Below are positions 1 to 64,000 of a DNA stretch of 64,000 nucleotides, one piece after another; position 1 is the first letter of the stretch, and every line of letters starts with the position of its first letter. The DNA lies in contig NZ_CP042427.1 in assembly GCF_009069125.1 (NCBI RefSeq), forward strand, positions 496,001 through 560,000. The letters run 5' to 3'. The notes beneath the pieces are model-generated. The model saw only the letters and a list, made by a program, of their open reading frames with translations, was not told the DNA's origin and ran no database searches. The DNA comes from Buchnera aphidicola (Aphis fabae) (GTDB lineage Bacteria; Pseudomonadota; Gammaproteobacteria; Enterobacterales; Enterobacteriaceae). Both the position numbers and the translations under genes were made by a program.

Positions 1-1
1 T

Positions 2-1297
2 AATTTAAAAGGTGCAATTACATCTACATTCAATATATATGGTTTTTATTTTTCACCTATTGTTTCTGGTTTAGTTTTAGGAAATAAACTAAATTGGAAT
101 AATATGATTTATTTAAATAGTTTTAAAATGCTCATTAATATAAATGCTAAAAAAAATATTTCTTTCACTATGAAAAAAATAAAGTTTTTGAAATTTTATT
201 TAGATTTTTTAAATGTTAAGTTTCATTGGAATAAGATGAATCAAAATTTTTATTTTTATTTAAAAAATAAAAATTTCACTATAAATTTTATTGTAAATGG
301 AAAATTTAATTATCAAAAAAGATTTTGGAAAGGTATTTTTAAAAAAATAAATATTTCAACTTTTAATAAGCAATGGATTATAAATAATCATCCAGTTGTA
401 TTTTTATATAATTATAAAAATATAGAAATAAATAAAAAAAACGAAATAAAATATAAAAATTCTATTTCTTCTAAAATTCGTATAGTTAAAAAATTTTTAT
501 ATTCGTCTATTTTAAACTCATCTATTAATTTTAAAACTAATTTATTTTTTCAAACAAAATTTATATCAACAACTAAAAAAAAGTTTTCTAATATAAAAAT
601 ATTTTTACATGCTAATAATATAAAATTACAAAAAAAAATAAAAAATAAATCTTTTTTTAAAAAAATATCTTGTTTTAAATTATTTGTAAATTTTAAAAAA
701 AATAATCTTATCACTCATTGGGCGATATATCCATTAAAAAATAAAAATAAAAGATTATTTGGATTTTTAAATGTATTTGATTTTTTTCATAAACAGAATA
801 TACAAGGTAAATATTTTTTATTGAATTTTCCTTCTTCTATTTTAAATTTTTTTATTCCACATTCAACAATAATAGAAGGAACATGTATTGGTAATATAAA
901 GTTTTTAGGCACTTTATATCAGCCTCATATATCGGCTGATATTCATTTAAAAAATTTTTATATTAAAAGTAATAAAATACTAAAATATATTGTTTTGTTT
1001 TTTTATCCTTCTTTAAATTTAATTAAATATGTTAAAATTAATCAATCAATTTTTATAAAGCAAGGAAATGTATTATTTAAATTATATTCAAATCCAAAAA
1101 ATAATCTTCTTCCTTCTTTAGAATGGAATATTTTTTTTAATAGTGATCATGTTCTTTTTTTTGTACTTCCAAAAATGAAATTAAATCTTTGTTCTCAATT
1201 GAATTTACATTATTTTTTATTAAAATATGATTTAATTGGATATTTAAAATCTCATTTATTTTATTTTAAAATTGATGAAAAAAATTTTATTTTTTGA
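2..1297 (+). CDS. tamB: TamB (YtfN) translocation and assembly factor, 5'-truncated by the window edge and apparently 3'-truncated in the genome
   Basis: The frame is open from the window edge, so the start lies outside. TamB is an inner-membrane-anchored periplasmic protein that works with the Omp85 protein TamA in outer-membrane assembly and lipid traffic. The visible part is beta-strand-like. It contains W-K-G-x-F near residue 105 of this fragment and G-T-L-x-Q-P near residue 306, both resembling the E. coli TamB C-terminal half. The next gene, ppa, also supports this, since E. coli has ytfM-ytfN-ytfP-ppa. The frame ends only 23 bases before ppa. By memory of E. coli TamB, more than 200 C-terminal residues, including the most conserved TamA-binding end, are missing. 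Confidence 0.7.
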   Translation, partial: NLKGAITSTFNIYGFYFSPIVSGLVLGNKLNWNNMIYLNSFKMLININAKKNISFTMKKIKFLKFYLDFLNVKFHWNKMNQNFYFYLKNKNFTINFIVNGKFNYQKRFWKGIFKKINISTFNKQWIINNHPVVFLYNYKNIEINKKNEIKYKNSISSKIRIVKKFLYSSILNSSINFKTNLFFQTKFISTTKKKFSNIKIFLHANNIKLQKKIKNKSFFKKISCFKLFVNFKKNNLITHWAIYPLKNKNKRLFGFLNVFDFFHKQNIQGKYFLLNFPSSILNFFIPHSTIIEGTCIGNIKFLGTLYQPHISADIHLKNFYIKSNKILKYIVLFFYPSLNLIKYVKINQSIFIKQGNVLFKLYSNPKNNLLPSLEWNIFFNSDHVLFFVLPKMKLNLCSQLNLHYFLLKYDLIGYLKSHLFYFKIDEKNFIF

Positions 1298-1320
1298 AAA
1301 AATAAACTAAAAATAAATTT

Positions 1321-1860
1321 TTATATATTTTTTTTATTTTTAAATCGATCATATGAAGAACTAATTTCTAATTTTGCAGCTTGATGATTACCCCATCCTA
1401 TAATTTTTGTCCATTTTTCTGTTTCTATTTTTTTATAATATTTGAAAAAATGTTCTATTTGTTTTTTTAATAACTCTGATATATCTGAAATATCATTAAT
1501 ACATTCATATGTTGTACAAATTTTACTTGTTGGAACAGCTATGATTTTAGCATCATCTCCTGATTCGTCTTTCATCTGTAACATTCCAATAGGTTTACAG
1601 TGAATAATTGAATGAGATTGTATAGGATATGGAGATGGCACTAAAACATCTAACGGATCACCATCCATAGATAATGTTTGGTTAATATATCCATAATTAC
1701 AAGGATAAAACATTGGTGTAGATATAAAACGATCTACAAAAAGAAAGCCTGATTCTTTGTCTACTTCATATTTAATAGGAGATGAATTAGATGGTATTTC
1801 AATGATAACATATATATCATTTGGTATATTATCACCTGCAATGATTTTATTATAATTCAT
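1321..1860 (-). CDS. ppa: Inorganic pyrophosphatase
   Basis: Soluble cytoplasmic family I pyrophosphatase. It hydrolyses PPi to two phosphates and so pulls forward tRNA charging and nucleic acid synthesis. At 179 aa it is close to the E. coli enzyme (about 176) and aligns almost end to end. The metal-binding signature D-G-D-P-L-D lies at residues 66-71. The equivalents of E. coli K29, R43 and Y55 are present (K30, R44, Y56), and so is the D-D-A-K segment near 102-105. It converges on tamB with a 23-base gap and diverges from pmbA over 96 bases, so it probably has its own promoter there. Confidence 0.97.
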   Translation of the reverse strand: MNYNKIIAGDNIPNDIYVIIEIPSNSSPIKYEVDKESGFLFVDRFISTPMFYPCNYGYINQTLSMDGDPLDVLVPSPYPIQSHSIIHCKPIGMLQMKDESGDDAKIIAVPTSKICTTYECINDISDISELLKKQIEHFFKYYKKIETEKWTKIIGWGNHQAAKLEISSSYDRFKNKKNI

Positions 1861-1956
1861 TGATATGTACCTTTTTATATTTTTTTATATAGTTATTTAT
1901 AAATTAATATTAATATATCTTACTTATATATTATATATATTATTTAGGAGTTACAA

Positions 1957-3300
1957 ATGAAATTAATTCATCAAATTAAAACTGAAGAAAATTTATTAAT
2001 CAATACAGTAAAAAATACCCTGCAATTAGCAAAGCAAACAACTAATTGTTCTATTGAAGTTTTTATTAAAAAAACAATAGGAATTAATGTTAATGTTAGA
2101 AATAATATTGTAGAAAATATCGAGTTTAATAGTGATGGTGCACTATTTATTACTGTTTATAATAAGTTTGCTAAAGGTAGTGTTTCATCTACAGATTTTA
2201 GTGCTAATAGTATTAAAAAAATGTTAGAAATTGCTGTAGATATTTCTAAAAATTCTTCTTCTGATTTTTTTGTGGGATTACCAGATCTAAAATCACTTTG
2301 TTTTCATGCTAAAGATCTTAATTTATTTCATCCTTCTGAACTGAATATTAAAAATGGAATTGATTTTGCTTCTATAGTAGAAAAAGAAGCATTTAAATTT
2401 GATAAAAGAATTGTTAATAGTGAAGGGAGCTTTTTTAGTAATCATATTACTATAAATGTTTTTGGAAATAGTTTAGGAATGTTAGAAAAATATAAGTCTA
2501 CTCTTTATTCAGCTTATAATTGTATGATTGCAAAAGAAAAAAATTCAATGCAAAGAGATTTTTATTATTCAACTGCTAGAAAAATAGAAAATTTAGAAAA
2601 ACCTGATATTTTAGGTAAAAAAACTGCACAACGTGTTATTGCTCGATTATTTCCTAAAAAAATTAATACTATGAAAGCTTCAATTATATTTTCAAGAGAA
2701 ATATCTGCTAATTTTTTTTCTCATCTTATAACGGCTATTAGTGGTGATAACGTTTATCGTAAATCTACTTTTTTACTTCATGATTTACAAAAAAGAATTT
2801 TTCCTACTTGGTTGAATATTTTAGAGAATCCACATATCCAACAAGGATTAGGCAGCAAACCATTTGATAATGAAGGTGTAACAACTTCTGTAAAATATAT
2901 AGTTGAAAATGGAATATTAAAAACTTGGTTGCTAAATAGTTATAATGCTCGTAAATTAGGATTAATTAGTACTGGGAATTCTGGAGGTATTTATAACTGG
3001 TTAATTTCGCATAAAAATATATCATTTCAAAACTTATTAGAAAATATGAATATCGGATTATTAGTAACGGAATTAATGGGACAAGGAGTAGACATTGTTA
3101 GTGGAAATTATTCACAAGGTGTAATGGGTTTCTGGGTTGAAAATGGGAAAATTCAATATCCAGTAAATGAAATTACTATATCTGGTAATTTAAGAAATAT
3201 GTGGTGTAATATTCTTAGTATTAGTAATGATATTGATATTAGAAATAATATTCAATGTGGTTCTATATTAATATCTGAAATGCAGATTTCAGGAAATTAG
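1957..3300 (+). CDS. pmbA: Metalloprotease-like protein PmbA/TldE
   Basis: PmbA (TldE) forms a heterodimeric metalloprotease with TldD. In E. coli the pair processes microcin B17 and degrades the CcdA antitoxin. In this family TldD carries the zinc site and TldE is the non-metal partner. The 447 aa match the E. coli length (about 450). The C-terminal half holds the typical G-x-x-G-x-x-x-F-D-N-E-G segment and the closing G-N-Y-S-x-G-x-x-G-F-W-V-E-N-G segment. A GGAG-like ribosome site (tttaggagttaca) precedes the ATG. The retained role in an endosymbiont without microcins is unknown; general peptide processing is a guess. Confidence 0.95.
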
Positions 3301-3329
3301 TTTTTATTTTTAATAAATTAATCTAAGTA

Positions 3330-3355
3330 AAAAGGTAATAAATTTATTACCTTTT
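3330..3355. terminator. Probable bidirectional terminator between pmbA and rnpB
   Basis: A perfect 26-base palindrome with a G+C core (ggtaat/attacc) is flanked by four A on the left and four T on the right. It lies between two convergent units. A run of five T follows on the rnpB strand and a T-rich stretch follows on the pmbA strand, so it could stop both transcripts. Confidence 0.75.
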
Positions 3356-3393
3356 GAAATATTTTATTATTGATAATTATAATTATTTTATGT

Positions 3394-3771
3394 TAAGAAG
3401 TTGACTGATAAGCCGGGTTCTGTTTTTAAACAGTCATTCATCTAGATTAGCAATTACTTGCTAATTCAAGCAGTCTACCCAGGTTTTTTTTTAGTACGAG
3501 CAACACTTAATAACCTATATTTGACTTTGCTCCAGGTGGAGTTTACCATGCCATAAATTGTTACCAATTATGCGGTGTGCTCTTACCACACCTTTTCACC
3601 CTTTCCATTTTTAATAATATATCTTTAATATTAAGTTTGGTGGTTTTTTTTCTGTTGCACTAGTCATAAGTTCGCACTTTCCAGGTGTTACCTGGCACCT
3701 TGCTCTATGGAGCCCGGACTTTCCTCTCTTTAGTGAATAACTACTAAACAGCGACTGTTTTAGTCAACTTC
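3394..3771 (-). ncRNA. rnpB: RNase P RNA (M1 RNA)
   Basis: This is the catalytic RNA of RNase P, which matures tRNA 5' ends. Read on the minus strand it shows the hallmark conserved blocks of the class A bacterial RNA. GAGGAAAGTCCGGGCTCCAT lies near 3725-3706, then come the GGTGAAAGGGTG-like and GGTAAGAGCACACCGC-like segments and the TGGTAAACTCCACC segment. The block CTAGATGAATGACTG and a terminal AGAACCCGGCTTATC follow. The 5' GAAGTTGACT pairs with the 3' AGTCAACTTC, closing helix P1. The length is about 378 bases, as in E. coli (377). The 3' end is inferred from the E. coli spacing and may be off by a few bases. Confidence 0.96.
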
Positions 3772-3779
3772 TTAAAAAT

Positions 3780-3808
3780 ATTATATGTTATTTTAATAAT
3801 AATGTCAT
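3780..3808 (-). promoter_or_regulatory. Predicted sigma-70 promoter of rnpB
   Basis: On the minus strand there is ATGACA (five of six matches to the -35 consensus), then exactly 17 bases, then a perfect TATAAT. That is eight bases before the first base of the RNase P RNA. The -35 box overlaps the stop codon of rsmI. In so A+T-rich a genome single boxes mean little, but the spacing and the position relative to a known RNA 5' end make this one convincing. Confidence 0.75.
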
Positions 3809-4674
3809 TTTTCTTTGTTTTTTATTGCATATTGATATAAATTATTTTTATTAATTTTATGGATTTTAGAAGTAATAAATACTGATTGCTTTAGTGATAG
3901 AAATTTTTTTAATATTGTAAAAGTATTGATTATCTTATCTGAAGGATTTATGCTTTTTAGTTCTTTATAACCATCTATAATAATAACATTTTCTCCTTTC
4001 TTATGACGATTTACATCTGATTTTATCCAAGAAAGCATTAAACTAGCTTTATTTCCATGAATTATTTCCCATTTTTTTGTTATTTCTCTAGCAATTACTA
4101 TATGTCTATTTTCTCCAATTTCATTTATTATATCTTTAATAGTTTCAATTATTCTATGTTTTGATTCATAGCAAATAATTGTTCGTTTTTCTTTTTTTAA
4201 AGAACATAATAAATCACGTCTTAATTTTTTTTTAGAAGGAAGAAATCCTTCATAACAAAAACGATGAGTAGATATTCCAGAAGCGCTTAATGCAGTAATA
4301 GCAGCGCAAGGTCCAGGGAGAGGAATAATTTTAATGTTAAATAAATGGCATTTTTTTATTAGTAAATAACCTGGATCATTGATTACTGGGGTTCCAGCAT
4401 TAGATACTAGAGCAATGTATTTTCCTTTTTTTAGTATATTAATTAAATGATCAGTTTTTTGAACTTCGTTATCTTTGCTAAAAGATATTAAAGTATTTTT
4501 TATATTGAAATGTTTTAGTAAAATATTAGTATGTTGAATATTTTCACAAGCTATTAGATTAACTTCTTTTAATGTTTCTAAAGCACGATAAGTAATATCA
4601 GATAAATTGCCAATAGGTGTTGGTACAATATAAAGAATTCCAGTATTTTTAAATAAACTCACTTTTTTATCCAA
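3805..4674 (-). CDS. rsmI: 16S rRNA 2'-O-methyltransferase RsmI (C1402)
   Basis: RsmI (YraL) methylates the ribose of C1402 in 16S rRNA at the decoding centre, using S-adenosylmethionine. The 289 aa are close to E. coli (286). The tetrapyrrole-methylase-like fold is marked by P-T-P-I-G-N-L at 18-24, S-N-A-G-T-P-V-I-N-D-P-G at 91-102 (E. coli has SDAGTP and SDPG here) and P-L-P-G-P-C-A-A at 119-126. The gene lies just upstream of rnpB on the same strand and diverges from fabB over 94 bases. The Asp-to-Asn change in the glycine-rich loop is mild and does not suggest loss of function. Confidence 0.95.
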   Translation of the reverse strand: MDKKVSLFKNTGILYIVPTPIGNLSDITYRALETLKEVNLIACENIQHTNILLKHFNIKNTLISFSKDNEVQKTDHLINILKKGKYIALVSNAGTPVINDPGYLLIKKCHLFNIKIIPLPGPCAAITALSASGISTHRFCYEGFLPSKKKLRRDLLCSLKKEKRTIICYESKHRIIETIKDIINEIGENRHIVIAREITKKWEIIHGNKASLMLSWIKSDVNRHKKGENVIIIDGYKELKSINPSDKIINTFTILKKFLSLKQSVFITSKIHKINKNNLYQYAIKNKEK

Positions 4675-4768
4675 ATATATTTTATATTTATTTTAATGAA
4701 AACAATTAATTATTTATTATATAAATAATATTAAATTTAATAAAATTTATTATTAATAAGGAAAGTGA

Positions 4769-5986
4769 GTGAAAAGAGTTGTTATTACAGGATTTGGTAT
4801 TATTTCTAGTATTGGAAATAATAAACAAGAAGTTTTAACTTCTTTATATCATGGTCGTTCCGGGATAACATTTTCAGAACAAATGAAAGAATTAGGTATG
4901 CGTAGTCAAGTATGGGGAAATATTAAGTTAGACCATAAAAATTTAATAAGTAAAAGAGCATCTCGTTTTATGACTGATGGCTCTATTTATGCTTTTTTAT
5001 CAATGGAACAAGCTATTAAAGATGCTAATTTAAAAAATAAAGATTATCAAAAAAATTCTCGTGTTGGATTGATTGTTGGTTCTGGAGGAGGTTCTCGTAA
5101 AGACTATTTAAAAGATATAAATATTGTAAAAAATAGTTATAGTTTTCGTTCTTTAAGTCCATATACTGCAATTAAATCTATGACGTCTGGAATTTCGGCT
5201 TGTTTATCAACTATATTTAAAATTTACGGTGTAAATTATTCTATTAATTCTGCTTGTTCAACTTCTGGACATTGTATTGGAAATGCTTTTGAATTAATTA
5301 AATCTGGCAAACAAGACCTTATTTTTGCAGGTGGTGGAGAAGAAGTAAGTTGTGAATTAGCTGCTGAATTTGATTCGATGAAAGCACTTTCTTCAAATTT
5401 TAATAAAACTCCTATTAAAGCATCTCGTGTATATGATTTAAATCGAGATGGTTTTGTAATATCAGGTGGAGGAGGAATTTTAGTTATTGAAGATTTAAAT
5501 TCTGCTATTTCTCGTTCTGCTAATATTTATGCTGAAATTATTGGATATGCTGCAACATCTGATGGTGATAATATGGTTATACCTTCTGGAGAAGGTGCTT
5601 TAAGATGTATGAATTTAGCAAAAGGTAACAAACAGTTATCTATTGATTATTTAAATGTTCATGGAACATCAACTAAAATTGGTGATTTAATTGAATTAAA
5701 AGCAATTGAAAAATCTTTTTCAAATGAAAAAAAACCAATGATTTCAGCAACAAAATCTATCACTGGTCATTCTTTAGGGGCATCTGGAGTGCATGAAATT
5801 ATTTATACTTTATTAATGTTACAATATAATTTTATAGCTCCTTCAATTAATATTGAAATATTAGAACCTCATGCAAAAAAAATGAATATTATTCAAAAAA
5901 CTATTTCTAAAAAAATTACGACTGCAATGTCTAACAATTTTGGATTTGGAGGAACTAATGTTTCTTTAATATTAAAAAAATACTAA
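4769..5986 (+). CDS. fabB: 3-oxoacyl-[ACP] synthase I (beta-ketoacyl-ACP synthase I)
   Basis: KAS I condenses malonyl-ACP with acyl-ACP in type II fatty acid elongation and is the enzyme that keeps unsaturated chains growing in E. coli. The thiolase-fold active site is intact: nucleophile Cys163 in S-A-C-S-T-S, His298 in V-H-G-T-S-T, Lys329 and His334 in A-T-K-S-I-T-G-H-S. The closing N-F-G-F-G-G-T-N glycine motif is also present. The length of 405 aa matches E. coli (406). The start is GTG, preceded by AAGGAAAG at good spacing, and the protein begins K-R-V-V-I-T-G-F-G exactly where KAS I should. Confidence 0.97.
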   Translation: MKRVVITGFGIISSIGNNKQEVLTSLYHGRSGITFSEQMKELGMRSQVWGNIKLDHKNLISKRASRFMTDGSIYAFLSMEQAIKDANLKNKDYQKNSRVGLIVGSGGGSRKDYLKDINIVKNSYSFRSLSPYTAIKSMTSGISACLSTIFKIYGVNYSINSACSTSGHCIGNAFELIKSGKQDLIFAGGGEEVSCELAAEFDSMKALSSNFNKTPIKASRVYDLNRDGFVISGGGGILVIEDLNSAISRSANIYAEIIGYAATSDGDNMVIPSGEGALRCMNLAKGNKQLSIDYLNVHGTSTKIGDLIELKAIEKSFSNEKKPMISATKSITGHSLGASGVHEIIYTLLMLQYNFIAPSINIEILEPHAKKMNIIQKTISKKITTAMSNNFGFGGTNVSLILKKY

Positions 5987-6106
5987 TTTTTTTATAAAAA
6001 TAAATATTATTTAAATTATGTATAAAATATTAATATTATTAATACAATAAAAAATATATTTTATATCTTTATTAAATTTTTACTACCTTAATAACAATGG
6101 TGATAT

Positions 6107-7057
6107 ATGAATCAGTTAGAATTATTAAGAAAATTTACAACAATTGTTGCAGATACAAGTGACATAGATTCTATTTGTAAATATAAACCTGAAGATGCAA
6201 CTACAAATCCGTCTTTAATATTGAAAGCAGTAAATTTAAATACCAATCAAAAGTTTTTGAATCAAGCAGTAAAATATGCTAAAAAAAAGGGTGGTTCAAA
6301 AAAAGAGCAATTAGTAAATGCAAGTGATAAAATTTTAGTTGATCTTGGGGTGGAAATTTTAAAATATATACCGGGTTATATTTCGAGTGAAGTAGATGCT
6401 CGTTTATCTTTTAATCAAGAAAAATGTATTTTAAAAGCAAAAAAAATAATTAAAATGTATGAAGAGCAAGGTATTTCTAGAAAAAAAGTATTAATTAAAT
6501 TAGCAGCTACATGGGAATGTATAAAAGCAGCAGAAGAATTAAAAAAAGATAATATTTTTTGCAATTTAACTCTTTTATTTTCTTTTGCTCAAGCACGTGC
6601 TTGTGCAGAATCTAATGTATTTTTAATATCTCCCTTCGTTGGTCGTATTTATGATTGGTATATAGCTCAAAATTCAACATTAAATTTTTCTTATAACGAA
6701 GATCCCGGGGTTCAGTCTGTTTGTAAAATATACAATTTTTATAAAAAACATAATTATAAAACTATTATTATGGGTGCTAGTTTTCGAAATATTCAACAAA
6801 TTTTATTATTATCTGGATGTGACCGATTAACTATTTCTCCTGACTTATTAAAAGAACTTGAATTAAATAATACAGTATTTAATAGAAAATTAAATCCACC
6901 TACTACTTTTTCTAAACCACCTGCCCCTCTTATTGAATCAGAATTTAGATGGGAACATAATCAAGATGAAATGGCTGTCCAAAAATTGTCAGAAGGTATA
7001 AGAAATTTTGGAAAAGATCAATTTCTTTTAGAGAAAATCATTTCAAAATTAATATAA
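6107..7057 (+). CDS. talA: Transaldolase
   Basis: Transaldolase moves a dihydroxyacetone unit between sedoheptulose-7-phosphate and glyceraldehyde-3-phosphate in the non-oxidative pentose phosphate pathway. The Schiff-base lysine is K131 in V-L-I-K-L-A-A-T-W, Asp17 is conserved, and T-T-N-P-S-L lies at 32-37. The 316 aa match the E. coli enzymes (316-317). It sits 55 bases before transketolase, the same pairing as E. coli talA-tktB, so the talA name rests on gene order. With tkt it provides erythrose-4-phosphate for the shikimate pathway and ribose-5-phosphate for histidine. Confidence 0.95.
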
Positions 7058-7112
7058 ATATTTAATAAAATATTGATTTATTTTTTACAAAATTAGAATT
7101 TGGGAAAAATCT

Positions 7113-9110
7113 ATGTCTTTAGAAAAAGAATTATCGAACGCCATTCGTATGTTAAGTATAGATGCAGTTCAAAATGCAAAATCGGGTCATCCTGGTATGC
7201 CAATGGGTATGGCTGATATTGCAGAAGTATTATGGAGAAATTTCTTAAAACATAATCCAAAAAATCCTAAATGGGATAATCGAGACCGTTTTGTATTATC
7301 TAATGGTCATGGTTCAATGTTACTATATAGTTTGCTACATCTTACTGGATATAATTTATCAATAGAAGAAATTAAAAAATTTAGAACACTCGATTCTAAG
7401 ACTCCAGGACATCCTGAAATAGAAGAAACACCAGGTGTTGAAACTACTACTGGTCCATTAGGTCAAGGTTTAGCAAATGCTGTGGGAATGGCTATTGCAG
7501 AAAAAACATTAAGTTCTTATTTTAATCGTTTAAATTTTGATATAGTAAATCATTATACCTGGGTATTTGTAGGAGATGGATGTTTAATGGAAGGAATCTC
7601 ACATGAAGTTTGTTCTTTAGCTGGAACTTTAAAGTTAGGAAAATTAATTGTTTTCTATGATAGTAATGGTATTTCAATAGATGGGAAAATATCAAATTGG
7701 TTTACAGATAATACAGTAATGCGTTTTAAGTCTTATAATTGGCATGTAATAGATAAAGTTAATGGTCATGATTCCTATTCTATTATGAATAGTATTAAAG
7801 AAGCAATGTTTATAAAAGATAAGCCTTCTATTATTATTTGTAAGACGATTATTGGTTTTGGATCTCCTAATAAATCAGGTACATCAGAATCTCATGGTGC
7901 TCCTCTTGGTGAATCTGAAATTATTTTAACAAGAAAAAATTTAAAATGGAATTATTTACCTTTTGAGATTCCTCAAGAAATCTATAAAAAATGGAACTTT
8001 ATTAAACAAGGGTTAGAATTAGAAAAAGAATGGAATAAAAAATTTGCTTTATATAAATCAAAATATCCTGAACTTGCAGAAGAGTATTTAAGACGCTTTA
8101 AAAAAGATTTACCTATAACATGGTATAAAGAAAGTAATGAGTATATTACTAAATTACAGAATAATCCTAAAAATATCGCAAGTCGTAATGCTTCTCAAAA
8201 CACTTTAGAAAAATTTGTAAAATTATTGCCTGAATTAATAGGTGGATCAGCAGATCTATCTCCTAGCAATTTAACTCTTTGTTCATCTTCTAGTTCTATA
8301 GCAGAAAATCCATCAGGAAATTATATTCATTATGGTGTTCGTGAATTTGGTATGACTGCAATTGCTAACGGTATTGCACATCATGGTGGGTTTATTCCGT
8401 ATACTTCAACATTTTTAATGTTTGTTGAATATGCAAGAAATGCTGTTCGTATGGCTGCTTTAATGAATACTAAACATATTTTTGTGTATACCCATGATTC
8501 TATTGGTTTAGGTGAAGATGGTCCTACTCATCAACCAATAGAACAATTAGCTAATTTAAGAATGACTCCTAATCTAGATGTATGGCGACCTTGCGACCAA
8601 GTAGAAACTGCTATAGCATGGAAGTTTGCAATTGAGAAGAAACAAGGACCGACAGCATTAATCTTATCACGTCAAAATTTATCTCAGTTTCATAGAAATA
8701 AAGAACAATTAACTAATATTTCATATGGTGCGTATATATTATATACTTCTAAAGAACCTATTGATGTTATTTTTATATCAACCGGCTCAGAAGTCGAAAT
8801 TACTTTACTAGCTGCAAAAAAAATTATTTCTTTAGGCTATTCTGTGCGTGTAATTTCAATGCCTTCTAACAATGTTTTTGATAGACAAACAAATGAATAT
8901 AAAGAATGTATACTTCCTTCTTATGTTGCTAAAAGAATTGCAATAGAAGCAAGTGCAAAAGATTTTTGGTATAAATATGTAGGAATAAATGGTTTAATTA
9001 TTGGTATGGAAACTTTTGGAAAGTCAGCTCCAGCTGATGTTTTATTTAAACAGTTTGGTTTTACTGTAGATAATATAGTTAACAAATCAAAAAATTTTTT
9101 AAAACATTAA
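7113..9110 (+). CDS. tkt: Transketolase
   Basis: Thiamine diphosphate enzyme that transfers two-carbon ketol units in the pentose phosphate pathway. The 665 aa match E. coli (about 663-667). Visible landmarks are S-G-H-P-G with His26, N-G-H-G at 64-67, the thiamine-binding G-D-G-C-L-M-E-G start at 154 and R-E-F-G-M-T carrying the catalytic glutamate near 411. G-E-D-G-P-T-H-Q-P lies in the pyrimidine domain. It follows talA on the same strand and is followed by a clear terminator, so the two are probably one transcript. Together they link sugar phosphates to aromatic and histidine synthesis. Confidence 0.97.
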
Positions 9111-9137
9111 TTTTCTAACTATTAGCAATAGTTGTAA

Positions 9138-9168
9138 GGGGCTTTAAGCCCCATTTTAATAATTTTTT
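9138..9168 (+). terminator. Rho-independent terminator of talA-tkt
   Basis: Stem GGGGC/GCCCC (9138-9152) with a TTTAA loop is followed by a T-rich stretch, 28 bases after the tkt stop. Its G+C stem stands out strongly from the surrounding A+T background. Confidence 0.85.
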
Positions 9169-9211
9169 AAAAATATTTCAAATTATAAAAAAATATTTTA
9201 AAGAGAAAAAT

Positions 9212-10339
9212 ATGACTTGTTCAGTAACTGAATTGGCAAAAAAATTAATTCGGATTCCATCTATCAGTCCAAAAGATTTAGGTTGTCAAGATATTATGAT
9301 AAATTTTTTATCTAATCTTGGATTTAAAATAAAAAAAATTAATATTAATGATACAAAGAATTTTTGGGCGACTAGAGGATCAGGAAAAACTTTAACATTT
9401 GCAGGTCATACCGATATAGTATCACCTGGAGAATATAAAGATTGGAATAATAATCCATTTGATCCTATAATACAAGATGGTGTTTTATTTGGTCGAGGCG
9501 CATCAGACATGAAAGGTGCTTTAGCTGCTATGCTAATAGCATCAAAAAGATTCATAATAAAATATCCTGATTACAAAGGTCGTTTATCTTTTTTAATTAC
9601 TTCAGATGAAGAGTCTTCTGCTATTGATGGAACAAGAAAAGTAGTAGATTATTTAATATCTAAAAGAGACATAATTGATTATTGTATAATAGGAGAACCT
9701 ACCAGTTCTAATAAAATTGGTGATTTTATAAAGAATGGACGACGTGGCTCTTTGACAGCAGATTTAAAAATTTTAGGTATTCAAGGACACATTGCATATC
9801 CTCATTTAGCTGATAATCCAATTCATAAAGGATTGCCTGTTATTCTGCAATTATTATCTGTTCCATTAGACAAAGGTAATAATTTTTTTCCCCCAACTAG
9901 TGTAAATATTTCCAATATTCATGCAGGTAATGGAAGTAATAATATAATTCCCGGTTCTTTATTTGTACAATTTAACTTTCGTTTTAGCAATGAAATATCT
10001 GAAAATCAAATAAAAATAAATTTTTTAAAAATATTAGAAAAAAATAATATTAATTATTCTATAAAATGGCATTTATCTGGACTTCCTTTCATTACAAAAA
10101 AAGGATTACTAACAGATACTGTAATTAAATCTATTTTAAATATTACCAAAAATAAACCGATTTTATCTACAGATGGTGGCACTTCAGATGGACGTTTTAT
10201 TGCTAAATTTAATGCACAAATAATTGAATTAGGTTTAATTAATAAGACTATTCATAAAGTTAACGAATGTGTAAAAATATCTGATTTAAAAATATTAACT
10301 TTAATTTATGAAAATATTATGAAAAATTTATTCGTATAA
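9212..10339 (+). CDS. dapE: Succinyl-diaminopimelate desuccinylase
   Basis: DapE is a di-zinc M20-family hydrolase. It removes succinate from N-succinyl-LL-diaminopimelate, a late step to meso-diaminopimelate and lysine. The 375 aa equal E. coli. The metal site is visible: H66 and D68 in A-G-H-T-D-I-V, the Asp of G-R-G-A-S-D-M-K-G near 99, the Glu pair of S-D-E-E-S near 133-134 and the late His in T-I-H-K-V-N-E near 348. It starts 101 bases after tkt, beyond the terminator, so it is its own unit. It shares the pathway with dapA, encoded convergently just downstream. Confidence 0.97.
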
Positions 10340-10376
10340 AACATTAATAACTTATTAATTATTCAAATATAAATGA

Positions 10377-10414
10377 TGCAGAAAATCTTTTAAGATAATC
10401 TGCACCTGTTTTTT
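10377..10414 (+). terminator. Rho-independent terminator of dapE
   Basis: The hairpin has an outer stem TGCAGA/TCTGCA and an inner stem ATCTT/AAGAT separated by symmetric AA bulges (10377-10404). Six T follow at 10409-10414. It lies 37 bases after the dapE stop, in the gap before the convergent bamC fragment. Confidence 0.8.
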
Positions 10415-10470
10415 AGCATATAAATAAAGTTTTTTATATATTTCTTATCTAATTAATTTATCTAATTAAT

Positions 10471-10737
10471 TTATACAGGAGGAAATATATCAATTTTATC
10501 TTTTTTTAAATCTTCTTCTGTATAAGGTATTTTATATTCTTGATCTTCAGTAGGAATATTTATTTCTTTTGGAATAATTAGTTTTTTAAATTGATTTTGA
10601 TTATTTTCATTAATAAAAAGGTTATGATTTTTTTGTAAAACATTTATGTTGCAAGAAGTTACTGAAAGTATAATAAAAATTTTTAAAATGATTATTTTTT
10701 TTTTAAAAAAAAACACATTTTTATTAAAGGTTAGCAT
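10471..10737 (-). CDS. bamC: BamC (NlpB) reduced to its lipoprotein signal and N-terminal strand
   Basis: An 88-aa lipoprotein. A charged start and hydrophobic stretch lead to a lipobox V-T-S-C with Cys29. Residues about 50-88 resemble the flexible N-terminal strand of E. coli Bam[11 protein letters not shown] compares with LHAPAGMILP, then Y-K-I-P, and D-I-F-P-P at the end compares with DIRPP. E. coli BamC has about 344 aa with two helix-grip domains after this point; neither is here. Gene order supports the call, since nlpB follows dapA in E. coli. It overlaps the dapA end by 14 bases, so translation is probably coupled. The family is reasonably but not fully certain. Confidence 0.65.
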
Positions 10738-11599
10738 ATTGAAGAGCTTTTTTAAGTTGAATCTGTCCAGAAGATGAAATTGGAGTCATTGGTAAACGAA
10801 GGGTATCATTTTTTATTAAACCCATTTTTTTAGCAATCCATTTAATTGGAATTGGATTTGGTTCTATAAATAATGCTTCATGTAATAAAGACAAACGTTC
10901 ATTTATAAATCTTGCATTAATAAAATCTCCTTGTAATGCATATGAACACATTTTTGTCATTTCTTTAGCAGCAATATTTGCTGTTACTGATATTACTCCT
11001 TGACCACCTAACTGTATAAAATCTAATGCTGTTGCATCATCACCACTAATTAGTAGAAAATTATTTTTTACAATTTTTTTAATTTGATTAATTCTTGATA
11101 ATTCTCCAGTTGCTTCTTTGATTCCGATAATATTTTTAAATTCAGATAAACGAGCAATAGTTGGTGGTAGCAAATCACATCCTGTACGACTAGGAACGTT
11201 ATATAAAATTTGCGGTAGTTCTGTGTTTTCTGATATTGCTTTAAAATGTTGATATAATCCTTCTTGAGTAGGTTTATTATAATATGGAGTTACAGTAAGA
11301 CAAGCCGAAATTCCAGATTTTTCAAATCTTTTTGTTAAAGATATTGCTTCATTTGTTGCATTTGCACCTGTTCCTGCAATAACAGGAATTCTTTCATTTG
11401 CAATTTCTAATGTTGACATAACAACTTTAATATGTTCTTCTTGACTTAAAGTAGCCGATTCTCCAGTTGTACCCACAGAAACAATTGCTGTTGTTTTATT
11501 TAATACATGATAGTCGACTAAATTTTTTAAACTAGAATGACAAATTCCGCCTGATTTATTCATTGGTGTAATTAGTGCCACCATACTTCCTGTGAACAT
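10724..11599 (-). CDS. dapA: 4-hydroxy-tetrahydrodipicolinate synthase
   Basis: DapA condenses pyruvate and aspartate semialdehyde, the first committed step to diaminopimelate and lysine. The 291 aa match E. coli (292). The Schiff-base lysine is K161 in G-I-K-E-A-T-G. The catalytic triad residues T44, T45 (G-T-T-G-E-S) and Y133 (L-Y-N-V-P-S-R-T-G) sit at the E. coli numbers, and R138 is present. An AAGGA ribosome site precedes the ATG. It overlaps the following bamC fragment. A 492-base leader region without a gene lies upstream. In E. coli DapA is feedback-inhibited by lysine; that cannot be judged here. Confidence 0.97.
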
Positions 11600-12091
11600 T
11601 AGTTTTATTTTCCTTCATAAAAAATATTTTATATTTTATGGTATATTTATATAAAATTTAAAATCAATCAAATAACAATTTTAATATATTTAAATGATTT
11701 TAATGAATTTAAATTTTTTAATGTGATTAATGATATACTTTAAAGATTACTTTTGAATGTTTAATTAATATTTGTTTAGTTAGTTTTTTAAATTTGTTAT
11801 ATAAATATAAAATAAATTTATTAGATAATTCAAAAATATTATGTTTTTTTAAAAGTTGTAATTTCAAATTAAATACGATTAAATTATACTATTTGAATTT
11901 ATTTAAAAAAAAATAAAATTTATAGTTATATCATAGATACTAATTATTTTTTATAATAAAGTTAAATTCAATTTAACTGGCTAAAATATCAAGTGAAATA
12001 AGTTAAAATATAAATATAGTTGAAAGCTATTTTATCATGCTAATAAATATATAATTTTAGTAATAAGTTATTATTTTTGATAAATTATATA
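11600..12091. other. 492-base intergenic region between aroC and dapA
   Basis: No open frame or RNA gene is recognisable on either strand. It is almost pure A+T and probably a decayed gene or genes plus the dapA promoter. The only ordered element I see is the inverted repeat GTTAAATT-c-AATTTAAC at 11961-11977. In E. coli the dapA neighbour on this side is gcvR, and no trace of it can be made out. Confidence 0.6.
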
Positions 12092-13162
12092 TTAATCAAT
12101 TATCTTGTCACATTGTGCTCTAAATCTTAACATATGATCCATAATTACAATTGCAACCATTGCTTCAGTTATTGGTACAGCTCTAATCCCTACGCATGGA
12201 TCATGTCGACCTTTTACAGTTATTTCTGATTTTTCATTGTTTATATTAATTGTTTTGCCTGGTATTTTTATACTTGAAGTAGGTTTAAATGCTGCTTTTA
12301 GTATAATATTTTCACCATTGCTAATACCTCCTAAAATACCTCCACAATGATTGCTGGTAAATCTATCTGGAGTAATTTCATCACGATTTTGACTTCCTTT
12401 TTGGTTGATAACTGAAAAACCATCTCCAATTTCTACTCCTTTGACTGCATTAATACTCATTAATGCATGTGCTAAATCTGCATCTATTCGATCAAAAACT
12501 GGTTCTCCAAGTCCTACAGGAATGTTTTCAGCAACAATAGTTATTTCAGCTCCGATTGAATCACCTATTTTTTTTAATTGTTTAATTAGTTCTTGTATAT
12601 TTTCAATTTTTTTTGAATTAGGACAAAAAAAAGGATTTTTATTTACTTCTTCCCATGATTCAAATGTACATTTAATATGACCTATTGTTGATAAATATGC
12701 TCTAATAATTATTCCATATTTTGTTTTAAGATATTTTTTCGCAATAGCTCCAGCTGCAACTCGCATCACAGTTTCACGTGCTGATGCTCTTCCACCTCCT
12801 CGATAATCTCTAATACCATATTTTTTTTGATAAGTATAATCAGCATGTCCTGGTCTAAATAGGTCTTTTATTGCTGTGTAATCTTGAGATCTATGATCAG
12901 TATTATTAACAATTAAACCGATACTTGTTCCTGTTGTAATTCCATTAAAGACTCCAGAAAGTATTTCAATTTGATCTGATTCACATCTTTGTGTAGTGTA
13001 TCTAGAAGTTCCCGGTCTTCGTCGATTTAAATCATTTTGTAAATCTTCGGAAGATAATTTTAGACCTGGCGGAACGCCATCTACTATACATCCTAATGAT
13101 TTTCCATGTGATTCGCCAAAAGTTGTTACACAAAATATTTTTCCAATTGTATTTCCAGCCAT
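12092..13162 (-). CDS. aroC: Chorismate synthase
   Basis: AroC converts 5-enolpyruvylshikimate-3-phosphate to chorismate, the branch point to aromatic amino acids and folate, with reduced FMN as cofactor. The 356 aa are close to E. coli (361). Family signatures are G-E-S-H-G at 16-20, [29 protein letters not shown], and the late R-H-D-P-C-V near 318. In E. coli prmB lies between aroC and smrB; here smrB diverges directly, over 214 bases, and prmB is gone from this place. It works with aroH, encoded elsewhere in this window. Confidence 0.97.
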
Positions 13163-13376
13163 ATTTTTCTTCTTTTTTATTTGTTTTATATGGAAATAAC
13201 TTATATTTAAATAATATAACTATACAGAAAAAAATAAAAAAATAATTTTTTTATTAAAATATAATGATAAAATTTTTATTTTGTTGTTTTTATAAAAACT
13301 AAATTATATAATTAAAACAATATTTATTAAAACAATAATTTTAAACAATATGAATTTATTTAAGCTTTGGTAATTA

Positions 13377-13919
13377 ATGATTATGAACAAAAATCGAGAA
13401 TATACTGATAACGGTAATATTTTATTTCGTAAGTATTTAAATGGTACACGAGAAATAGTACAAGATACTATATTTCATTCAAGAATAAATAAAATAGTTA
13501 ATAAAAATATAACATCAAAAAGAAAGGTTTTTGAACAAGAAGCTCATAGCTATTATTTTTCTCGTTTTCAAAACGAAAAAAATTTTTTTAAGGAAAACCC
13601 AGTTTCTTATATACGTAGTAAAAATTCAAATAATGTTTTAAAACGATTAAAACAAGGAAAATATTTGCCAGATATTTCTCTTGATTTACATGGATTAACA
13701 CAATATCAAGCACAAAAAAAATTAGGTCAACTAATTACTATTTGTCAAAAAGAAAAAATTTTTTGCGCCCATATTATACATGGATACGGAAAAAATATTT
13801 TAAAACAACAAATACCTTTTTGGTTATCGCAACATCCTGATATAGTTGCTTTTCACCAAGCTCCTAGAATTTTTGGAAGTGATGCTGCGATTATAGTAAT
13901 TATTGAAGTTTATAACTAA
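13377..13919 (+). CDS. smrB: Smr-domain endonuclease SmrB (ribosome rescue nuclease)
   Basis: SmrB (YfcN) in E. coli binds collided ribosomes and cuts the mRNA between them. The 180 aa match E. coli (183) along the whole length. The N-terminal ribosome-contacting part includes N-G-T-R-E-I-V-Q-D-T near 22-31. The Smr domain has D-L-H-G-L-T at 103-108 and H-G-Y-G-K at 135-139, followed by F-H-Q-A-P. The first ATG is used here, though a second two codons later is equally possible. Retention suggests ribosome collisions matter in a genome full of A-runs; that link is my inference. Confidence 0.93.
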   Translation: MIMNKNREYTDNGNILFRKYLNGTREIVQDTIFHSRINKIVNKNITSKRKVFEQEAHSYYFSRFQNEKNFFKENPVSYIRSKNSNNVLKRLKQGKYLPDISLDLHGLTQYQAQKKLGQLITICQKEKIFCAHIIHGYGKNILKQQIPFWLSQHPDIVAFHQAPRIFGSDAAIIVIIEVYN

Positions 13920-14112
13920 AAATAAAGTAGAAGTTTATAATTGAAGATAAAATAAATTTAAAATATATTTTATAACAAATATATTATAATTTGAAATATT
14001 TATATAATTTATAATAAATAGAAATTAAATTAAACGTATATATTTTTAAAAATATTTGTATAACTTAAAAATATAATAATAAATAATATCTTTAAAATAA
14101 AAATAATTTTTA

Positions 14113-14141
14113 AAAACCCTAATTTTTTTTGGGTTTTTTTG
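14113..14141 (+). terminator. Terminator-like hairpin upstream of hisG (smrB terminator or his attenuator remnant)
   Basis: Stem AAAAACCC/GGGTTTTT with an 11-base T-rich loop ends in a run of seven T (14135-14141). It sits 194 bases after smrB and 64 bases before the hisG ATG, the position of the E. coli his attenuator. The upstream sequence back to smrB contains no CAT or CAC triplet on this strand, so no histidine-rich leader peptide is possible. Confidence 0.75.
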
Positions 14142-14205
14142 CTTTATAGAAAGTGTAATTTTATAAATTTACTTTTAAACATAAAAATATTACAGGGTTT
14201 TGAAG

Positions 14206-15105
14206 ATGTTAAATAATAATCGTGTACGTATAGCCATGCAAAAAACTGGTCGTTTAAGCAGTGAATCTATAAAATTATTAATATTATGCGGAATTAAAAT
14301 TAATTTAAAACAACAGAAATTAATAGCTTTTGCTGAAAATATGCCTATTGATGTTATGTTAGTGCGTGATGATGATATTCCTGGTTTAGTAATGGATGGA
14401 GTAGTTGATTTGGGTATAGTAGGAGAAAATGTTTTAGAAGAAGAATTATTAAATCGAAAATCACAAAATATAGATAGTTCTTATATTACGTTAAGACGTC
14501 TTGATTTTGGTGTTTGCAGACTATCTCTTGCAATTCCTGTTAATACTTCCTATATTGGTATAGAATCTATAAAAAACTTTAGAATAGCCACTTCATACCC
14601 TCATCTATTAAAAAACTATTTAGATCAAAAAAAAATTAATTTTAAATCTTGTATGTTAAACGGTTCTGTAGAAGTTGCGCCTAGAGCTGGATTAGCTGAT
14701 GCTATTTGTGATTTGGTATCAACAGGAGCTACATTAGAAGCAAATGGATTACGTGAAGTACAAGTTATCTTTCGTTCATATGCATGTCTAATCTGCAAGC
14801 CAGGAGATATTAATCTTATAAAAAAAGAAGTAATTAATAAATTAATGACTCGTATTACAGGTGTTATTAAAGCTCGAGAATCAAAATATATTATGTTACA
14901 TGCTCCTATTAACAAGCTTGATGCAGTAGTATCTTTATTACATGGTGCGGAAAGACCAACAATTTTAAAATTAGCTGGAGATAAGAATCGAGTCGCTATG
15001 CATATGGTGAGCACTGAAACATTATTTTGGGAAACAATGGAAAAATTAAAATCATTAGGAGCTAGTTCAATTTTAGTTTTGCCTATTGAGAAAATGATGG
15101 AGTAG
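14206..15105 (+). CDS. hisG: ATP phosphoribosyltransferase (long form)
   Basis: HisG starts histidine synthesis by joining ATP and phosphoribosyl pyrophosphate. From the ATG at 14206 the protein has 299 aa, exactly the E. coli length. That ATG also has AGGG eight bases upstream, so I prefer it to the TTG two codons earlier. The hexameric long form is shown by [17 protein letters not shown], the PRPP-loop-like D-L-V-S-T-G-A-T-L and the C-terminal ACT-like regulatory domain that ends [12 protein letters not shown]. It begins a tightly packed eight-gene operon. Histidine feedback through the C-terminal domain is plausible. Confidence 0.97.
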
Positions 15106-15111
15106 AGTTTT

Positions 15112-16425
15112 ATGCAATATTTTAACACAATTATTGATTGGAATAAGTTAACTTCTAACGAACAAAAAAAAATTTTATTAAGACCTATTCATTTAGAAAA
15201 TAATATTATTAAAAAAAAAGTAAAAGACATAATTAAAAATGTGAAAGTATTAGGTGATAAAGCTGTAAAAAATTACACCAACTTATTTGATAAATATTTA
15301 TTAAATAAATTTCAATTATCTCAAAAAAATATATCATCTTCTTTATTAAGAATTGATTTTATATTACAAGAAGCAATTGAAGTTGCAAAAAAAAATATTA
15401 CAGCATTTCATCAGGCCCAAATTTTACCTGAAACAGATATTGAAACGCAAGTTGGAATTCGTTGTCAACAGATATATTTACCTTTAAATTCTATTGGAAT
15501 TTATATTCCTAATGGAATAGCACCTCTTTTATCTACTGTATTAATGCTTGGTATACCAGCTAAAATTGCCGGTTGTAAAGAAGTAATATTATGTTCTCCC
15601 CCACCAATTAGCGATGAAATTATTTATACTGCACATGTTTGTGGAATTAATAAAATATTTCAGATAGGTGGTGCTCAAGCTATTGCTGCTATGGCTTTTG
15701 GAACTGATAGTATTCCTAAAGTAGATAAAATTTTTGGACCAGGCAATACTTATGTTACAGAAGCAAAATTGCAAGTTAGTTCTATGTTAAATGGTCCAGA
15801 AATAGATATGTTAGCTGGTCCTTCTGAATTATTAATTATTTCCGATGAAACTTCTAATCCAGATTTTATTGCTGCTGATTTATTGTCTCAAGCAGAACAT
15901 GGAATATCTTCTCAAGTAATATTATTAACTTCTTGTATGCAACTAGCAGAAAAAGTTGTTTTATCTATTAATAAGCAATTAAAAAAATTTTTTAGGTCCT
16001 CTAATATATATACTGCTTTAAAAAATAGTTCAATAATTTTAACAAAAAATTTAGTTGAATCTATTAATATATCTAATATATATGCACCAGAACATTTAAT
16101 TATTCATACAAAAAAACCAAGATCATTACTTCGTCACATATTGAATGCTAGTTCGATTTTTTTAGGACCTTGGTCTCCTGAATCAGCAGGTGATTATGCT
16201 TCTGGAACTAATCATGTTCTTCCAACATATGGAAAATCTATTTCCAAGTCTGCTTTAGGTTTATCTGATTTTAAAAAACGTATATTAGTACAAGAATTGA
16301 CATCTCAAGGATTTATGGATCTATCAAATACGCTTGATGTTTTATCTAAAGCAGAAAAATTAGAAGCACATAATAATGCTGTTAAAATTCGAGTAAATTT
16401 TTTAAAGGATAGATATGAAGGATAG
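15112..16425 (+). CDS. hisD: Histidinol dehydrogenase
   Basis: HisD oxidises L-histidinol to L-histidine in two NAD-dependent steps, the last reactions of the pathway. The 437 aa are close to E. coli (434). Visible landmarks are the dehydrogenase signature region G-P-G-N-T-Y-V-T-E-A-K, D-M-L-A-G-P-S-E-L, the Q-A-E-H-G-I-S-S-Q-V zinc segment and Y-A-P-E-H-L with the catalytic Glu-His pair. G-D-Y-A-S-G-T-N-H-V-L-P-T lies near the end. It starts six bases after hisG and its last 11 bases overlap hisC, so translation is likely coupled. Confidence 0.97.
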   Translation: MQYFNTIIDWNKLTSNEQKKILLRPIHLENNIIKKKVKDIIKNVKVLGDKAVKNYTNLFDKYLLNKFQLSQKNISSSLLRIDFILQEAIEVAKKNITAFHQAQILPETDIETQVGIRCQQIYLPLNSIGIYIPNGIAPLLSTVLMLGIPAKIAGCKEVILCSPPPISDEIIYTAHVCGINKIFQIGGAQAIAAMAFGTDSIPKVDKIFGPGNTYVTEAKLQVSSMLNGPEIDMLAGPSELLIISDETSNPDFIAADLLSQAEHGISSQVILLTSCMQLAEKVVLSINKQLKKFFRSSNIYTALKNSSIILTKNLVESINISNIYAPEHLIIHTKKPRSLLRHILNASSIFLGPWSPESAGDYASGTNHVLPTYGKSISKSALGLSDFKKRILVQELTSQGFMDLSNTLDVLSKAEKLEAHNNAVKIRVNFLKDRYEG

Positions 16426-17488
16426 TATAATACATTTAGTTAGATCAAATATAAAAAATTTAAAACCTTATCAATCAGCAAGACGTATTGGTGGAAATGG
16501 TAATATATGGCTTAATGCAAATGAATGTCCTATACCCAGTCTATTTAGAACTAATATTGAGTCATTTAATCGTTACCCTGAATGTCAACCTAAGAATTTA
16601 ATTTTATCTTATTCTGAATATGTTGGTTTGTTAAGTAATCAAATTTTAGTCACTAGAGGTGCTGATGAAGGTATCGAATTATTAATTAAAGCTTTTTGTA
16701 ATCCTGAAAAAGATGCAATTATTTGTTGTCCCCCAACTTATGATATGTATGCTTTAAATGCAAAGATTTCAAATGTTGAAATAAAAGAAATTCCTACGTT
16801 TAAAAACACTTGGAAAATAGATTTAGAAAATATTCAACGTAATCTTAATAAAGTTAAATTAATATATATATGTAATCCTAACAATCCTACTGGAAATATT
16901 ATTTTAAGAAAAGATATTATTAATTTATTAAAAATAACTTTGGGATGTGCTCTAGTTGTAATTGATGAAGCATATATAGAATTTTCTTCTGAAAATAGTA
17001 TGGTTAGTTGTTTAAAAAATTATCCGCATTTAATTATTTTAAGGACTTTATCCAAAGCATTTTCATTAGCAGGTATAAGATGTGGTTTTACTTTAGCAAA
17101 TAAGGAAATTATTGATATTTTAAATAAAGTAATTAGTCCGTATCCAATTGCTACAATTGTTGCTGATATTGCCATCCAGTCTTTAAGTAAAAATGCAATA
17201 AAAATTATGAAAGATAGAGTTTTAAAACTAAATTTAAATCGTAATTGGTTGATTAATGAATTGAAACAAATTTCTTTAGTAAAAAAAATTTATAATAGTC
17301 ATGCTAATTATGTTTTAGTGAAGTTTCATATGTTTGAGAAAATATTTCAGAAATTATGGGAAAAAGGTATAATTTTAAGAAATCAACATCATAAGATGCA
17401 TTTAAAAGAATGTTTAAGAATATCAATTGGCTCTCATGTAGAATGTTCACGTTTTATTGAAGAAATTAAAATTTTATCTAAGCTATAA
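16415..17488 (+). CDS. hisC: Histidinol-phosphate aminotransferase
   Basis: HisC is a pyridoxal-phosphate aminotransferase that turns imidazole acetol phosphate into histidinol phosphate with glutamate as donor. The 357 aa match E. coli (356). The PLP lysine is K214 in T-L-S-K-A-F-S-L-A-G. N-P-N-N-P-T-G at 154-160 and D-E-A-Y-I-E-F at 184-190 complete the fold type I site. It overlaps hisD by 11 bases and is followed after 24 bases by hisB. Confidence 0.97.
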   Translation: MKDSIIHLVRSNIKNLKPYQSARRIGGNGNIWLNANECPIPSLFRTNIESFNRYPECQPKNLILSYSEYVGLLSNQILVTRGADEGIELLIKAFCNPEKDAIICCPPTYDMYALNAKISNVEIKEIPTFKNTWKIDLENIQRNLNKVKLIYICNPNNPTGNIILRKDIINLLKITLGCALVVIDEAYIEFSSENSMVSCLKNYPHLIILRTLSKAFSLAGIRCGFTLANKEIIDILNKVISPYPIATIVADIAIQSLSKNAIKIMKDRVLKLNLNRNWLINELKQISLVKKIYNSHANYVLVKFHMFEKIFQKLWEKGIILRNQHHKMHLKECLRISIGSHVECSRFIEEIKILSKL

Positions 17489-17512
17489 TGTTGTAATTAT
17501 AAGGTTGTATAA

Positions 17513-18574
17513 ATGAAACAAAAAATATTGTTAATTGATCGAGATGGTACTTTAATTGATGAGCCTAAAGATAATTTCCAGGTTGATAAAATTAATAAAA
17601 TTATATTTAAAAAAAAGGTAATTTCTTCATTATGTAAATTAATGAAGTTTGGTTATAAATTTATTATGGTTACAAACCAAGATGGATTAGGTACACAATC
17701 ATTTCCATTAGAAAAATTTAATATACCTCATTTTTTTATTTTAGATGTTTTTCGATCAGAGGGAATAATATTTGAAGATATTCTAATTTGTCCACATTTT
17801 GCACATGATAACTGTGAATGTAGAAAACCTAAAATTAAATTGTTAAAAACATGGATAAATAAAATTGAAAAAAAAAGTAGCTATGTTATTGGTGATCGAC
17901 AAACAGATATGGATTTAGCAAAAAATATAAAATTACAAGGTATACAATATAAAGACGATACTTTTAATTGGGTAAATATTGTAAAAGAAATTACACAACA
18001 AAATAGATTTGGAGAAATTTTTAGAAAAACAAAAGAAACCTCTATACATGTCAAAGTTTGGATAGATTCAGAACATTCAAGTAATATTAAAACGGGAATA
18101 AACTTTTTTGATCATATGTTAGAACAATTGTCAATACATAGTGGTATTTCTATTTATATAAAGGCTGAAGGAGATTTAAAAGTTGATGATCATCATACAG
18201 TAGAAGACACAGGTATTGTTTTAGGGGAGGCACTATTAAAAGCATTAGAAAATAAAAATGGAATATCTAGATTTGGTTTTGTTTTACCTATGGATGAAAG
18301 TATAGCAAAATGTGTAATTGATTTATCGAATCGTCCATATTTAAATTTTAAAGGTAGTTTTCGATATCAGAAAGTTGGGGATTTAAGTACTGATATGGTA
18401 GAACATTTTTTTTATTCTCTTTGTCAATCTATGAAAATTACTTTACATTTATCGTTTAAAGGAAATAACGATCATCATTGTGTTGAAAGTTTATTTAAAG
18501 CATTTGGAAAAGCACTGAGTCAATCAATTAAAATAGAAGGGGAAACATTACCAACATCAAAAGGAATATTATAG
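17513..18574 (+). CDS. hisB: Bifunctional histidinol-phosphatase / imidazoleglycerol-phosphate dehydratase
   Basis: The N-terminal HAD phosphatase removes phosphate from histidinol phosphate. It carries nucleophile D9 and D11 in D-R-D-G-T, V-T-N-Q-D-G, a zinc loop C-P-H-F-x4-C-E-C and G-D-R-Q-T-D. The C-terminal part from about residue 165 is the manganese-dependent dehydratase, with D-H-M-L-E-Q-L, H-H-T-V-E-D and H-H-C-V-E-S. The 353 aa equal the E. coli fusion (355). Both active sites look intact. The stop codon overlaps the hisH start by one base. Confidence 0.97.
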
Positions 18575-19167
18575 TGACAATAGTGATATTAAATACTGGA
18601 TGTGCTAATTTAACTTCAATTAAAATAGCTATTAAAAGATTAGGATATACGTCTCAAATTACTTCTGATCCTAATTTGTTAATAAAATCTAAAAAACTTA
18701 TAATACCTGGTGTAGGAACTGCTTCAGCAGTCATGAATATTTTAAACCAAAAAAATTTAATTAATATTATTAAAAGTATTAAGCAACCTGTATTAGGTAT
18801 TTGTCTTGGAATGCAGATTTTTTGTAAATTTAGTGAAGAATGTAATGGAATAAATACACTTGGTATTTTAAATAATTCTTCAACTATTTTGTTAAAAAAT
18901 TCACATTTATCTTTGCCGCATATTGGCTGGAATTATATTACTTTTAATAAAGTGCATCCATTATTTAAAAATATTCAAAGAAACTCTAGATTTTATTTTG
19001 TACATAGCTACATTGTACCAGTGAATAAATATACTTTAGCAACAACTAATTATGGAATATCTTTTAGTTCTGTTATTCAAAAAAATAATTTCTTTGGAGT
19101 TCAATTTCATCCAGAAAAATCAGGTGATGTAGGGGCTCAATTACTAAAAAATTTTTTAGAGATATAA
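18574..19167 (+). CDS. hisH: Imidazole glycerol phosphate synthase, glutaminase subunit
   Basis: HisH is a class I glutamine amidotransferase that feeds ammonia to HisF. The 197 aa match E. coli (196). The triad is visible as Cys in G-I-C-L-G-M-Q and His/Glu in V-Q-F-H-P-E-K-S. The oxyanion strand P-G-V-G-T precedes it. The start is GTG, sharing its first base with the hisB TAG stop. The position between hisB and hisA is the E. coli order. Confidence 0.97.
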
Positions 19168-19171
19168 TTTT

Positions 19172-19906
19172 ATGATTATTCCAGCATTTGATTTTCTAGA
19201 AGGAAAAGCAGTTCGTTTGTATCAAGGCAATTATTTACATAAAAAATTTTATAATATAAATTTATATGAACATTTTATAGAATATAAAAAGAAAGGAGTA
19301 AAAATTATTCATTTAGTTGATTTAAATGGTACAAAGAATGTAGAAAAAAGACAATTAAAACTTTTTAAGGAGATAATATCTTATACTAAAATTCCCATTC
19401 AAATTGGTGGGGGAATACGAACTGAAAAAGATATAAATACATTATTTGAATTAGGTTTTAAAAGAGTTGTTATTGGTTCTTCTGCAGTAACAAATAAAAT
19501 GGAAGTAAAAAAATGGTTTAAAATTTATGGTTCTAATAAAATTGTTTTAGCATTAGATGTTAATATTATAAATAATGAAAAAAAAATATTAATTAATGGT
19601 TGGCTACAAGAAACTAATTCTACATTAGAAGAAATTATCGATTTTTTTTCTTCTGAAAATTTAAAACATGTACTTTGTACAGATATATCTAAAGATGGTA
19701 CTTTATCAGGTCCTAATACTATATTGTATAAAGAAATTGTAAGAAGATTTAAACATATTCAATTTCAAGCATCAGGAGGAGTATCAAGTATATCTGATAT
19801 TTTTTCTTTAAAAAAAACTGGAGTAAGTAGTGTGATTGTTGGTCGTAGTTTATTAGAAAAAAGATTTACAATAAAAGAGGCTTTAAAATGTTGGCAAAAC
19901 GAATAA
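19172..19906 (+). CDS. hisA: ProFAR isomerase HisA
   Basis: HisA isomerises the aminoaldose ProFAR to the aminoketose PRFAR by an Amadori rearrangement. It is a half-duplicated TIM barrel of 244 aa (E. coli 245). The first catalytic Asp is in I-P-A-F-D-F near residue 8. Phosphate-binding G-G-G-I-R-T and the second-half S-G-G-V-S segments are present, with the other catalytic Asp expected in the T-D-I-S-K-D-G-T segment. Its last 19 bases overlap hisF. Confidence 0.96.
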
Positions 19907-20664
19907 TAGCATGTCTTGATGTTAGTAATGGAGTTGTAGTAAAAGGTGTTCAATTTAAAAATCATCAAATTGTAGGTAACATAATTTCATTGTCTGAACG
20001 CTATGCAAAAGAAGGTATTGACGAATTAGTTTTTTATGATATAACTGCCGCAACTAATAATACGTTAGTCGATAGAAGTTGGATTGAAAAAGTCGCTGAA
20101 GTAATTAATATTCCCTTTTGTGTAGCTGGTGGAATTAAAAGTGTAAAGGATGCGGAAAATATATTATCTTTTGGTGCTGATAAAATATCAATTAATTCTT
20201 CCGCGTTAATTGATCCTACTTTAATAACAAGAATTTCAGATCGTTTTGGTGTACAATGTATGGTTGTTGGTATTGATTCATGGTTTGATAAAGTCAGTAA
20301 AAATTATATGGTACAACAATATACAGGTAATATTAATCGTACTTATCAAACTAACTGGACAACATCTGATTGGATAAAACAAGTTCAAAAATATGGTGCT
20401 GGAGAAATTGTTTTAAATATGATGAACCAAGATGGATTACAAAATGGATATGATTTATTGCAATTAAAAGAAATGAAAAAACTATGTAAAGTACCTTTAA
20501 TTGCATCAGGTGGAGCTGGAAATTTAAAGCATTTTTATGAAGCACTATATTATTCTAATGTTGATGGTGTATTAGCTGCTTCTGTTTTTCATAAAAATAT
20601 AGTTAGTATAAAACTTTTAAAAGATTTCTTAATTCAACAAGGAATAGAGATTCGAAAATGTTAA
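19888..20664 (+). CDS. hisF: Imidazole glycerol phosphate synthase, cyclase subunit
   Basis: HisF takes ammonia from HisH through its barrel and converts PRFAR to imidazole glycerol phosphate and AICAR, the latter returning to purine synthesis. The 258 aa equal E. coli. Catalytic Asp11 lies in I-I-A-C-L-D-V and the second Asp in V-G-I-D-S near 130. Phosphate-binding G-G-I-K-S and A-S-G-G-A-G are visible. It overlaps hisA by 19 and hisI by 7 bases. Confidence 0.97.
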
Positions 20665-21281
20665 TAAAATCAAAAAAAATACCAAAATTAGATTGGAATA
20701 AAACTCATGGTATGGTTCCAACAATTATTCAAGATTATTTGTCTAATGAAGTTTTGATGCATGGTTATATGAACGAAGAAGCTTTTTTAAAAACACAAAA
20801 AGAAGGTTTTGTGACTTTTTATTCTCGCAGTAAAAAAAGATTATGGACAAAAGGAGAAACTTCAGGAAACTTTTTAAGAGTGATAGAACTAACTACAGAT
20901 TGTGATAATGATTCATTATTAGTTTTAGTTGAACCCACTGGAAAAACATGTCATTTAAATAAAAAAAGTTGTTTTTCTTTAAAAAATAGTTATTTATCTT
21001 TTCTTTCTGAATTAGAAAGAACAATAGAAGACAAAAAAAATAATAATTTAAAAGATTCATATACATCTAGTTTATATAAATCTGGAACTCAACGAATTGC
21101 ACAAAAAGTAGGCGAAGAAGCTGTAGAAACAATATTAGCTGCAATGAAAAAAGATACACATGAGTTAATTAACGAATCTTCAGATTTAATTTATCATTTA
21201 ATTGTATTACTACATGATCAAAATTTAAATTTTAATTTAATTATTGAAAACTTAAAAAAAAGAAAGACAATAAGATCGTAA
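20658..21281 (+). CDS. hisI: Bifunctional phosphoribosyl-AMP cyclohydrolase / phosphoribosyl-ATP pyrophosphatase
   Basis: HisI(E) carries out the second and third steps of the pathway. The N-terminal cyclohydrolase part shows [21 protein letters not shown] metal binding and the C-H-x6-C zinc segment. The C-terminal pyrophosphatase part shows [10 protein letters not shown] and E-S-S-D-L-I-Y-H-L. The 207 aa match E. coli (203). It closes the operon; all eight genes and ten activities of the pathway are therefore present and unbroken. Confidence 0.97.
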
Positions 21282-21641
21282 AAATTTTATTCTTAAATTG
21301 ATATTTTTTATAAAACAATTAATAAAAATAATATTTAACTTAAAATATTTTAAGTTTATTTTAATTTCAAAAAATTTCAATAAAATTAACATATAATATA
21401 TGTAAATTTTTCTTATTGTACAAATCAATTCAAACAAAAAAACAAAACATTTATAGAATTACAAGATATACAATTAATTTTTAGTATTGTAATAATCTTA
21501 ATTTTTTATATGTTTATTAAAATGTTTTTTGTTTAAAAAATGAAAAATTGAAAATAGTTGTAATATCATTTATTGTGTAATAAATATAATTTAATAGTGT
21601 AATTTTAAAAAAATTATATATTTTTAAAATTGGAGAAACAA
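21282..21641. other. 360-base intergenic region between hisI and gnd
   Basis: No gene is recognisable. A perfect 20-base palindrome AACTTAAAATATTTTAAGTT lies at 21337-21356, followed by TATTTTAA. It is a possible weak, all-A+T terminator of the his operon. The rest is A+T-rich and should hold the gnd promoter, but no box pair stands out enough to call. Confidence 0.5.
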
Positions 21642-23057
21642 ATGTTAAAGCAACAAATTGGTGTTGTAGGTATGGCTGTAATGGGCAGAAACTTAGCATT
21701 AAATATTGAAAGTAAAAATTACCGTGTATCTATCTTCAATAGAACTAGATTAACAACGGAAGAAATAGTAAGAAAAAATAAAGGAAAAAATATTTTTCCA
21801 TATTTTTCTATTAAAAATTTTATAAACTCTTTAATTAAACCAAGATGTATTTTATTAATGGTAAAAGCAGGATCTCCTACAGATAATACTATTTCATCTA
21901 TTCTTCCTTATTTAGAAAAAGGAGATATATTAATTGATGGAGGTAATACTTTTTATAAAGAGACTATTAGAAGAAGTAATGAACTTTTGAAGAAAGGTAT
22001 ACATTTTATTGGAATGGGTGTTTCTGGCGGAGAATTTGGTGCATTACATGGTCCTTCTATTATGCCAGGTGGATCAAAAAAAGCATATGAACTAATTTCT
22101 CCTATTTTAAAAGATATATCTGCTAAGTTTAACAAAGAATCTTGTGTGACCTATATAGGTCCTAATGGCTCTGGACACTATGTAAAAATGATTCATAATG
22201 GAATCGAATATGGTGATATGCAATTAATTTCAGAATCATATTTTATTTTAAAAAATTTATTAAATTTAAATAATGAAGAACTTGCAAGTATATTTTCTGA
22301 CTGGAATAAAGGGGAATTAAATAGTTATTTAATTGAAATAACAAAAAATATTTTTCTTAAAAAAGATAAAAAAAATAATTATTTGTTAGATTTGATTCTA
22401 GATCAAGCAGAGGATAAAGGTACTGGTAAGTGGATCAGTAAAAATGCTTTAGAACTAAGAGAACCTCTTACATTAATTACTGAATCGGTTTTTTCAAGAT
22501 ATTTATCTTCGCTGAAAGAACAACGTATTATTGCTTCAAAAATACTAAAAGGTCCTACTTTAAAACATATATCATTTGAAAATAAAAAACAATTTATTGA
22601 AGAAGTTCGAAGAGCTTTATACTTAGGGAAAATTATTTCTTATGCTCAAGGATTTTCTCAATTAAAAAAAGCATCAGAAAAGTATTCTTGGGATTTAAAA
22701 TATGGTGAAATTGCTAAAATTTTTAGAGAAGGATGTATTATTCGAGCTAATTTTTTAGAAAAAATAACAGATGCATTTAATATTGATAATAATATATCTA
22801 ACTTATTATTAACATCTTATTTTTCACAAGTATCTAATGAATATGAAAAATCTTTAAGAAATATTGTTATATATGGAATAAAATATGGTATTCCCGTTCC
22901 TGCTTTTTCTTCTGCTATATCATATTATGATAGTTATCGAACTTCTTCTTCATCAGCTAATTTAATTCAAGCTCAAAGAGATTATTTTGGTGCGCATACT
23001 TATAAGAGAATTGATAAAATAGGGTATTTTCATACAGATTGGTTGATTAAAAAATAA
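21642..23057 (+). CDS. gnd: 6-phosphogluconate dehydrogenase (decarboxylating)
   Basis: Gnd oxidises and decarboxylates 6-phosphogluconate to ribulose-5-phosphate, making NADPH. I place the start at the ATG at 21642, six bases after a GGAG ribosome site. The protein then has 471 aa and begins [10 protein letters not shown], like E. coli (468). The NADP loop is at 8-16, the G-V-S-G-G substrate loop at 126-130, and catalytic K182, H185 and N186 lie in Y-V-K-M-I-H-N-G. The Y-x-R-I-D end is also present. It supplies ribose-5-phosphate for the his operon upstream. Confidence 0.97.
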
Positions 23058-23132
23058 TTTAAACTATAAATGTTTTAGTTTTTTATAAATTAAATTGATT
23101 ATATAATTTATTATGATTTTAATGTTTTTAAA

Positions 23133-23167
23133 ATAGCAGAAGATGTGCGAACATATCTCTCTGCTAT
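23133..23167 (+). other. Stem-loop between gnd and dcd
   Basis: ATAGCAGA pairs with TCTGCTAT (8 bp). Inside it, after a one-base bulge, AGAT pairs with ATCT around a G+C-rich loop. No T-run follows on the plus strand, so it is not a classic terminator. It lies 54 bases before the dcd ATG. The strand is uncertain. Confidence 0.55.
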
Positions 23168-23221
23168 AAATAAATGTATAAGATATCAATATTAAGAGAT
23201 TTTAAAAATATAGGAAAAATC

Positions 23222-23812
23222 ATGCGTTTATGTGATCAAGATATTGAAGAGTGGTTGGCTCAGAAAAAATTAATTATTACACCTCACCCTCAGAAAGAAC
23301 TGATTAATGGAATTACTGTTGATATACATCTTGGAAATAAATTTCGTATTTTTTATGATCATACTATTTCTTGTATTAATTTAAGTAGTTCACAAGAAAA
23401 AATATCTAAAAATTTAAAAAAAGTAATGAGCAACGAAAAATTATTTTCTAAAAAAAATCCATTTTTTTTAAAACCAAAATCTTTAGTATTATTTTCAACT
23501 TTAGAAAGTATTACTTTACCTAATAATTTAGTCGGTTGGTTAGATGGTAGATCTTCTTTGGCAAGACTAGGTTTAATGATTCATGTAACATCTCATAGAA
23601 TTGATCCGGGTTGGAATGGTAATATAGTTTTAGAAATTTTCAATGCTGGTAATTTAACACTAGTATTAACCCCGAAAATTAAAATTGCGGCATTAAGTTT
23701 TGAACTACTTTCTAAATCAGTTATTCGTCCTTATAGTGCTCGTTGTGAATCCAAATATAAAATCCAAAATGGAGTAGTTCCTAGTCGTATTTATAAAGAA
23801 AAAGTATTTTAA
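23222..23812 (+). CDS. dcd: dCTP deaminase
   Basis: Dcd deaminates dCTP to dUTP, the main route to dTTP precursors in enterobacteria. From the ATG at 23222, which has AGGA six bases upstream, the protein has 196 aa and begins M-R-L-C-D, as in E. coli (193). An in-frame ATG 16 codons earlier has no ribosome site and would add residues unlike the family. Catalytic motifs are G-R-S-S-L-A-R-L-G and H-R-I-D-P-G-W-x-G-x-I-V-L-E with the active-site Glu. It makes trimers in the cytoplasm. Confidence 0.96.
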   Translation: MRLCDQDIEEWLAQKKLIITPHPQKELINGITVDIHLGNKFRIFYDHTISCINLSSSQEKISKNLKKVMSNEKLFSKKNPFFLKPKSLVLFSTLESITLPNNLVGWLDGRSSLARLGLMIHVTSHRIDPGWNGNIVLEIFNAGNLTLVLTPKIKIAALSFELLSKSVIRPYSARCESKYKIQNGVVPSRIYKEKVF

Positions 23813-23920
23813 ACTTATAATTATTTTTAAAAATTTATTTATAGATTTTTAAAATAAGTACTTTACGATTATTTTTTTGTATATTATATTAATTATTTTG
23901 ATAAATGAAATATTAATTTT

Positions 23921-25564
23921 ATGTCTACTACACTTAGAAAAATACTAGTTACTTGTGCTTTGCCATATGCCAATGGTCCTATTCATATAGGACATATGCT
24001 TGAACATATCCAAGCAGATGTTTGGGTTCGTTATCAAAGGATGCGAGGCCATGAAGTTTGGTTTGTTTCTTCTGATGACGCACATGGTACAGCTGTCATG
24101 TTACGTTCTAAAGATTTAGGAATATCCGAAAAACAGTTAATAAAATATATTCAAAAAGAACATAAAATAGATTTGATGAATTTTAATATTTCTTATGATA
24201 ACTATCATAATACACATAGTATAGAAAATTTATTTTTACTTAGAAAAATATTTTCTGCTTTAAATGATAAAAAACTTTTACATAAGAAAAAAATTATTCA
24301 ATTTTATGATAATAAAGAACAAATATTTCTTCCAGATAGATTTATTAAGGGCACATGTCCTGTTTGTTATTCAGAAAATCAATATGGAGATATTTGTGAA
24401 GTATGTGGTTCAATTTATGAACCTATAGATTTAATTAATTCTATTTCAGCAATTTCAGGAACACCTCCAATTTTAAAAGAAACTGAACATTTATATTTTA
24501 ATTTGCCATTTTTTTCAAATATGTTGAACAAATGGATATATTCTGGGGTTTTAGAAAATTCAATAATAAAAAAAACAGAAGAATGGTTAAAATCAGGTTT
24601 AAAGACATGGTGTATTTCTCGTGATGCGCCATATTTTGGTTTTAAAATTCCTAATTTTTTAAATAAATATTTTTATGTTTGGTTAGATGCTCCTATTGGA
24701 TATATAAGTTCATTTAAAAACCTTTGTTTAAAAAATAAAAATTTAAATTTTAATGAATTTTGGGATATAAATTCTAAATGTGAATTATATCATTTTATTG
24801 GAAAAGATATTATTTATTTTCATACATTATTTTGGCCGTCAATATTAGAAGCATCTTCTTTTCGAAAACCTAATGGTATTTTTGTGCATGGTCATCTTAC
24901 ACTGAATGGGTTAAAATTATCAAAATCTAGAGGTTCTTCAATTAAAGCATCAGATTGGTTAAAATGTTTTGATTCTGATAGTTTACGTTATTATTATGCA
25001 AGTAAATTAACAAATAATATTAATGATATTGAGATAAATTTAGATGATTTTATATATAAAATTAATAGTGATATTGTAAATAAATTAGTAAATTTAGCAT
25101 CAAGAAGTGCTAGTTTTATTAATAAGTATTTTAATGGATATTTATCTGATAGATTAGATGATTATAATTTATACGAATCTTTTGTTAATGCAACTAAAAA
25201 AATAGAAATTTTTTTTGAAAATAGAAAGTTTAGTTCAATTATTCGAAGTTCTATGAAATTATTAGATATAGCAAATCAATATATAAATGAAAAAAAACCT
25301 TGGATGATTCAAACAAAAATAGAAAAAAACAATACATTACATATGATTTGTACTACAGGAATTAATTTATTTAGAATAATTATGATTTTTTTAAAACCTA
25401 TTCTACCTGTTTTATCTAAAAAAACAGAGCTATTTTTAGTTTCAAATCTTATTTGGGATGATATTAAAAAACCATTATTATCTCAAAAAATAAAAGATTT
25501 TCCAAGATTATATGAAAGAATAAGTTCTGATAAAATATTAAAATTGTTAAAATTATCTAAGTAA
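23921..25564 (+). CDS. metG: Methionyl-tRNA synthetase, without the C-terminal tRNA-binding domain
   Basis: Class I synthetase charging tRNA-Met and initiator tRNA. The Rossmann site has I-H-I-G-H at 21-25 and K-L-S-K-S at 332-336, and the connective peptide keeps its zinc ribbon (Cys 146, 149, 159, 162). The tRNA-anticodon helical domain follows to the end at 547 aa. E. coli MetG has 677 aa. The missing part is the EMAPII-like C-terminal domain that dimerises the enzyme, and E. coli enzyme truncated to about 550 aa is an active monomer. So this should be a functional monomeric enzyme. It converges on tilS. Confidence 0.96.
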   Translation: MSTTLRKILVTCALPYANGPIHIGHMLEHIQADVWVRYQRMRGHEVWFVSSDDAHGTAVMLRSKDLGISEKQLIKYIQKEHKIDLMNFNISYDNYHNTHSIENLFLLRKIFSALNDKKLLHKKKIIQFYDNKEQIFLPDRFIKGTCPVCYSENQYGDICEVCGSIYEPIDLINSISAISGTPPILKETEHLYFNLPFFSNMLNKWIYSGVLENSIIKKTEEWLKSGLKTWCISRDAPYFGFKIPNFLNKYFYVWLDAPIGYISSFKNLCLKNKNLNFNEFWDINSKCELYHFIGKDIIYFHTLFWPSILEASSFRKPNGIFVHGHLTLNGLKLSKSRGSSIKASDWLKCFDSDSLRYYYASKLTNNINDIEINLDDFIYKINSDIVNKLVNLASRSASFINKYFNGYLSDRLDDYNLYESFVNATKKIEIFFENRKFSSIIRSSMKLLDIANQYINEKKPWMIQTKIEKNNTLHMICTTGINLFRIIMIFLKPILPVLSKKTELFLVSNLIWDDIKKPLLSQKIKDFPRLYERISSDKILKLLKLSK

Positions 25565-25593
25565 TTTTGAACATTAAAACAATGTAAGCTCAT

Positions 25594-26934
25594 TTAATTA
25601 AATAAAAAATTATTACAATAATTTAATTGAATATTATTTATCCACGATATATTCCATTCGTTTTTATTGTTTTTTTCTACATTTTTAATTTTTTGATTAA
25701 TAATAAAAACGCCTAATGCACTAATTAATTGATCATTATAAAATAACAGAGGAATTTGATTACGTAACCAAGGAGGAATATTATATTCTTGCCAAATTTT
25801 TTTAATATTTCTTCGTTTTTGTCTTCCTAAAATTAATATTTTTCCTGAATATTGAAAACGAATATTAATGAATTCACTATTTTTAGGTGTTGGTATGTTA
25901 ATACCTTCTTTGTTATTTTTTATAATATATCCTAAATTATTAGGAAGAGTTAATTTATGATTAGTATCGTGCCAAAATATAATCATATTTTTAATGCTTT
26001 TTGTTGTTTTAATAAAATAAAGAGATGATTTATAACGTCTGATTTCGTTTTCTTTGATAATTACTTTTATGTTAGCATCTTTTCGACTATATATAATTTC
26101 ATTATATATACGTTGAATAGTTTTATATGATGGTAATTTAATATTTTTTAAAGAAATCCAATATCGAATTAATGCTTTACATACTTCTTCTTTCAAATTT
26201 TTAAAATTTTTAATATTTAAACATTCGTTAAAGTGAAGAAATTTTTTAATTTTTTCTTTTAAAAAAATATTTTTTAATTTAGTTTCTTCATTGCATATTT
26301 TTGTAGTACGGAAACAATTTCTTAAAAAGAACGGCCATTTTTCTTCTAAAATTGGAAGTATTTTATATCTTATAAAATTACGGTCATAGTTTGTATCAAA
26401 ATTAGTAAAATCTTCAATCCATGTTAATTTATTTAAATTAGCCCATTTTTTAAGTTCTTGTTTTGTTGTTGTTAAAAATGGACGAACAATTTTAGTTTTT
26501 CCAAAAATTGTTTCAGAAGACATTGCAGATAATCCAGTCGGACCACTACCTCGTTTTAAAGATAAAAATAATGTTTCGCATTGATCGTTTAAGTGATGTC
26601 CTGTCAGCAGTATTTCTTTATTAAATAAATGTTTATAAATCAAGTTATATCTTTTAATACGTAATTTTTCTTCAATATTTTTTGTAATATTTATATTTAT
26701 TGTTTCAATAATTAATGGTATATCATGTTTTTCACAAGTATCGAAACAATGTTTTTGCCATATTTTTGAATGAGTATGAATATTATGATTAATATGAATA
26801 GCACGTATTTTAATTTGATCGTCTGTTTGTTTAATTTTTAATAATTGATATAATAATACTGTAGAATCCATTCCACCACTATATGCTATTAAGAATAGTT
26901 TATATTTATATTTTTCAATAATATTTTGAATCAA
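25594..26934 (-). CDS. tilS: tRNA(Ile)-lysidine synthase
   Basis: TilS attaches lysine to C34 of the CAU tRNA-Ile so that it reads AUA instead of AUG. This is essential, and all the more so where AUA codons are common, as here. The PP-loop is S-G-G-M-D-S at 19-24. The central and C-terminal TilS domains fill the remaining 446 aa (E. coli 432), with L-G-R-Q-K-R-R-x-I-K-K near the end. It lies just downstream of tRNA-Val on the same strand, with a 41-base gap, so the two may share a transcript. Confidence 0.94.
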   Translation of the reverse strand: MIQNIIEKYKYKLFLIAYSGGMDSTVLLYQLLKIKQTDDQIKIRAIHINHNIHTHSKIWQKHCFDTCEKHDIPLIIETININITKNIEEKLRIKRYNLIYKHLFNKEILLTGHHLNDQCETLFLSLKRGSGPTGLSAMSSETIFGKTKIVRPFLTTTKQELKKWANLNKLTWIEDFTNFDTNYDRNFIRYKILPILEEKWPFFLRNCFRTTKICNEETKLKNIFLKEKIKKFLHFNECLNIKNFKNLKEEVCKALIRYWISLKNIKLPSYKTIQRIYNEIIYSRKDANIKVIIKENEIRRYKSSLYFIKTTKSIKNMIIFWHDTNHKLTLPNNLGYIIKNNKEGINIPTPKNSEFINIRFQYSGKILILGRQKRRNIKKIWQEYNIPPWLRNQIPLLFYNDQLISALGVFIINQKIKNVEKNNKNEWNISWINNIQLNYCNNFLFN

Positions 26935-26975
26935 ATAAGAATCGCCTAGTTTAAAAATATATTGTCATTTTTTAT

Positions 26976-27049
26976 TACGTTCGAGTGGACTTGAACCACT
27001 AACTTCCACCATGTCATAGTGGTGCTCTAACCAATTGAGCTACGAACGT
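26976..27049 (-). tRNA. tRNA-Val (GAC)
   Basis: On the minus strand the cloverleaf folds completely. Acceptor ACGTTCG/CGAACGT is followed by D stem GCTC/GAGC, anticodon stem CCACT/GGTGG with loop ATGACAT (anticodon GAC), and T stem AGTGG/CCACT with loop TTCAAGT. The discriminator is A. It closely resembles E. coli tRNA-Val(GAC) (valV/valW). The 3' CCA is not encoded (the next bases are ATA), so it must be added after transcription. It has 74 bases. Confidence 0.97.
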
Positions 27050-27187
27050 AAAAATTAGAATAATTATTTGAAATATTTTATCATAAAAATATTTTTTTCT
27101 CTATTAAAACATACATGAATTTTTTAAAAAAATAAATGTTTTTTATAAATAAAAAAAATTTAAATAACATTAAGTTAAGGATATTTT

Positions 27188-27811
27188 ATGTTTACAGGTA
27201 TTATTCATGGAATTGCTCAAGTTATTTCTATAGATAAGAAAAAAAAATTATATACTTATACCATGCATTTTCCATCTATTTTATTAAATAAATTACAACT
27301 TGGAGCTTCAGTTTCGCATAATGGATGTTGTTTAACAGTTAAAAAAATTGACCAATGTTATGTAATTTTTGATGTAATGCAAATAACAATTGCCCATACT
27401 AATTTAGGGCTTTTAAATATAGGTGATTATATTAATATTGAAAGATCTGTTAAGTATGGTGATGAAATTGGAGGACATATAGTATCTGGTCATATTATGA
27501 ATACTGCTGAAGTATCTAAAATAATAAAATTAGATAATAATTATATTATATGGTTTAAAATAACAGATATATCTTTAATAAAATATATTTTTTATAAAGG
27601 TTTTATTTGTATAGATGGAATAAGTCTAACAATTGTTAATATTATTAAGAATGAGTTTTGTGTAAGTATAATACCAGAAACATTATCTTTAACAACAATA
27701 GGTTATAAAAAAGTTGGAGAATTAGTTAATATTGAGATTGATTTATGCACTCAAATAACTGTAGATACCACAGAACGTTTGATCAATAATTTTCTTTTTA
27801 TATATAAATAA
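27188..27811 (+). CDS. ribE: Riboflavin synthase alpha subunit
   Basis: Riboflavin synthase dismutates two molecules of 6,7-dimethyl-8-ribityllumazine to riboflavin. The 207 aa (E. coli RibC/RibE 213) show the two tandem lumazine-binding barrels. The first starts M-F-T-G-I-I and contains [13 protein letters not shown]. The second contains G-G-H-I-V-S-G-H and G-I-S-L-T-I-V. A TAAGGA ribosome site precedes the ATG. It stands just upstream of the flavin-using rsx genes, which may be chance. Confidence 0.95.
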
Positions 27812-27873
27812 TTTAAATTTTTTTATAATATATTATCCAATTATATTGTATTTTTTATAAATGGAAATTATAA

Positions 27874-28455
27874 GTGAAAAATTATTTTTTATTTTTTGTA
27901 TCAAATATATTAATTGATAATTTTATTTTAGTAAAATTTCTTGGTTTGTGTCCTTTTACAGGAGCTTCAAATAAATTAGAAATTGCAGTAGGTATTAGCT
28001 TTGCGACTACTTTTGTTGTATTTATATCTACTATGATTTTATGGTTTGTTAATTTTTTAATTTTATCTCCATTTAATTTAGTTTATTTAAGAATTATTAT
28101 ATATATGTTAGTAATTTCATTTTTGGTACAGTTTTTAGAAATAATTTTACGTAATACTAGTCCTTTTTTATATCGCATACTTGGTATTTTTTTACCATTA
28201 ATTACAACTAATTGTGCAGTTTTAGCAATTCCTTTATTTTGTTTGTATGAAAATTATACATTTTTAGAGTCAATTTTTTATGCGATGAGTTCTGCTTTAG
28301 GTTTTTCTTTAGTAATGATTATATTTTCAAGTATTAGAGAGCGTATATTATTATCTGATATTCCTATTGCATTTAAAGGTTCTCCTATTGTTCTTATTAC
28401 CATCAGTTTAATTGCTATTTCGTTTATGGGCTTTAGAGGTTTAATAAAAATTTAA
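27874..28455 (+). CDS. rsxA: Electron transport complex subunit RsxA (RnfA)
   Basis: Integral membrane subunit of the Rsx/Rnf complex. The 193 aa equal E. coli and predict six membrane helices. Diagnostic segments are [13 protein letters not shown] near the start and [11 protein letters not shown] in the middle, each with a cysteine thought to hold an Fe-S cluster in the membrane with RsxE. The start is GTG. It opens a compact operon rsxABCDGE-nth in the same order as E. coli. Confidence 0.96.
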
Positions 28456-28457
28456 TC

Positions 28458-28958
28458 ATGTCTATAATAATAATTATTTTAATTTTTTCTTTGGTATCTT
28501 TTTTATTAGGATTAATACTTGCATATACTCATTATCTTTTTCCTGTAAAAACAGATCCTATTATAAATAAAATTAATAATGAATTACCTCAAAGTCAATG
28601 TGCACAATGCGGTTATCCAGGTTGTTATCCTTATGCGAAAGCCATAATAAATAAAAATGAAAAGATTAATAAGTGTATACCTGGAGGAAGTGAATTAATC
28701 TTTAAAATTACTAAATTATTAAATTTAGATAAAAATATAGAAGATATTAATATTCAAAATAAATCACTTGTATATACAACAGTAAAAATTGATGAAAAAA
28801 ATTGTGTAGGCTGTTCTAAATGTGCTATTTTTTGCCCAGTAGATGCAATAATTGGAGCTCCTAACTTCATGCATACAGTAGTACAAAAATTTTGTACTGG
28901 TTGTAATATCTGTTTATTACATTGTCCAACTAATTGTATTAAAATCATTAAAGAATAA
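28458..28958 (+). CDS. rsxB: Electron transport complex subunit RsxB (RnfB)
   Basis: Iron-sulfur subunit facing the cytoplasm. An N-terminal membrane anchor is followed by the four-cysteine Fe-S domain with C-A-Q-C-G-Y-P-G-C and a later C-I-P-G-G. Two bacterial ferredoxin 4Fe-4S motifs follow, [12 protein letters not shown] and [12 protein letters not shown]. All cluster cysteines are present. At 166 aa it is shorter than E. coli (192), ending soon after the second ferredoxin motif. It starts two bases after rsxA. Confidence 0.96.
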
Positions 28959-28962
28959 TATT

Positions 28963-30592
28963 ATGTTAAAAATAACACGTATTTTAAAAAAATATTTATT
29001 TAATAAATTTTGGAAAAATTTTGTATTACACTTTGTTAATAAAAAAAAAATATAATTTTTCAGGTGGAATTAAATGCTTATCAATAAACACAGAATTAGA
29101 TAATTATATTATTAATTATATTCCTTATCCTAAAGAGTTTTTTGTTCATGTTAAATATAATACTTTAAAAAAAAATATGTTAAGAGTAAAAATTAATCAA
29201 AAAGTATTGTGTGGTGAACCGTTAACTTTTGGTGACTGTTTGAGTGTTCCTATTCATGCTCCTACTTCAGGTTTAATTAAAAATATAGAATTTAATTCTA
29301 ATTGTTTTGGTATTAATAAAGAAAATATAAAAATTACAATTATATCTGATTATTTAGATCAATGGATTAGACTAAAAAAAATTAATAATTATAAATTGTA
29401 TTCTCCTCAAAGTTTAATAAAAATTATTTATCGATCAGGTGTAGTAGGTCTTGGAGGTGCTTATTTTTCTTCGTCTAAAAAATTAATGTTAAGTATTAAT
29501 AAAGTACATACATTGGTTGTAAATGCAGTTGAAAGTGATCCTTATATAACTGCTGATTATTGTTTAATGAACAATTATTTGAATGAAATATTTATAGGGT
29601 GTGAAATTATATCTTGGATATCTAAAGTAAAAAATATTTTTATTGTGATTCAAGAAGATAAAATTAAATTAATTTCACAAATTAAATTATTAATTCAAAA
29701 TAAACCATTATTTAAAATTTGTATTTTTAAAAAAAAATACCCTGCAGGTAGTAGTAAAATAATTATTCAATCTTTAACAGGAAAAGACATTCCTTATGGA
29801 CAACATTCTATAGACATAGGATATCTTATTTTTAATATTGCAACTGTATATGCTATTAAAAGAGCTGTTATTAATGGAGAACCATTAATTCAGAGAATTG
29901 TTAGTTTATATAATGATAAAAATCATTTATCTAAAAATTTTTTAATTAGAATAGGCACTCCTATAAATTTTTTTTTAAATTATTTAAAGATTAAAAATAA
30001 TTTAGATTATATGATATATATAGGAGGTGTATTTATGAATAATATACTTATTGATTTAAATTATTCCATATCAAAAGACATAAATTGTGTTTTAATAAGA
30101 AAATACGAAAAAAAAACGAAAAAACCTATTAATTATTCATGTATTAATTGTGGCTATTGTGTTCAAGTATGTCCAGTTAATTTGTTGCCTCAAAAACTAT
30201 ATTTACATTCTAAATATAATCATCATGAAAAAGCAAAATCATCGTATATTATGGATTGTATTGAGTGCAAAATTTGCGAAAAAGTTTGTCCTAGTAATAT
30301 TCCATTAGTAAAATATTTTAAGCGTGAAAAAATAATTCAAAATGAAATAGATACAGAAATTAAGCGAAAAAAAATGTTTTTTAATCATTTTCAGCAGAGA
30401 GAAGCAAGAATATTAAACCAAAAAACAATTGTTCATGAAAATAAAAACGATTTTAATAATACAAATTTAATGAAGTTTTCTGTTTTAGAAAAAACGTCAA
30501 AAAAAGAATTTGTTAATAAACAAGAAATAGAAAAAAATATTAGAAAAGAAATATTACGATCTTCAATAGAACGCGCGAAATTAAAAAAATAA
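28963..30592 (+). CDS. rsxC: Electron transport complex subunit RsxC (RnfC), start separated by a 10-A frameshift
   Basis: RsxC is the peripheral subunit expected to bind NADH and FMN and two 4Fe-4S clusters (C-I-N-C-G-Y-C-V-Q-V-C-P and C-I-E-C-K-I-C-E-K-V-C-P). The continuous frame runs from a TTG at 29021. An ATG at 28963, four bases after rsxB, begins M-L-K-I like the E. coli M-L-K-L, but it hits a stop just after ten consecutive A (29041-29050). With nine A it would join the rsxC frame before Y-N-F-S-G-G-I. I therefore place the gene start at 28963 and propose slippage; a TTG start at 29021 is the alternative. The alanine-rich E. coli tail is absent. Confidence 0.85.
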
Positions 30593-30627
30593 AATTTTAT
30601 AATCTTACCTTTTAAATAATATAAAAA

Positions 30628-31662
30628 ATGAATCTTCCTTATATATATAATCATTACAGTGTAAAAAACATTATGTTTTTTGTACTTATAGCATCTATTC
30701 CAGCTATATTAACAGAATGCTATTTTTTTGGTGTAGTAGTATTAATACAAATCTTATTATTTATAATATTTTCTTTGCTATTTGAAATAATTATATTAAA
30801 AATACGTGGTAAAAATATTAAAAATAACATATTAGATAATTCATCAATCGTAACTGCAGTATTACTAGGTTTAAGTGTTCCTGCTACGTTAACTTGGTGG
30901 ATGATAATGTTTAGTTCTTTTTTTGCTATTGTTGTTGCGAAACATTTATATGGAGGATTAGGTCAAAATATATTTAATCCAGCTATGGTTGGTTATGCTG
31001 TACTACTTATATCTTTTCCTTTATATATGAGTGCTTGTTATAAGGAAAATACTAAGTTATTTTCTTTAGATGATGTAACAATTTCAATAAATAAAATTTT
31101 TTTTCAAACAAGTAAAAGTGACGTTTTTATAGATAACGATCCTGATATTTTTACAAAAGCAACTCCTTTAAATGATTTTAAAAATAAATCTCGTGCTTCT
31201 TATAATACCTCATTAGAAAATATAAGTCTAAAAAATAAAAAAATAATTATTTTTTCATCTTGGAATTATATTAATATAAGTTTTTTATTAGGTGGTTTTT
31301 TTTTATTATATAAAAAAATTATTTGTTGGCGTATTCCATTTAGTTTTTTATTTTCTTTGTTTATTTTTTCGACTATTAACTATTTTTTTTCAACTAATCT
31401 TATTGTATGTCCATTGTTTCATTTTTTTTCTGGTGGAACAATGATATGTGCTTTTTTTATTTCTACTGATCCAGTTACAACTTCTTATAGTAATATAGGG
31501 AAAATAATTTTTGGTTTAATAATTGGGTTTTTAGTGTATATAATTCGAAATTACAGCGATTATCCAGATGGAATAGCTTTTTCAGTTTTATTTGGAAATA
31601 TGATAGTTCCATTAATAGATGATTTTTTAAAAACATCTGGATATGGACATAAAAAAATATGA
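30628..31662 (+). CDS. rsxD: Electron transport complex subunit RsxD (RnfD)
   Basis: Membrane subunit with a covalently bound flavin. The 344 aa (E. coli 352) predict about nine or ten helices. The Thr of F-S-G-G-T-M near residue 270 is the likely FMN attachment site, and the conserved segments N-P-A-M-V-G-Y-A and A-F-F-I-S-T-D-P-V-T are present. A charged hydrophilic loop (about residues 150-200) separates the helices, as in the family. Its stop overlaps the rsxG start in an ATGA arrangement. Confidence 0.95.
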   Translation: MNLPYIYNHYSVKNIMFFVLIASIPAILTECYFFGVVVLIQILLFIIFSLLFEIIILKIRGKNIKNNILDNSSIVTAVLLGLSVPATLTWWMIMFSSFFAIVVAKHLYGGLGQNIFNPAMVGYAVLLISFPLYMSACYKENTKLFSLDDVTISINKIFFQTSKSDVFIDNDPDIFTKATPLNDFKNKSRASYNTSLENISLKNKKIIIFSSWNYINISFLLGGFFLLYKKIICWRIPFSFLFSLFIFSTINYFFSTNLIVCPLFHFFSGGTMICAFFISTDPVTTSYSNIGKIIFGLIIGFLVYIIRNYSDYPDGIAFSVLFGNMIVPLIDDFLKTSGYGHKKI

Positions 31663-32273
31663 AATATTTGAAAAAAATATTAAAAAATTCATTTATAATG
31701 AGTTTTTTTTCTGTTTTATCTTTATGTATTGTTGGATATATAAATTATATTACAAAAAACCAAATAAAAAATCAAAAAGAAGAAGAAAAAAAAATATTTA
31801 TTCAGCAGGTAATACCTTATAGTATTTATAATTCCTATGAAAAAAAAAAATATTTAGTAGAGAACGAATTATTAGGAGATTTAAAAAAACATAATTTATG
31901 GTTGTTATTTCAAGATAAAATAGCAAAAGTTGCTATTGTTGAAAGTACAGCTCCAGATGGATATTCTGGTTCAATCTATATGTTAGTAGCTGCATATTTA
32001 AATGGAAAAATTATTGGTGTCAGAGTTTTATCTCATAAAGAAACTCCTGGCATTGGAGATAAAATCGATATATCTATTTCTAATTGGATTACTAAATTTA
32101 AAGATTTAAGTGTGATTAATGAACAAGACAATCATGTATTATTAAAAAAATATGGTGGTCAAATCGATCAATTTACAGGTGCAACTATTACACCTCAGGC
32201 AGTAACTAATGCTATAAAAAGAACGGTAATTTTTATCAAGAGAATACCATTAATATTTTCTTTAAAGAGATAA
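31659..32273 (+). CDS. rsxG: Electron transport complex subunit RsxG (RnfG)
   Basis: A periplasm-facing flavoprotein subunit with an N-terminal membrane anchor (about residues 10-30). The 204 aa match E. coli (206). The FMN-phosphothreonine site is in Q-F-T-G-A-T-I-T-P near the end, and T-A-P-D-G-Y-S-G precedes it. An 11-A run at 31840-31850 encodes E-K-K-K in frame and is a likely slippage point. It overlaps rsxD by four bases and is five bases from rsxE. Confidence 0.95.
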
Positions 32274-32278
32274 AATAT

Positions 32279-32956
32279 ATGAAATGGAATGATTTTTTTA
32301 AGAAAAGATTATGGTCTAATAATTCTTCTTTAGTTCAACTTTTAGGTTTGTGCCCAGTTTTAGCAATGACTACAAATGTAGTAAATGCAATAGGATTAGG
32401 AATTGCTACAACATTTATTTTAACTATTACAAATAGTATTATTTCTATATTTAAATATGTGATACCTAAAAATATCAGAATTCCTATTTTTATGTTAATT
32501 GTTTCTTCAACAGTCACTTGTATCGAAATGATATTGCATGCATATCAATTTAATTTATATAAATCATTAGGGGTTTTTATTCCTCTAATAGTAACTAATT
32601 GTATTGTAATTGGTCGAGCAGAATCTATAGCTTATAAAAGTTCTGTTTTAGTTGCTTTTTTTGACGGATTATTGACAGGATTGGGGTCAACATTAGCAAT
32701 GTTTTTTATAGGTTCAATACGAGAGATATTAGGTCATGGTACCTTTTTATTTGGAATTAATAAAATTTTTAATACTTTAGGAGCAAATTATTTTTTTACA
32801 ATATTAAGTAAAAATATAATAATTTTAGCAGAATCTTCTCCAGGAGGATTTTTAGTATTAGGTTTTTTAATTGCTTTTAAAAATTTTTTAGATAAGAATA
32901 AAATAAAAAAGAAAAAAAAATGTTTAAAATGTATTTATTCAAATTTTAGAAAATAA
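32279..32956 (+). CDS. rsxE: Electron transport complex subunit RsxE (RnfE)
   Basis: Membrane subunit homologous to RsxA. It repeats the L-L-G-L-C-P-V-L-A and [11 protein letters not shown] segments, each with a cysteine for the shared intramembrane cluster. The 225 aa match E. coli (231) and predict six helices. The tail is strongly basic. With RsxA, B, C, D and G it completes the six-subunit Rnf-type oxidoreductase, which couples NADH-ferredoxin electron transfer to ion movement in other bacteria. Confidence 0.95.
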
Positions 32957-32965
32957 TATAACAGT

Positions 32966-33601
32966 ATGAATAAAAAAAAACGTTATGAAATTTTATCATT
33001 ATTTCATGTAAATGAACCAAATCCTATGATAGAATTATTTTTTTCATCAGATTTTGAATTATTAATATCGTTAATATTATCTGCTCAATCAACTGATAAA
33101 ACAGTAAATAAAATAACTTTTATTTTATTTAAAATTGCTAATACCCCTGAAGGTATTTTACAATTAGGTATAGAGAAATTAAAATATTATATTAAAAGTG
33201 TTGGTTTATATAACACTAAAGCTAAATATATTATTCAAACATCTTTTTTACTATTTAATAAATATAATAATAAAATTCCTAAGAATCGTATTGAACTAGA
33301 GTCTTTACCTGGGGTGGGTAGAAAAACAGCAAATATTATTTTAAATGTATTATTTAACAAAAAAACTATTGCGGTAGATACACATGTTTTTCGAGTTTCC
33401 AATCGTACTGGTTTTGCTACAGGAAAAAATGTAATAAAAGTTGAAAAAAAATTAATGAAAGTTGTGCCATCTGTGTTTAAAAAAAATATTCATTTTTGGT
33501 TTGTTTATCATGGACGTTATATTTGTAAAGCAAGAAAACAAAAATGTAATATTTGTTTGATAAGCAAATTTTGTGAATTTATTAATAATGAATCTATATA
33601 A
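32966..33601 (+). CDS. nth: Endonuclease III
   Basis: Nth is a base-excision glycosylase/AP lyase that removes oxidised pyrimidines. The 211 aa equal E. coli, and the catalytic K120 (in the helix-hairpin-helix L-P-G-V-G-R-K-T-A) and D138 (V-D-T-H) sit at the same numbers. The C-terminal 4Fe-4S loop has C-x6-C-x2-C-x5-C. It starts nine bases after rsxE, the same rsx-nth fusion of operons as E. coli. In a repair-poor genome it is one of two repair enzymes visible here (with nfo). Confidence 0.97.
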   Translation: MNKKKRYEILSLFHVNEPNPMIELFFSSDFELLISLILSAQSTDKTVNKITFILFKIANTPEGILQLGIEKLKYYIKSVGLYNTKAKYIIQTSFLLFNKYNNKIPKNRIELESLPGVGRKTANIILNVLFNKKTIAVDTHVFRVSNRTGFATGKNVIKVEKKLMKVVPSVFKKNIHFWFVYHGRYICKARKQKCNICLISKFCEFINNESI

Positions 33602-33616
33602 TATATGAATATATAA

Positions 33617-35614
33617 GTGATTATTGTAGACGTGATTTTGCCTTTTCCAATTAGAGTATATTTTAGCTATATACTTCCATATTCAATGACTCCTATAATT
33701 GGTGGACGTGTTGTAGTACCTTTTCATTCAAAAGATACTATAGGAATTATTGTGGCGATTCATCAAAAAAAAAATATAAATAACTTAAATTTTAAATTTG
33801 TGAAATATATAATTGACCATCAACCAATTATAAATATTTCATTATTAAATATTTTAATGTGGTTGAGTAAGTATTATCATTATCCTATAGGAAGTATATT
33901 GTTTTTCATTTTACCAAATATTTTAAAATCTAGAGAAATAGATGAAAATAACAATAAAGTTTGTTTTAAAATAAATACGAATGAAATTAATCAATTTAAA
34001 ATTAATAAAAAGTTTTTTTTAAGTGAACAAATTTTATTAAAGATAAATAAAATTTTAATGAAAAATTCCTTTAAATTTTGGTTAATATCTGAAATTAATT
34101 TATATATAAAAATTAAATTTTATTTAGGATTATTTCAAAAAATTTTAAAGGAAAATTTACAAATTTTAATTGTTGTTCCTTTTATAAAAGATATATATAG
34201 AACGTTGTTTTTTTTAAAAAAATATTTTCATGTGCCAATTGATATTGTTCATTCTAAATTAAGTGACAAAATATTTTTTCATATATGGATGGAAACTAAA
34301 AATGGAAAAAATTCTATTGTTATAGGAACAAAAAAAAGTATTTTTTTTCCTTTTTTAAAATTAGGTTTAATCGTTATTTTTGAAGAACATAGTTTAATTT
34401 ATAAAAATATAGATAAATTTAAATGTAATATTAGAGATATATCGATATTAAGAGCATATAAAGAAAATATACCTATTATTTTAGATTCAAATACACCTTC
34501 TTTAAAAACATTATATAATGTTATTAATAAAAAAATTTTTTGGATAAATTTTCATCAAAATCATACTTCTTTAATTTTAAAAAATAAAATTATTGATTTA
34601 AAAAAAGAAAGAAGAAGTACTGGCTTATCAGATACTTTAATTAATAAAATTTTTGAAAATATAAAAAAAAAATTTTCAGTTTTATTAATTTTTAATCCAT
34701 CTGATTTGATTTTTTTAAGTCTAATTTGCAATAATTGTAATTGGATTCCTAAATGTGATATTTGCAATGAGTATTATGAAGTTAGTAAATACAATAATAC
34801 TGCATTTTGTAGGCATTGTTTAATTCATTATAAAAAACCTTTATTTTGCTATAATTGTAATTTTTTTCCATTAACTAAATTTAATTTTGGTATAAAAAAA
34901 ATAAAACAAAATATAAAAAAAATATTTCCTAATATACCGATATTATTTTTATTAAACTTAAAAGATATTACAATAAAAAAATTAAATTTAAATATTTCTA
35001 GTTTTTCTATTTTACATTCTGGAATTATTATTACTACAGAAAAAATAGTTCAAAATTATTATTTTCCTAATGTACGATTAATTGGTTTGATTAATATTGA
35101 CTGTTATTTTTTTTCTTTGAAGTTTAATAACACTGAATATTTTGCTCAATTTTATTTTAATCTTGTTAATTTGATACAAAAAAATTCAAAATTTTTAAAT
35201 ATATTTATACAAACATCAATTCCTAATAATAAAGATTTAATTAACATATGTAATCAAAAATATTTATTTTATGCTCGTCAAATATTAATTATAAGAAAAA
35301 AATTTTTATTACCTCCATGGAATTTTCAAGTAGTTTTATATTGTCAAAGTAAAAGTCTTAAAAAAAGTTTTATTTTTTTAAAATTTATATATGTTTTTTT
35401 AAAAAAACAATCTAAAAAAAATAATATCTTATTATGGTTTGTAGGTCCTGAACCTGTTTTTTTTACACCTCAAAAAAAATATATTTATAAATTATTAATA
35501 CAATGTTCTTCACGTGTTTATTTGCAAAAAATATTACGAACATCACTTGAAATTTCAAAATATTTTTCTATTTTTAATGATATTAAATGGTTTTTAAATT
35601 TTGATATGAATTAA
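33617..35614 (+). CDS. priA: PriA primosome protein with degenerate helicase motifs
   Basis: PriA recognises stalled forks and loads the primosome. The N-terminal 3'-DNA-binding domain is well kept (V-I-L-P-F-P near 6-11, Y-Y-H-Y-P-I-G at 86-92), as are eight zinc-ribbon cysteines (371, 374, 380, 383, 398, 401, 411, 414) and the C-terminal L-P-P-W segment. The ATPase is broken. The Walker A position (about 158-168) reads S-E-I-N-L-Y-I-K-I instead of a G-x-x-G-x-G-K-T loop. Walker B is F-E-E-H (255-258) instead of D-E-E-H. The G-T-Q-M-x-x-K-G-H and Q-V-x-G-R-A-G-R motifs are unrecognisable. The frame is uninterrupted at 665 aa (E. coli 732). The start is GTG. Confidence 0.88.
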   Translation: MIIVDVILPFPIRVYFSYILPYSMTPIIGGRVVVPFHSKDTIGIIVAIHQKKNINNLNFKFVKYIIDHQPIINISLLNILMWLSKYYHYPIGSILFFILPNILKSREIDENNNKVCFKINTNEINQFKINKKFFLSEQILLKINKILMKNSFKFWLISEINLYIKIKFYLGLFQKILKENLQILIVVPFIKDIYRTLFFLKKYFHVPIDIVHSKLSDKIFFHIWMETKNGKNSIVIGTKKSIFFPFLKLGLIVIFEEHSLIYKNIDKFKCNIRDISILRAYKENIPIILDSNTPSLKTLYNVINKKIFWINFHQNHTSLILKNKIIDLKKERRSTGLSDTLINKIFENIKKKFSVLLIFNPSDLIFLSLICNNCNWIPKCDICNEYYEVSKYNNTAFCRHCLIHYKKPLFCYNCNFFPLTKFNFGIKKIKQNIKKIFPNIPILFLLNLKDITIKKLNLNISSFSILHSGIIITTEKIVQNYYFPNVRLIGLINIDCYFFSLKFNNTEYFAQFYFNLVNLIQKNSKFLNIFIQTSIPNNKDLINICNQKYLFYARQILIIRKKFLLPPWNFQVVLYCQSKSLKKSFIFLKFIYVFLKKQSKKNNILLWFVGPEPVFFTPQKKYIYKLLIQCSSRVYLQKILRTSLEISKYFSIFNDIKWFLNFDMN

Positions 35615-35716
35615 TTTTAATAAAATAAAAACTTTATATATCTTATTTATTGAAGTTTAAAATAAATTAGCATAAAATATTTAAATAACTTAAGTGTTTA
35701 TTTGAAAAGGTTTTGA

Positions 35717-36991
35717 ATGAATCATGTTAATTTAGTTGATGAATTAAGACAACGCAATTTAATATCTCATGTTACAAATGAAAGTATGTTAAAAAAAAAT
35801 ATTGAGAATAATTCTATTTCACTTTATTGCGGATTTGATCCTACTGAAGAAAGCTTACATGTAGGTCATCTTTTACCCTTAATTACTCTTAAAAGATTTC
35901 AAATGCAAGGTCATATACCTGTTATTTTAATTGGAGGTGCTACAAGTCTTATTGGTGATCCTAGTTTTAAAGAAAAAGAACGTTTATTAAATTTTGATAA
36001 TAAAATTGATATATGGTCAATAAAAATAAGTAAACAAATATCTTCTTTTTTGGATATTAATTCTAGTATGAATCGTGCAATTATATTAAATAATAAAAAG
36101 TGGTTTGAAAAGATTAACATCTTGTCATTTCTACGTGATGTTGGTAAACATTTTTCAATTAATACTATGATTAATAGAGAAGCAGTAAAGCAACGTATTA
36201 AAAGATCAGATCAAGGTATTTCTTTTACAGAGTTTTCATATAATTTATTACAGGCATATGATTTTTTTATATTAAATAAAAAAAAACAAGTATCTCTTCA
36301 AATTGGTGGATCAGATCAATGGGGAAATATTTCTGCAGGTATGCACTTAATAAATCGAATTTCTAAAAAAGAAGTTTATGGTTTAACATTGCCTTTGCTT
36401 GTACAATCTAATGGTATTAAATTTGGTAAAACAGAATCTGGAACTATTTGGTTAGATTCTAAAAAAACAACTCCTTATAAGTTTTATCAGTTTTGGAAAA
36501 ATATAGAAGATTCTAATGTTTATAGTTTTTTAAAATTATTTACTTTTTTAGATTGTAATGAAATTAATAAAAGAGAAATAAACAAATATAAAAATAATCA
36601 AATTATTAATGATAAATCTTATTTATCTAAATATATGACTCGTTTAGTACATGGTGAAGAAAATTTATTAGCAGCAGAAAGAATTACAGACATTCTTTTT
36701 TTAAAGAATATACACGAGATCAAAAAATCTGATTTACAACAACTGAAAAAAGATGGAATACCTTCTATTGAAGTATATCAAATAAAAGATTTACAAGAAG
36801 CATTAGTATTATGCTCACTAGCTCAATCTCGAACACAAGCAAAAAACATGATAATATCTAATTCTATATCTATTAATACTAATAAAATTATAAATAAAAA
36901 TCATGTTTTTCATGATAATGATAAATTATTCAATCAATTTACTTTAATTTCAAGGGGAAAAAAAAATCATTGCCTTATAGATTGGAAATAA
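35717..36991 (+). CDS. tyrS: Tyrosyl-tRNA synthetase
   Basis: Class I synthetase for tRNA-Tyr, a homodimer. The 424 aa equal E. coli. H-V-G-H at 48-51 and K-F-G-K-T-E near 235 are the two ATP-binding signatures. Y37 and the G-F-D-P-T segment form the tyrosine pocket, and the C-terminal 70 residues are the S4-like RNA-binding domain (S-R-T-Q-A-K-N). A good AAAAGG ribosome site precedes the ATG. It converges on sufA with a 30-base gap. Confidence 0.97.
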   Translation: MNHVNLVDELRQRNLISHVTNESMLKKNIENNSISLYCGFDPTEESLHVGHLLPLITLKRFQMQGHIPVILIGGATSLIGDPSFKEKERLLNFDNKIDIWSIKISKQISSFLDINSSMNRAIILNNKKWFEKINILSFLRDVGKHFSINTMINREAVKQRIKRSDQGISFTEFSYNLLQAYDFFILNKKKQVSLQIGGSDQWGNISAGMHLINRISKKEVYGLTLPLLVQSNGIKFGKTESGTIWLDSKKTTPYKFYQFWKNIEDSNVYSFLKLFTFLDCNEINKREINKYKNNQIINDKSYLSKYMTRLVHGEENLLAAERITDILFLKNIHEIKKSDLQQLKKDGIPSIEVYQIKDLQEALVLCSLAQSRTQAKNMIISNSISINTNKIINKNHVFHDNDKLFNQFTLISRGKKNHCLIDWK

Positions 36992-37021
36992 TTTATTTAT
37001 TAGTATGTATTCATTAAATTA

Positions 37022-37408
37022 TTAACTAATTGAAAAACTTTCGCCACAACCACAAAATTTTTCTAATTTAGGATTATAAAATTTAAATACTTTATTAATA
37101 TTGTGTTTTATAAAATCAATCTTAATACCATTTAAAAATGGAATATCTTTTTTAGAAATTTGTATTAGAATATTTTCATGAAAAAATATTATATTATCTT
37201 CTGTTTCTGATATTTTTTTGCTATTAATTAATTCCATTATATATCGAAAACCTGCGCATCCAGATTTTTTTATGCTTAATTTTATTCCCTTATTTTCTGT
37301 ATTAAGATTAATTAAAAATGATATTTGTTTGATAGCACTTTTAGTTATCTCAATTCCTTTCCATTTATATTGATTAAATAAATAAGTATTTTCTTGTTTT
37401 TTTTCCAT
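37022..37408 (-). CDS. sufA: A-type iron-sulfur carrier, SufA-like
   Basis: A-type carriers hand Fe-S clusters to target proteins. The three cluster cysteines are present: C51 in S-G-C-A-G-F, and C118 and C120 in C-G-C-G-E-S-F. The 128 aa resemble SufA more than IscA or ErpA, with Y-K-W-K-G-I-E-I-T before the core and V-F-K-F-Y-N-P-K near the end (E. coli SufA has FKFHNPK). The ydiK neighbour also fits the E. coli suf region. No other suf gene is in this window. It could serve the Fe-S proteins RsxB, RsxC and Nth; that is inference. Confidence 0.85.
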   Translation of the reverse strand: MEKKQENTYLFNQYKWKGIEITKSAIKQISFLINLNTENKGIKLSIKKSGCAGFRYIMELINSKKISETEDNIIFFHENILIQISKKDIPFLNGIKIDFIKHNINKVFKFYNPKLEKFCGCGESFSIS

Positions 37409-37603
37409 TTTTTTCTCTTTAATTACTTTTAATAAAAAAATATTCTTTAAATAATAATTTAGATTGATTTCGATACATCTTTAAAGCGTATTATTTTTTC
37501 TTTCATAATTTTTAAAAATTTAATGTTATAATTTTTTAATTATTTGTTACTCATCATTTATAATATCAAGATATTGATAAAAATATTGAGGTGAAACAAT
37601 TAT

Positions 37604-38698
37604 ATGCAAAATCCAAAAGAAAAAATGGATTTATCGCAGTTTATTTTATCATTAATATTTATTATTGCTATAAGCATTACAAGTTTTTTAATAATAAAAC
37701 CATTTATATTAGGATTTTCATGGGCTAGTACAATTGTAATTTCAACTTGGCCTCTTATGTTAAAAATACAAAAATTTTTAGGAGGTAGGCGTTTAATTGC
37801 TCTTATTAGTATGATTATTATTTTATTATTATTATTTATTATTCCAATAGTACTTTTAGTAAATAGTTTGGTTGCAACAAGTATTCCACTTATTCATTGG
37901 TTTAGTTCAAATTCCTTAGAATTTCCAGAATTAATTTGGCTTCAAGACATACCACTTATTGGAAAAAAAATTTTTATTAGCTATAAAGAATTATTAGATA
38001 GTGATGGAGCAGAATTAATTAAAGAAGTGAGACCATATATGGGTCGTACGACTGAATTTTTTATAATTCAAGCTAAAAATTTTGGATTGCTTGTTATACA
38101 TTTAACTTTAATGTTATTGTTTAGTATTGTACTTTATTGGAATGGTGAAAAAATTAGCAATACAATTCGTCAATTTGCATCTCGTATCAATTCTAAAAAT
38201 GGAGATGCTATTATTTTACTGACAGTTCGAGCTATTAGATCTGTTGCATTAGGAGTTGTAGTAACAGCTTTAATTCAAGCTTTCTTATCTGGGTTAGGTT
38301 TATTGGTTTCAGGTATTCCATATTGGACTTTATTAATGATTTTAATTGTTTTTTCTTGTTTGATTCAATTGGGTCCATTACCAATTTTAATACCATCTAT
38401 TATATGGCTTTATTGGCATAGTGATACTACATGCGGTACATTGTTATTAATTTGGAGTTGTTTTGTGTTTATATTAGATAATATACTTCGGCCTTTTTTT
38501 ATACGAATGGGTTCTGATTTACCAACTTTTTTAATTTTATTAGGTGTTATAGGTGGTTTAATAGCTTTTGGAATGATTGGATTGTTTATTGGGCCAGTCG
38601 CATTAGTAATATTGTATAGATTAACAATATCTTGGATATATGGCATCTCTATTAATTCATTTATTAATAATATAAATGTAAAATCTAAAATTAATTAA
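37604..38698 (+). CDS. ydiK: AI-2E family membrane protein YdiK
   Basis: Multispanning inner-membrane protein of the PerM/AI-2E transporter family, 364 aa (E. coli YdiK about 370). About eight helices are predicted: two pairs near the N terminus, a soluble stretch around 95-150, then a hydrophobic C-terminal half. That half carries G-L-I-A-F-G-M-I-G-L-F-I-G-P-V, which is typical of the family's end. The transported substrate is unknown for YdiK. It diverges from sufA over 195 bases, with a GAGGTG ribosome site. Its retention in a reduced genome points to a core membrane role. Confidence 0.88.
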   Translation: MQNPKEKMDLSQFILSLIFIIAISITSFLIIKPFILGFSWASTIVISTWPLMLKIQKFLGGRRLIALISMIIILLLLFIIPIVLLVNSLVATSIPLIHWFSSNSLEFPELIWLQDIPLIGKKIFISYKELLDSDGAELIKEVRPYMGRTTEFFIIQAKNFGLLVIHLTLMLLFSIVLYWNGEKISNTIRQFASRINSKNGDAIILLTVRAIRSVALGVVVTALIQAFLSGLGLLVSGIPYWTLLMILIVFSCLIQLGPLPILIPSIIWLYWHSDTTCGTLLLIWSCFVFILDNILRPFFIRMGSDLPTFLILLGVIGGLIAFGMIGLFIGPVALVILYRLTISWIYGISINSFINNINVKSKIN

Positions 38699-39106
38699 TA
38701 ATAAGTAAAATTAATAGTAATATAATTTTTAAATTTTAAGTTGTAAAAAAATATTAGTTAATTTAATCTAAAAAATAGAATAATTACTTTTAAAAAATAA
38801 ATAAAAAATTATGATATTATAAAAAATAATTTAATTATGTTTAATATTTACTGAACAGAATATTAATAATCTTGTATAATTGTATTATTTTTAGGATTTT
38901 ATCTTCATTTTATTTCCTATTTTAAGCTTTTTTTATTATGTTTAAAGTATACTATTATACTTCTTTTCTCTAAAAATATAATGTTTTCTTTAGTATTGAG
39001 TATGTGAGAAAATTTATTAGAGACAAGTTTATGATTAATGAGTTTATCGTGATTTGATCACATCTTGATATTCTTTTTAGAATAAAAAATTCATTTAGAG
39101 AATAAA
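38699..39106. other. 408-base intergenic region with the aroH leader
   Basis: No protein gene is seen. It holds a good promoter candidate (38852-38880), then about 220 bases of possible leader before aroH. Inside the leader are a hairpin AAGTATA/TATACTT (38945-38962) followed by a T-rich stretch, a second hairpin GTGAT/ATCAC (39049-39061) and a short ATTCT/AGAAT stem near the gene. E. coli has the small RNA RprA next to ydiK, but no similarity is evident here. Confidence 0.5.
38852..38880 (+). promoter_or_regulatory. Candidate aroH promoter
   Basis: TGAACA (four of six matches to the -35 consensus), exactly 17 bases, then a perfect TATAAT. It is about 227 bases before the aroH start. A+T richness makes chance matches common, so this rests on the spacing and the location. 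Confidence 0.4.
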
Positions 39107-40153
39107 ATGAAAAAAACAGATGAACTACGTACAATACGAATTGATCCATTAATAACTCCCTCTGAATTAGCAAAAAAATATGTTATTACTTCAGATATTA
39201 TGGATAATGTTATTATAACAAGACAAAATATTGCCCGAATTATGACTGGTCAAGATTTGCGTTTACTTGTTGTAATAGGTCCATGTTCTGTTCACGATCC
39301 TATAGCTGCAGTTGAATATGCTCATCGATTATATGAGTTGCGTAAAAAATATGAAGATCGTCTTGAAATTATAATGCGTACATATTTTGAGAAACCAAGA
39401 ACAGTAGTAGGTTGGAAAGGATTGATTTCAGATCCAGATTTAGATGGTAGTTTTAGAGTAAATCATGGGCTTTCTGTTGCACGTAAATTATTATTAGATA
39501 TCAATACACTAGGAATGCCTGCTGCAACAGAATTTTTAGATATAGTAGTAGGTCAATTTATTGCAGATTTAATTAGTTGGGGAGCTATTGGAGCTAGAAC
39601 TACTGAAAGTCAAATTCATAGAGAAATGGCTTCTGCACTTTCATGTCCAGTGGGTTTCAAGAATGGTACTGATGGTAATATACGTATTGCAATTGATGCT
39701 ATTAGAGCTGCAAAAGCTCGTCATTTATTCTTTGCTCCAAATAAAGATGGACAAATGACTATTAATCATACTAGTGGAAATCCATATGGACATATTATTA
39801 TGAGAGGTGGTCGAACTCCGAATTATCATGCTAAAGATATTGAGTTAGCAATAAAAGATTTACGTGAATTTAATTTAATAGAACATTTAATGATTGATTT
39901 CAGTCATGGTAATTGTTTAAAAGAACATATTCGTCAAAAAAATGTTGCTGTATCTGTTGCAAATCAAATTTCTTTAGGATCAAAAAATATATTTGGGGTA
40001 ATGATTGAAAGCTTTTTAGAAGAAGGTTTTCAAAAAGTCTCAAAAAATAAACCATTAATATATGGGAAATCAATTACTGATGCATGTTTAAATTGGGAAG
40101 ATAGTGTTTTAATTATCAAACAATTAGCAGATGCAGTAGATACTCGTTTTTAG
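39107..40153 (+). CDS. aroH: 3-deoxy-7-phosphoheptulonate (DAHP) synthase, AroH type
   Basis: DAHP synthase joins phosphoenolpyruvate and erythrose-4-phosphate, the first step of the shikimate pathway. The 348 aa equal E. coli AroH (the tryptophan-sensitive isoform) and align closely throughout. Conserved blocks are I-G-P-C-S at 58-62, R-T-Y-F-E-K-P-R-T, G-W-K-G, G-A-R-T-T-E-S-Q and D-F-S-H-G-N. The N-terminal segment that sets feedback specificity is AroH-like; actual sensitivity cannot be read from sequence alone. No TrpR operator is recognisable upstream. A strong terminator follows. Confidence 0.95.
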   Translation: MKKTDELRTIRIDPLITPSELAKKYVITSDIMDNVIITRQNIARIMTGQDLRLLVVIGPCSVHDPIAAVEYAHRLYELRKKYEDRLEIIMRTYFEKPRTVVGWKGLISDPDLDGSFRVNHGLSVARKLLLDINTLGMPAATEFLDIVVGQFIADLISWGAIGARTTESQIHREMASALSCPVGFKNGTDGNIRIAIDAIRAAKARHLFFAPNKDGQMTINHTSGNPYGHIIMRGGRTPNYHAKDIELAIKDLREFNLIEHLMIDFSHGNCLKEHIRQKNVAVSVANQISLGSKNIFGVMIESFLEEGFQKVSKNKPLIYGKSITDACLNWEDSVLIIKQLADAVDTRF

Positions 40154-40158
40154 TTTAT

Positions 40159-40190
40159 ATGCTAGTCAAAATTTTGACTAGCATGTTTTT
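40159..40190 (+). terminator. Rho-independent terminator of aroH
   Basis: A perfect 26-base palindrome (40159-40184, ATGCTAGTCAAAA and its complement) is followed by GTTTTT. It begins five bases after the aroH stop. It is one of the strongest hairpins in the window. Confidence 0.88.
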
Positions 40191-40268
40191 AGTTAAAAAC
40201 ATTTAATTCTATAAAATTAAATTTTTTATAAATTATTAAAAATATTTTTAAATAAAAGGTATATAAGA

Positions 40269-42197
40269 ATGCCTGTAATAAGATTTTGTGATGGGAGTAA
40301 AGAAATTTACGAGCATTCTATTTCATTAATAGAAATTTTAAAGCATAAATATCCTAATATAATTCAATCTCTCATTGCTATTTCTGTAAATGGTAATTTT
40401 TCAAATTTAAATACTGTAATTACACAAGATTCTTCAATCAAATTTATTAGTAAAAAAGATCTTGATGCATTAAATATTATTAGATATTCATGTATACAAC
40501 TCTTAAATTATTCCGTTAAAAAAATATGGCCATTATGTCAAATTGTAGAAAGTAAAATTACAAGTAATGGTTTCTATTGCGATATAGATATAAAAAACAG
40601 AATTTTAGAAAAAGATCTTGTTTTAATAGAAAAAGAAATGAAAACTCTTTTAAATAAAAAATATAATATTTTAAATAAAAAAGTTTCTTTTAATTATGCT
40701 TTAAAAAAATTTGAAAAACAATCAGATACATATAAAATTGACTTAATCAAAAGTAATTTTATTGAAAATGATATAATTTCTTTATATTATCATGAAAATT
40801 ATATAGATTTTGATATTGGTATGCAGGTTTTTAATATAAAATTTTGTAAATATTTCAAATTGGAGAAAATTGGAGGTGTTTATTGGAAAGGTAACAAAAA
40901 AAATAAAATGTTGCAACGTATTTATGGAACTGCTTGGTTGAATCAAGAAGAATTAGATAAATATTTAAGTTATATTGCTGAAGTAAAAAAAAGAGATCAT
41001 AGAAAAATTAATCAATATTTAAAATTATATCATATGCAAGATGAGTCTCCTGGTATGATTTTTTGGCACAATAATGGATGGATTATTTTTAATGAACTAG
41101 AAAATTTTGTTCGAGAGAAATTAAAAGAATATGAATATAAAGAAGTAAAAACGCCTTTATTAATAGATAAATCAATATGGGGAACAAGCGGTCATTGGGA
41201 CAATTATAAAGATGCTATTTTTACTACTTCATCAGAAAATAGAGAATATTGTATTAAACCTATGAATTGTCCTGGACATGTTCAAATTTTTAATATTGGA
41301 TTAAAATCTTATCGAGATTTACCTATTCGTATGGCGGAATTTGGAAGTTGTCATAGAAATGAATCTTCAGGATCTTTACATGGTCTTATGAGAGTACGTA
41401 ATTTTACTCAAGATGATGCTCATATATTTTGCACTCAAGAACAAATACATTCTGAAATAAATAATTGTATTAAAATGATATATGATTTATATAGTATATT
41501 TAATTTTAAAAAAATCCTAGTAAAATTTTCTACACGACCAAAAAAACGTATTGGTAATGATCTAATTTGGGATAAAGCAGAAACAGATTTGTCTAATGCA
41601 TTAATAAGAAACAACTTAGAATTTGAACATCAGTTGGGAGAAGGTGCTTTTTATGGCCCTAAAATTGAATTTATTTTACAAGATTCATTAAATAGAAGTT
41701 GGCAATGTGGAACAATTCAACTAGATTTTTATTTACCACGTCGTTTAAATTCATTTTATATTAATGAATATAATGAAAAAAAAACTCCTATAATAATTCA
41801 TCGAGCTATATTAGGTTCAATTGAGCGTTTTATTGGAATATTAATAGAAGAGTGTTCTGGTAAATTACCAACATGGCTATCTCCAATACAGGTTATAGTA
41901 ATTGCTATTAAAAATGTTGATGCTATTTATGTAAATAAAATAGTTAAAAAATTTAATGTTTTAAAGATTCGTGTTGAATCGGATTTAAGAAATGAAAAAA
42001 TAGGTCTAAAAATTCGTGAACATACTTTACGTCAAATTCCCTATATATTGATTTGTGGTGAAAAAGAAGTAAAAACTAATACAGTTTCTATTAGAAGTAG
42101 AAATGGAAGTAATTTTGGGATTATGGATGTTGATTTGTTTATTAAAAAACTACAAAAAGAAATATTTACTCGTAGTTTTTTTCAAATGGAGGAATAA
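40269..42197 (+). CDS. thrS: Threonyl-tRNA synthetase with a degenerate editing site
   Basis: Class II synthetase for tRNA-Thr. The 642 aa equal E. coli, with an N-terminal TGS domain, an editing (N2) domain, a catalytic core and an anticodon domain. The synthetic site is intact: zinc ligands C334 and H385 at the E. coli numbers, R-N-E motif 2 and the I-H-R-A-I-L-G-S-I-E-R motif 3. The editing site, which clears Ser-tRNA-Thr, is not. E. coli H73, H77, C182 and H186 are here Y73, Q77, D182 and Q186. It opens the conserved thrS-infC-rpmI-rplT-pheST-ihfA cluster. The E. coli thrS operator hairpins are not recognisable in its 78-base leader. Confidence 0.97.
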   Translation: MPVIRFCDGSKEIYEHSISLIEILKHKYPNIIQSLIAISVNGNFSNLNTVITQDSSIKFISKKDLDALNIIRYSCIQLLNYSVKKIWPLCQIVESKITSNGFYCDIDIKNRILEKDLVLIEKEMKTLLNKKYNILNKKVSFNYALKKFEKQSDTYKIDLIKSNFIENDIISLYYHENYIDFDIGMQVFNIKFCKYFKLEKIGGVYWKGNKKNKMLQRIYGTAWLNQEELDKYLSYIAEVKKRDHRKINQYLKLYHMQDESPGMIFWHNNGWIIFNELENFVREKLKEYEYKEVKTPLLIDKSIWGTSGHWDNYKDAIFTTSSENREYCIKPMNCPGHVQIFNIGLKSYRDLPIRMAEFGSCHRNESSGSLHGLMRVRNFTQDDAHIFCTQEQIHSEINNCIKMIYDLYSIFNFKKILVKFSTRPKKRIGNDLIWDKAETDLSNALIRNNLEFEHQLGEGAFYGPKIEFILQDSLNRSWQCGTIQLDFYLPRRLNSFYINEYNEKKTPIIIHRAILGSIERFIGILIEECSGKLPTWLSPIQVIVIAIKNVDAIYVNKIVKKFNVLKIRVESDLRNEKIGLKIREHTLRQIPYILICGEKEVKTNTVSIRSRNGSNFGIMDVDLFIKKLQKEIFTRSFFQMEE

Positions 42198-42200
42198 GGT

Positions 42201-42740
42201 ATTAAAGTCGGAAAAAGAACTCAATTGACCAGGCCAAATCGTATTAATAACGAAATTCGTGCAATTAAAGTTCGTCTTACAGGTGTTGAAGGCGATCAAA
42301 TTGGTATAGTTAATTTACGTGAAGCTTTAGAAAAATCTGAAGAATTAGGATTAGATTTAGTGGAAATCAGTCCTAATGCAGAGCCTCCAGTTTGTCGTAT
42401 TATGGATTATGGGAAATTTCTTTATGAAAAAAGTAAGTCTTCTAAAGAACAGAAAAAAAAACAAAAAGTTGTTCAAGTGAAAGAAATTAAATTTCGTCCT
42501 GGAACTGACGAAGGAGATTATCAGGTTAAACTACGAAATTTAATTCGTTTTTTAGAAGATGGTGATAAAGTTAAAATTACCTTACGATTCAGAGGTCGTG
42601 AAATGGCACATCAAAAAATAGGTGTAAATGTATTGAACAGAGTAAAAAATGATTTAATTGAATTAGCAACTGTTGAATCATTTCCGTCTAAAATTGAAGG
42701 CCGTCAAATGATAATGGTTTTAGCGCCAAAGAAAAAATAG
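42201..42740 (+). CDS. infC: Translation initiation factor IF-3, AUU start
   Basis: IF-3 binds the 30S subunit, blocks premature 50S joining and proofreads start codons. I place the start at the ATT at 42201, three bases after the thrS stop. The frame then reads (M)[14 protein letters not shown], matching E. coli IF-3, which also uses AUU. A GGAGG lies eight bases upstream, and the bases around the start are nearly those of E. coli. The 179 aa match E. coli (180). A TTG at 42225 would cut conserved residues. In E. coli the rare AUU lets IF-3 repress its own translation. Confidence 0.93.
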
Positions 42741-42809
42741 TAATTTTTGACTAAACGTGTTCAAAAATAAATATATAATTATTTTTTTATAATTTAAAAG
42801 AAACATTAT

Positions 42810-43007
42810 ATGCCAAAAATTAAAACTTTAAAGAGTGCAGTAAAACGTTTTAAAAAAACTGCATCTGGTCAATTTAAACGTAAACAAGCAAATTTACGTC
42901 ATATTTTGACAAAAAAAACTACAAGTAAAAAACGTCATCTTCGTCCTAAGATTTTAGTATCGAAAGGAGATATAAATAAAGTTAAATTATTTTTACCTTA
43001 TTTATAA
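42810..43007 (+). CDS. rpmI: 50S ribosomal protein L35
   Basis: Small basic 50S protein of 65 aa, the E. coli length. It has the L35 start [16 protein letters not shown] and the arginine- and lysine-rich end. It lies 69 bases after infC and 41 before rplT. In E. coli L20 represses rpmI and rplT translation by binding the infC-rpmI region; whether that RNA structure survives here needs folding. Confidence 0.97.
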
Positions 43008-43048
43008 ATTTATTTTTACTTAAATTGTATGAACAGGAGAGCATATCA

Positions 43049-43411
43049 ATGGCTCGTGTAAAACGTGGTGTGACTGCTCATGCTCGTCATAAAAAAGTTT
43101 TAAAACAAGCAAAAGGTTATTATGGAGCTCGTTCTCGTATTTATAGAGTAGCATGTCAAGCAGTAGTAAAAGCTGGTCAATATGCTTATCGTGACAGGCG
43201 TCAAAGAAAAAGGCAATTTCGTCAGTTGTGGATTACAAGAATAAATGCTGCAGTTCGTCAGAGTAAAATTTCTTATAGCAAGTTTATATATGGATTAAAA
43301 AAGGCTTCTATTAACATTGATCGTAAAATATTATCTGATATTGCAATATTTGATTCGAATGCATTTAATATTTTAGTTGAAAAAGCAAAAGAAGCTTTAC
43401 TTATAATATAA
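43049..43411 (+). CDS. rplT: 50S ribosomal protein L20
   Basis: L20 binds 23S rRNA early in 50S assembly. The ATG at 43049 follows AGGAG by nine bases and gives 120 aa beginning A-R-V-K-R-G-V, like E. coli (118). An earlier in-frame TTG at 43025 would add eight unrelated residues. The [10 protein letters not shown] and [11 protein letters not shown] segments are hallmarks. Confidence 0.97.
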
Positions 43412-43433
43412 GTAATTTTTTTTAAAATAAAGA

Positions 43434-43453
43434 AGGGGAAATCCATCTCCCCT
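43434..43453 (+). other. Stem-loop after rplT
   Basis: AGGGGA pairs with TCCCCT around an eight-base loop, 22 bases after the rplT stop. Its G+C content is unusual for this genome. No T-run follows, so it may protect or process the rplT mRNA end rather than terminate. Confidence 0.6.
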
Positions 43454-43552
43454 CTATCTAAATCATAGTTAGATTTTTGATCTCTAAATAATTTCTATCA
43501 GATTATCTAATTAATATATTTATATTTTATATGTTAAAAAATTCAATAAAAC

Positions 43553-43576
43553 AAGCTTCCTTTATGGAAGCTTTTT
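43553..43576 (+). terminator. Terminator hairpin before pheS (phe attenuator position)
   Basis: AAGCTTCC/GGAAGCTT around TTTAT runs into five T, 48 bases before pheS. In E. coli the pheST attenuator terminator, controlled by the Phe-rich leader PheM, lies between rplT and pheS. Here no Phe-rich leader is seen upstream. A 15-codon ATG frame at 43531 overlaps the hairpin itself and has only two Phe codons. Confidence 0.75.
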
Positions 43577-43624
43577 AACATCTAAACAATATAAACTTAC
43601 ATAAAATATAAAAAAGAGTCAACA

Positions 43625-44614
43625 ATGTTAATGTTAGAAAAATTATGGTATATAATTAAAAATGAAATTAACAATTCTAATAATATAGAAATGTTGGATA
43701 AAATAAAAATTAAATATTTAGGAAAAAATGGAATTTTTAATAATTATATGAAAAACATAAAAAGTTTTTCTTTTGAAGAAAAAAAAAAATATAGTATTAT
43801 TATTAATACAATTAAAAAAAAAACAATATCTAAAATTAATATAAAAAAAAGTGAATTAAATAAATTTATTCTCAAAAAACGAATTCAGAAAGAAAAAATT
43901 GATGTATCTTTACCAGGTCGATACATTCAAAATGGTTCTATTCATCCTGTCAATCATAGTATTAATTTTATACAAAATTTTTTTGCTAAATTAGGTTTTC
44001 AATCAGTTAATGGTTTAGAAATAGAAGATGAATATCATAATTTTGACGCATTAAATATACCTAAAAATCATCCTGCACGAGATAATCATGATACCTTTTG
44101 GCTAGATGAAATCCGATTATTAAGAACTCAAACTTCTACTATGCAAATTCGTATGATGAAATCAGAAAAACCTCCAATGAGATTTATTTTCCCCGGTAAA
44201 GTTTATCGAAATGATTACGATTCCACACACACACCTATGTTTCATCAAGTAGAAGGTTTAATAGTTGAAAAAAATATTAATTTTTCTCATTTAAAATGGA
44301 TTATATATAATTTTATATATAGTTTTTTTAACAAAAAAGTTTCTCTTAGATTTCGTCCTTCTTATTTTCCTTTTACTACTCCTTCATCTGAAGTTGATAT
44401 TATGGATGATTCTAAAAAATGGTTAGAAATTTTAGGATGTGGAATGGTTCATCCATTGGTTTTAAAAAATGTTAATATTGATTCTAATGTTTATTCCGCT
44501 TGTGCATTTGGATTAGGAGTAGAACGTATTACTATGTTACGTTATGGAATTTCTGATCTTCGATCTTTTTTTGAAAATGATTTAAGGTTTATAAAACAAT
44601 TTAAATATATTTAG
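43625..44614 (+). CDS. pheS: Phenylalanyl-tRNA synthetase alpha subunit
   Basis: Catalytic class II subunit of the alpha2beta2 enzyme. The 329 aa match E. coli (327). An N-terminal coiled coil (about 1-90) is followed by the catalytic core. That core carries H-P-V-N-H near 107, motif 2 F-P-G-K-V-Y-R-N-D-Y-D, the T-H-T-P-M-F-H-Q-V-E-G segment and motif 3 G-L-G-V-E-R-I-T-M-L-R-Y-G near the end. The pheT start follows after nine bases. It lies in the E. coli-like rplT-pheS-pheT-ihfA order. Confidence 0.97.
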   Translation: MLMLEKLWYIIKNEINNSNNIEMLDKIKIKYLGKNGIFNNYMKNIKSFSFEEKKKYSIIINTIKKKTISKINIKKSELNKFILKKRIQKEKIDVSLPGRYIQNGSIHPVNHSINFIQNFFAKLGFQSVNGLEIEDEYHNFDALNIPKNHPARDNHDTFWLDEIRLLRTQTSTMQIRMMKSEKPPMRFIFPGKVYRNDYDSTHTPMFHQVEGLIVEKNINFSHLKWIIYNFIYSFFNKKVSLRFRPSYFPFTTPSSEVDIMDDSKKWLEILGCGMVHPLVLKNVNIDSNVYSACAFGLGVERITMLRYGISDLRSFFENDLRFIKQFKYI

Positions 44615-44623
44615 TGAGATAAA

Positions 44624-47029
44624 ATGAAATTTAGTGAGAAATGGTTACGTGAATGGGTCAATCCTAAAATAGATAGTATTATTTTAAGTGAACAAATTAT
44701 TAATTCTGGTATAGAAATTGAATCTATTGAAAAAATTGTTCCTTTATTTACAGGTGTAGTAGTTGGTAAAATAATTTCTTGTATTACGCATCCTACATTA
44801 AATAATTTAAAAATAGTTAAAGTTGATATAGGAAGCAATAAGTTATTAAATATTTTATGTAAAGCTTTAAACTGTCGTAATAAAATCAAAGTTGCAGTAG
44901 CTATTATTGGGAGTATACTACCTAATAATATAAAAATTAATTTAAAAAAATTTCATGACCAAAAGTCTGAAGGAATGTTATGTTCTTTTTTTGAATTAGG
45001 TCTGTTTAATTCAAATAATAATGAAATTATTGAATTTCCTGAAACAACTCCTATAGGAATTAACGTTAATGATTACTTTTTATTGGAAGATAATCTTATA
45101 AAAGTAAATGTTACTCCTAATCGAGCAGATGGATTAAGTATTTTAGGAATAGCTCGCAATATAGCAGTTATAAATAATATAAATATAGTTCCATTAAAGG
45201 ATAAAAATAATCTTGTTACTATTCAAAAAAAATTTCCAATTTATGTTAATTTAGAAAAAAAAGATATTAATGTTTTTGGAAGAGTAATTAAAAATATTAA
45301 TATTAACAGTCAGACTCCATTTTGGATGAAAAAGAAACTATTCATGTGTGAAATGTTGTCAGAAAATGTAATAACAAATATTATTAATTATATTTTAATT
45401 GAAATTGGTCAACCTTTAAATGTATTAAATTCAGATATAATAGATACTTTTATTCATATTAAAAAAACTAATGAAAAAAATGTTTTACACTTAAAAAAAG
45501 ATTGTAAAATAATTTTACATAAAAATATATTAGTTGTGTCTGATAAATCAAAGATATTGTTTATTCCTGGTAATATAAATTCTTATTGTTTAGAAATAGA
45601 TCATAATACTAAAAATATATTTTTGATTTCATACTCAGTAGATCAAGAATCTCTTTTTAATATTAATAAAATAATTGGTCCTAATAAGATTCTTAATCAT
45701 TATAATTATGGTATTGATTTTTCTCTTCAGAAATATGCAATAGAATATGCGACAGAGTTAATTCTTCAAATATGTGGTGGAAGTGCAGGTGAAATTACCT
45801 CTTATATAGATAATTCTTATTTAAGATATACAAATCAAATTAAATTATATTATAAAAATATTAATAAAATAGCTGGTTTTTTTATTGATTCTAAAATTTT
45901 TTTAAATATTTTATTACGTCTTGAGTATCAGATAGAAGAGAAAAGAGACTATTGGAACGTTATTCCTCCTACTTGTAGATTTGATGTATTAATAGAAGAA
46001 GACGTAATAGCTGATATACTGCGTATATATGGTTATAATAAAATTCCATTGATTCCATTAAAAGAAAATTTTAATTTTTATAATAAAAAAAATGATTTGA
46101 ACAAAGATTATACATTAAATCAATTAGCAATCTTACTTGTGCATAGAGGTTATTATGAAGTAATTACTTATCCATTTGTTGATCCAATTTTACAAAACAA
46201 TATTTTCTTAAAAAATGAAAAAGAATTATTTATTTCCAATCCCATTTCTAAAGATCTTTCTTGTATGCGTATATCATTATGGCCAGGTCTTATTAAAACT
46301 CTTTCTTATAATATAAATCGTAAACAAGATAGTATTCGTTTTTTTGAAAGAGGCCTATGTTTTTCAATAGATGATCAAAAAAATCTTGGAGTGAATCAAC
46401 AAATGTATTTAGGAGGTATAATTAGTGGTTTTAATAGTAAAGAAAATTGGTGTTCTAAAAGAAGAAAATTTGATTTTTATGATTTAAAAGGTGATTTAGA
46501 ATCTATATTAGAATTAGTATGTGGTTCAAATAGTTATGAAATAAAAAATAAACAGGTATTAGGTTTGCATCCAAATCAAAGTGCTCAAATTTTTTTCAAT
46601 AATAATTTTATTGGTAATTTTGGAAAAATAGATCCAACTTTAGAAGAACAGTTAGATTTAGATCATAATATATTTTTATTTGAATTGTTAATTGATAAAA
46701 TTTTTGATTTAAAAGTTTTTCAAGATTTTAAAGTAAAAGAGTATTCTAAATTCCCTAGTAGTCGTCGTGATATTTCAATATTAATATCTGAAAATGTTTC
46801 ATATGCTGATATTATTAAAGTATGTAAAAATTGTTTTTTAGATAAAAAAGTAGATATTAATTTATTTGATATTTATTCATGTGAACAATTTTCTAATAAA
46901 AAAAGTTTAGGTATTAGCTTTACTTTTCAAGATAACAGAAAAACTTTAAAAGAAAATGAAATTAATTTAATGCTTGATTATTGCATCAAAACATTAATAG
47001 ACAAATTTCAAATTATTTTAAGGAAATAA
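44624..47029 (+). CDS. pheT: Phenylalanyl-tRNA synthetase beta subunit with a degenerate editing site
   Basis: The beta subunit gives tRNA binding and, in E. coli, hydrolysis of Tyr-tRNA-Phe in its B3/B4 domain. The 801 aa match E. coli (795), with an intact N-terminal OB-fold, catalytic-like B6/B7 and a C-terminal FDX-ACB domain. In B3/B4 the editing residues are gone. The G-Q-P-M-H-A-F-D motif reads G-Q-P-L-N-V-L-N at 262-269. The glycine-rich G-G-I-F-G-G loop reads P-G-N-I-N-S near 315-320. The L-L-E-C-A and H-T-D-A-S-H-R-Y segments have no counterpart. Aminoacylation should be unaffected, because the synthetic site is in PheS. Confidence 0.96.
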
Positions 47030-47033
47030 GTTT

Positions 47034-47336
47034 ATGGTACTAACAAAAGCTGAAATTTCAGAAAATTTATTTGAAAAATTAAAATTAACTAAACGTGATT
47101 CAAAAGCATTTGTAGAGTTTTTTTTTGAAGAAGTAAAAAAATCTTTAGAACAAGGAGAAAATGTTAAATTATCTGGATTTGGAAATTTTCAATTAAAACA
47201 CAAAAAAGAACGTCCAGGTAGAAATCCAAAAACAGGAGAAAAAGTAGTTATTTCAAAAAGACGAGTTGTTACTTTTAAAGCTGGTCAAAAATTAAAAAAT
47301 CGTGTTGAACATTGTGTTATAAAAACTAAATATTAA
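47034..47336 (+). CDS. ihfA: Integration host factor alpha subunit
   Basis: DNA-bending protein of the HU/IHF family, 100 aa (E. coli 99). The beta-arm contains G-R-N-P-K-T-G-E with the proline that intercalates at DNA kinks. F-G-N-F and [14 protein letters not shown] complete the signature. It starts four bases after pheT, as in E. coli. The partner IhfB is not in this window. With so few regulators left, a structural chromosome role is plausible. Confidence 0.95.
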
Positions 47337-47368
47337 TATTTAGTTGAATTTTTTTAAAGAAATAAAAT

Positions 47369-48451
47369 ATGAATCTTATCAATTTTTCTTTTGAGATACC
47401 AAATTCATTGATAGCTTTTTATCCTTCTTGGATACGTAGTCAATGTCGTCTAATGATAATTAATGGTTGTACAGGTCAAATAAATCATAGATTTTTTTTT
47501 AATATTATAAATGAAATTAATTCTGGTGATTTAGTCATTTTTAATAATACCGAAGTTATTCCTGCTCGTTTATCTGGTTTTAAAGAAAGCGGGGGAAAAG
47601 TTGAAGTTTTACTTGAAAAAGTATTAAATAATAATAATATACTTGCATATCTTAAATCATCAAATCGAGTTAAAATTAATTCTAATCTTTTTTTTGGAAA
47701 GTATAATGAAGTTCAAGGTTCTATAATTAATTATAGAAATCCATTCTATGAAATTAAATTTCATAATAGTAAAGTTTCAGCTATTCATATTTTTAACAAA
47801 ATTGGACATATACCTTTACCTCCTTATATTAAAAGAAAAAATATAAAATTAGATGAACATTTATATCAAACTATATATAAAAAAAATATAGGTTCAATTG
47901 CGGCACCAACTGCAGGTTTACATTTCGATATACCTTTATTACAATCTTTACTTAAAAAAGGAGTAGACATCGATTTTATAACGTTACATATAGGTAGTGG
48001 CACATTTCAACCTATTAGAACTATAGAAATAGAAAAACATATTATGCATTCTGAATGGGTGAGTGTTTCTTCAGATTTAATTAATAAAATTAAAATATGT
48101 AAAAAAAATGGAGGACGTGTCATAGCTGTTGGTACTACTACATTACGTGCTTTAGAAAGTGCATACAATTCAACTTCATGGAATAATACAGAAAATTATT
48201 CCAAAAATACTAACATTTTTATATACCCTGGTTATAAACATAGAGTTGTTGATGCATTAATTACTAATTTTCATTTTCCTGAGTCAACATTAATTATGTT
48301 AGTATCTTCTTTTTTAGGTTATAAAAATACTATTAATGCTTATCATGAAGCAATTAAAAAAAAATATCGATTTTTTAGTTATGGAGATGCAATGTATATT
48401 ACATATAATAAATTAGCTCCTTATGAAAAAATAAAAAATAAAAAATTTTAA
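47369..48451 (+). CDS. queA: S-adenosylmethionine:tRNA ribosyltransferase-isomerase
   Basis: QueA builds epoxyqueuosine at tRNA position 34 from preQ1 and the ribosyl part of S-adenosylmethionine. The 360 aa match E. coli (356). Typical segments are [26 protein letters not shown] and [19 protein letters not shown] lies near the end. It precedes tgt in the queA-tgt-yajC order of E. coli, with a 33-base gap. Confidence 0.97.
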
Positions 48452-49588
<1,137 letters not shown>

Positions 49589-49626
49589 ATTTATATTGAT
49601 TAATATACACTAAGGAATTTTATAAA

Positions 49627-49983
49627 ATGAGTATTTTAATTGAAAACGCAAATGCTGCAGTGAACCAACCAATAGAAGGTAGTTCTTATTCTTTAGTTAT
49701 TATGCTTGTAATTTTTTTATTAATTTTTTATTTTATGCTTTTTCGTCCTCAACAAAAAAAAGAAAAAGAACGAAAAAATCTTATGAAATTAATTACTTTA
49801 GGTGATGAAGTAATGACAACTAGCGGTTTTTTAGGTCGTGTAAAAGACATCACAGACAATGGATATATTTTATTAGAGCTAAATGATGCAAATGAAGTTT
49901 TTATAAAAAAAGATTTTATAGTTTCATTACTTCCTAAAAATACTTTAGAATCTTTGAAAAAAGTAAATAATTCAAAACCTTAA
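49627..49983 (+). CDS. yajC: Sec translocon accessory protein YajC
   Basis: Single-span inner-membrane protein that associates with SecDF and SecYEG. The 118 aa (E. coli 110) show one helix at about 22-39, then the hallmark F-R-P-Q-Q-K-K-E-K-E and a soluble domain with G-D-E-V-M-T-T-S-G-F-L-G. In E. coli secD and secF follow directly. Here the convergent glyS follows after 23 bases, so that operon has been cut at this point. Confidence 0.95.
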   Translation: MSILIENANAAVNQPIEGSSYSLVIMLVIFLLIFYFMLFRPQQKKEKERKNLMKLITLGDEVMTTSGFLGRVKDITDNGYILLELNDANEVFIKKDFIVSLLPKNTLESLKKVNNSKP

Positions 49984-50006
49984 TTAAAATTATGTAAATA
50001 AATTTT

Positions 50007-52073
50007 TTAATATAAAAAAGAAAAATTTGCTATATTAAAAAAAATTTTTTCTACTTTTTTTAATAAAATTAATCTATTATTTTTAATTTCAGGATTACAA
50101 TGATTGATTTGTACTTGATTAAAAAAGTTATTTATAGGATTTTCAAAATTTTTTAATCTTAATAAGATTGTTTTATAATTTTTTTCTATAAATAATTTTT
50201 TTGTATCATGATTAAAATTTTTTATTTCTTTAAATAACATCTTTTCTTCTTCCATATGCATTAGATTTATATTAATTGGATTATTGATTATATGTTGTTT
50301 ATGAATTTTTAATATATTAGATATTCTTTTGATTATTAAAAAAATTGATTTTGACTGTTCTGTTGTTTTAAAATCTGATATTATTCTGATTTTTTGATCT
50401 ATATCTAAAAGGTCTATTGGTTTACAAGATAATACTGATTGAATTACTTTAATATTATATCCCTTTTTTTCATAAAAAGATGATAATCTTAGTTGTAAAA
50501 AATCCATAATTTTATTAGATATTAATGTATAATTTAATTCTTTTTTGTTATAAAATTTTAGATTATTACAAATTAAAAATTTTAAATCTAAAGACAATTT
50601 TTTATTAATAATAATTCTTATTATTCCTAATGCCGCTCTTCTTAGAGCAAATGGATCTTTATTTGATAATGGTATTTGATTAATTGAAAACATACCACAT
50701 AAAGTATCTATTTTATCAGCAACTGACAATATAGATCCCATAATACTAGATGGAAGTTTATCTCCAGAAAAAGATGGTAAATATTGTTCTTTAATAGCGA
50801 TGGCAATTTCATATTTTTCATTATTTTTAATTGCATAATACATACCAATTATTCCTTGTAATTCTGGAAATTCAAATACCATATCTGTAATTAGATCACA
50901 TTTTGATAACATTGCTGATTTTATTAAATCAATTTTATTACTACTGTTAGACATTAAATCTACAAGTGATTGTAATCGCATAGTTTTGTCATATAACGTT
51001 CCTAAATTTTTATGAAATAAAACTTTTTTTAATAATGGAAGATAATCTAATAATTTTATTTTATTATCTTTATTTAAAAAAAATATTACATCAGATAGTC
51101 TAGCTTTCATGACTTTTTCATTTCCTAATATAATCTGATTATTATTTTTTAAATTGATATTAGCTATAAAAATAAAATATGGTAAAAGTCTTTTTTTATT
51201 GTATATTGGAAAACATTTTTGTTGTTTTTCTATAATATAGATAAGAATTTCATTCGGTATATATTCAATGTATTTTTCTTCAAAAGTAGCTAAAAGACCT
51301 TTAGGTGATTCTACTATTGAATTGATTTCTTCTAGAAGAACATCGTTTATTTGTGTATATCCATTTATTGTTTTAGCAATTTCTTTTATTTCTGTTTTAA
51401 TTTTTTCTTTACGAATTGCATAATCAGCTATTATATAATTTTCTTTAAGTAAAATAGATGGATATTCTTGAGCATGATTAAGATATATTTTTTTTTCTTT
51501 GGAAGAAATATGATTATGAATTTTATTGTTAGCAAAAATATTAAAAATTGTACTATTAATTATCTTGTTATCTAACATCATTAAAACATTTCGAATAGGT
51601 CGAAAAAATTTAGTATTATTTACTTCCCATCGCATTAACTTTTTAATATTTATATTTTTTAATGATATTTCTATTATTTTAGGAAGTAATATTTCAATAT
51701 TTTCTTGTTTTTGTTTTATATAGTGTACTAGCCAACTGCCTTTTTTATTTTTTAATTGACTTGCTTTATTTATTTCAATACCAATATGTTGAGCCCATGA
51801 ATATGCAGATTTTGTTGGAGTTCCATTTTCATTAAAAGAACATTTCAAGGAAGGTCCTTTTTTTAAAATTTTTTTTATTTTTTCAGAACTATCAATATCT
51901 ATAATTTTTAATGCTAATCTTCTAGGAGTGGCAAAATAATCAATTTTTTTATATTTAATATTATGTAATTTTAATTCATTAGTAAAGTTTTCATAAAATG
52001 AAATAATTAAATGATATAATATTTTAGCAGGTAATTCTTCTGTTCCTATTTCAACTAAAAATGTTTTTTTCAT
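50007..52073 (-). CDS. glyS: Glycyl-tRNA synthetase beta subunit
   Basis: Beta subunit of the alpha2beta2 glycyl enzyme, needed for tRNA-Gly recognition. The 688 aa equal E. coli (689). The start L-V-E-I-G-T-E-E-L-P-A-K is diagnostic. P-T-R-R-L-A-like A-T-P-R-R-L-A, D-P-F-A-L-R-R-A-A-L-G-I and G-D-K-L-P-S-S-I-M-G-S follow. It lies 13 bases after glyQ and converges on yajC. Confidence 0.97.
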   Translation of the reverse strand: MKKTFLVEIGTEELPAKILYHLIISFYENFTNELKLHNIKYKKIDYFATPRRLALKIIDIDSSEKIKKILKKGPSLKCSFNENGTPTKSAYSWAQHIGIEINKASQLKNKKGSWLVHYIKQKQENIEILLPKIIEISLKNINIKKLMRWEVNNTKFFRPIRNVLMMLDNKIINSTIFNIFANNKIHNHISSKEKKIYLNHAQEYPSILLKENYIIADYAIRKEKIKTEIKEIAKTINGYTQINDVLLEEINSIVESPKGLLATFEEKYIEYIPNEILIYIIEKQQKCFPIYNKKRLLPYFIFIANINLKNNNQIILGNEKVMKARLSDVIFFLNKDNKIKLLDYLPLLKKVLFHKNLGTLYDKTMRLQSLVDLMSNSSNKIDLIKSAMLSKCDLITDMVFEFPELQGIIGMYYAIKNNEKYEIAIAIKEQYLPSFSGDKLPSSIMGSILSVADKIDTLCGMFSINQIPLSNKDPFALRRAALGIIRIIINKKLSLDLKFLICNNLKFYNKKELNYTLISNKIMDFLQLRLSSFYEKKGYNIKVIQSVLSCKPIDLLDIDQKIRIISDFKTTEQSKSIFLIIKRISNILKIHKQHIINNPININLMHMEEEKMLFKEIKNFNHDTKKLFIEKNYKTILLRLKNFENPINNFFNQVQINHCNPEIKNNRLILLKKVEKIFFNIANFSFLY

Positions 52074-52086
52074 TTTTTTTCTCTTT

Positions 52087-52986
52087 TTATTTGCATAATG
52101 GAAATTTTAATTTTTTTCGTGAATTTAAATATTCTTTTGCAATTTTTTTACTTAAGCTTCTAATTTTTAAAATATAATTTTGACGTTCGCTAGAAGATAT
52201 TGCTTTTCTTGCATCTAATAAGTTAAAAACATGATTAGCTTGTAATGTTTTTTCATATGCTACTAATAGTAATGGCTTTGTTAAACTTATTAAATTATTT
52301 GCTTCAAACATATATTTTTCAAAATATTTAAATAATAAATCAATATTCGAATATTCAAAATTATATTTCGATTGTTCTATTTCGTTTTCTTTAAAAATAT
52401 CACCGTAAGTAATTGTTTGAAATTTATTTGAACTCCAAATCAAATCATATACATTTGATTTATTTTGCATATGCATTGCTATTCTTTCTAAACCATATGT
52501 AATTTCTATAGTTACAGGATTACATTCGATTCCACCCACTTGTTGAAAATAAGTAAATTGAGTAATTTCCATTCCATTAAGCCATACTTCCCATCCAATA
52601 CCCCATGCACCTAAGGTAGGATTTTCCCAATTATCTTCTATAAAACGTATATCATTGTTTTTTTCGTCTATTTTAAGCAAATTTAATGATTCTAAATACA
52701 TATTTTGAATATTGTTTACTGGAGGTTTGATAATCACTTGAAATTGATAATAATTTTGTAAACGATTTGGATTTTTTGCATATCTTCCATCAGTTGGTCG
52801 TCTGCAACATTGTACATAAGCAGCTTTAATAGGTTCAGGACCAATTGTTCCTAAAAATGTTATATTATGAAATGTACCCGCTCCCATTGGTAAATCTAAT
52901 GGTTGGAAAATAGTACATTCTTTTTCTATCCAATATTTTTTTAAAATTTGAATTAAATTGTAAAAAGTATTGCAATGATTTTTCAT
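52087..52986 (-). CDS. glyQ: Glycyl-tRNA synthetase alpha subunit
   Basis: Catalytic class II subunit of the tetrameric bacterial glycyl-tRNA synthetase. The 299 aa match E. coli (303). Recognisable blocks are E-V-G-A-G-T-F-like [21 protein letters not shown] and [24 protein letters not shown] and the late [13 protein letters not shown] are also present. A CAGGAGG-type ribosome site precedes the ATG. It leads a two-gene operon with glyS. Confidence 0.97.
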
Positions 52987-53111
52987 TTTATACCTTCAGG
53001 AGGAATAGTATTTATTTGTGTATATTATATATAATGATATTTATAATCTATATATTTTGTAGATAAAAATTATATAAAATATAATTTTTAATGTTAAGGA
53101 GAAGTTTCAAT

Positions 53112-53774
53112 ATGATTAAAATTAGTAAAGAAGCTAAATTAGCACGTAATGCTTTATTAACTATGGGATTAGAAAATCCTACTTTAAAAGCATACAATGG
53201 TATAGAAGAAAAAGAAAGAGAATTATTAATTGCTAAATATATGTATAAAATTATGTGTATTTTAAATTTAGATGTAAAAAATGATAGTTTAAAAGATACT
53301 CCCATTCGTATATCAAAAATGTATAATAATGAAATTTTTTCAGGTTTAGATTATAAAAATTTTCCAAAGATTACATTTATAGAAAATATAATAAAATCAA
53401 ATGATATGATTGTTGTTCGTGATATTATATTAATGAGTACTTGTGAACATCATTTTATTACTATTCATGGAAAAGCTACTATTGCATATGTGCCTAAAAA
53501 TAAAATTATTGGATTATCTAAAATAAATAGAATTGCACAATTTTATTCAAAACGACCTCAAATTCAAGAACGTCTTACTAAACAAATATCATTAGTATTA
53601 CAAGTTTTGCTAGACACTCAAGATGTTGCGATTGTTCTTTATATGGATCATTTTTGTGTTAAAGCACGTGGTATTTGTGATGTAAATAGTATAACGATCA
53701 CTTCATCTTTACAAGGTTTATTTAAGAGTCAAAAGAGTACTCGTGATGAATTTTTTTTTAAAAATAATGTATAA
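53112..53774 (+). CDS. folE: GTP cyclohydrolase I
   Basis: FolE opens GTP to 7,8-dihydroneopterin triphosphate, the first step of tetrahydrofolate synthesis and a source of queuosine precursor. The zinc and catalytic residues are present in S-T-C-E-H-H-F and H-F-C-V-K-A-R-G. K-I-N-R-I-A-Q-F and R-P-Q-I-Q-E-R-L-T are also there. From the ATG at 53112, ten bases after AAGGAG, it has 220 aa (E. coli 222). The ATG at 53091 lies upstream of that ribosome site and is unlikely. It pairs functionally with folA, also in this window. Confidence 0.95.
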   Translation: MIKISKEAKLARNALLTMGLENPTLKAYNGIEEKERELLIAKYMYKIMCILNLDVKNDSLKDTPIRISKMYNNEIFSGLDYKNFPKITFIENIIKSNDMIVVRDIILMSTCEHHFITIHGKATIAYVPKNKIIGLSKINRIAQFYSKRPQIQERLTKQISLVLQVLLDTQDVAIVLYMDHFCVKARGICDVNSITITSSLQGLFKSQKSTRDEFFFKNNV

Positions 53775-53922
53775 GAACAAATATATTCAATTTATTTGAT
53801 TGATTAAAATATTATTTCTCAGTATTATATGATTTTTAATTTATAAATATTTTGATATTTAAATTAATTTTTAATAAAATACAATTAATTTCAAATATTT
53901 TAAAATTTAATGGAAAAGTTAA

Positions 53923-54762
53923 ATGAGATATATTGGTGCTCATGTTAGTGCTGCAGGAGGTTTAGAAAAAGCAGTTTTTCGAGCTTTTCAATTAAAAGCT
54001 ACAGCTTTTTCATTTTTTACTAAAAATCAATTGCAATGGTCTGCATTGCCTTTAAGTTTAATAGAAATAGATAATTTTAAAAAAGCTTGTATTAAATATA
54101 ATTTCTTTTTTGAAAAAATTTTACCTCATAGTAGTTATTTAATTAATTTAGGTCATCCTAATAATGACTTATTAAAAAAGTCTCGTATAGCATTTATTAA
54201 CGAAATAAAGCGTTGTGATGATTTAGGATTATGTTTTTTAAATTTTCATCCAGGTAGTCATTTAAATCAAATTTCAGAAATAGATTGTTTGTCAAGAATT
54301 TCTGAATCAATTAATATAGCTTTAGATAATACTAAAAATATAGTAGCTGTGATAGAAAATACTGCAGGTCAAGGTACTAATGTCGGATATTCTTTTGAGC
54401 ATTTATATAAAATTATAAATAAAGTAGATGATAAATCTAGAGTCGGAGTTTGTCTTGATACTTGTCATTTATTTGCAGCAGGATACGATTTACGAACAAA
54501 AGAAAATTGTCAAAATATATTTAATAAATTTTTTAATTTAATAGAATTGAAATACTTAAAAGGTTTTCATTTAAATGATTCAAAAAAAGAATTTAATAGT
54601 CGTGTTGATCGACATGAAAATTTAGGTTTAGGTCAAATTGGAACATTAGTTTTTGAATGGATTATTAAAAATAAATATTTTAATAATATTCCAATGATAT
54701 TGGAAACTAGTAATCCCAAGATGTGGTTAAAAGAAATTTCTTGGTTAAAATCATTAAAATAA
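53923..54762 (+). CDS. nfo: Endonuclease IV
   Basis: Nfo cuts DNA at abasic sites, using three zinc ions. The 279 aa match E. coli (285). All nine metal ligands of the TIM-barrel family can be found in order: H in P-H-S-S-Y, H in F-H-P-G-S, E in I-E-N-T-A-G-Q-G, D and H in L-D-T-C-H, H in F-H-L-N-D, D and H in V-D-R-H-E, and E in L-E-T-S-N-P. With Nth it gives a minimal base-excision pathway. Confidence 0.97.
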
Positions 54763-54811
54763 TAAAATTATTTTTTTAATATATTTATTTCATTATAAGA
54801 GAAAACACATT

Positions 54812-55096
54812 ATGTTGATTATCAATGCAGAAATCAGAGAAAAAAAAGGAACAAGTTTTAGTAGAAAATTACGTATTGAAAATAAGTTTCCTGCTATTTT
54901 ATATGGTTTAAACAAAACCCCTATATCTCTTACTTTAGATCATAATTCTGTTTTTAATTTACAAAAAAAAATAGATTTTTATAAAAAAACATTATTATTA
55001 TTAATTAAAGGAAAAGAATATAAAGTTAGAGTACAATCTGTACAACGACATGCATTTAAATTAAAATTATTACATATAGATTTTTTATATACTTAA
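54812..55096 (+). CDS. rplY: 50S ribosomal protein L25
   Basis: Binds 5S rRNA in the 50S subunit. The 94 aa equal the short enterobacterial L25 without the CTC-type C-terminal domain. It begins with [16 protein letters not shown], with F-P-A-I-L-Y-G and L-L-H-I-D-F after that. It converges on yabI, with a 35-base gap that shows no clear terminator. Confidence 0.95.
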
Positions 55097-55131
55097 AAAG
55101 ATTTAAAAATATATTTTAAAAATAATTAAAA

Positions 55132-55890
55132 TTATAATATAGTCGATAAAACTTTTCTAAAAATTAACATTGTGGGATGAAATTGTATTAATATTAGTCC
55201 AATAAATCCGAATAGCAAAAATATTATTGAAAGTAATCCAATATGTTTTTGTGCAATATTCATGTTATCTCTGTTTTTTATATGTTTTATTTTCCACCAT
55301 TTTGATATTAACCATATTCCTATCCAAATTAAAATAGCAATAACTAATAAAAACCATTTAAAATAATTATTATTGGAATCTGTAGGTATATTAATAGTTA
55401 TACCTGCAATAATTCCTGGAAAAAAATATATTGGAGGCCATAATATACATCCTATTAAACTAGGTAAAATAAATTTTTTTAATGGTAATTTTAACATTCC
55501 AGCTACCATAGGTATTAATGGTCTAGTTGGGCCTATAAAACGTCCAATTAGTATTGTTAACATACTATGTTTATTTAAAAAGATTTTAGTTTTTTCCAAA
55601 ATCTTATGATGTTTTTTTAGAAAAGAAAGATTATGTAACCAATGTTTAAAGTATAGTCCAATGTAATATGAGAGCCAATCTCCTAGTAAACATCCAACAA
55701 TTCCTGCAAGCCAAGAAGGATAAAAAAGTAATTTTCCGTTACCTATAAACGTCCCTAATGTTGTCATGAATACTATTCCTGGAAGTAATAATCCAATTAA
55801 TGCAAGAGATTCTAAAAAAGCAACCATACCTACTATGAACAGTGAATATATTAAAGAATGTGTTATTAAAGATGTGAACCAATATTCCAT
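55132..55890 (-). CDS. yabI: DedA-family membrane protein YabI
   Basis: DedA proteins are polytopic inner-membrane proteins linked to lipid-carrier scrambling and membrane homeostasis. The 252 aa equal E. coli YabI (254). Family landmarks are F-L-E-S-L-A-L-I-G-L-L-L-P-G near 24-37, G-D-W-L-S-Y-Y-I-G near 70 and G-R-F-I-G-P-T-R-P-L-I-P-M-V-A-G-M. The acidic and arginine residues needed in other DedA proteins are kept. About five or six hydrophobic segments are visible. It diverges from surA over about 245 bases. Confidence 0.92.
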   Translation of the reverse strand: MEYWFTSLITHSLIYSLFIVGMVAFLESLALIGLLLPGIVFMTTLGTFIGNGKLLFYPSWLAGIVGCLLGDWLSYYIGLYFKHWLHNLSFLKKHHKILEKTKIFLNKHSMLTILIGRFIGPTRPLIPMVAGMLKLPLKKFILPSLIGCILWPPIYFFPGIIAGITINIPTDSNNNYFKWFLLVIAILIWIGIWLISKWWKIKHIKNRDNMNIAQKHIGLLSIIFLLFGFIGLILIQFHPTMLIFRKVLSTIL

Positions 55891-56135
55891 AAATATCCAT
55901 TATAATTAGTTGTAATTGTGATAAATTTTGATGTAATATTTTAAATTAAATATTTTTTATACTTTATATTTTTTTTAATAAAATCTCAAGAAAATATTTT
56001 AAAAAGTATTATTAAATTAAATAAACTTGATAAATTTAAAATTTTTTAATCCAGATAAAAGATTATATATTAGAATATGATGATAATATAAAAATTATGA
56101 TAACAAAAAAATTTACCAATCTAAGAAGAATAAAA

Positions 56136-57446
56136 ATGAGATTATATTTTGTTTTAATTTTATCTGTATTTTTCAGTTTGTTTTCGAGTTGTTTTGCTAA
56201 AAATATTGAAATTGATAGAATTGCTGCTGTTGTAAATAATCAAGCTATATTAAATAGTGATATAAATCAAATTCTTTTTTATTTAAAACAAGACAAAAAT
56301 ATTATTACAGTGCCTTTAAAAATTAATTTTTTAAGAGATAAAATATTAGAAAAATTAATTTTAGATACTTTAATTTTAGAAGAAGCAAATAAGTTTAATA
56401 TTGAAGTTTCCGATGCTCAAATAGATATTGTACTTAGAAATATTGCTTTAAAAAAGCATATTACTTTAAATGAATTAAAAAATGATATTATATTAAATAA
56501 TACTAATGATTTTTTTAATTATGAAGATTATATAAAAAATATTAAAAATTCTTTAAGAATTAAAATATTACAAGATCATATATTAAATAATAATGTTCAT
56601 ATATCTGAAAAAGAAATATATCATTTATTAAATAAAGAAATAAAAAAACAAAATGAATTAAAAAAAATTGATTTAAAATGTATTATCTTACCTTTTTCAA
56701 CTAGAGAGAGTGATAAAACAATTAAAAATAAAAAAATATTAATTGATAATATTGCTAAAATAATTAATGTTAATTCTAATTTTGATTATTTTTATAAAAA
56801 TTTTAAAGAAAATAGAAACCTTTTTATAGTAGAAAATATATCATTAAAACATTTAAAAAATGTAAGAAAATTATTTTCTAGTCGATTAAATATTTTTAAA
56901 AAAAATCAAATATTAGGTCCTATTTTAGAAAAAAAAGGTTTTTATATTATAAAAGTTAATGATATTAAAAATAATAGTATAAAAAAAATAATAACTGAAT
57001 TTCATATTCAGCATTGTTTAATACGTCCTTCAATTATTTTAAATGATAAACAAGCAAAAAAAGATATTTTTGAAATATATAATAGTATAAAAACAAAAAA
57101 TTATAGTTTTGAAGATGCTGTTAAAAATTTTTCTCATGATGTTTATTCATCTCATAAACAAGGTGATTTAGGTTGGATTTCAAATAAATCATTTGATGGT
57201 GTTTTTAAAAATATTTTAAAAAATTTACATTGTGATGAAATTAGTAAACCAATTAGATCTAAATTTGGATGGCATATAATTAAATTGTTAGAAAAACGTC
57301 AAATAGATGAGAAATGGAAGATAGAAAAAGAAAAAATTTATCAAATTTTATTAGAACGTGAAATAAAAAAAGAAAAAAATAATTGGATTGAAAAGCTTAA
57401 AAAATCATCGTATATAAATAAATATTCAGTAGATATTTTCAAATAA
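56136..57446 (+). CDS. surA: Periplasmic chaperone SurA
   Basis: SurA escorts outer-membrane proteins through the periplasm to the BAM complex. I prefer the ATG at 56136. It gives a signal peptide M-R-L-Y to C-F-A (cleavage near 21) and 436 aa (E. coli 428). An ATG at 56097 adds 13 residues and is possible. The N-terminal chaperone domain (about 22-165) is kept, with A-A-V-V-N-N-Q-A-I-L-N-S-D. The second parvulin domain is kept too, with G-D-L-G-W and F-G-W-H-I-I-K. The first parvulin domain is hardly recognisable, as it lacks the G-x-M-G-W-G turn. pdxA, which follows in E. coli, is absent. Confidence 0.92.
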   Translation: MRLYFVLILSVFFSLFSSCFAKNIEIDRIAAVVNNQAILNSDINQILFYLKQDKNIITVPLKINFLRDKILEKLILDTLILEEANKFNIEVSDAQIDIVLRNIALKKHITLNELKNDIILNNTNDFFNYEDYIKNIKNSLRIKILQDHILNNNVHISEKEIYHLLNKEIKKQNELKKIDLKCIILPFSTRESDKTIKNKKILIDNIAKIINVNSNFDYFYKNFKENRNLFIVENISLKHLKNVRKLFSSRLNIFKKNQILGPILEKKGFYIIKVNDIKNNSIKKIITEFHIQHCLIRPSIILNDKQAKKDIFEIYNSIKTKNYSFEDAVKNFSHDVYSSHKQGDLGWISNKSFDGVFKNILKNLHCDEISKPIRSKFGWHIIKLLEKRQIDEKWKIEKEKIYQILLEREIKKEKNNWIEKLKKSSYINKYSVDIFK

Positions 57447-57507
57447 TATAAATAATATATTTTTAGAAATTAAACTTTTATAATACTATCAGTTAATAAA
57501 AATTTAA

Positions 57508-58323
57508 ATGAAAAAACATATTCCTCTTAAAAAATTTAGTCAAAATTTTCTTATAGATTCTCATATAATCACAAAAATAGTTGAGTTGATTAATCCAAAA
57601 TCAAATGAAGCATTAGTTGAAATTGGGCCTGGTTTAGCAGCATTAACAAAACCTATTTGCAAGTTAATAGATGAGTTAATTATTATCGAAATTGATAAAT
57701 GTTTATTAGAAAGATTAAAAAAACACTCATTTTATTCAAAATTAATAGTATTTCATAAAGATGCTTTGAAAGTTGATTATTTAGAATTGTTTAATAAAAA
57801 AAATAAATTAATTCGAATTTTTGGTAATTTGCCATATAATGTTTCTACATCTTTAATATTGTATTTATTTAAAAAAATTAAGATCATTAAAGATATGAAT
57901 TTTATGTTACAAAAAGAAGTTGCTCAACGTTTAATTGCTTCTCCAGGAAGTAAATTATATGGTCGTTTAAGTATTATTGCTCAATATTATTGTAATATAA
58001 AAATATTACTACATGTTTCTCCAAAATGTTTTAGACCAGTCCCTAAAGTAGATTCAATATTTGTTAGTTTAATACCTTATACTGATTATTTTCCTTATTT
58101 TACTCATAATATAAAAGTGCTTAGTTATATTACAAATTTAGCTTTTCAAAAGAGAAGAAAAATATTACGTCATAGTTTAGGAAAAATATTTTCTGAAAAA
58201 GTTTTGATAACATTAAATATTAATCCAAGATTAAGACCTGAAAATATTTCTATATTACAATATTGTCAGTTATCTAATTATATGATAGAAAATAATATTT
58301 ATCAGAAGTATATTTTTGTTTAA
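57508..58323 (+). CDS. rsmA: 16S rRNA dimethyladenosine transferase RsmA (KsgA)
   Basis: RsmA dimethylates A1518 and A1519 near the 3' end of 16S rRNA, a late checkpoint of 30S assembly. The 271 aa match E. coli (273). The methyltransferase motifs are K-F-S-Q-N-F-L at 11-17, E-I-G-P-G-L-A-A-L-T for S-adenosylmethionine and catalytic G-N-L-P-Y-N-V-S. It follows surA directly and precedes apaH; E. coli has pdxA and apaG in between. Confidence 0.97.
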   Translation: MKKHIPLKKFSQNFLIDSHIITKIVELINPKSNEALVEIGPGLAALTKPICKLIDELIIIEIDKCLLERLKKHSFYSKLIVFHKDALKVDYLELFNKKNKLIRIFGNLPYNVSTSLILYLFKKIKIIKDMNFMLQKEVAQRLIASPGSKLYGRLSIIAQYYCNIKILLHVSPKCFRPVPKVDSIFVSLIPYTDYFPYFTHNIKVLSYITNLAFQKRRKILRHSLGKIFSEKVLITLNINPRLRPENISILQYCQLSNYMIENNIYQKYIFV

Positions 58324-58353
58324 ATATATATTTTTACACGTGAAGTGAAAACA

Positions 58354-59166
58354 ATGAGCAATTATTTTATTAGTGATATTCATGGTTGTTATAGAGAATT
58401 AAGACTAATTTTAAAAAAATCAAATTTTAACATTAAAACAGATTATTTATGGATTGCAGGTGATTTAGTTTCTAGAGGTCTAAATTCATTAAAAGTAATA
58501 AGATATCTATATTCTATAAAGGATAGTATAAAGATAGTACTTGGAAATCATGATTTAAATTTAATTGCAGTTTATTCTGGTATACAAGAAAATAAAAAAG
58601 AAAATTATTTTGATGATTTTTTATCTGCTAAAGATAGTCATCAATTAATTAATTGGCTACGTTCTCAATCAATTGTACAAATTAATGAAAAACAAAAAAT
58701 TATTATGGTTCATGCAGGAATTAGTCCACAATGGAATCTTGAAATAATTAAAAAATGTGCTTTAGAAATTAAAGAGTCTTTATTAAGTAATGATTACCCT
58801 TTATTTTTAAAGTCTGTTTTTAACAATAAAATAAATTATTGGGATTCTAATTTTAAAAAAATTGATCGATTGCGATATAGTATTAATGTTTTTACACGTA
58901 TGAGATATTGTTATCCTAATGGAAATTTGAATCTTATATGTAAGAAATCTCCCAGTGTTATTAAGTATCCATTATTACCATGGTTTCTTATATCAAATAA
59001 ATTTATAGAAAAATATTCTATTATTTTTGGGCATTGGTCTACATTAAAAAATACAAATGTGCCTTGTCAATTTTTTCCTTTAGATAAAGGTTGTTGTTGG
59101 GGTGGTGAATTATACATGTTACGATGGGAAGATAAAAAATGTTTTTATCAATCTTATCAAAAATAA
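58354..59166 (+). CDS. apaH: Diadenosine tetraphosphatase (symmetrical)
   Basis: ApaH splits Ap4A into two ADP and also decaps Np4-capped RNAs in E. coli. The start is placed at the ATG at 58354, giving 270 aa (E. coli 280) that begin S-N-Y-F-I-S-D-I-H-G. A GTG three codons earlier is a possible alternative. The phosphoesterase metal motifs D-I-H-G-C, G-D-L-V-S-R-G, G-N-H-D and H-A-G are intact, and so is G-C-C-W-G-G near the end. It converges on folA with a 34-base gap. Confidence 0.95.
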   Translation: MSNYFISDIHGCYRELRLILKKSNFNIKTDYLWIAGDLVSRGLNSLKVIRYLYSIKDSIKIVLGNHDLNLIAVYSGIQENKKENYFDDFLSAKDSHQLINWLRSQSIVQINEKQKIIMVHAGISPQWNLEIIKKCALEIKESLLSNDYPLFLKSVFNNKINYWDSNFKKIDRLRYSINVFTRMRYCYPNGNLNLICKKSPSVIKYPLLPWFLISNKFIEKYSIIFGHWSTLKNTNVPCQFFPLDKGCCWGGELYMLRWEDKKCFYQSYQK

Positions 59167-59200
59167 AATCTAATAAAATATTAAAATTGATCTATAAGCG

Positions 59201-59698
59201 TTATCTTTCTAATATTTCAAAATAAAAATCATAAGAATGTTTGCTATCTTTAAAAATTTTTCTTTCAAAGATTTTTTTCCAATTTTTATATAATGTATAT
59301 TTTGGAAAATAAGAATCTCCAATAATATTACAATTTACATGAGTTAAATATAACTTATTAGCATAAAATAGCATTTGTTTATATATTTCAGATCCTCCAA
59401 TTACCATTATTTCTTGATTTTCTTTGTATTTTGAATATATAGTAGACACTATAGCATTATTAATTGAATCTGCCCATATAATATTTTTTTTGACAATTTT
59501 TTTTCGACTAATTACTATATTAGTTCGCATAGGTAAAGAATTGATAATAGATTCATAAGTTAAACGTCCCATAATAATATTCTTATGTATTGTATTTTTT
59601 TTAAACCATTTTAAATCTTCTGGGAGATGCCAAGGGATTTTATTTTTATTTCCAATAACAAAATTATTAGAAAGCGCTGCAATTAAACTAATTTTCAT
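59201..59698 (-). CDS. folA: Dihydrofolate reductase
   Basis: FolA reduces dihydrofolate to tetrahydrofolate with NADPH. The 165 aa match E. coli (159). Proton-donor D28 lies in I-P-W-H-L-P-E-D-L-K-W-F, with M-G-R-L-T-Y-E-S and V-I-G-G-S-E-I-Y for NADPH. It follows carB on the same strand after 80 bases that contain a strong stem-loop. The apaH-folA neighbourhood is as in E. coli. Confidence 0.96.
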   Translation of the reverse strand: MKISLIAALSNNFVIGNKNKIPWHLPEDLKWFKKNTIHKNIIMGRLTYESIINSLPMRTNIVISRKKIVKKNIIWADSINNAIVSTIYSKYKENQEIMVIGGSEIYKQMLFYANKLYLTHVNCNIIGDSYFPKYTLYKNWKKIFERKIFKDSKHSYDFYFEILER

Positions 59699-59722
59699 AT
59701 TTTATAATTTTTTTTTAAGAGT

Positions 59723-59750
59723 TATAAATATGTTTTACAACATATTTATA
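59723..59750 (-). other. Perfect 12-bp stem-loop between carB and folA
   Basis: TATAAATATGTT pairs perfectly with AACATATTTATA around a four-base loop. It lies 24 bases upstream of the folA ATG, on the folA transcript strand. On that strand it is followed by ACTCTTAAAA rather than a T-run, so it is not a standard terminator. Confidence 0.65.
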
Positions 59751-59778
59751 AAAAAGAGTTTAGTTGTTAAAAATAAAT

Positions 59779-62700
59779 TTAATGATTTAAATTTATTTGT
59801 TTATGTATGTCTTGTAATGATGTAATATTTTTTGTTGGATCTTCATTTAATGCCATAACAGTAGCAAATGCACCATTAATGGTGGTATCATAGTGTACTT
59901 TATATTGTAAAGCACTTCGACAAATTAGTTTTGCATCTTTTACACCTTGATGACAAGATGTTGTATTTACAATATATGCATATTCTCCATTTTTTAAACG
60001 ATCTTGGATATGAGGTCTACCTTCATATACTTTGTTAACTAGTCTAGAAATAATTCCAGCTTTTTTTAAAGCTATAGATGTACCTTTCGTCGCGTCAATT
60101 AAAAAGCCAAATTTTTGTAATTTTACAGCTAAATTTATAATTCTTTTTTTATCATCATCTCTTACTGAAAGTAACACACGACCTGATTTTTTCATATTGG
60201 TATGAGCGCCGAGCATTGCTTTAGAAAATGCTTCCGAAAAATTTTTTCCAATACCCATTACTTCTCCTGTAGAGCGCATTTCTGGTCCTAATATAGGATC
60301 TACACCTTGAAATTTATCAAAAGGTAGAACTGCTTCTTTTACTGAAAAGAATGATGGAATAATTTCTTTTGTAAATCCTTGTTCTTCCAATGTTTTACCA
60401 TACATAACACGTACGGAGATTTTTGCTAATGCTAATCCTGTTGCTTTTGATACAAATGGAACTGTTCGTGCGGCTCTTGGGTTTACTTCAATAATGTATA
60501 TTTCATTTTTTTTGATTGCAAATTGAACATTCATTAATCCTCTTACAGATAATTCAAATGCTAGTTTTTTTACTTGCTTTCTAATTTTATCTTGAATTTT
60601 TTTTGTTAAGGTATATGCTGGTAAAGAACAGGCAGAATCTCCAGAATGCACTCCAGCTTGTTCAATATGTTCCATTATACCTCCAATTAAAACTGTTTTT
60701 CCATCACAGATAGCATCTACATCTACTTCTATTGCATAATTTAAATATTGATCTAATAGAACTGGAGTAGTTTTTTTGTTTTTTAACATTATTTTAAAAT
60801 AGTTGTCTAATTCAGATGGTTCATAAACAATTTCCATTGCTCTACCACCTAGAACATAAGATGGTCTAACCATAATAGGATAACCAATTTGTAGTGCTTT
60901 TTGATGAGCTTCTTTTAAAGTTAAAACAGTAGCATTTAACGGTTGTTTTAAATTTAATTTTGTTACAATTTTTTGAAAGCGATTGCGATCTTCTGCTTTA
61001 TCAATAGCATCTGGTTGTGTACCAATAATTGGTATTCCTTCTTTTTCAAATGCTCGTGCTAATTTTAATGGTGTTTGTCCACCGTATTGAATAATGACAC
61101 CATTAGGTTTTTCAATTTTAACTATTTCTAAAACATTTTCTAATGTAATTGGTTCAAAGTAAAGTCGATCAGATATATCATAATCTGTAGATACTGTTTC
61201 CGGGTTACAATTAATCATAATTGCTTCAAAACCATCTTCTCTTAATGCTTGTGCAGCGTGTACACAACAATAATCAAATTCTATTCCTTGTCCGATTCTA
61301 TTAGGTCCACCTCCTATTATAATAATTTTTTTATTATTCTTAGTTGGATTAGCTTCACATTCATCTTCCCAAGTGGAATACATATATGCTGTTTCAGTAG
61401 AAAATTCTGCTGAACATGTATCAATTCTTTTATAAACAGGATGTAAATTTAATTCATATCGAAGATTACGTATATCATGTTCTTTTTTATTAGTTAACAT
61501 TGCTATACGTAAATCTGAAAAACCTTTTCTTTTAATAAAATATAAAAATTTATAATTTAATCCAATAAATCCATTTTTTTTAATTTTTTCTTCTAAAAGA
61601 ATTATTTCTTGAATTTGTACAAGAAACCAAGGATCAATTGATGTTAATTCAAATACATCTTTTATGGACATTCCTAATCTAAATGCATCACCGATATACC
61701 AAATTCTATCTGCACCAGCTTCTTTTAACTCATGTCTAACTTTTATTAAACATTGTGGATCTAATTGAGATATTTTAGAATTAAAACCACATACTCCAAT
61801 TTCTAATCCTCGAATTGCTTTTTGTATTGATTCTTGAAATGTTCTTCCTATTGCCATGACTTCTCCGACAGATTTCATTTGAGTTGTCAATCTATCGTTG
61901 CATCCTAAAAATTTTTCAAAATTAAATCTTGGAATTTTAGTAACTATATAATCTATTGATGGTTCAAAGGATGCTGTTGTATTAATTCCTGTAATATCAT
62001 TAGCAAGTTCATCTAATGTATACCCTACTGCTAATTTTGCAGCTATTTTTGCAATGGGAAACCCTGTAGCTTTAGATGCCAGTGCAGAAGAACGAGAAAC
62101 TCGAGGATTCATTTCAATAACTATCATACGACCGTTTTTTGGATTAATAGCAAATTGTACGTTAGACCCTCCAGTTTCCACTCCAATTTCTTGCAATATT
62201 GCCATAGATGCATTTCTCATAATCTGATATTCTTTATCAGTTAAAGTTTGTGCTGGAGCTACAGTAATTGAATCTCCTGTATGAATTCCCATGGGGTCTA
62301 AATTTTCAATTGAACAAACAATAATACAATTATTATTTTTATCTCGTACAACTTCCATTTCATATTCTTTCCAACCAATTAAAGATTCATCAATTAATAA
62401 TTCAGTAGTAGGAGATAATTTTAATCCTCGTTCACAAATTTCTTCGAATTCTTCTTGATTATAAGCTATTCCTCCACCATTTCCACCCATAGTAAAAGAA
62501 GGTCTAATAATACATGGAAAACCTACATTTTTTAATACTAATAATGCTTCTTTAATGTTGTGTGCAATACCGCATTTTGCAGTTTTTAAATTAAGTTTTT
62601 TCATTGAAAGTTCAAATAATTTTCTATCTTCTGCTTTCTTAATTGCATTGATAGTTGCACCTATAATTTTAACATTAAATTTTTTTAGTATTCCTCTTTT

Positions 62701-63009
62701 ATTTAGTTCCAATGCGCAATTAAGTGCTGTTTGACCACCCATTGTTGGAAGTAATGCATCCGGACGTTCTTTAATAATAATTTTTTCTACTATTTTCCAA
62801 TGAATAGGTTCAATATATGTAGCATCTGCCATATATGGATCAGTCATAATAGTAGCAGGATTAGAATTAACAAGAATGATTTTATAACCTTCTTCATGCA
62901 GCGCTTTACATGCTTGTGCACCCGAATAATCAAATTCACATGCTTGTCCGATTACGATAGGACCTGCACCAAGAATTAAAATGGATTTTATATCAGTAGA
63001 TTTAGGCAT
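59779..63009 (-). CDS. carB: Carbamoyl-phosphate synthase large subunit
   Basis: CarB makes carbamoyl phosphate from bicarbonate, two ATP and ammonia supplied by CarA. The product feeds arginine and pyrimidines. The 1076 aa equal E. coli (1073). Two ATP-grasp halves are evident: G-A-G-P-I-V-I-G-Q at 14-22 and G-G-G-P-N-R-I-G-Q near 565, with F-T-M-G-G-N-G-G and Y-V-L-G-G-R-A-M as the two nucleotide loops. The C-terminal MGS-like allosteric domain (from about 935) is present, so ornithine and UMP control is possible. It lies 13 bases after carA. Confidence 0.98.
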
Positions 63010-63022
63010 TTTTTTTTCCTAA

Positions 63023-64000
63023 TTAATTACTGAATTTTGTTTGATTGAGTAATTTTATAAAATAATCAAATAAATACGAAGCATCATGTGGTCCTGGACT
63101 TGCTTCTGGATGTCCTTGAAAGCTAAAAGCTAGTTTATCAGTTAAACGTAATCCTTGTACTGTACCATCAAAAAGAGAAGTATGTGTTATAGAAATATTA
63201 TTTGGCATATGTTTTGTATCAACAGTAAAACTATGATTTTGTGAAGTAATAATTACACGGTTTGTTTTTAGTTCTTTAACTGGATGATTTCCACCATGAT
63301 GACCAAATTTCATTTTAATGATATCAGCTCCACTAGCCAATGCAAGTAGTTGATGTCCTAAACATATTCCAAATATTGGAATATTAATTTTTAAGAAATT
63401 TTGAATAGATTTAATAGCATATTGACATGGTCTTGGATCACCTGGACCATTAGATAAGAAAATTCCATCAGGAGCTAAATCTAATACTGTTTTTGCATTC
63501 GTTGTAGCAGGTACTATAGTTAAATAACACCCTCGATCTACTAACATACGTAAAATATTTCGTTTAATACCGAAATCATATACAATAATATGAAATCGAA
63601 ATTTTTTTTCAGAATATAGTTTTTTTTTGTTAATAATATATGTTCTTTCATTCCAATTATAAACGACTTTAGTAGTTACTTTTTTGGCTAAATCTAATCC
63701 TTGCAAACTTAAACAATTTTTTGCGTTTTTATGTGCTATAATGTAGTTTTCTTTTTTATCTTCTATAATACATCCATTTTGAGATCCTTTTGTGCGTAAA
63801 ATACGTGTTAATTTTCTTGTATCGATATCAGATATTGCAATAATATTGTTTTCTTTTAAATAAGAAGAAAAACTTTTTTCACTACGATAATTACTAGATA
63901 TTGGAGACATATCTCGAATAATTAAACCTCTTATGTGAATTTTAGATGATTCTTCGTCATTTTTGTTTGTTCCAATATTTCCAATATGAGGATGTGTTAG
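63023..64000 (-). CDS. carA: Carbamoyl-phosphate synthase small subunit (5' end beyond the window)
   Basis: Glutaminase subunit that releases ammonia into the CarB tunnel. The frame is open to the right edge, where it reads [11 protein letters not shown], which corresponds to about residue 58 of the E. coli protein (382 aa). The first ~57 residues and the promoter are therefore outside. The class I amidotransferase site is intact: Cys in G-I-C-L-G-H-Q, and His and Glu in [17 protein letters not shown] and H-H-G-G-N-H-P-V are also visible. The carA-carB order and spacing follow E. coli. Confidence 0.97.

Follow-up and report, generated by a model that had tools for sequence, protein, structure and literature searches.

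A PriA protein with a predicted dead helicase motor, apparently maintained by purifying selection, in Buchnera aphidicola

Background

The priA locus of Buchnera aphidicola (Aphis fabae) raises the question of why a gene for the replication restart protein PriA is kept as an uninterrupted reading frame when the characteristic sequences of its helicase motor have been lost. It has long been asked whether cells need the helicase of PriA beyond the laboratory, since Escherichia coli mutants lacking it show nearly normal growth. In Deinococcus radiodurans, a pseudohelicase form of PriA was described and assayed, and the phylum of this species is presented, in the accessible text of that report, as a notable exception to the conservation of the motifs (PMC4504706), and a pseudohelicase of this kind is thus not new in itself. 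For Buchnera or other symbionts, a search of the open-access literature, which leaves subscription journals uncovered, returned no report of motif loss in PriA; none is present in the accessible parts of PMC1193525, PMC4224334, PMC2659769, PMC3620526 and PMC4479817, and the word priA is absent from a study of Buchnera genomes (PMC11193766).

Here, we describe the priA gene in a window of 64,000 nucleotides (positions 496001-560000) of a 634,831-base Buchnera genome, together with its relatives in the genus and in other small genomes, the selection acting on its domains and its partner proteins.

Results and discussion

The priA frame is intact and the motor motifs are degraded

All features given below lie on the forward strand of the window. 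A GTG-started open reading frame of 665 codons (33617-35614) matches TIGR00595 with 251.8 bits (cut-off 230.35) and aligns with solved PriA chains, confirming the uninterrupted frame reported in the initial annotation. Its neighbours in the open reading frame list, at 32966-33601 upstream and 35717-36991 downstream, we take to be nth and tyrS, and the order nth-priA-tyrS was used as a marker of Buchnera. At the end of the window (60001-64000), GC content rises to 0.295 and GC skew passes from positive to -0.10, a shift that may mark an origin, a terminus or an RNA operon.

The 3'-DNA-binding domain (residues 1-104, 33617-33928) is well recognizable, with a PF17764 match of 78.7 bits (cut-off 22.7) at residues 5-100, and all eight zinc-binding cysteines are present in the cysteine-rich region (34724-34861), as had been read at first sight. 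The putative C-terminal domain (residues 567-663, 35315-35605) matches PF18074 over positions 1-94 of 95, at 21.8 bits and hence below the cut-off of 26.9. The earlier statement that the N-terminal DNA-binding region is kept holds for the 3'-DNA-binding domain and fails for the winged helix, which together with its linker is reduced to a scar at 33929-34009 (borders approximate), with 18 residues in place of the 77 of E. coli (109-185).

In the alignment with PriA of E. coli K-12, GVTGSGKTE of Walker A is replaced by EINLYIKIK, within the remnant ISEINLYIKIK (34085-34117) that has lost the glycines and retained the lysine, and DEEH of Walker B by FEEH (34379-34390), from which the aspartate is gone. 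The motif III remnant LDSNTPSLKTL (34481-34513) retains its S and T. Further on, E. coli GTQMLAKGHHFP reads TTEKIVQNYYFP in the window protein, with the motif V remnant IIITTEKIVQNYYFP lying at 35024-35068, and QVAGRAGRAG reads NLVNLIQKNS, the motif VI remnant NLVNLIQKNSKF (35159-35194) having lost the arginines. The letters first quoted for Walker A and FEEH were correct. Scanning the whole protein for G-x4-GK[ST] and DE-x-H revealed neither, so the P-loop or D-E-x-H elsewhere in PriA that had been named beforehand as counter-evidence does not exist.

To describe the loss across the genus, 27 motif positions were scored, each invariant in E. coli and five other large genomes (taken as free-living). 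None of the 27 intact genus genes has G224, G227, S228, D320, G355, G538, Q580, G583, R584 or R587, and ten further positions are retained in 0-3 of the 27. The remainder is well kept: the equivalent of K230 is lysine in 26 genes and arginine in one, E321 is found in 25 of 27, E322 in all and H323 in 26, and S356 and T358 are universal, with T539 in 26. 'Erased', the word first chosen for these motifs, thus fits the glycines, D320, R584 and R587; it does not fit the lysine, EEH and the S and T of motif III. Chance or misalignment as the cause was rejected, because the same columns are altered in 27/27 intact relatives, none of which has a P-loop pattern at another place in the protein; nor does this pattern occur in the long pieces of the nine frame-broken genus genes.

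The sequences expected of an active SF2 motor (GxGKT, DEEH, GTQM and QxxGRAGR for motifs I, II, V and VI) are thus not found. The parts predicted to contact phosphate and magnesium and to sense hydrolysis are gone and some of the presumed inner active-site scaffold is left, and the helicase chemistry has very probably been lost from the window gene. It might be argued that the retained lysine, EEH and motif III residues still provide weak or altered nucleotide binding, as K230 is lysine in 43 of 44 and E321 glutamate in 37 of 44 sequences when the genus, deeper Buchnera-type and other eroded groups are taken together, and S356 and T358 never vary within the genus set. This appears very improbable for a genus without the glycine-rich loop, D320 and the motif VI arginines; moreover, the high AT content of these genes favours lysine, and 4 of 21 large-genome-invariant lysines are retained overall. 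Retention of the cysteines exceeds chance: each of the eight is present in 90% or more of the 27 genes, a level reached by 101 of 598 other positions invariant in the six large-genome sequences.

All domains, including the dead motor lobes, are constrained

Selection was estimated with a one-omega codon model on the 27 intact genus genes, with approximate domain borders in E. coli numbering. Omega of the whole gene is 0.136, and fixing it at 1 worsens the fit by 1453 log units. By domain, omega is 0.157 for the 3'-DNA-binding domain, 0.201 for the winged helix, 0.134 for HD1, 0.114 for the cysteine-rich region, 0.133 for HD2 and 0.141 for the C-terminal domain; omega = 1 (kappa held) is worse by 34-421 log units per domain, 34 being the value for the winged helix. 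The control genes Nth (0.080) and TyrS (0.072) are under tighter constraint, PriA omega being 1.7-1.9 times that of both in the same set.

As synonymous sites are probably saturated across the full set, the subclades matter: priA omega is 0.153 in the 8-genome clade of the window (domains 0.116-0.176, winged-helix remnant excluded), 0.126 in a 5-genome clade (domains 0.065-0.156) and 0.122 in a 3-genome set, and in the 27-gene set, the 8-genome clade and the 5-genome clade alike, omega = 1 gives a far poorer fit. Values of 1.000 returned for the winged-helix remnant (29 codons, 8-genome clade) and for the DnaT linker (12 columns) were disregarded, as they apparently represent the starting value of the optimiser. 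In a neutral simulation at 0.1 changes per site, at least 11 stops arose in each of 200 runs, and three close pairs show third-position differences of 13-16%. The absence of stops in itself is no proof, since the 27 genes were selected for open frames, and the argument consequently rests on omega, plus the finding of at most one frame change in 35 of 36 genus genes.

Omega is thus far from 1 and stops have not accumulated as in a decaying pseudogene; the domain-wise comparison, which had been proposed as a check against a pseudogene relaxed everywhere, found constraint in every domain. It did not bear out the accompanying idea that selection acts on the domains separately, for HD1 and HD2 are as constrained as the 3'-DNA-binding domain. 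With dead motor lobes under the same constraint as the DNA-binding domain, the data agree neither with a simple pseudogene nor with selection that differs by domain, and we infer from these substitution patterns that the window priA is maintained by purifying selection despite its dead motor.

Winged-helix loss, broken frames and the case for decay

The winged helix is both the loosest domain in the full set and the part that is deleted. Its block measures 18-20 residues across the 8-genome clade of the window, whereas 18 of the 27 intact genus genes have a block of 68-78 residues; elsewhere it is shortened to 40 residues in G030 and 30 in G122, and most of it is absent from G150 and G136. Where whole, it is constrained, with an omega of 0.155 in the 5-genome clade. 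In published structures, according to the accessible part of the report, this domain sits on the parental duplex and is mobile (PMC10175261).

A priA match is present in all 36 genus genomes, as a single open frame in 27 and frame-broken in nine. Eight of the nine broken genes (L011, L015, L019, L024, L027, L031, L035 and L036, in each of which both pieces are otherwise open) have a single frame change, and the overlap between the two frames contains a run of 9-12 A or T; the ninth, of G008, has two. Three of the eight deeper Buchnera-type genes discussed below are also frame-broken, each with a run of 10. Six of the eight single breaks lie near the winged helix, where A/T runs are densest too (4.8 per kb, compared to 0.55-2.33). 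Assembly error, recent mutation and rescue by slippage cannot be told apart as the cause of such breaks; one study of transcription errors in Buchnera presents, in its accessible text, no case of a restored frame (PMC5574713). Since 8 of 9 broken genes carry one change at an A/T run of at least 9, the breaks are weak evidence of decay.

These data bear on the view that priA is dispensable and is being neutralised slowly, with most frames still open. It can draw on the nine broken genes out of 36, on the repeated loss of the winged helix, on the several stages of erosion seen in other symbionts and on two genomes in which the gene is a remnant or was not found: G053 has a decayed priA remnant between nth and tyrS (L165, 4755-7596), which covers the first motor lobe only, and in G134, possibly not a Buchnera, priA was found neither by profile nor in 60 kb including tyrS. 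The G053 remnant, however, also illustrates what a released priA looks like, its 2842 bases containing 73-112 stops in each frame, and the low omegas of the full set and both clades, the much worse fit of omega = 1, the single run-associated change in 8 of 9 broken genes and the eight-cysteine pattern kept in 9 of 9 speak against release in the genus, so that we hold slow neutralisation to be unlikely.

Motor erosion extends beyond the genus

Outside the genus, priA adjoins tyrS in eight more genomes belonging to other genera of the family, four of which also have nth adjoining. None of the eight deeper Buchnera-type genes has a P-loop and six of them still have D320, which suggests that the P-loop was probably lost first. 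One priA search covered 40 small genomes and gave 26 matches at 1e-19; the match of G144, limited to profile positions 1-117 and resembling another helicase, was excluded. Of the others, eight are the Buchnera-type genomes just described, six symbiont genomes (G123, G068, G206, G117, G157 and G166) have essentially whole motifs, and eleven show partial or complete erosion.

A close pair is instructive. PriA of G215, which over 731 residues shows no difference from the protein of the Arsenophonus endosymbiont of Ceratovacuna japonica, has GSDKTE and an intact DEEH, and PriA of G082, from the same GTDB genus and 61% identical, reads NSFSKIK, a pair that, judged by these motifs, appears to show erosion at its start. 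Together with the eroded PriA of other symbionts, it indicates that erosion arose more than once. A table of 56 sequences, made up of 27 genes from the genus, 8 deep ones, 9 from other eroded genomes, 6 with intact motifs and 6 from large genomes, shows the eight cysteines in every one; L085, L099 and L100 were left out of it. Two of these latter genes show a peculiarity of their own: L085 (G150, priA pieces 1000-3018) has in-frame TGA codons at the positions of E. coli PriA tryptophans W333 and W441, and L099 (G136, priA 1063-2655) has a single TGA at an apparent tryptophan position and no TGG in priA. An SSB-like match in G136 contains three TGA codons, and UGA may be read as tryptophan in both genomes.

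DnaT and DnaC are kept and PriB and PriC are not detected in the genus

DnaT is encoded in all 36 genus genomes and lies in each beside an open reading frame of 246-252 amino acids matching PF01695, which was taken as DnaC. PriB above the profile cut-off was found in none of the 36, the weaker match to its profile being an open reading frame of 172-204 amino acids taken as SSB, and none of the 36 has a PriC match. The E. coli PriA residues D438, T482 and H483, on which PriB docks, are kept in 0 of 27 genes, and they are gone from the cysteine-rich region of the window protein. The corresponding positions read E/T/Q, E/T/H and D/T/N in three motif-intact symbionts with PriB and E/I/G in the partly eroded G101, which has PriB as well; as D438 and H483 vary in PriB-bearing symbionts too, the loss of the three residues is a weak sign of PriB loss.

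DnaT was analysed in 28 genes (L101-L128) of the 36, following residue roles, including PriB binding by linker residues D66 and D70, given in the accessible parts of two reports (PMC13377028, PMC10175261). None of the 28 has the linker stretch that contains D66 and D70 in E. coli, in an alignment that is short here and uncertain in gap placement, and the proteins measure 157-169 amino acids compared to 179 in E. coli. The shortened linker thus runs parallel to the absence of PriB in all genes examined. In the N-terminal domain, F42 and Y43 are kept in 28/28, V10 and F35 not generally. The C-terminal domain has an omega of 0.067 and a mean identity of 56% to E. coli. We regard this strong constraint on a DnaT that seems to lack the PriB-binding stretch as the best evidence for a working PriB-free pathway.

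A platform role for PriA and its alternatives

On these sequence comparisons we lean, if only slightly, towards a PriA pseudohelicase that would mark forks and position DnaT, DnaC and DnaB without PriB. PriA would bind abandoned forks through its 3'-DNA-binding domain, its zinc module and second lobe would hold the lagging single strand, and it would provide a surface for DnaT to dock on, nucleate and bring in DnaC-DnaB, with neither unwinding nor PriB involved. DnaT docks on HD2 and the C-terminal domain of PriA, according to the accessible part of PMC13377028. Without unwinding, such a platform could act only on forks of which the lagging strand is already single-stranded and the model, if correct, requires that the PriA-DnaT step of Buchnera has become independent of PriB.

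The latter point is where the analogy with E. coli, drawn in the initial annotation from Walker A mutants, proves weaker than claimed. The accessible accounts of priA300 and K230A agree with Buchnera in that an ATPase-dead PriA is able to assemble the primosome (PMC9713433, PMC3334882, PMC10175261). In vitro, however, DnaB loading by K230A PriA took place with PriB and DnaT and required the PriB site (PMC10175261), and in vivo, by these same accounts, helicase-dead PriA (priA300) depends on PriB and performs very poorly in its absence (PMC9713433, PMC3334882), resembling a priA null (PMC3334882). These alleles are laboratory point mutants reliant on PriB, whereas the Buchnera protein is natural, long kept and unaccompanied by detectable PriB or PriC. 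The reading of PriA as a scaffold and not a helicase therefore stands in so far as the motor is very probably gone, the gene is constrained and DnaT and DnaC are kept, and fails in the domain-wise selection that was attached to it.

The partners in other small genomes show a more varied picture. Among 52 of them, DnaT was found in 13 and PriB over the cut-off in nine, and a DnaC-sized match occurs in 8 of the 27 genomes searched for it, namely all seven with DnaT plus G045. DnaT and DnaC are kept without PriA in G053 and G134. Conversely, none of DnaT, PriB and DnaC was detected beside the eroded PriA of G040, G190, G098, G122, G082, G050, G150 and G136, erosion being only partial in G050 and G150 and short, fast-evolving proteins being able to escape profiles. 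Co-occurrence of PriA and DnaT across symbionts was considered as proof of mechanism and found unconvincing. A set that is the reverse of that of Buchnera, motor-intact PriA and PriB with DnaT and DnaC undetected, was seen in G117, G123 and G166.

The eight genomes with eroded PriA and no detectable DnaT, PriB or DnaC indicate that DnaT loading is not the general reason for retention. A dead PriA might instead be kept because it binds forks or single strands, contacts DnaB or protects structures. The eight cysteines are present in all eight of these genomes (six tabulated; G150 and G136 read by eye), and the PriA of D. radiodurans, a genome in which the accessible text reports no clear priB or dnaT homologs, lacks ATPase activity and binds DNA and DnaB (PMC4504706). 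For the genus of the window we nevertheless consider a role apart from DnaT rather unlikely, given the presence of DnaT and DnaC in 36/36 genomes and the strong constraint on DnaT.

Comparison with known systems

The closest parallel to the Buchnera platform proposed above is the Deinococcus protein, as described in the accessible part of PMC4504706: both have degraded motifs I and II and no clear PriB. Deinococcus PriA reportedly binds both forks and DnaB although it has no ATPase. The Walker lysine has become arginine in Deinococcus, which has no clear DnaT, and is still lysine in 26 of 27 Buchnera genes, with arginine in one. Unlike Deinococcus, Buchnera has DnaT and DnaC, and its PriA has lost the glycines, the aspartate and the motif VI arginines, with the winged helix deleted in the clade of the window. 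Among insect symbionts, Moranella endobia likewise has a reduced primosome, consisting of PriA and PriB (PMC3620526), but it keeps the PriA motifs and PriB and is without DnaT and DnaC, the opposite of what Buchnera retains. Wolbachia ruvA offers another case of an impaired genome-maintenance protein of which the gene is still present; there, the accessible text reports that in a subset of the strains selection has weakened to the point of neutrality (PMC4224334), whereas constraint on Buchnera priA persists.

Conclusions

As a tentative and, on balance, doubtful generalisation, obligate insect symbionts may repeatedly have made PriA a passive fork clamp, with restart in Buchnera relying on a PriA scaffold and DnaT-DnaC without PriB, PriC or unwinding, and with a DnaT adapted to the loss of PriB. 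The genus offers a natural experiment across a whole symbiont group, in which the motor appears gone and the rest of the protein, including the motor lobes, still seems to be under selection. With neither PriB nor PriC detectable, it also presents a minimal restart system that might allow the PriA-DnaT step to be examined in isolation.
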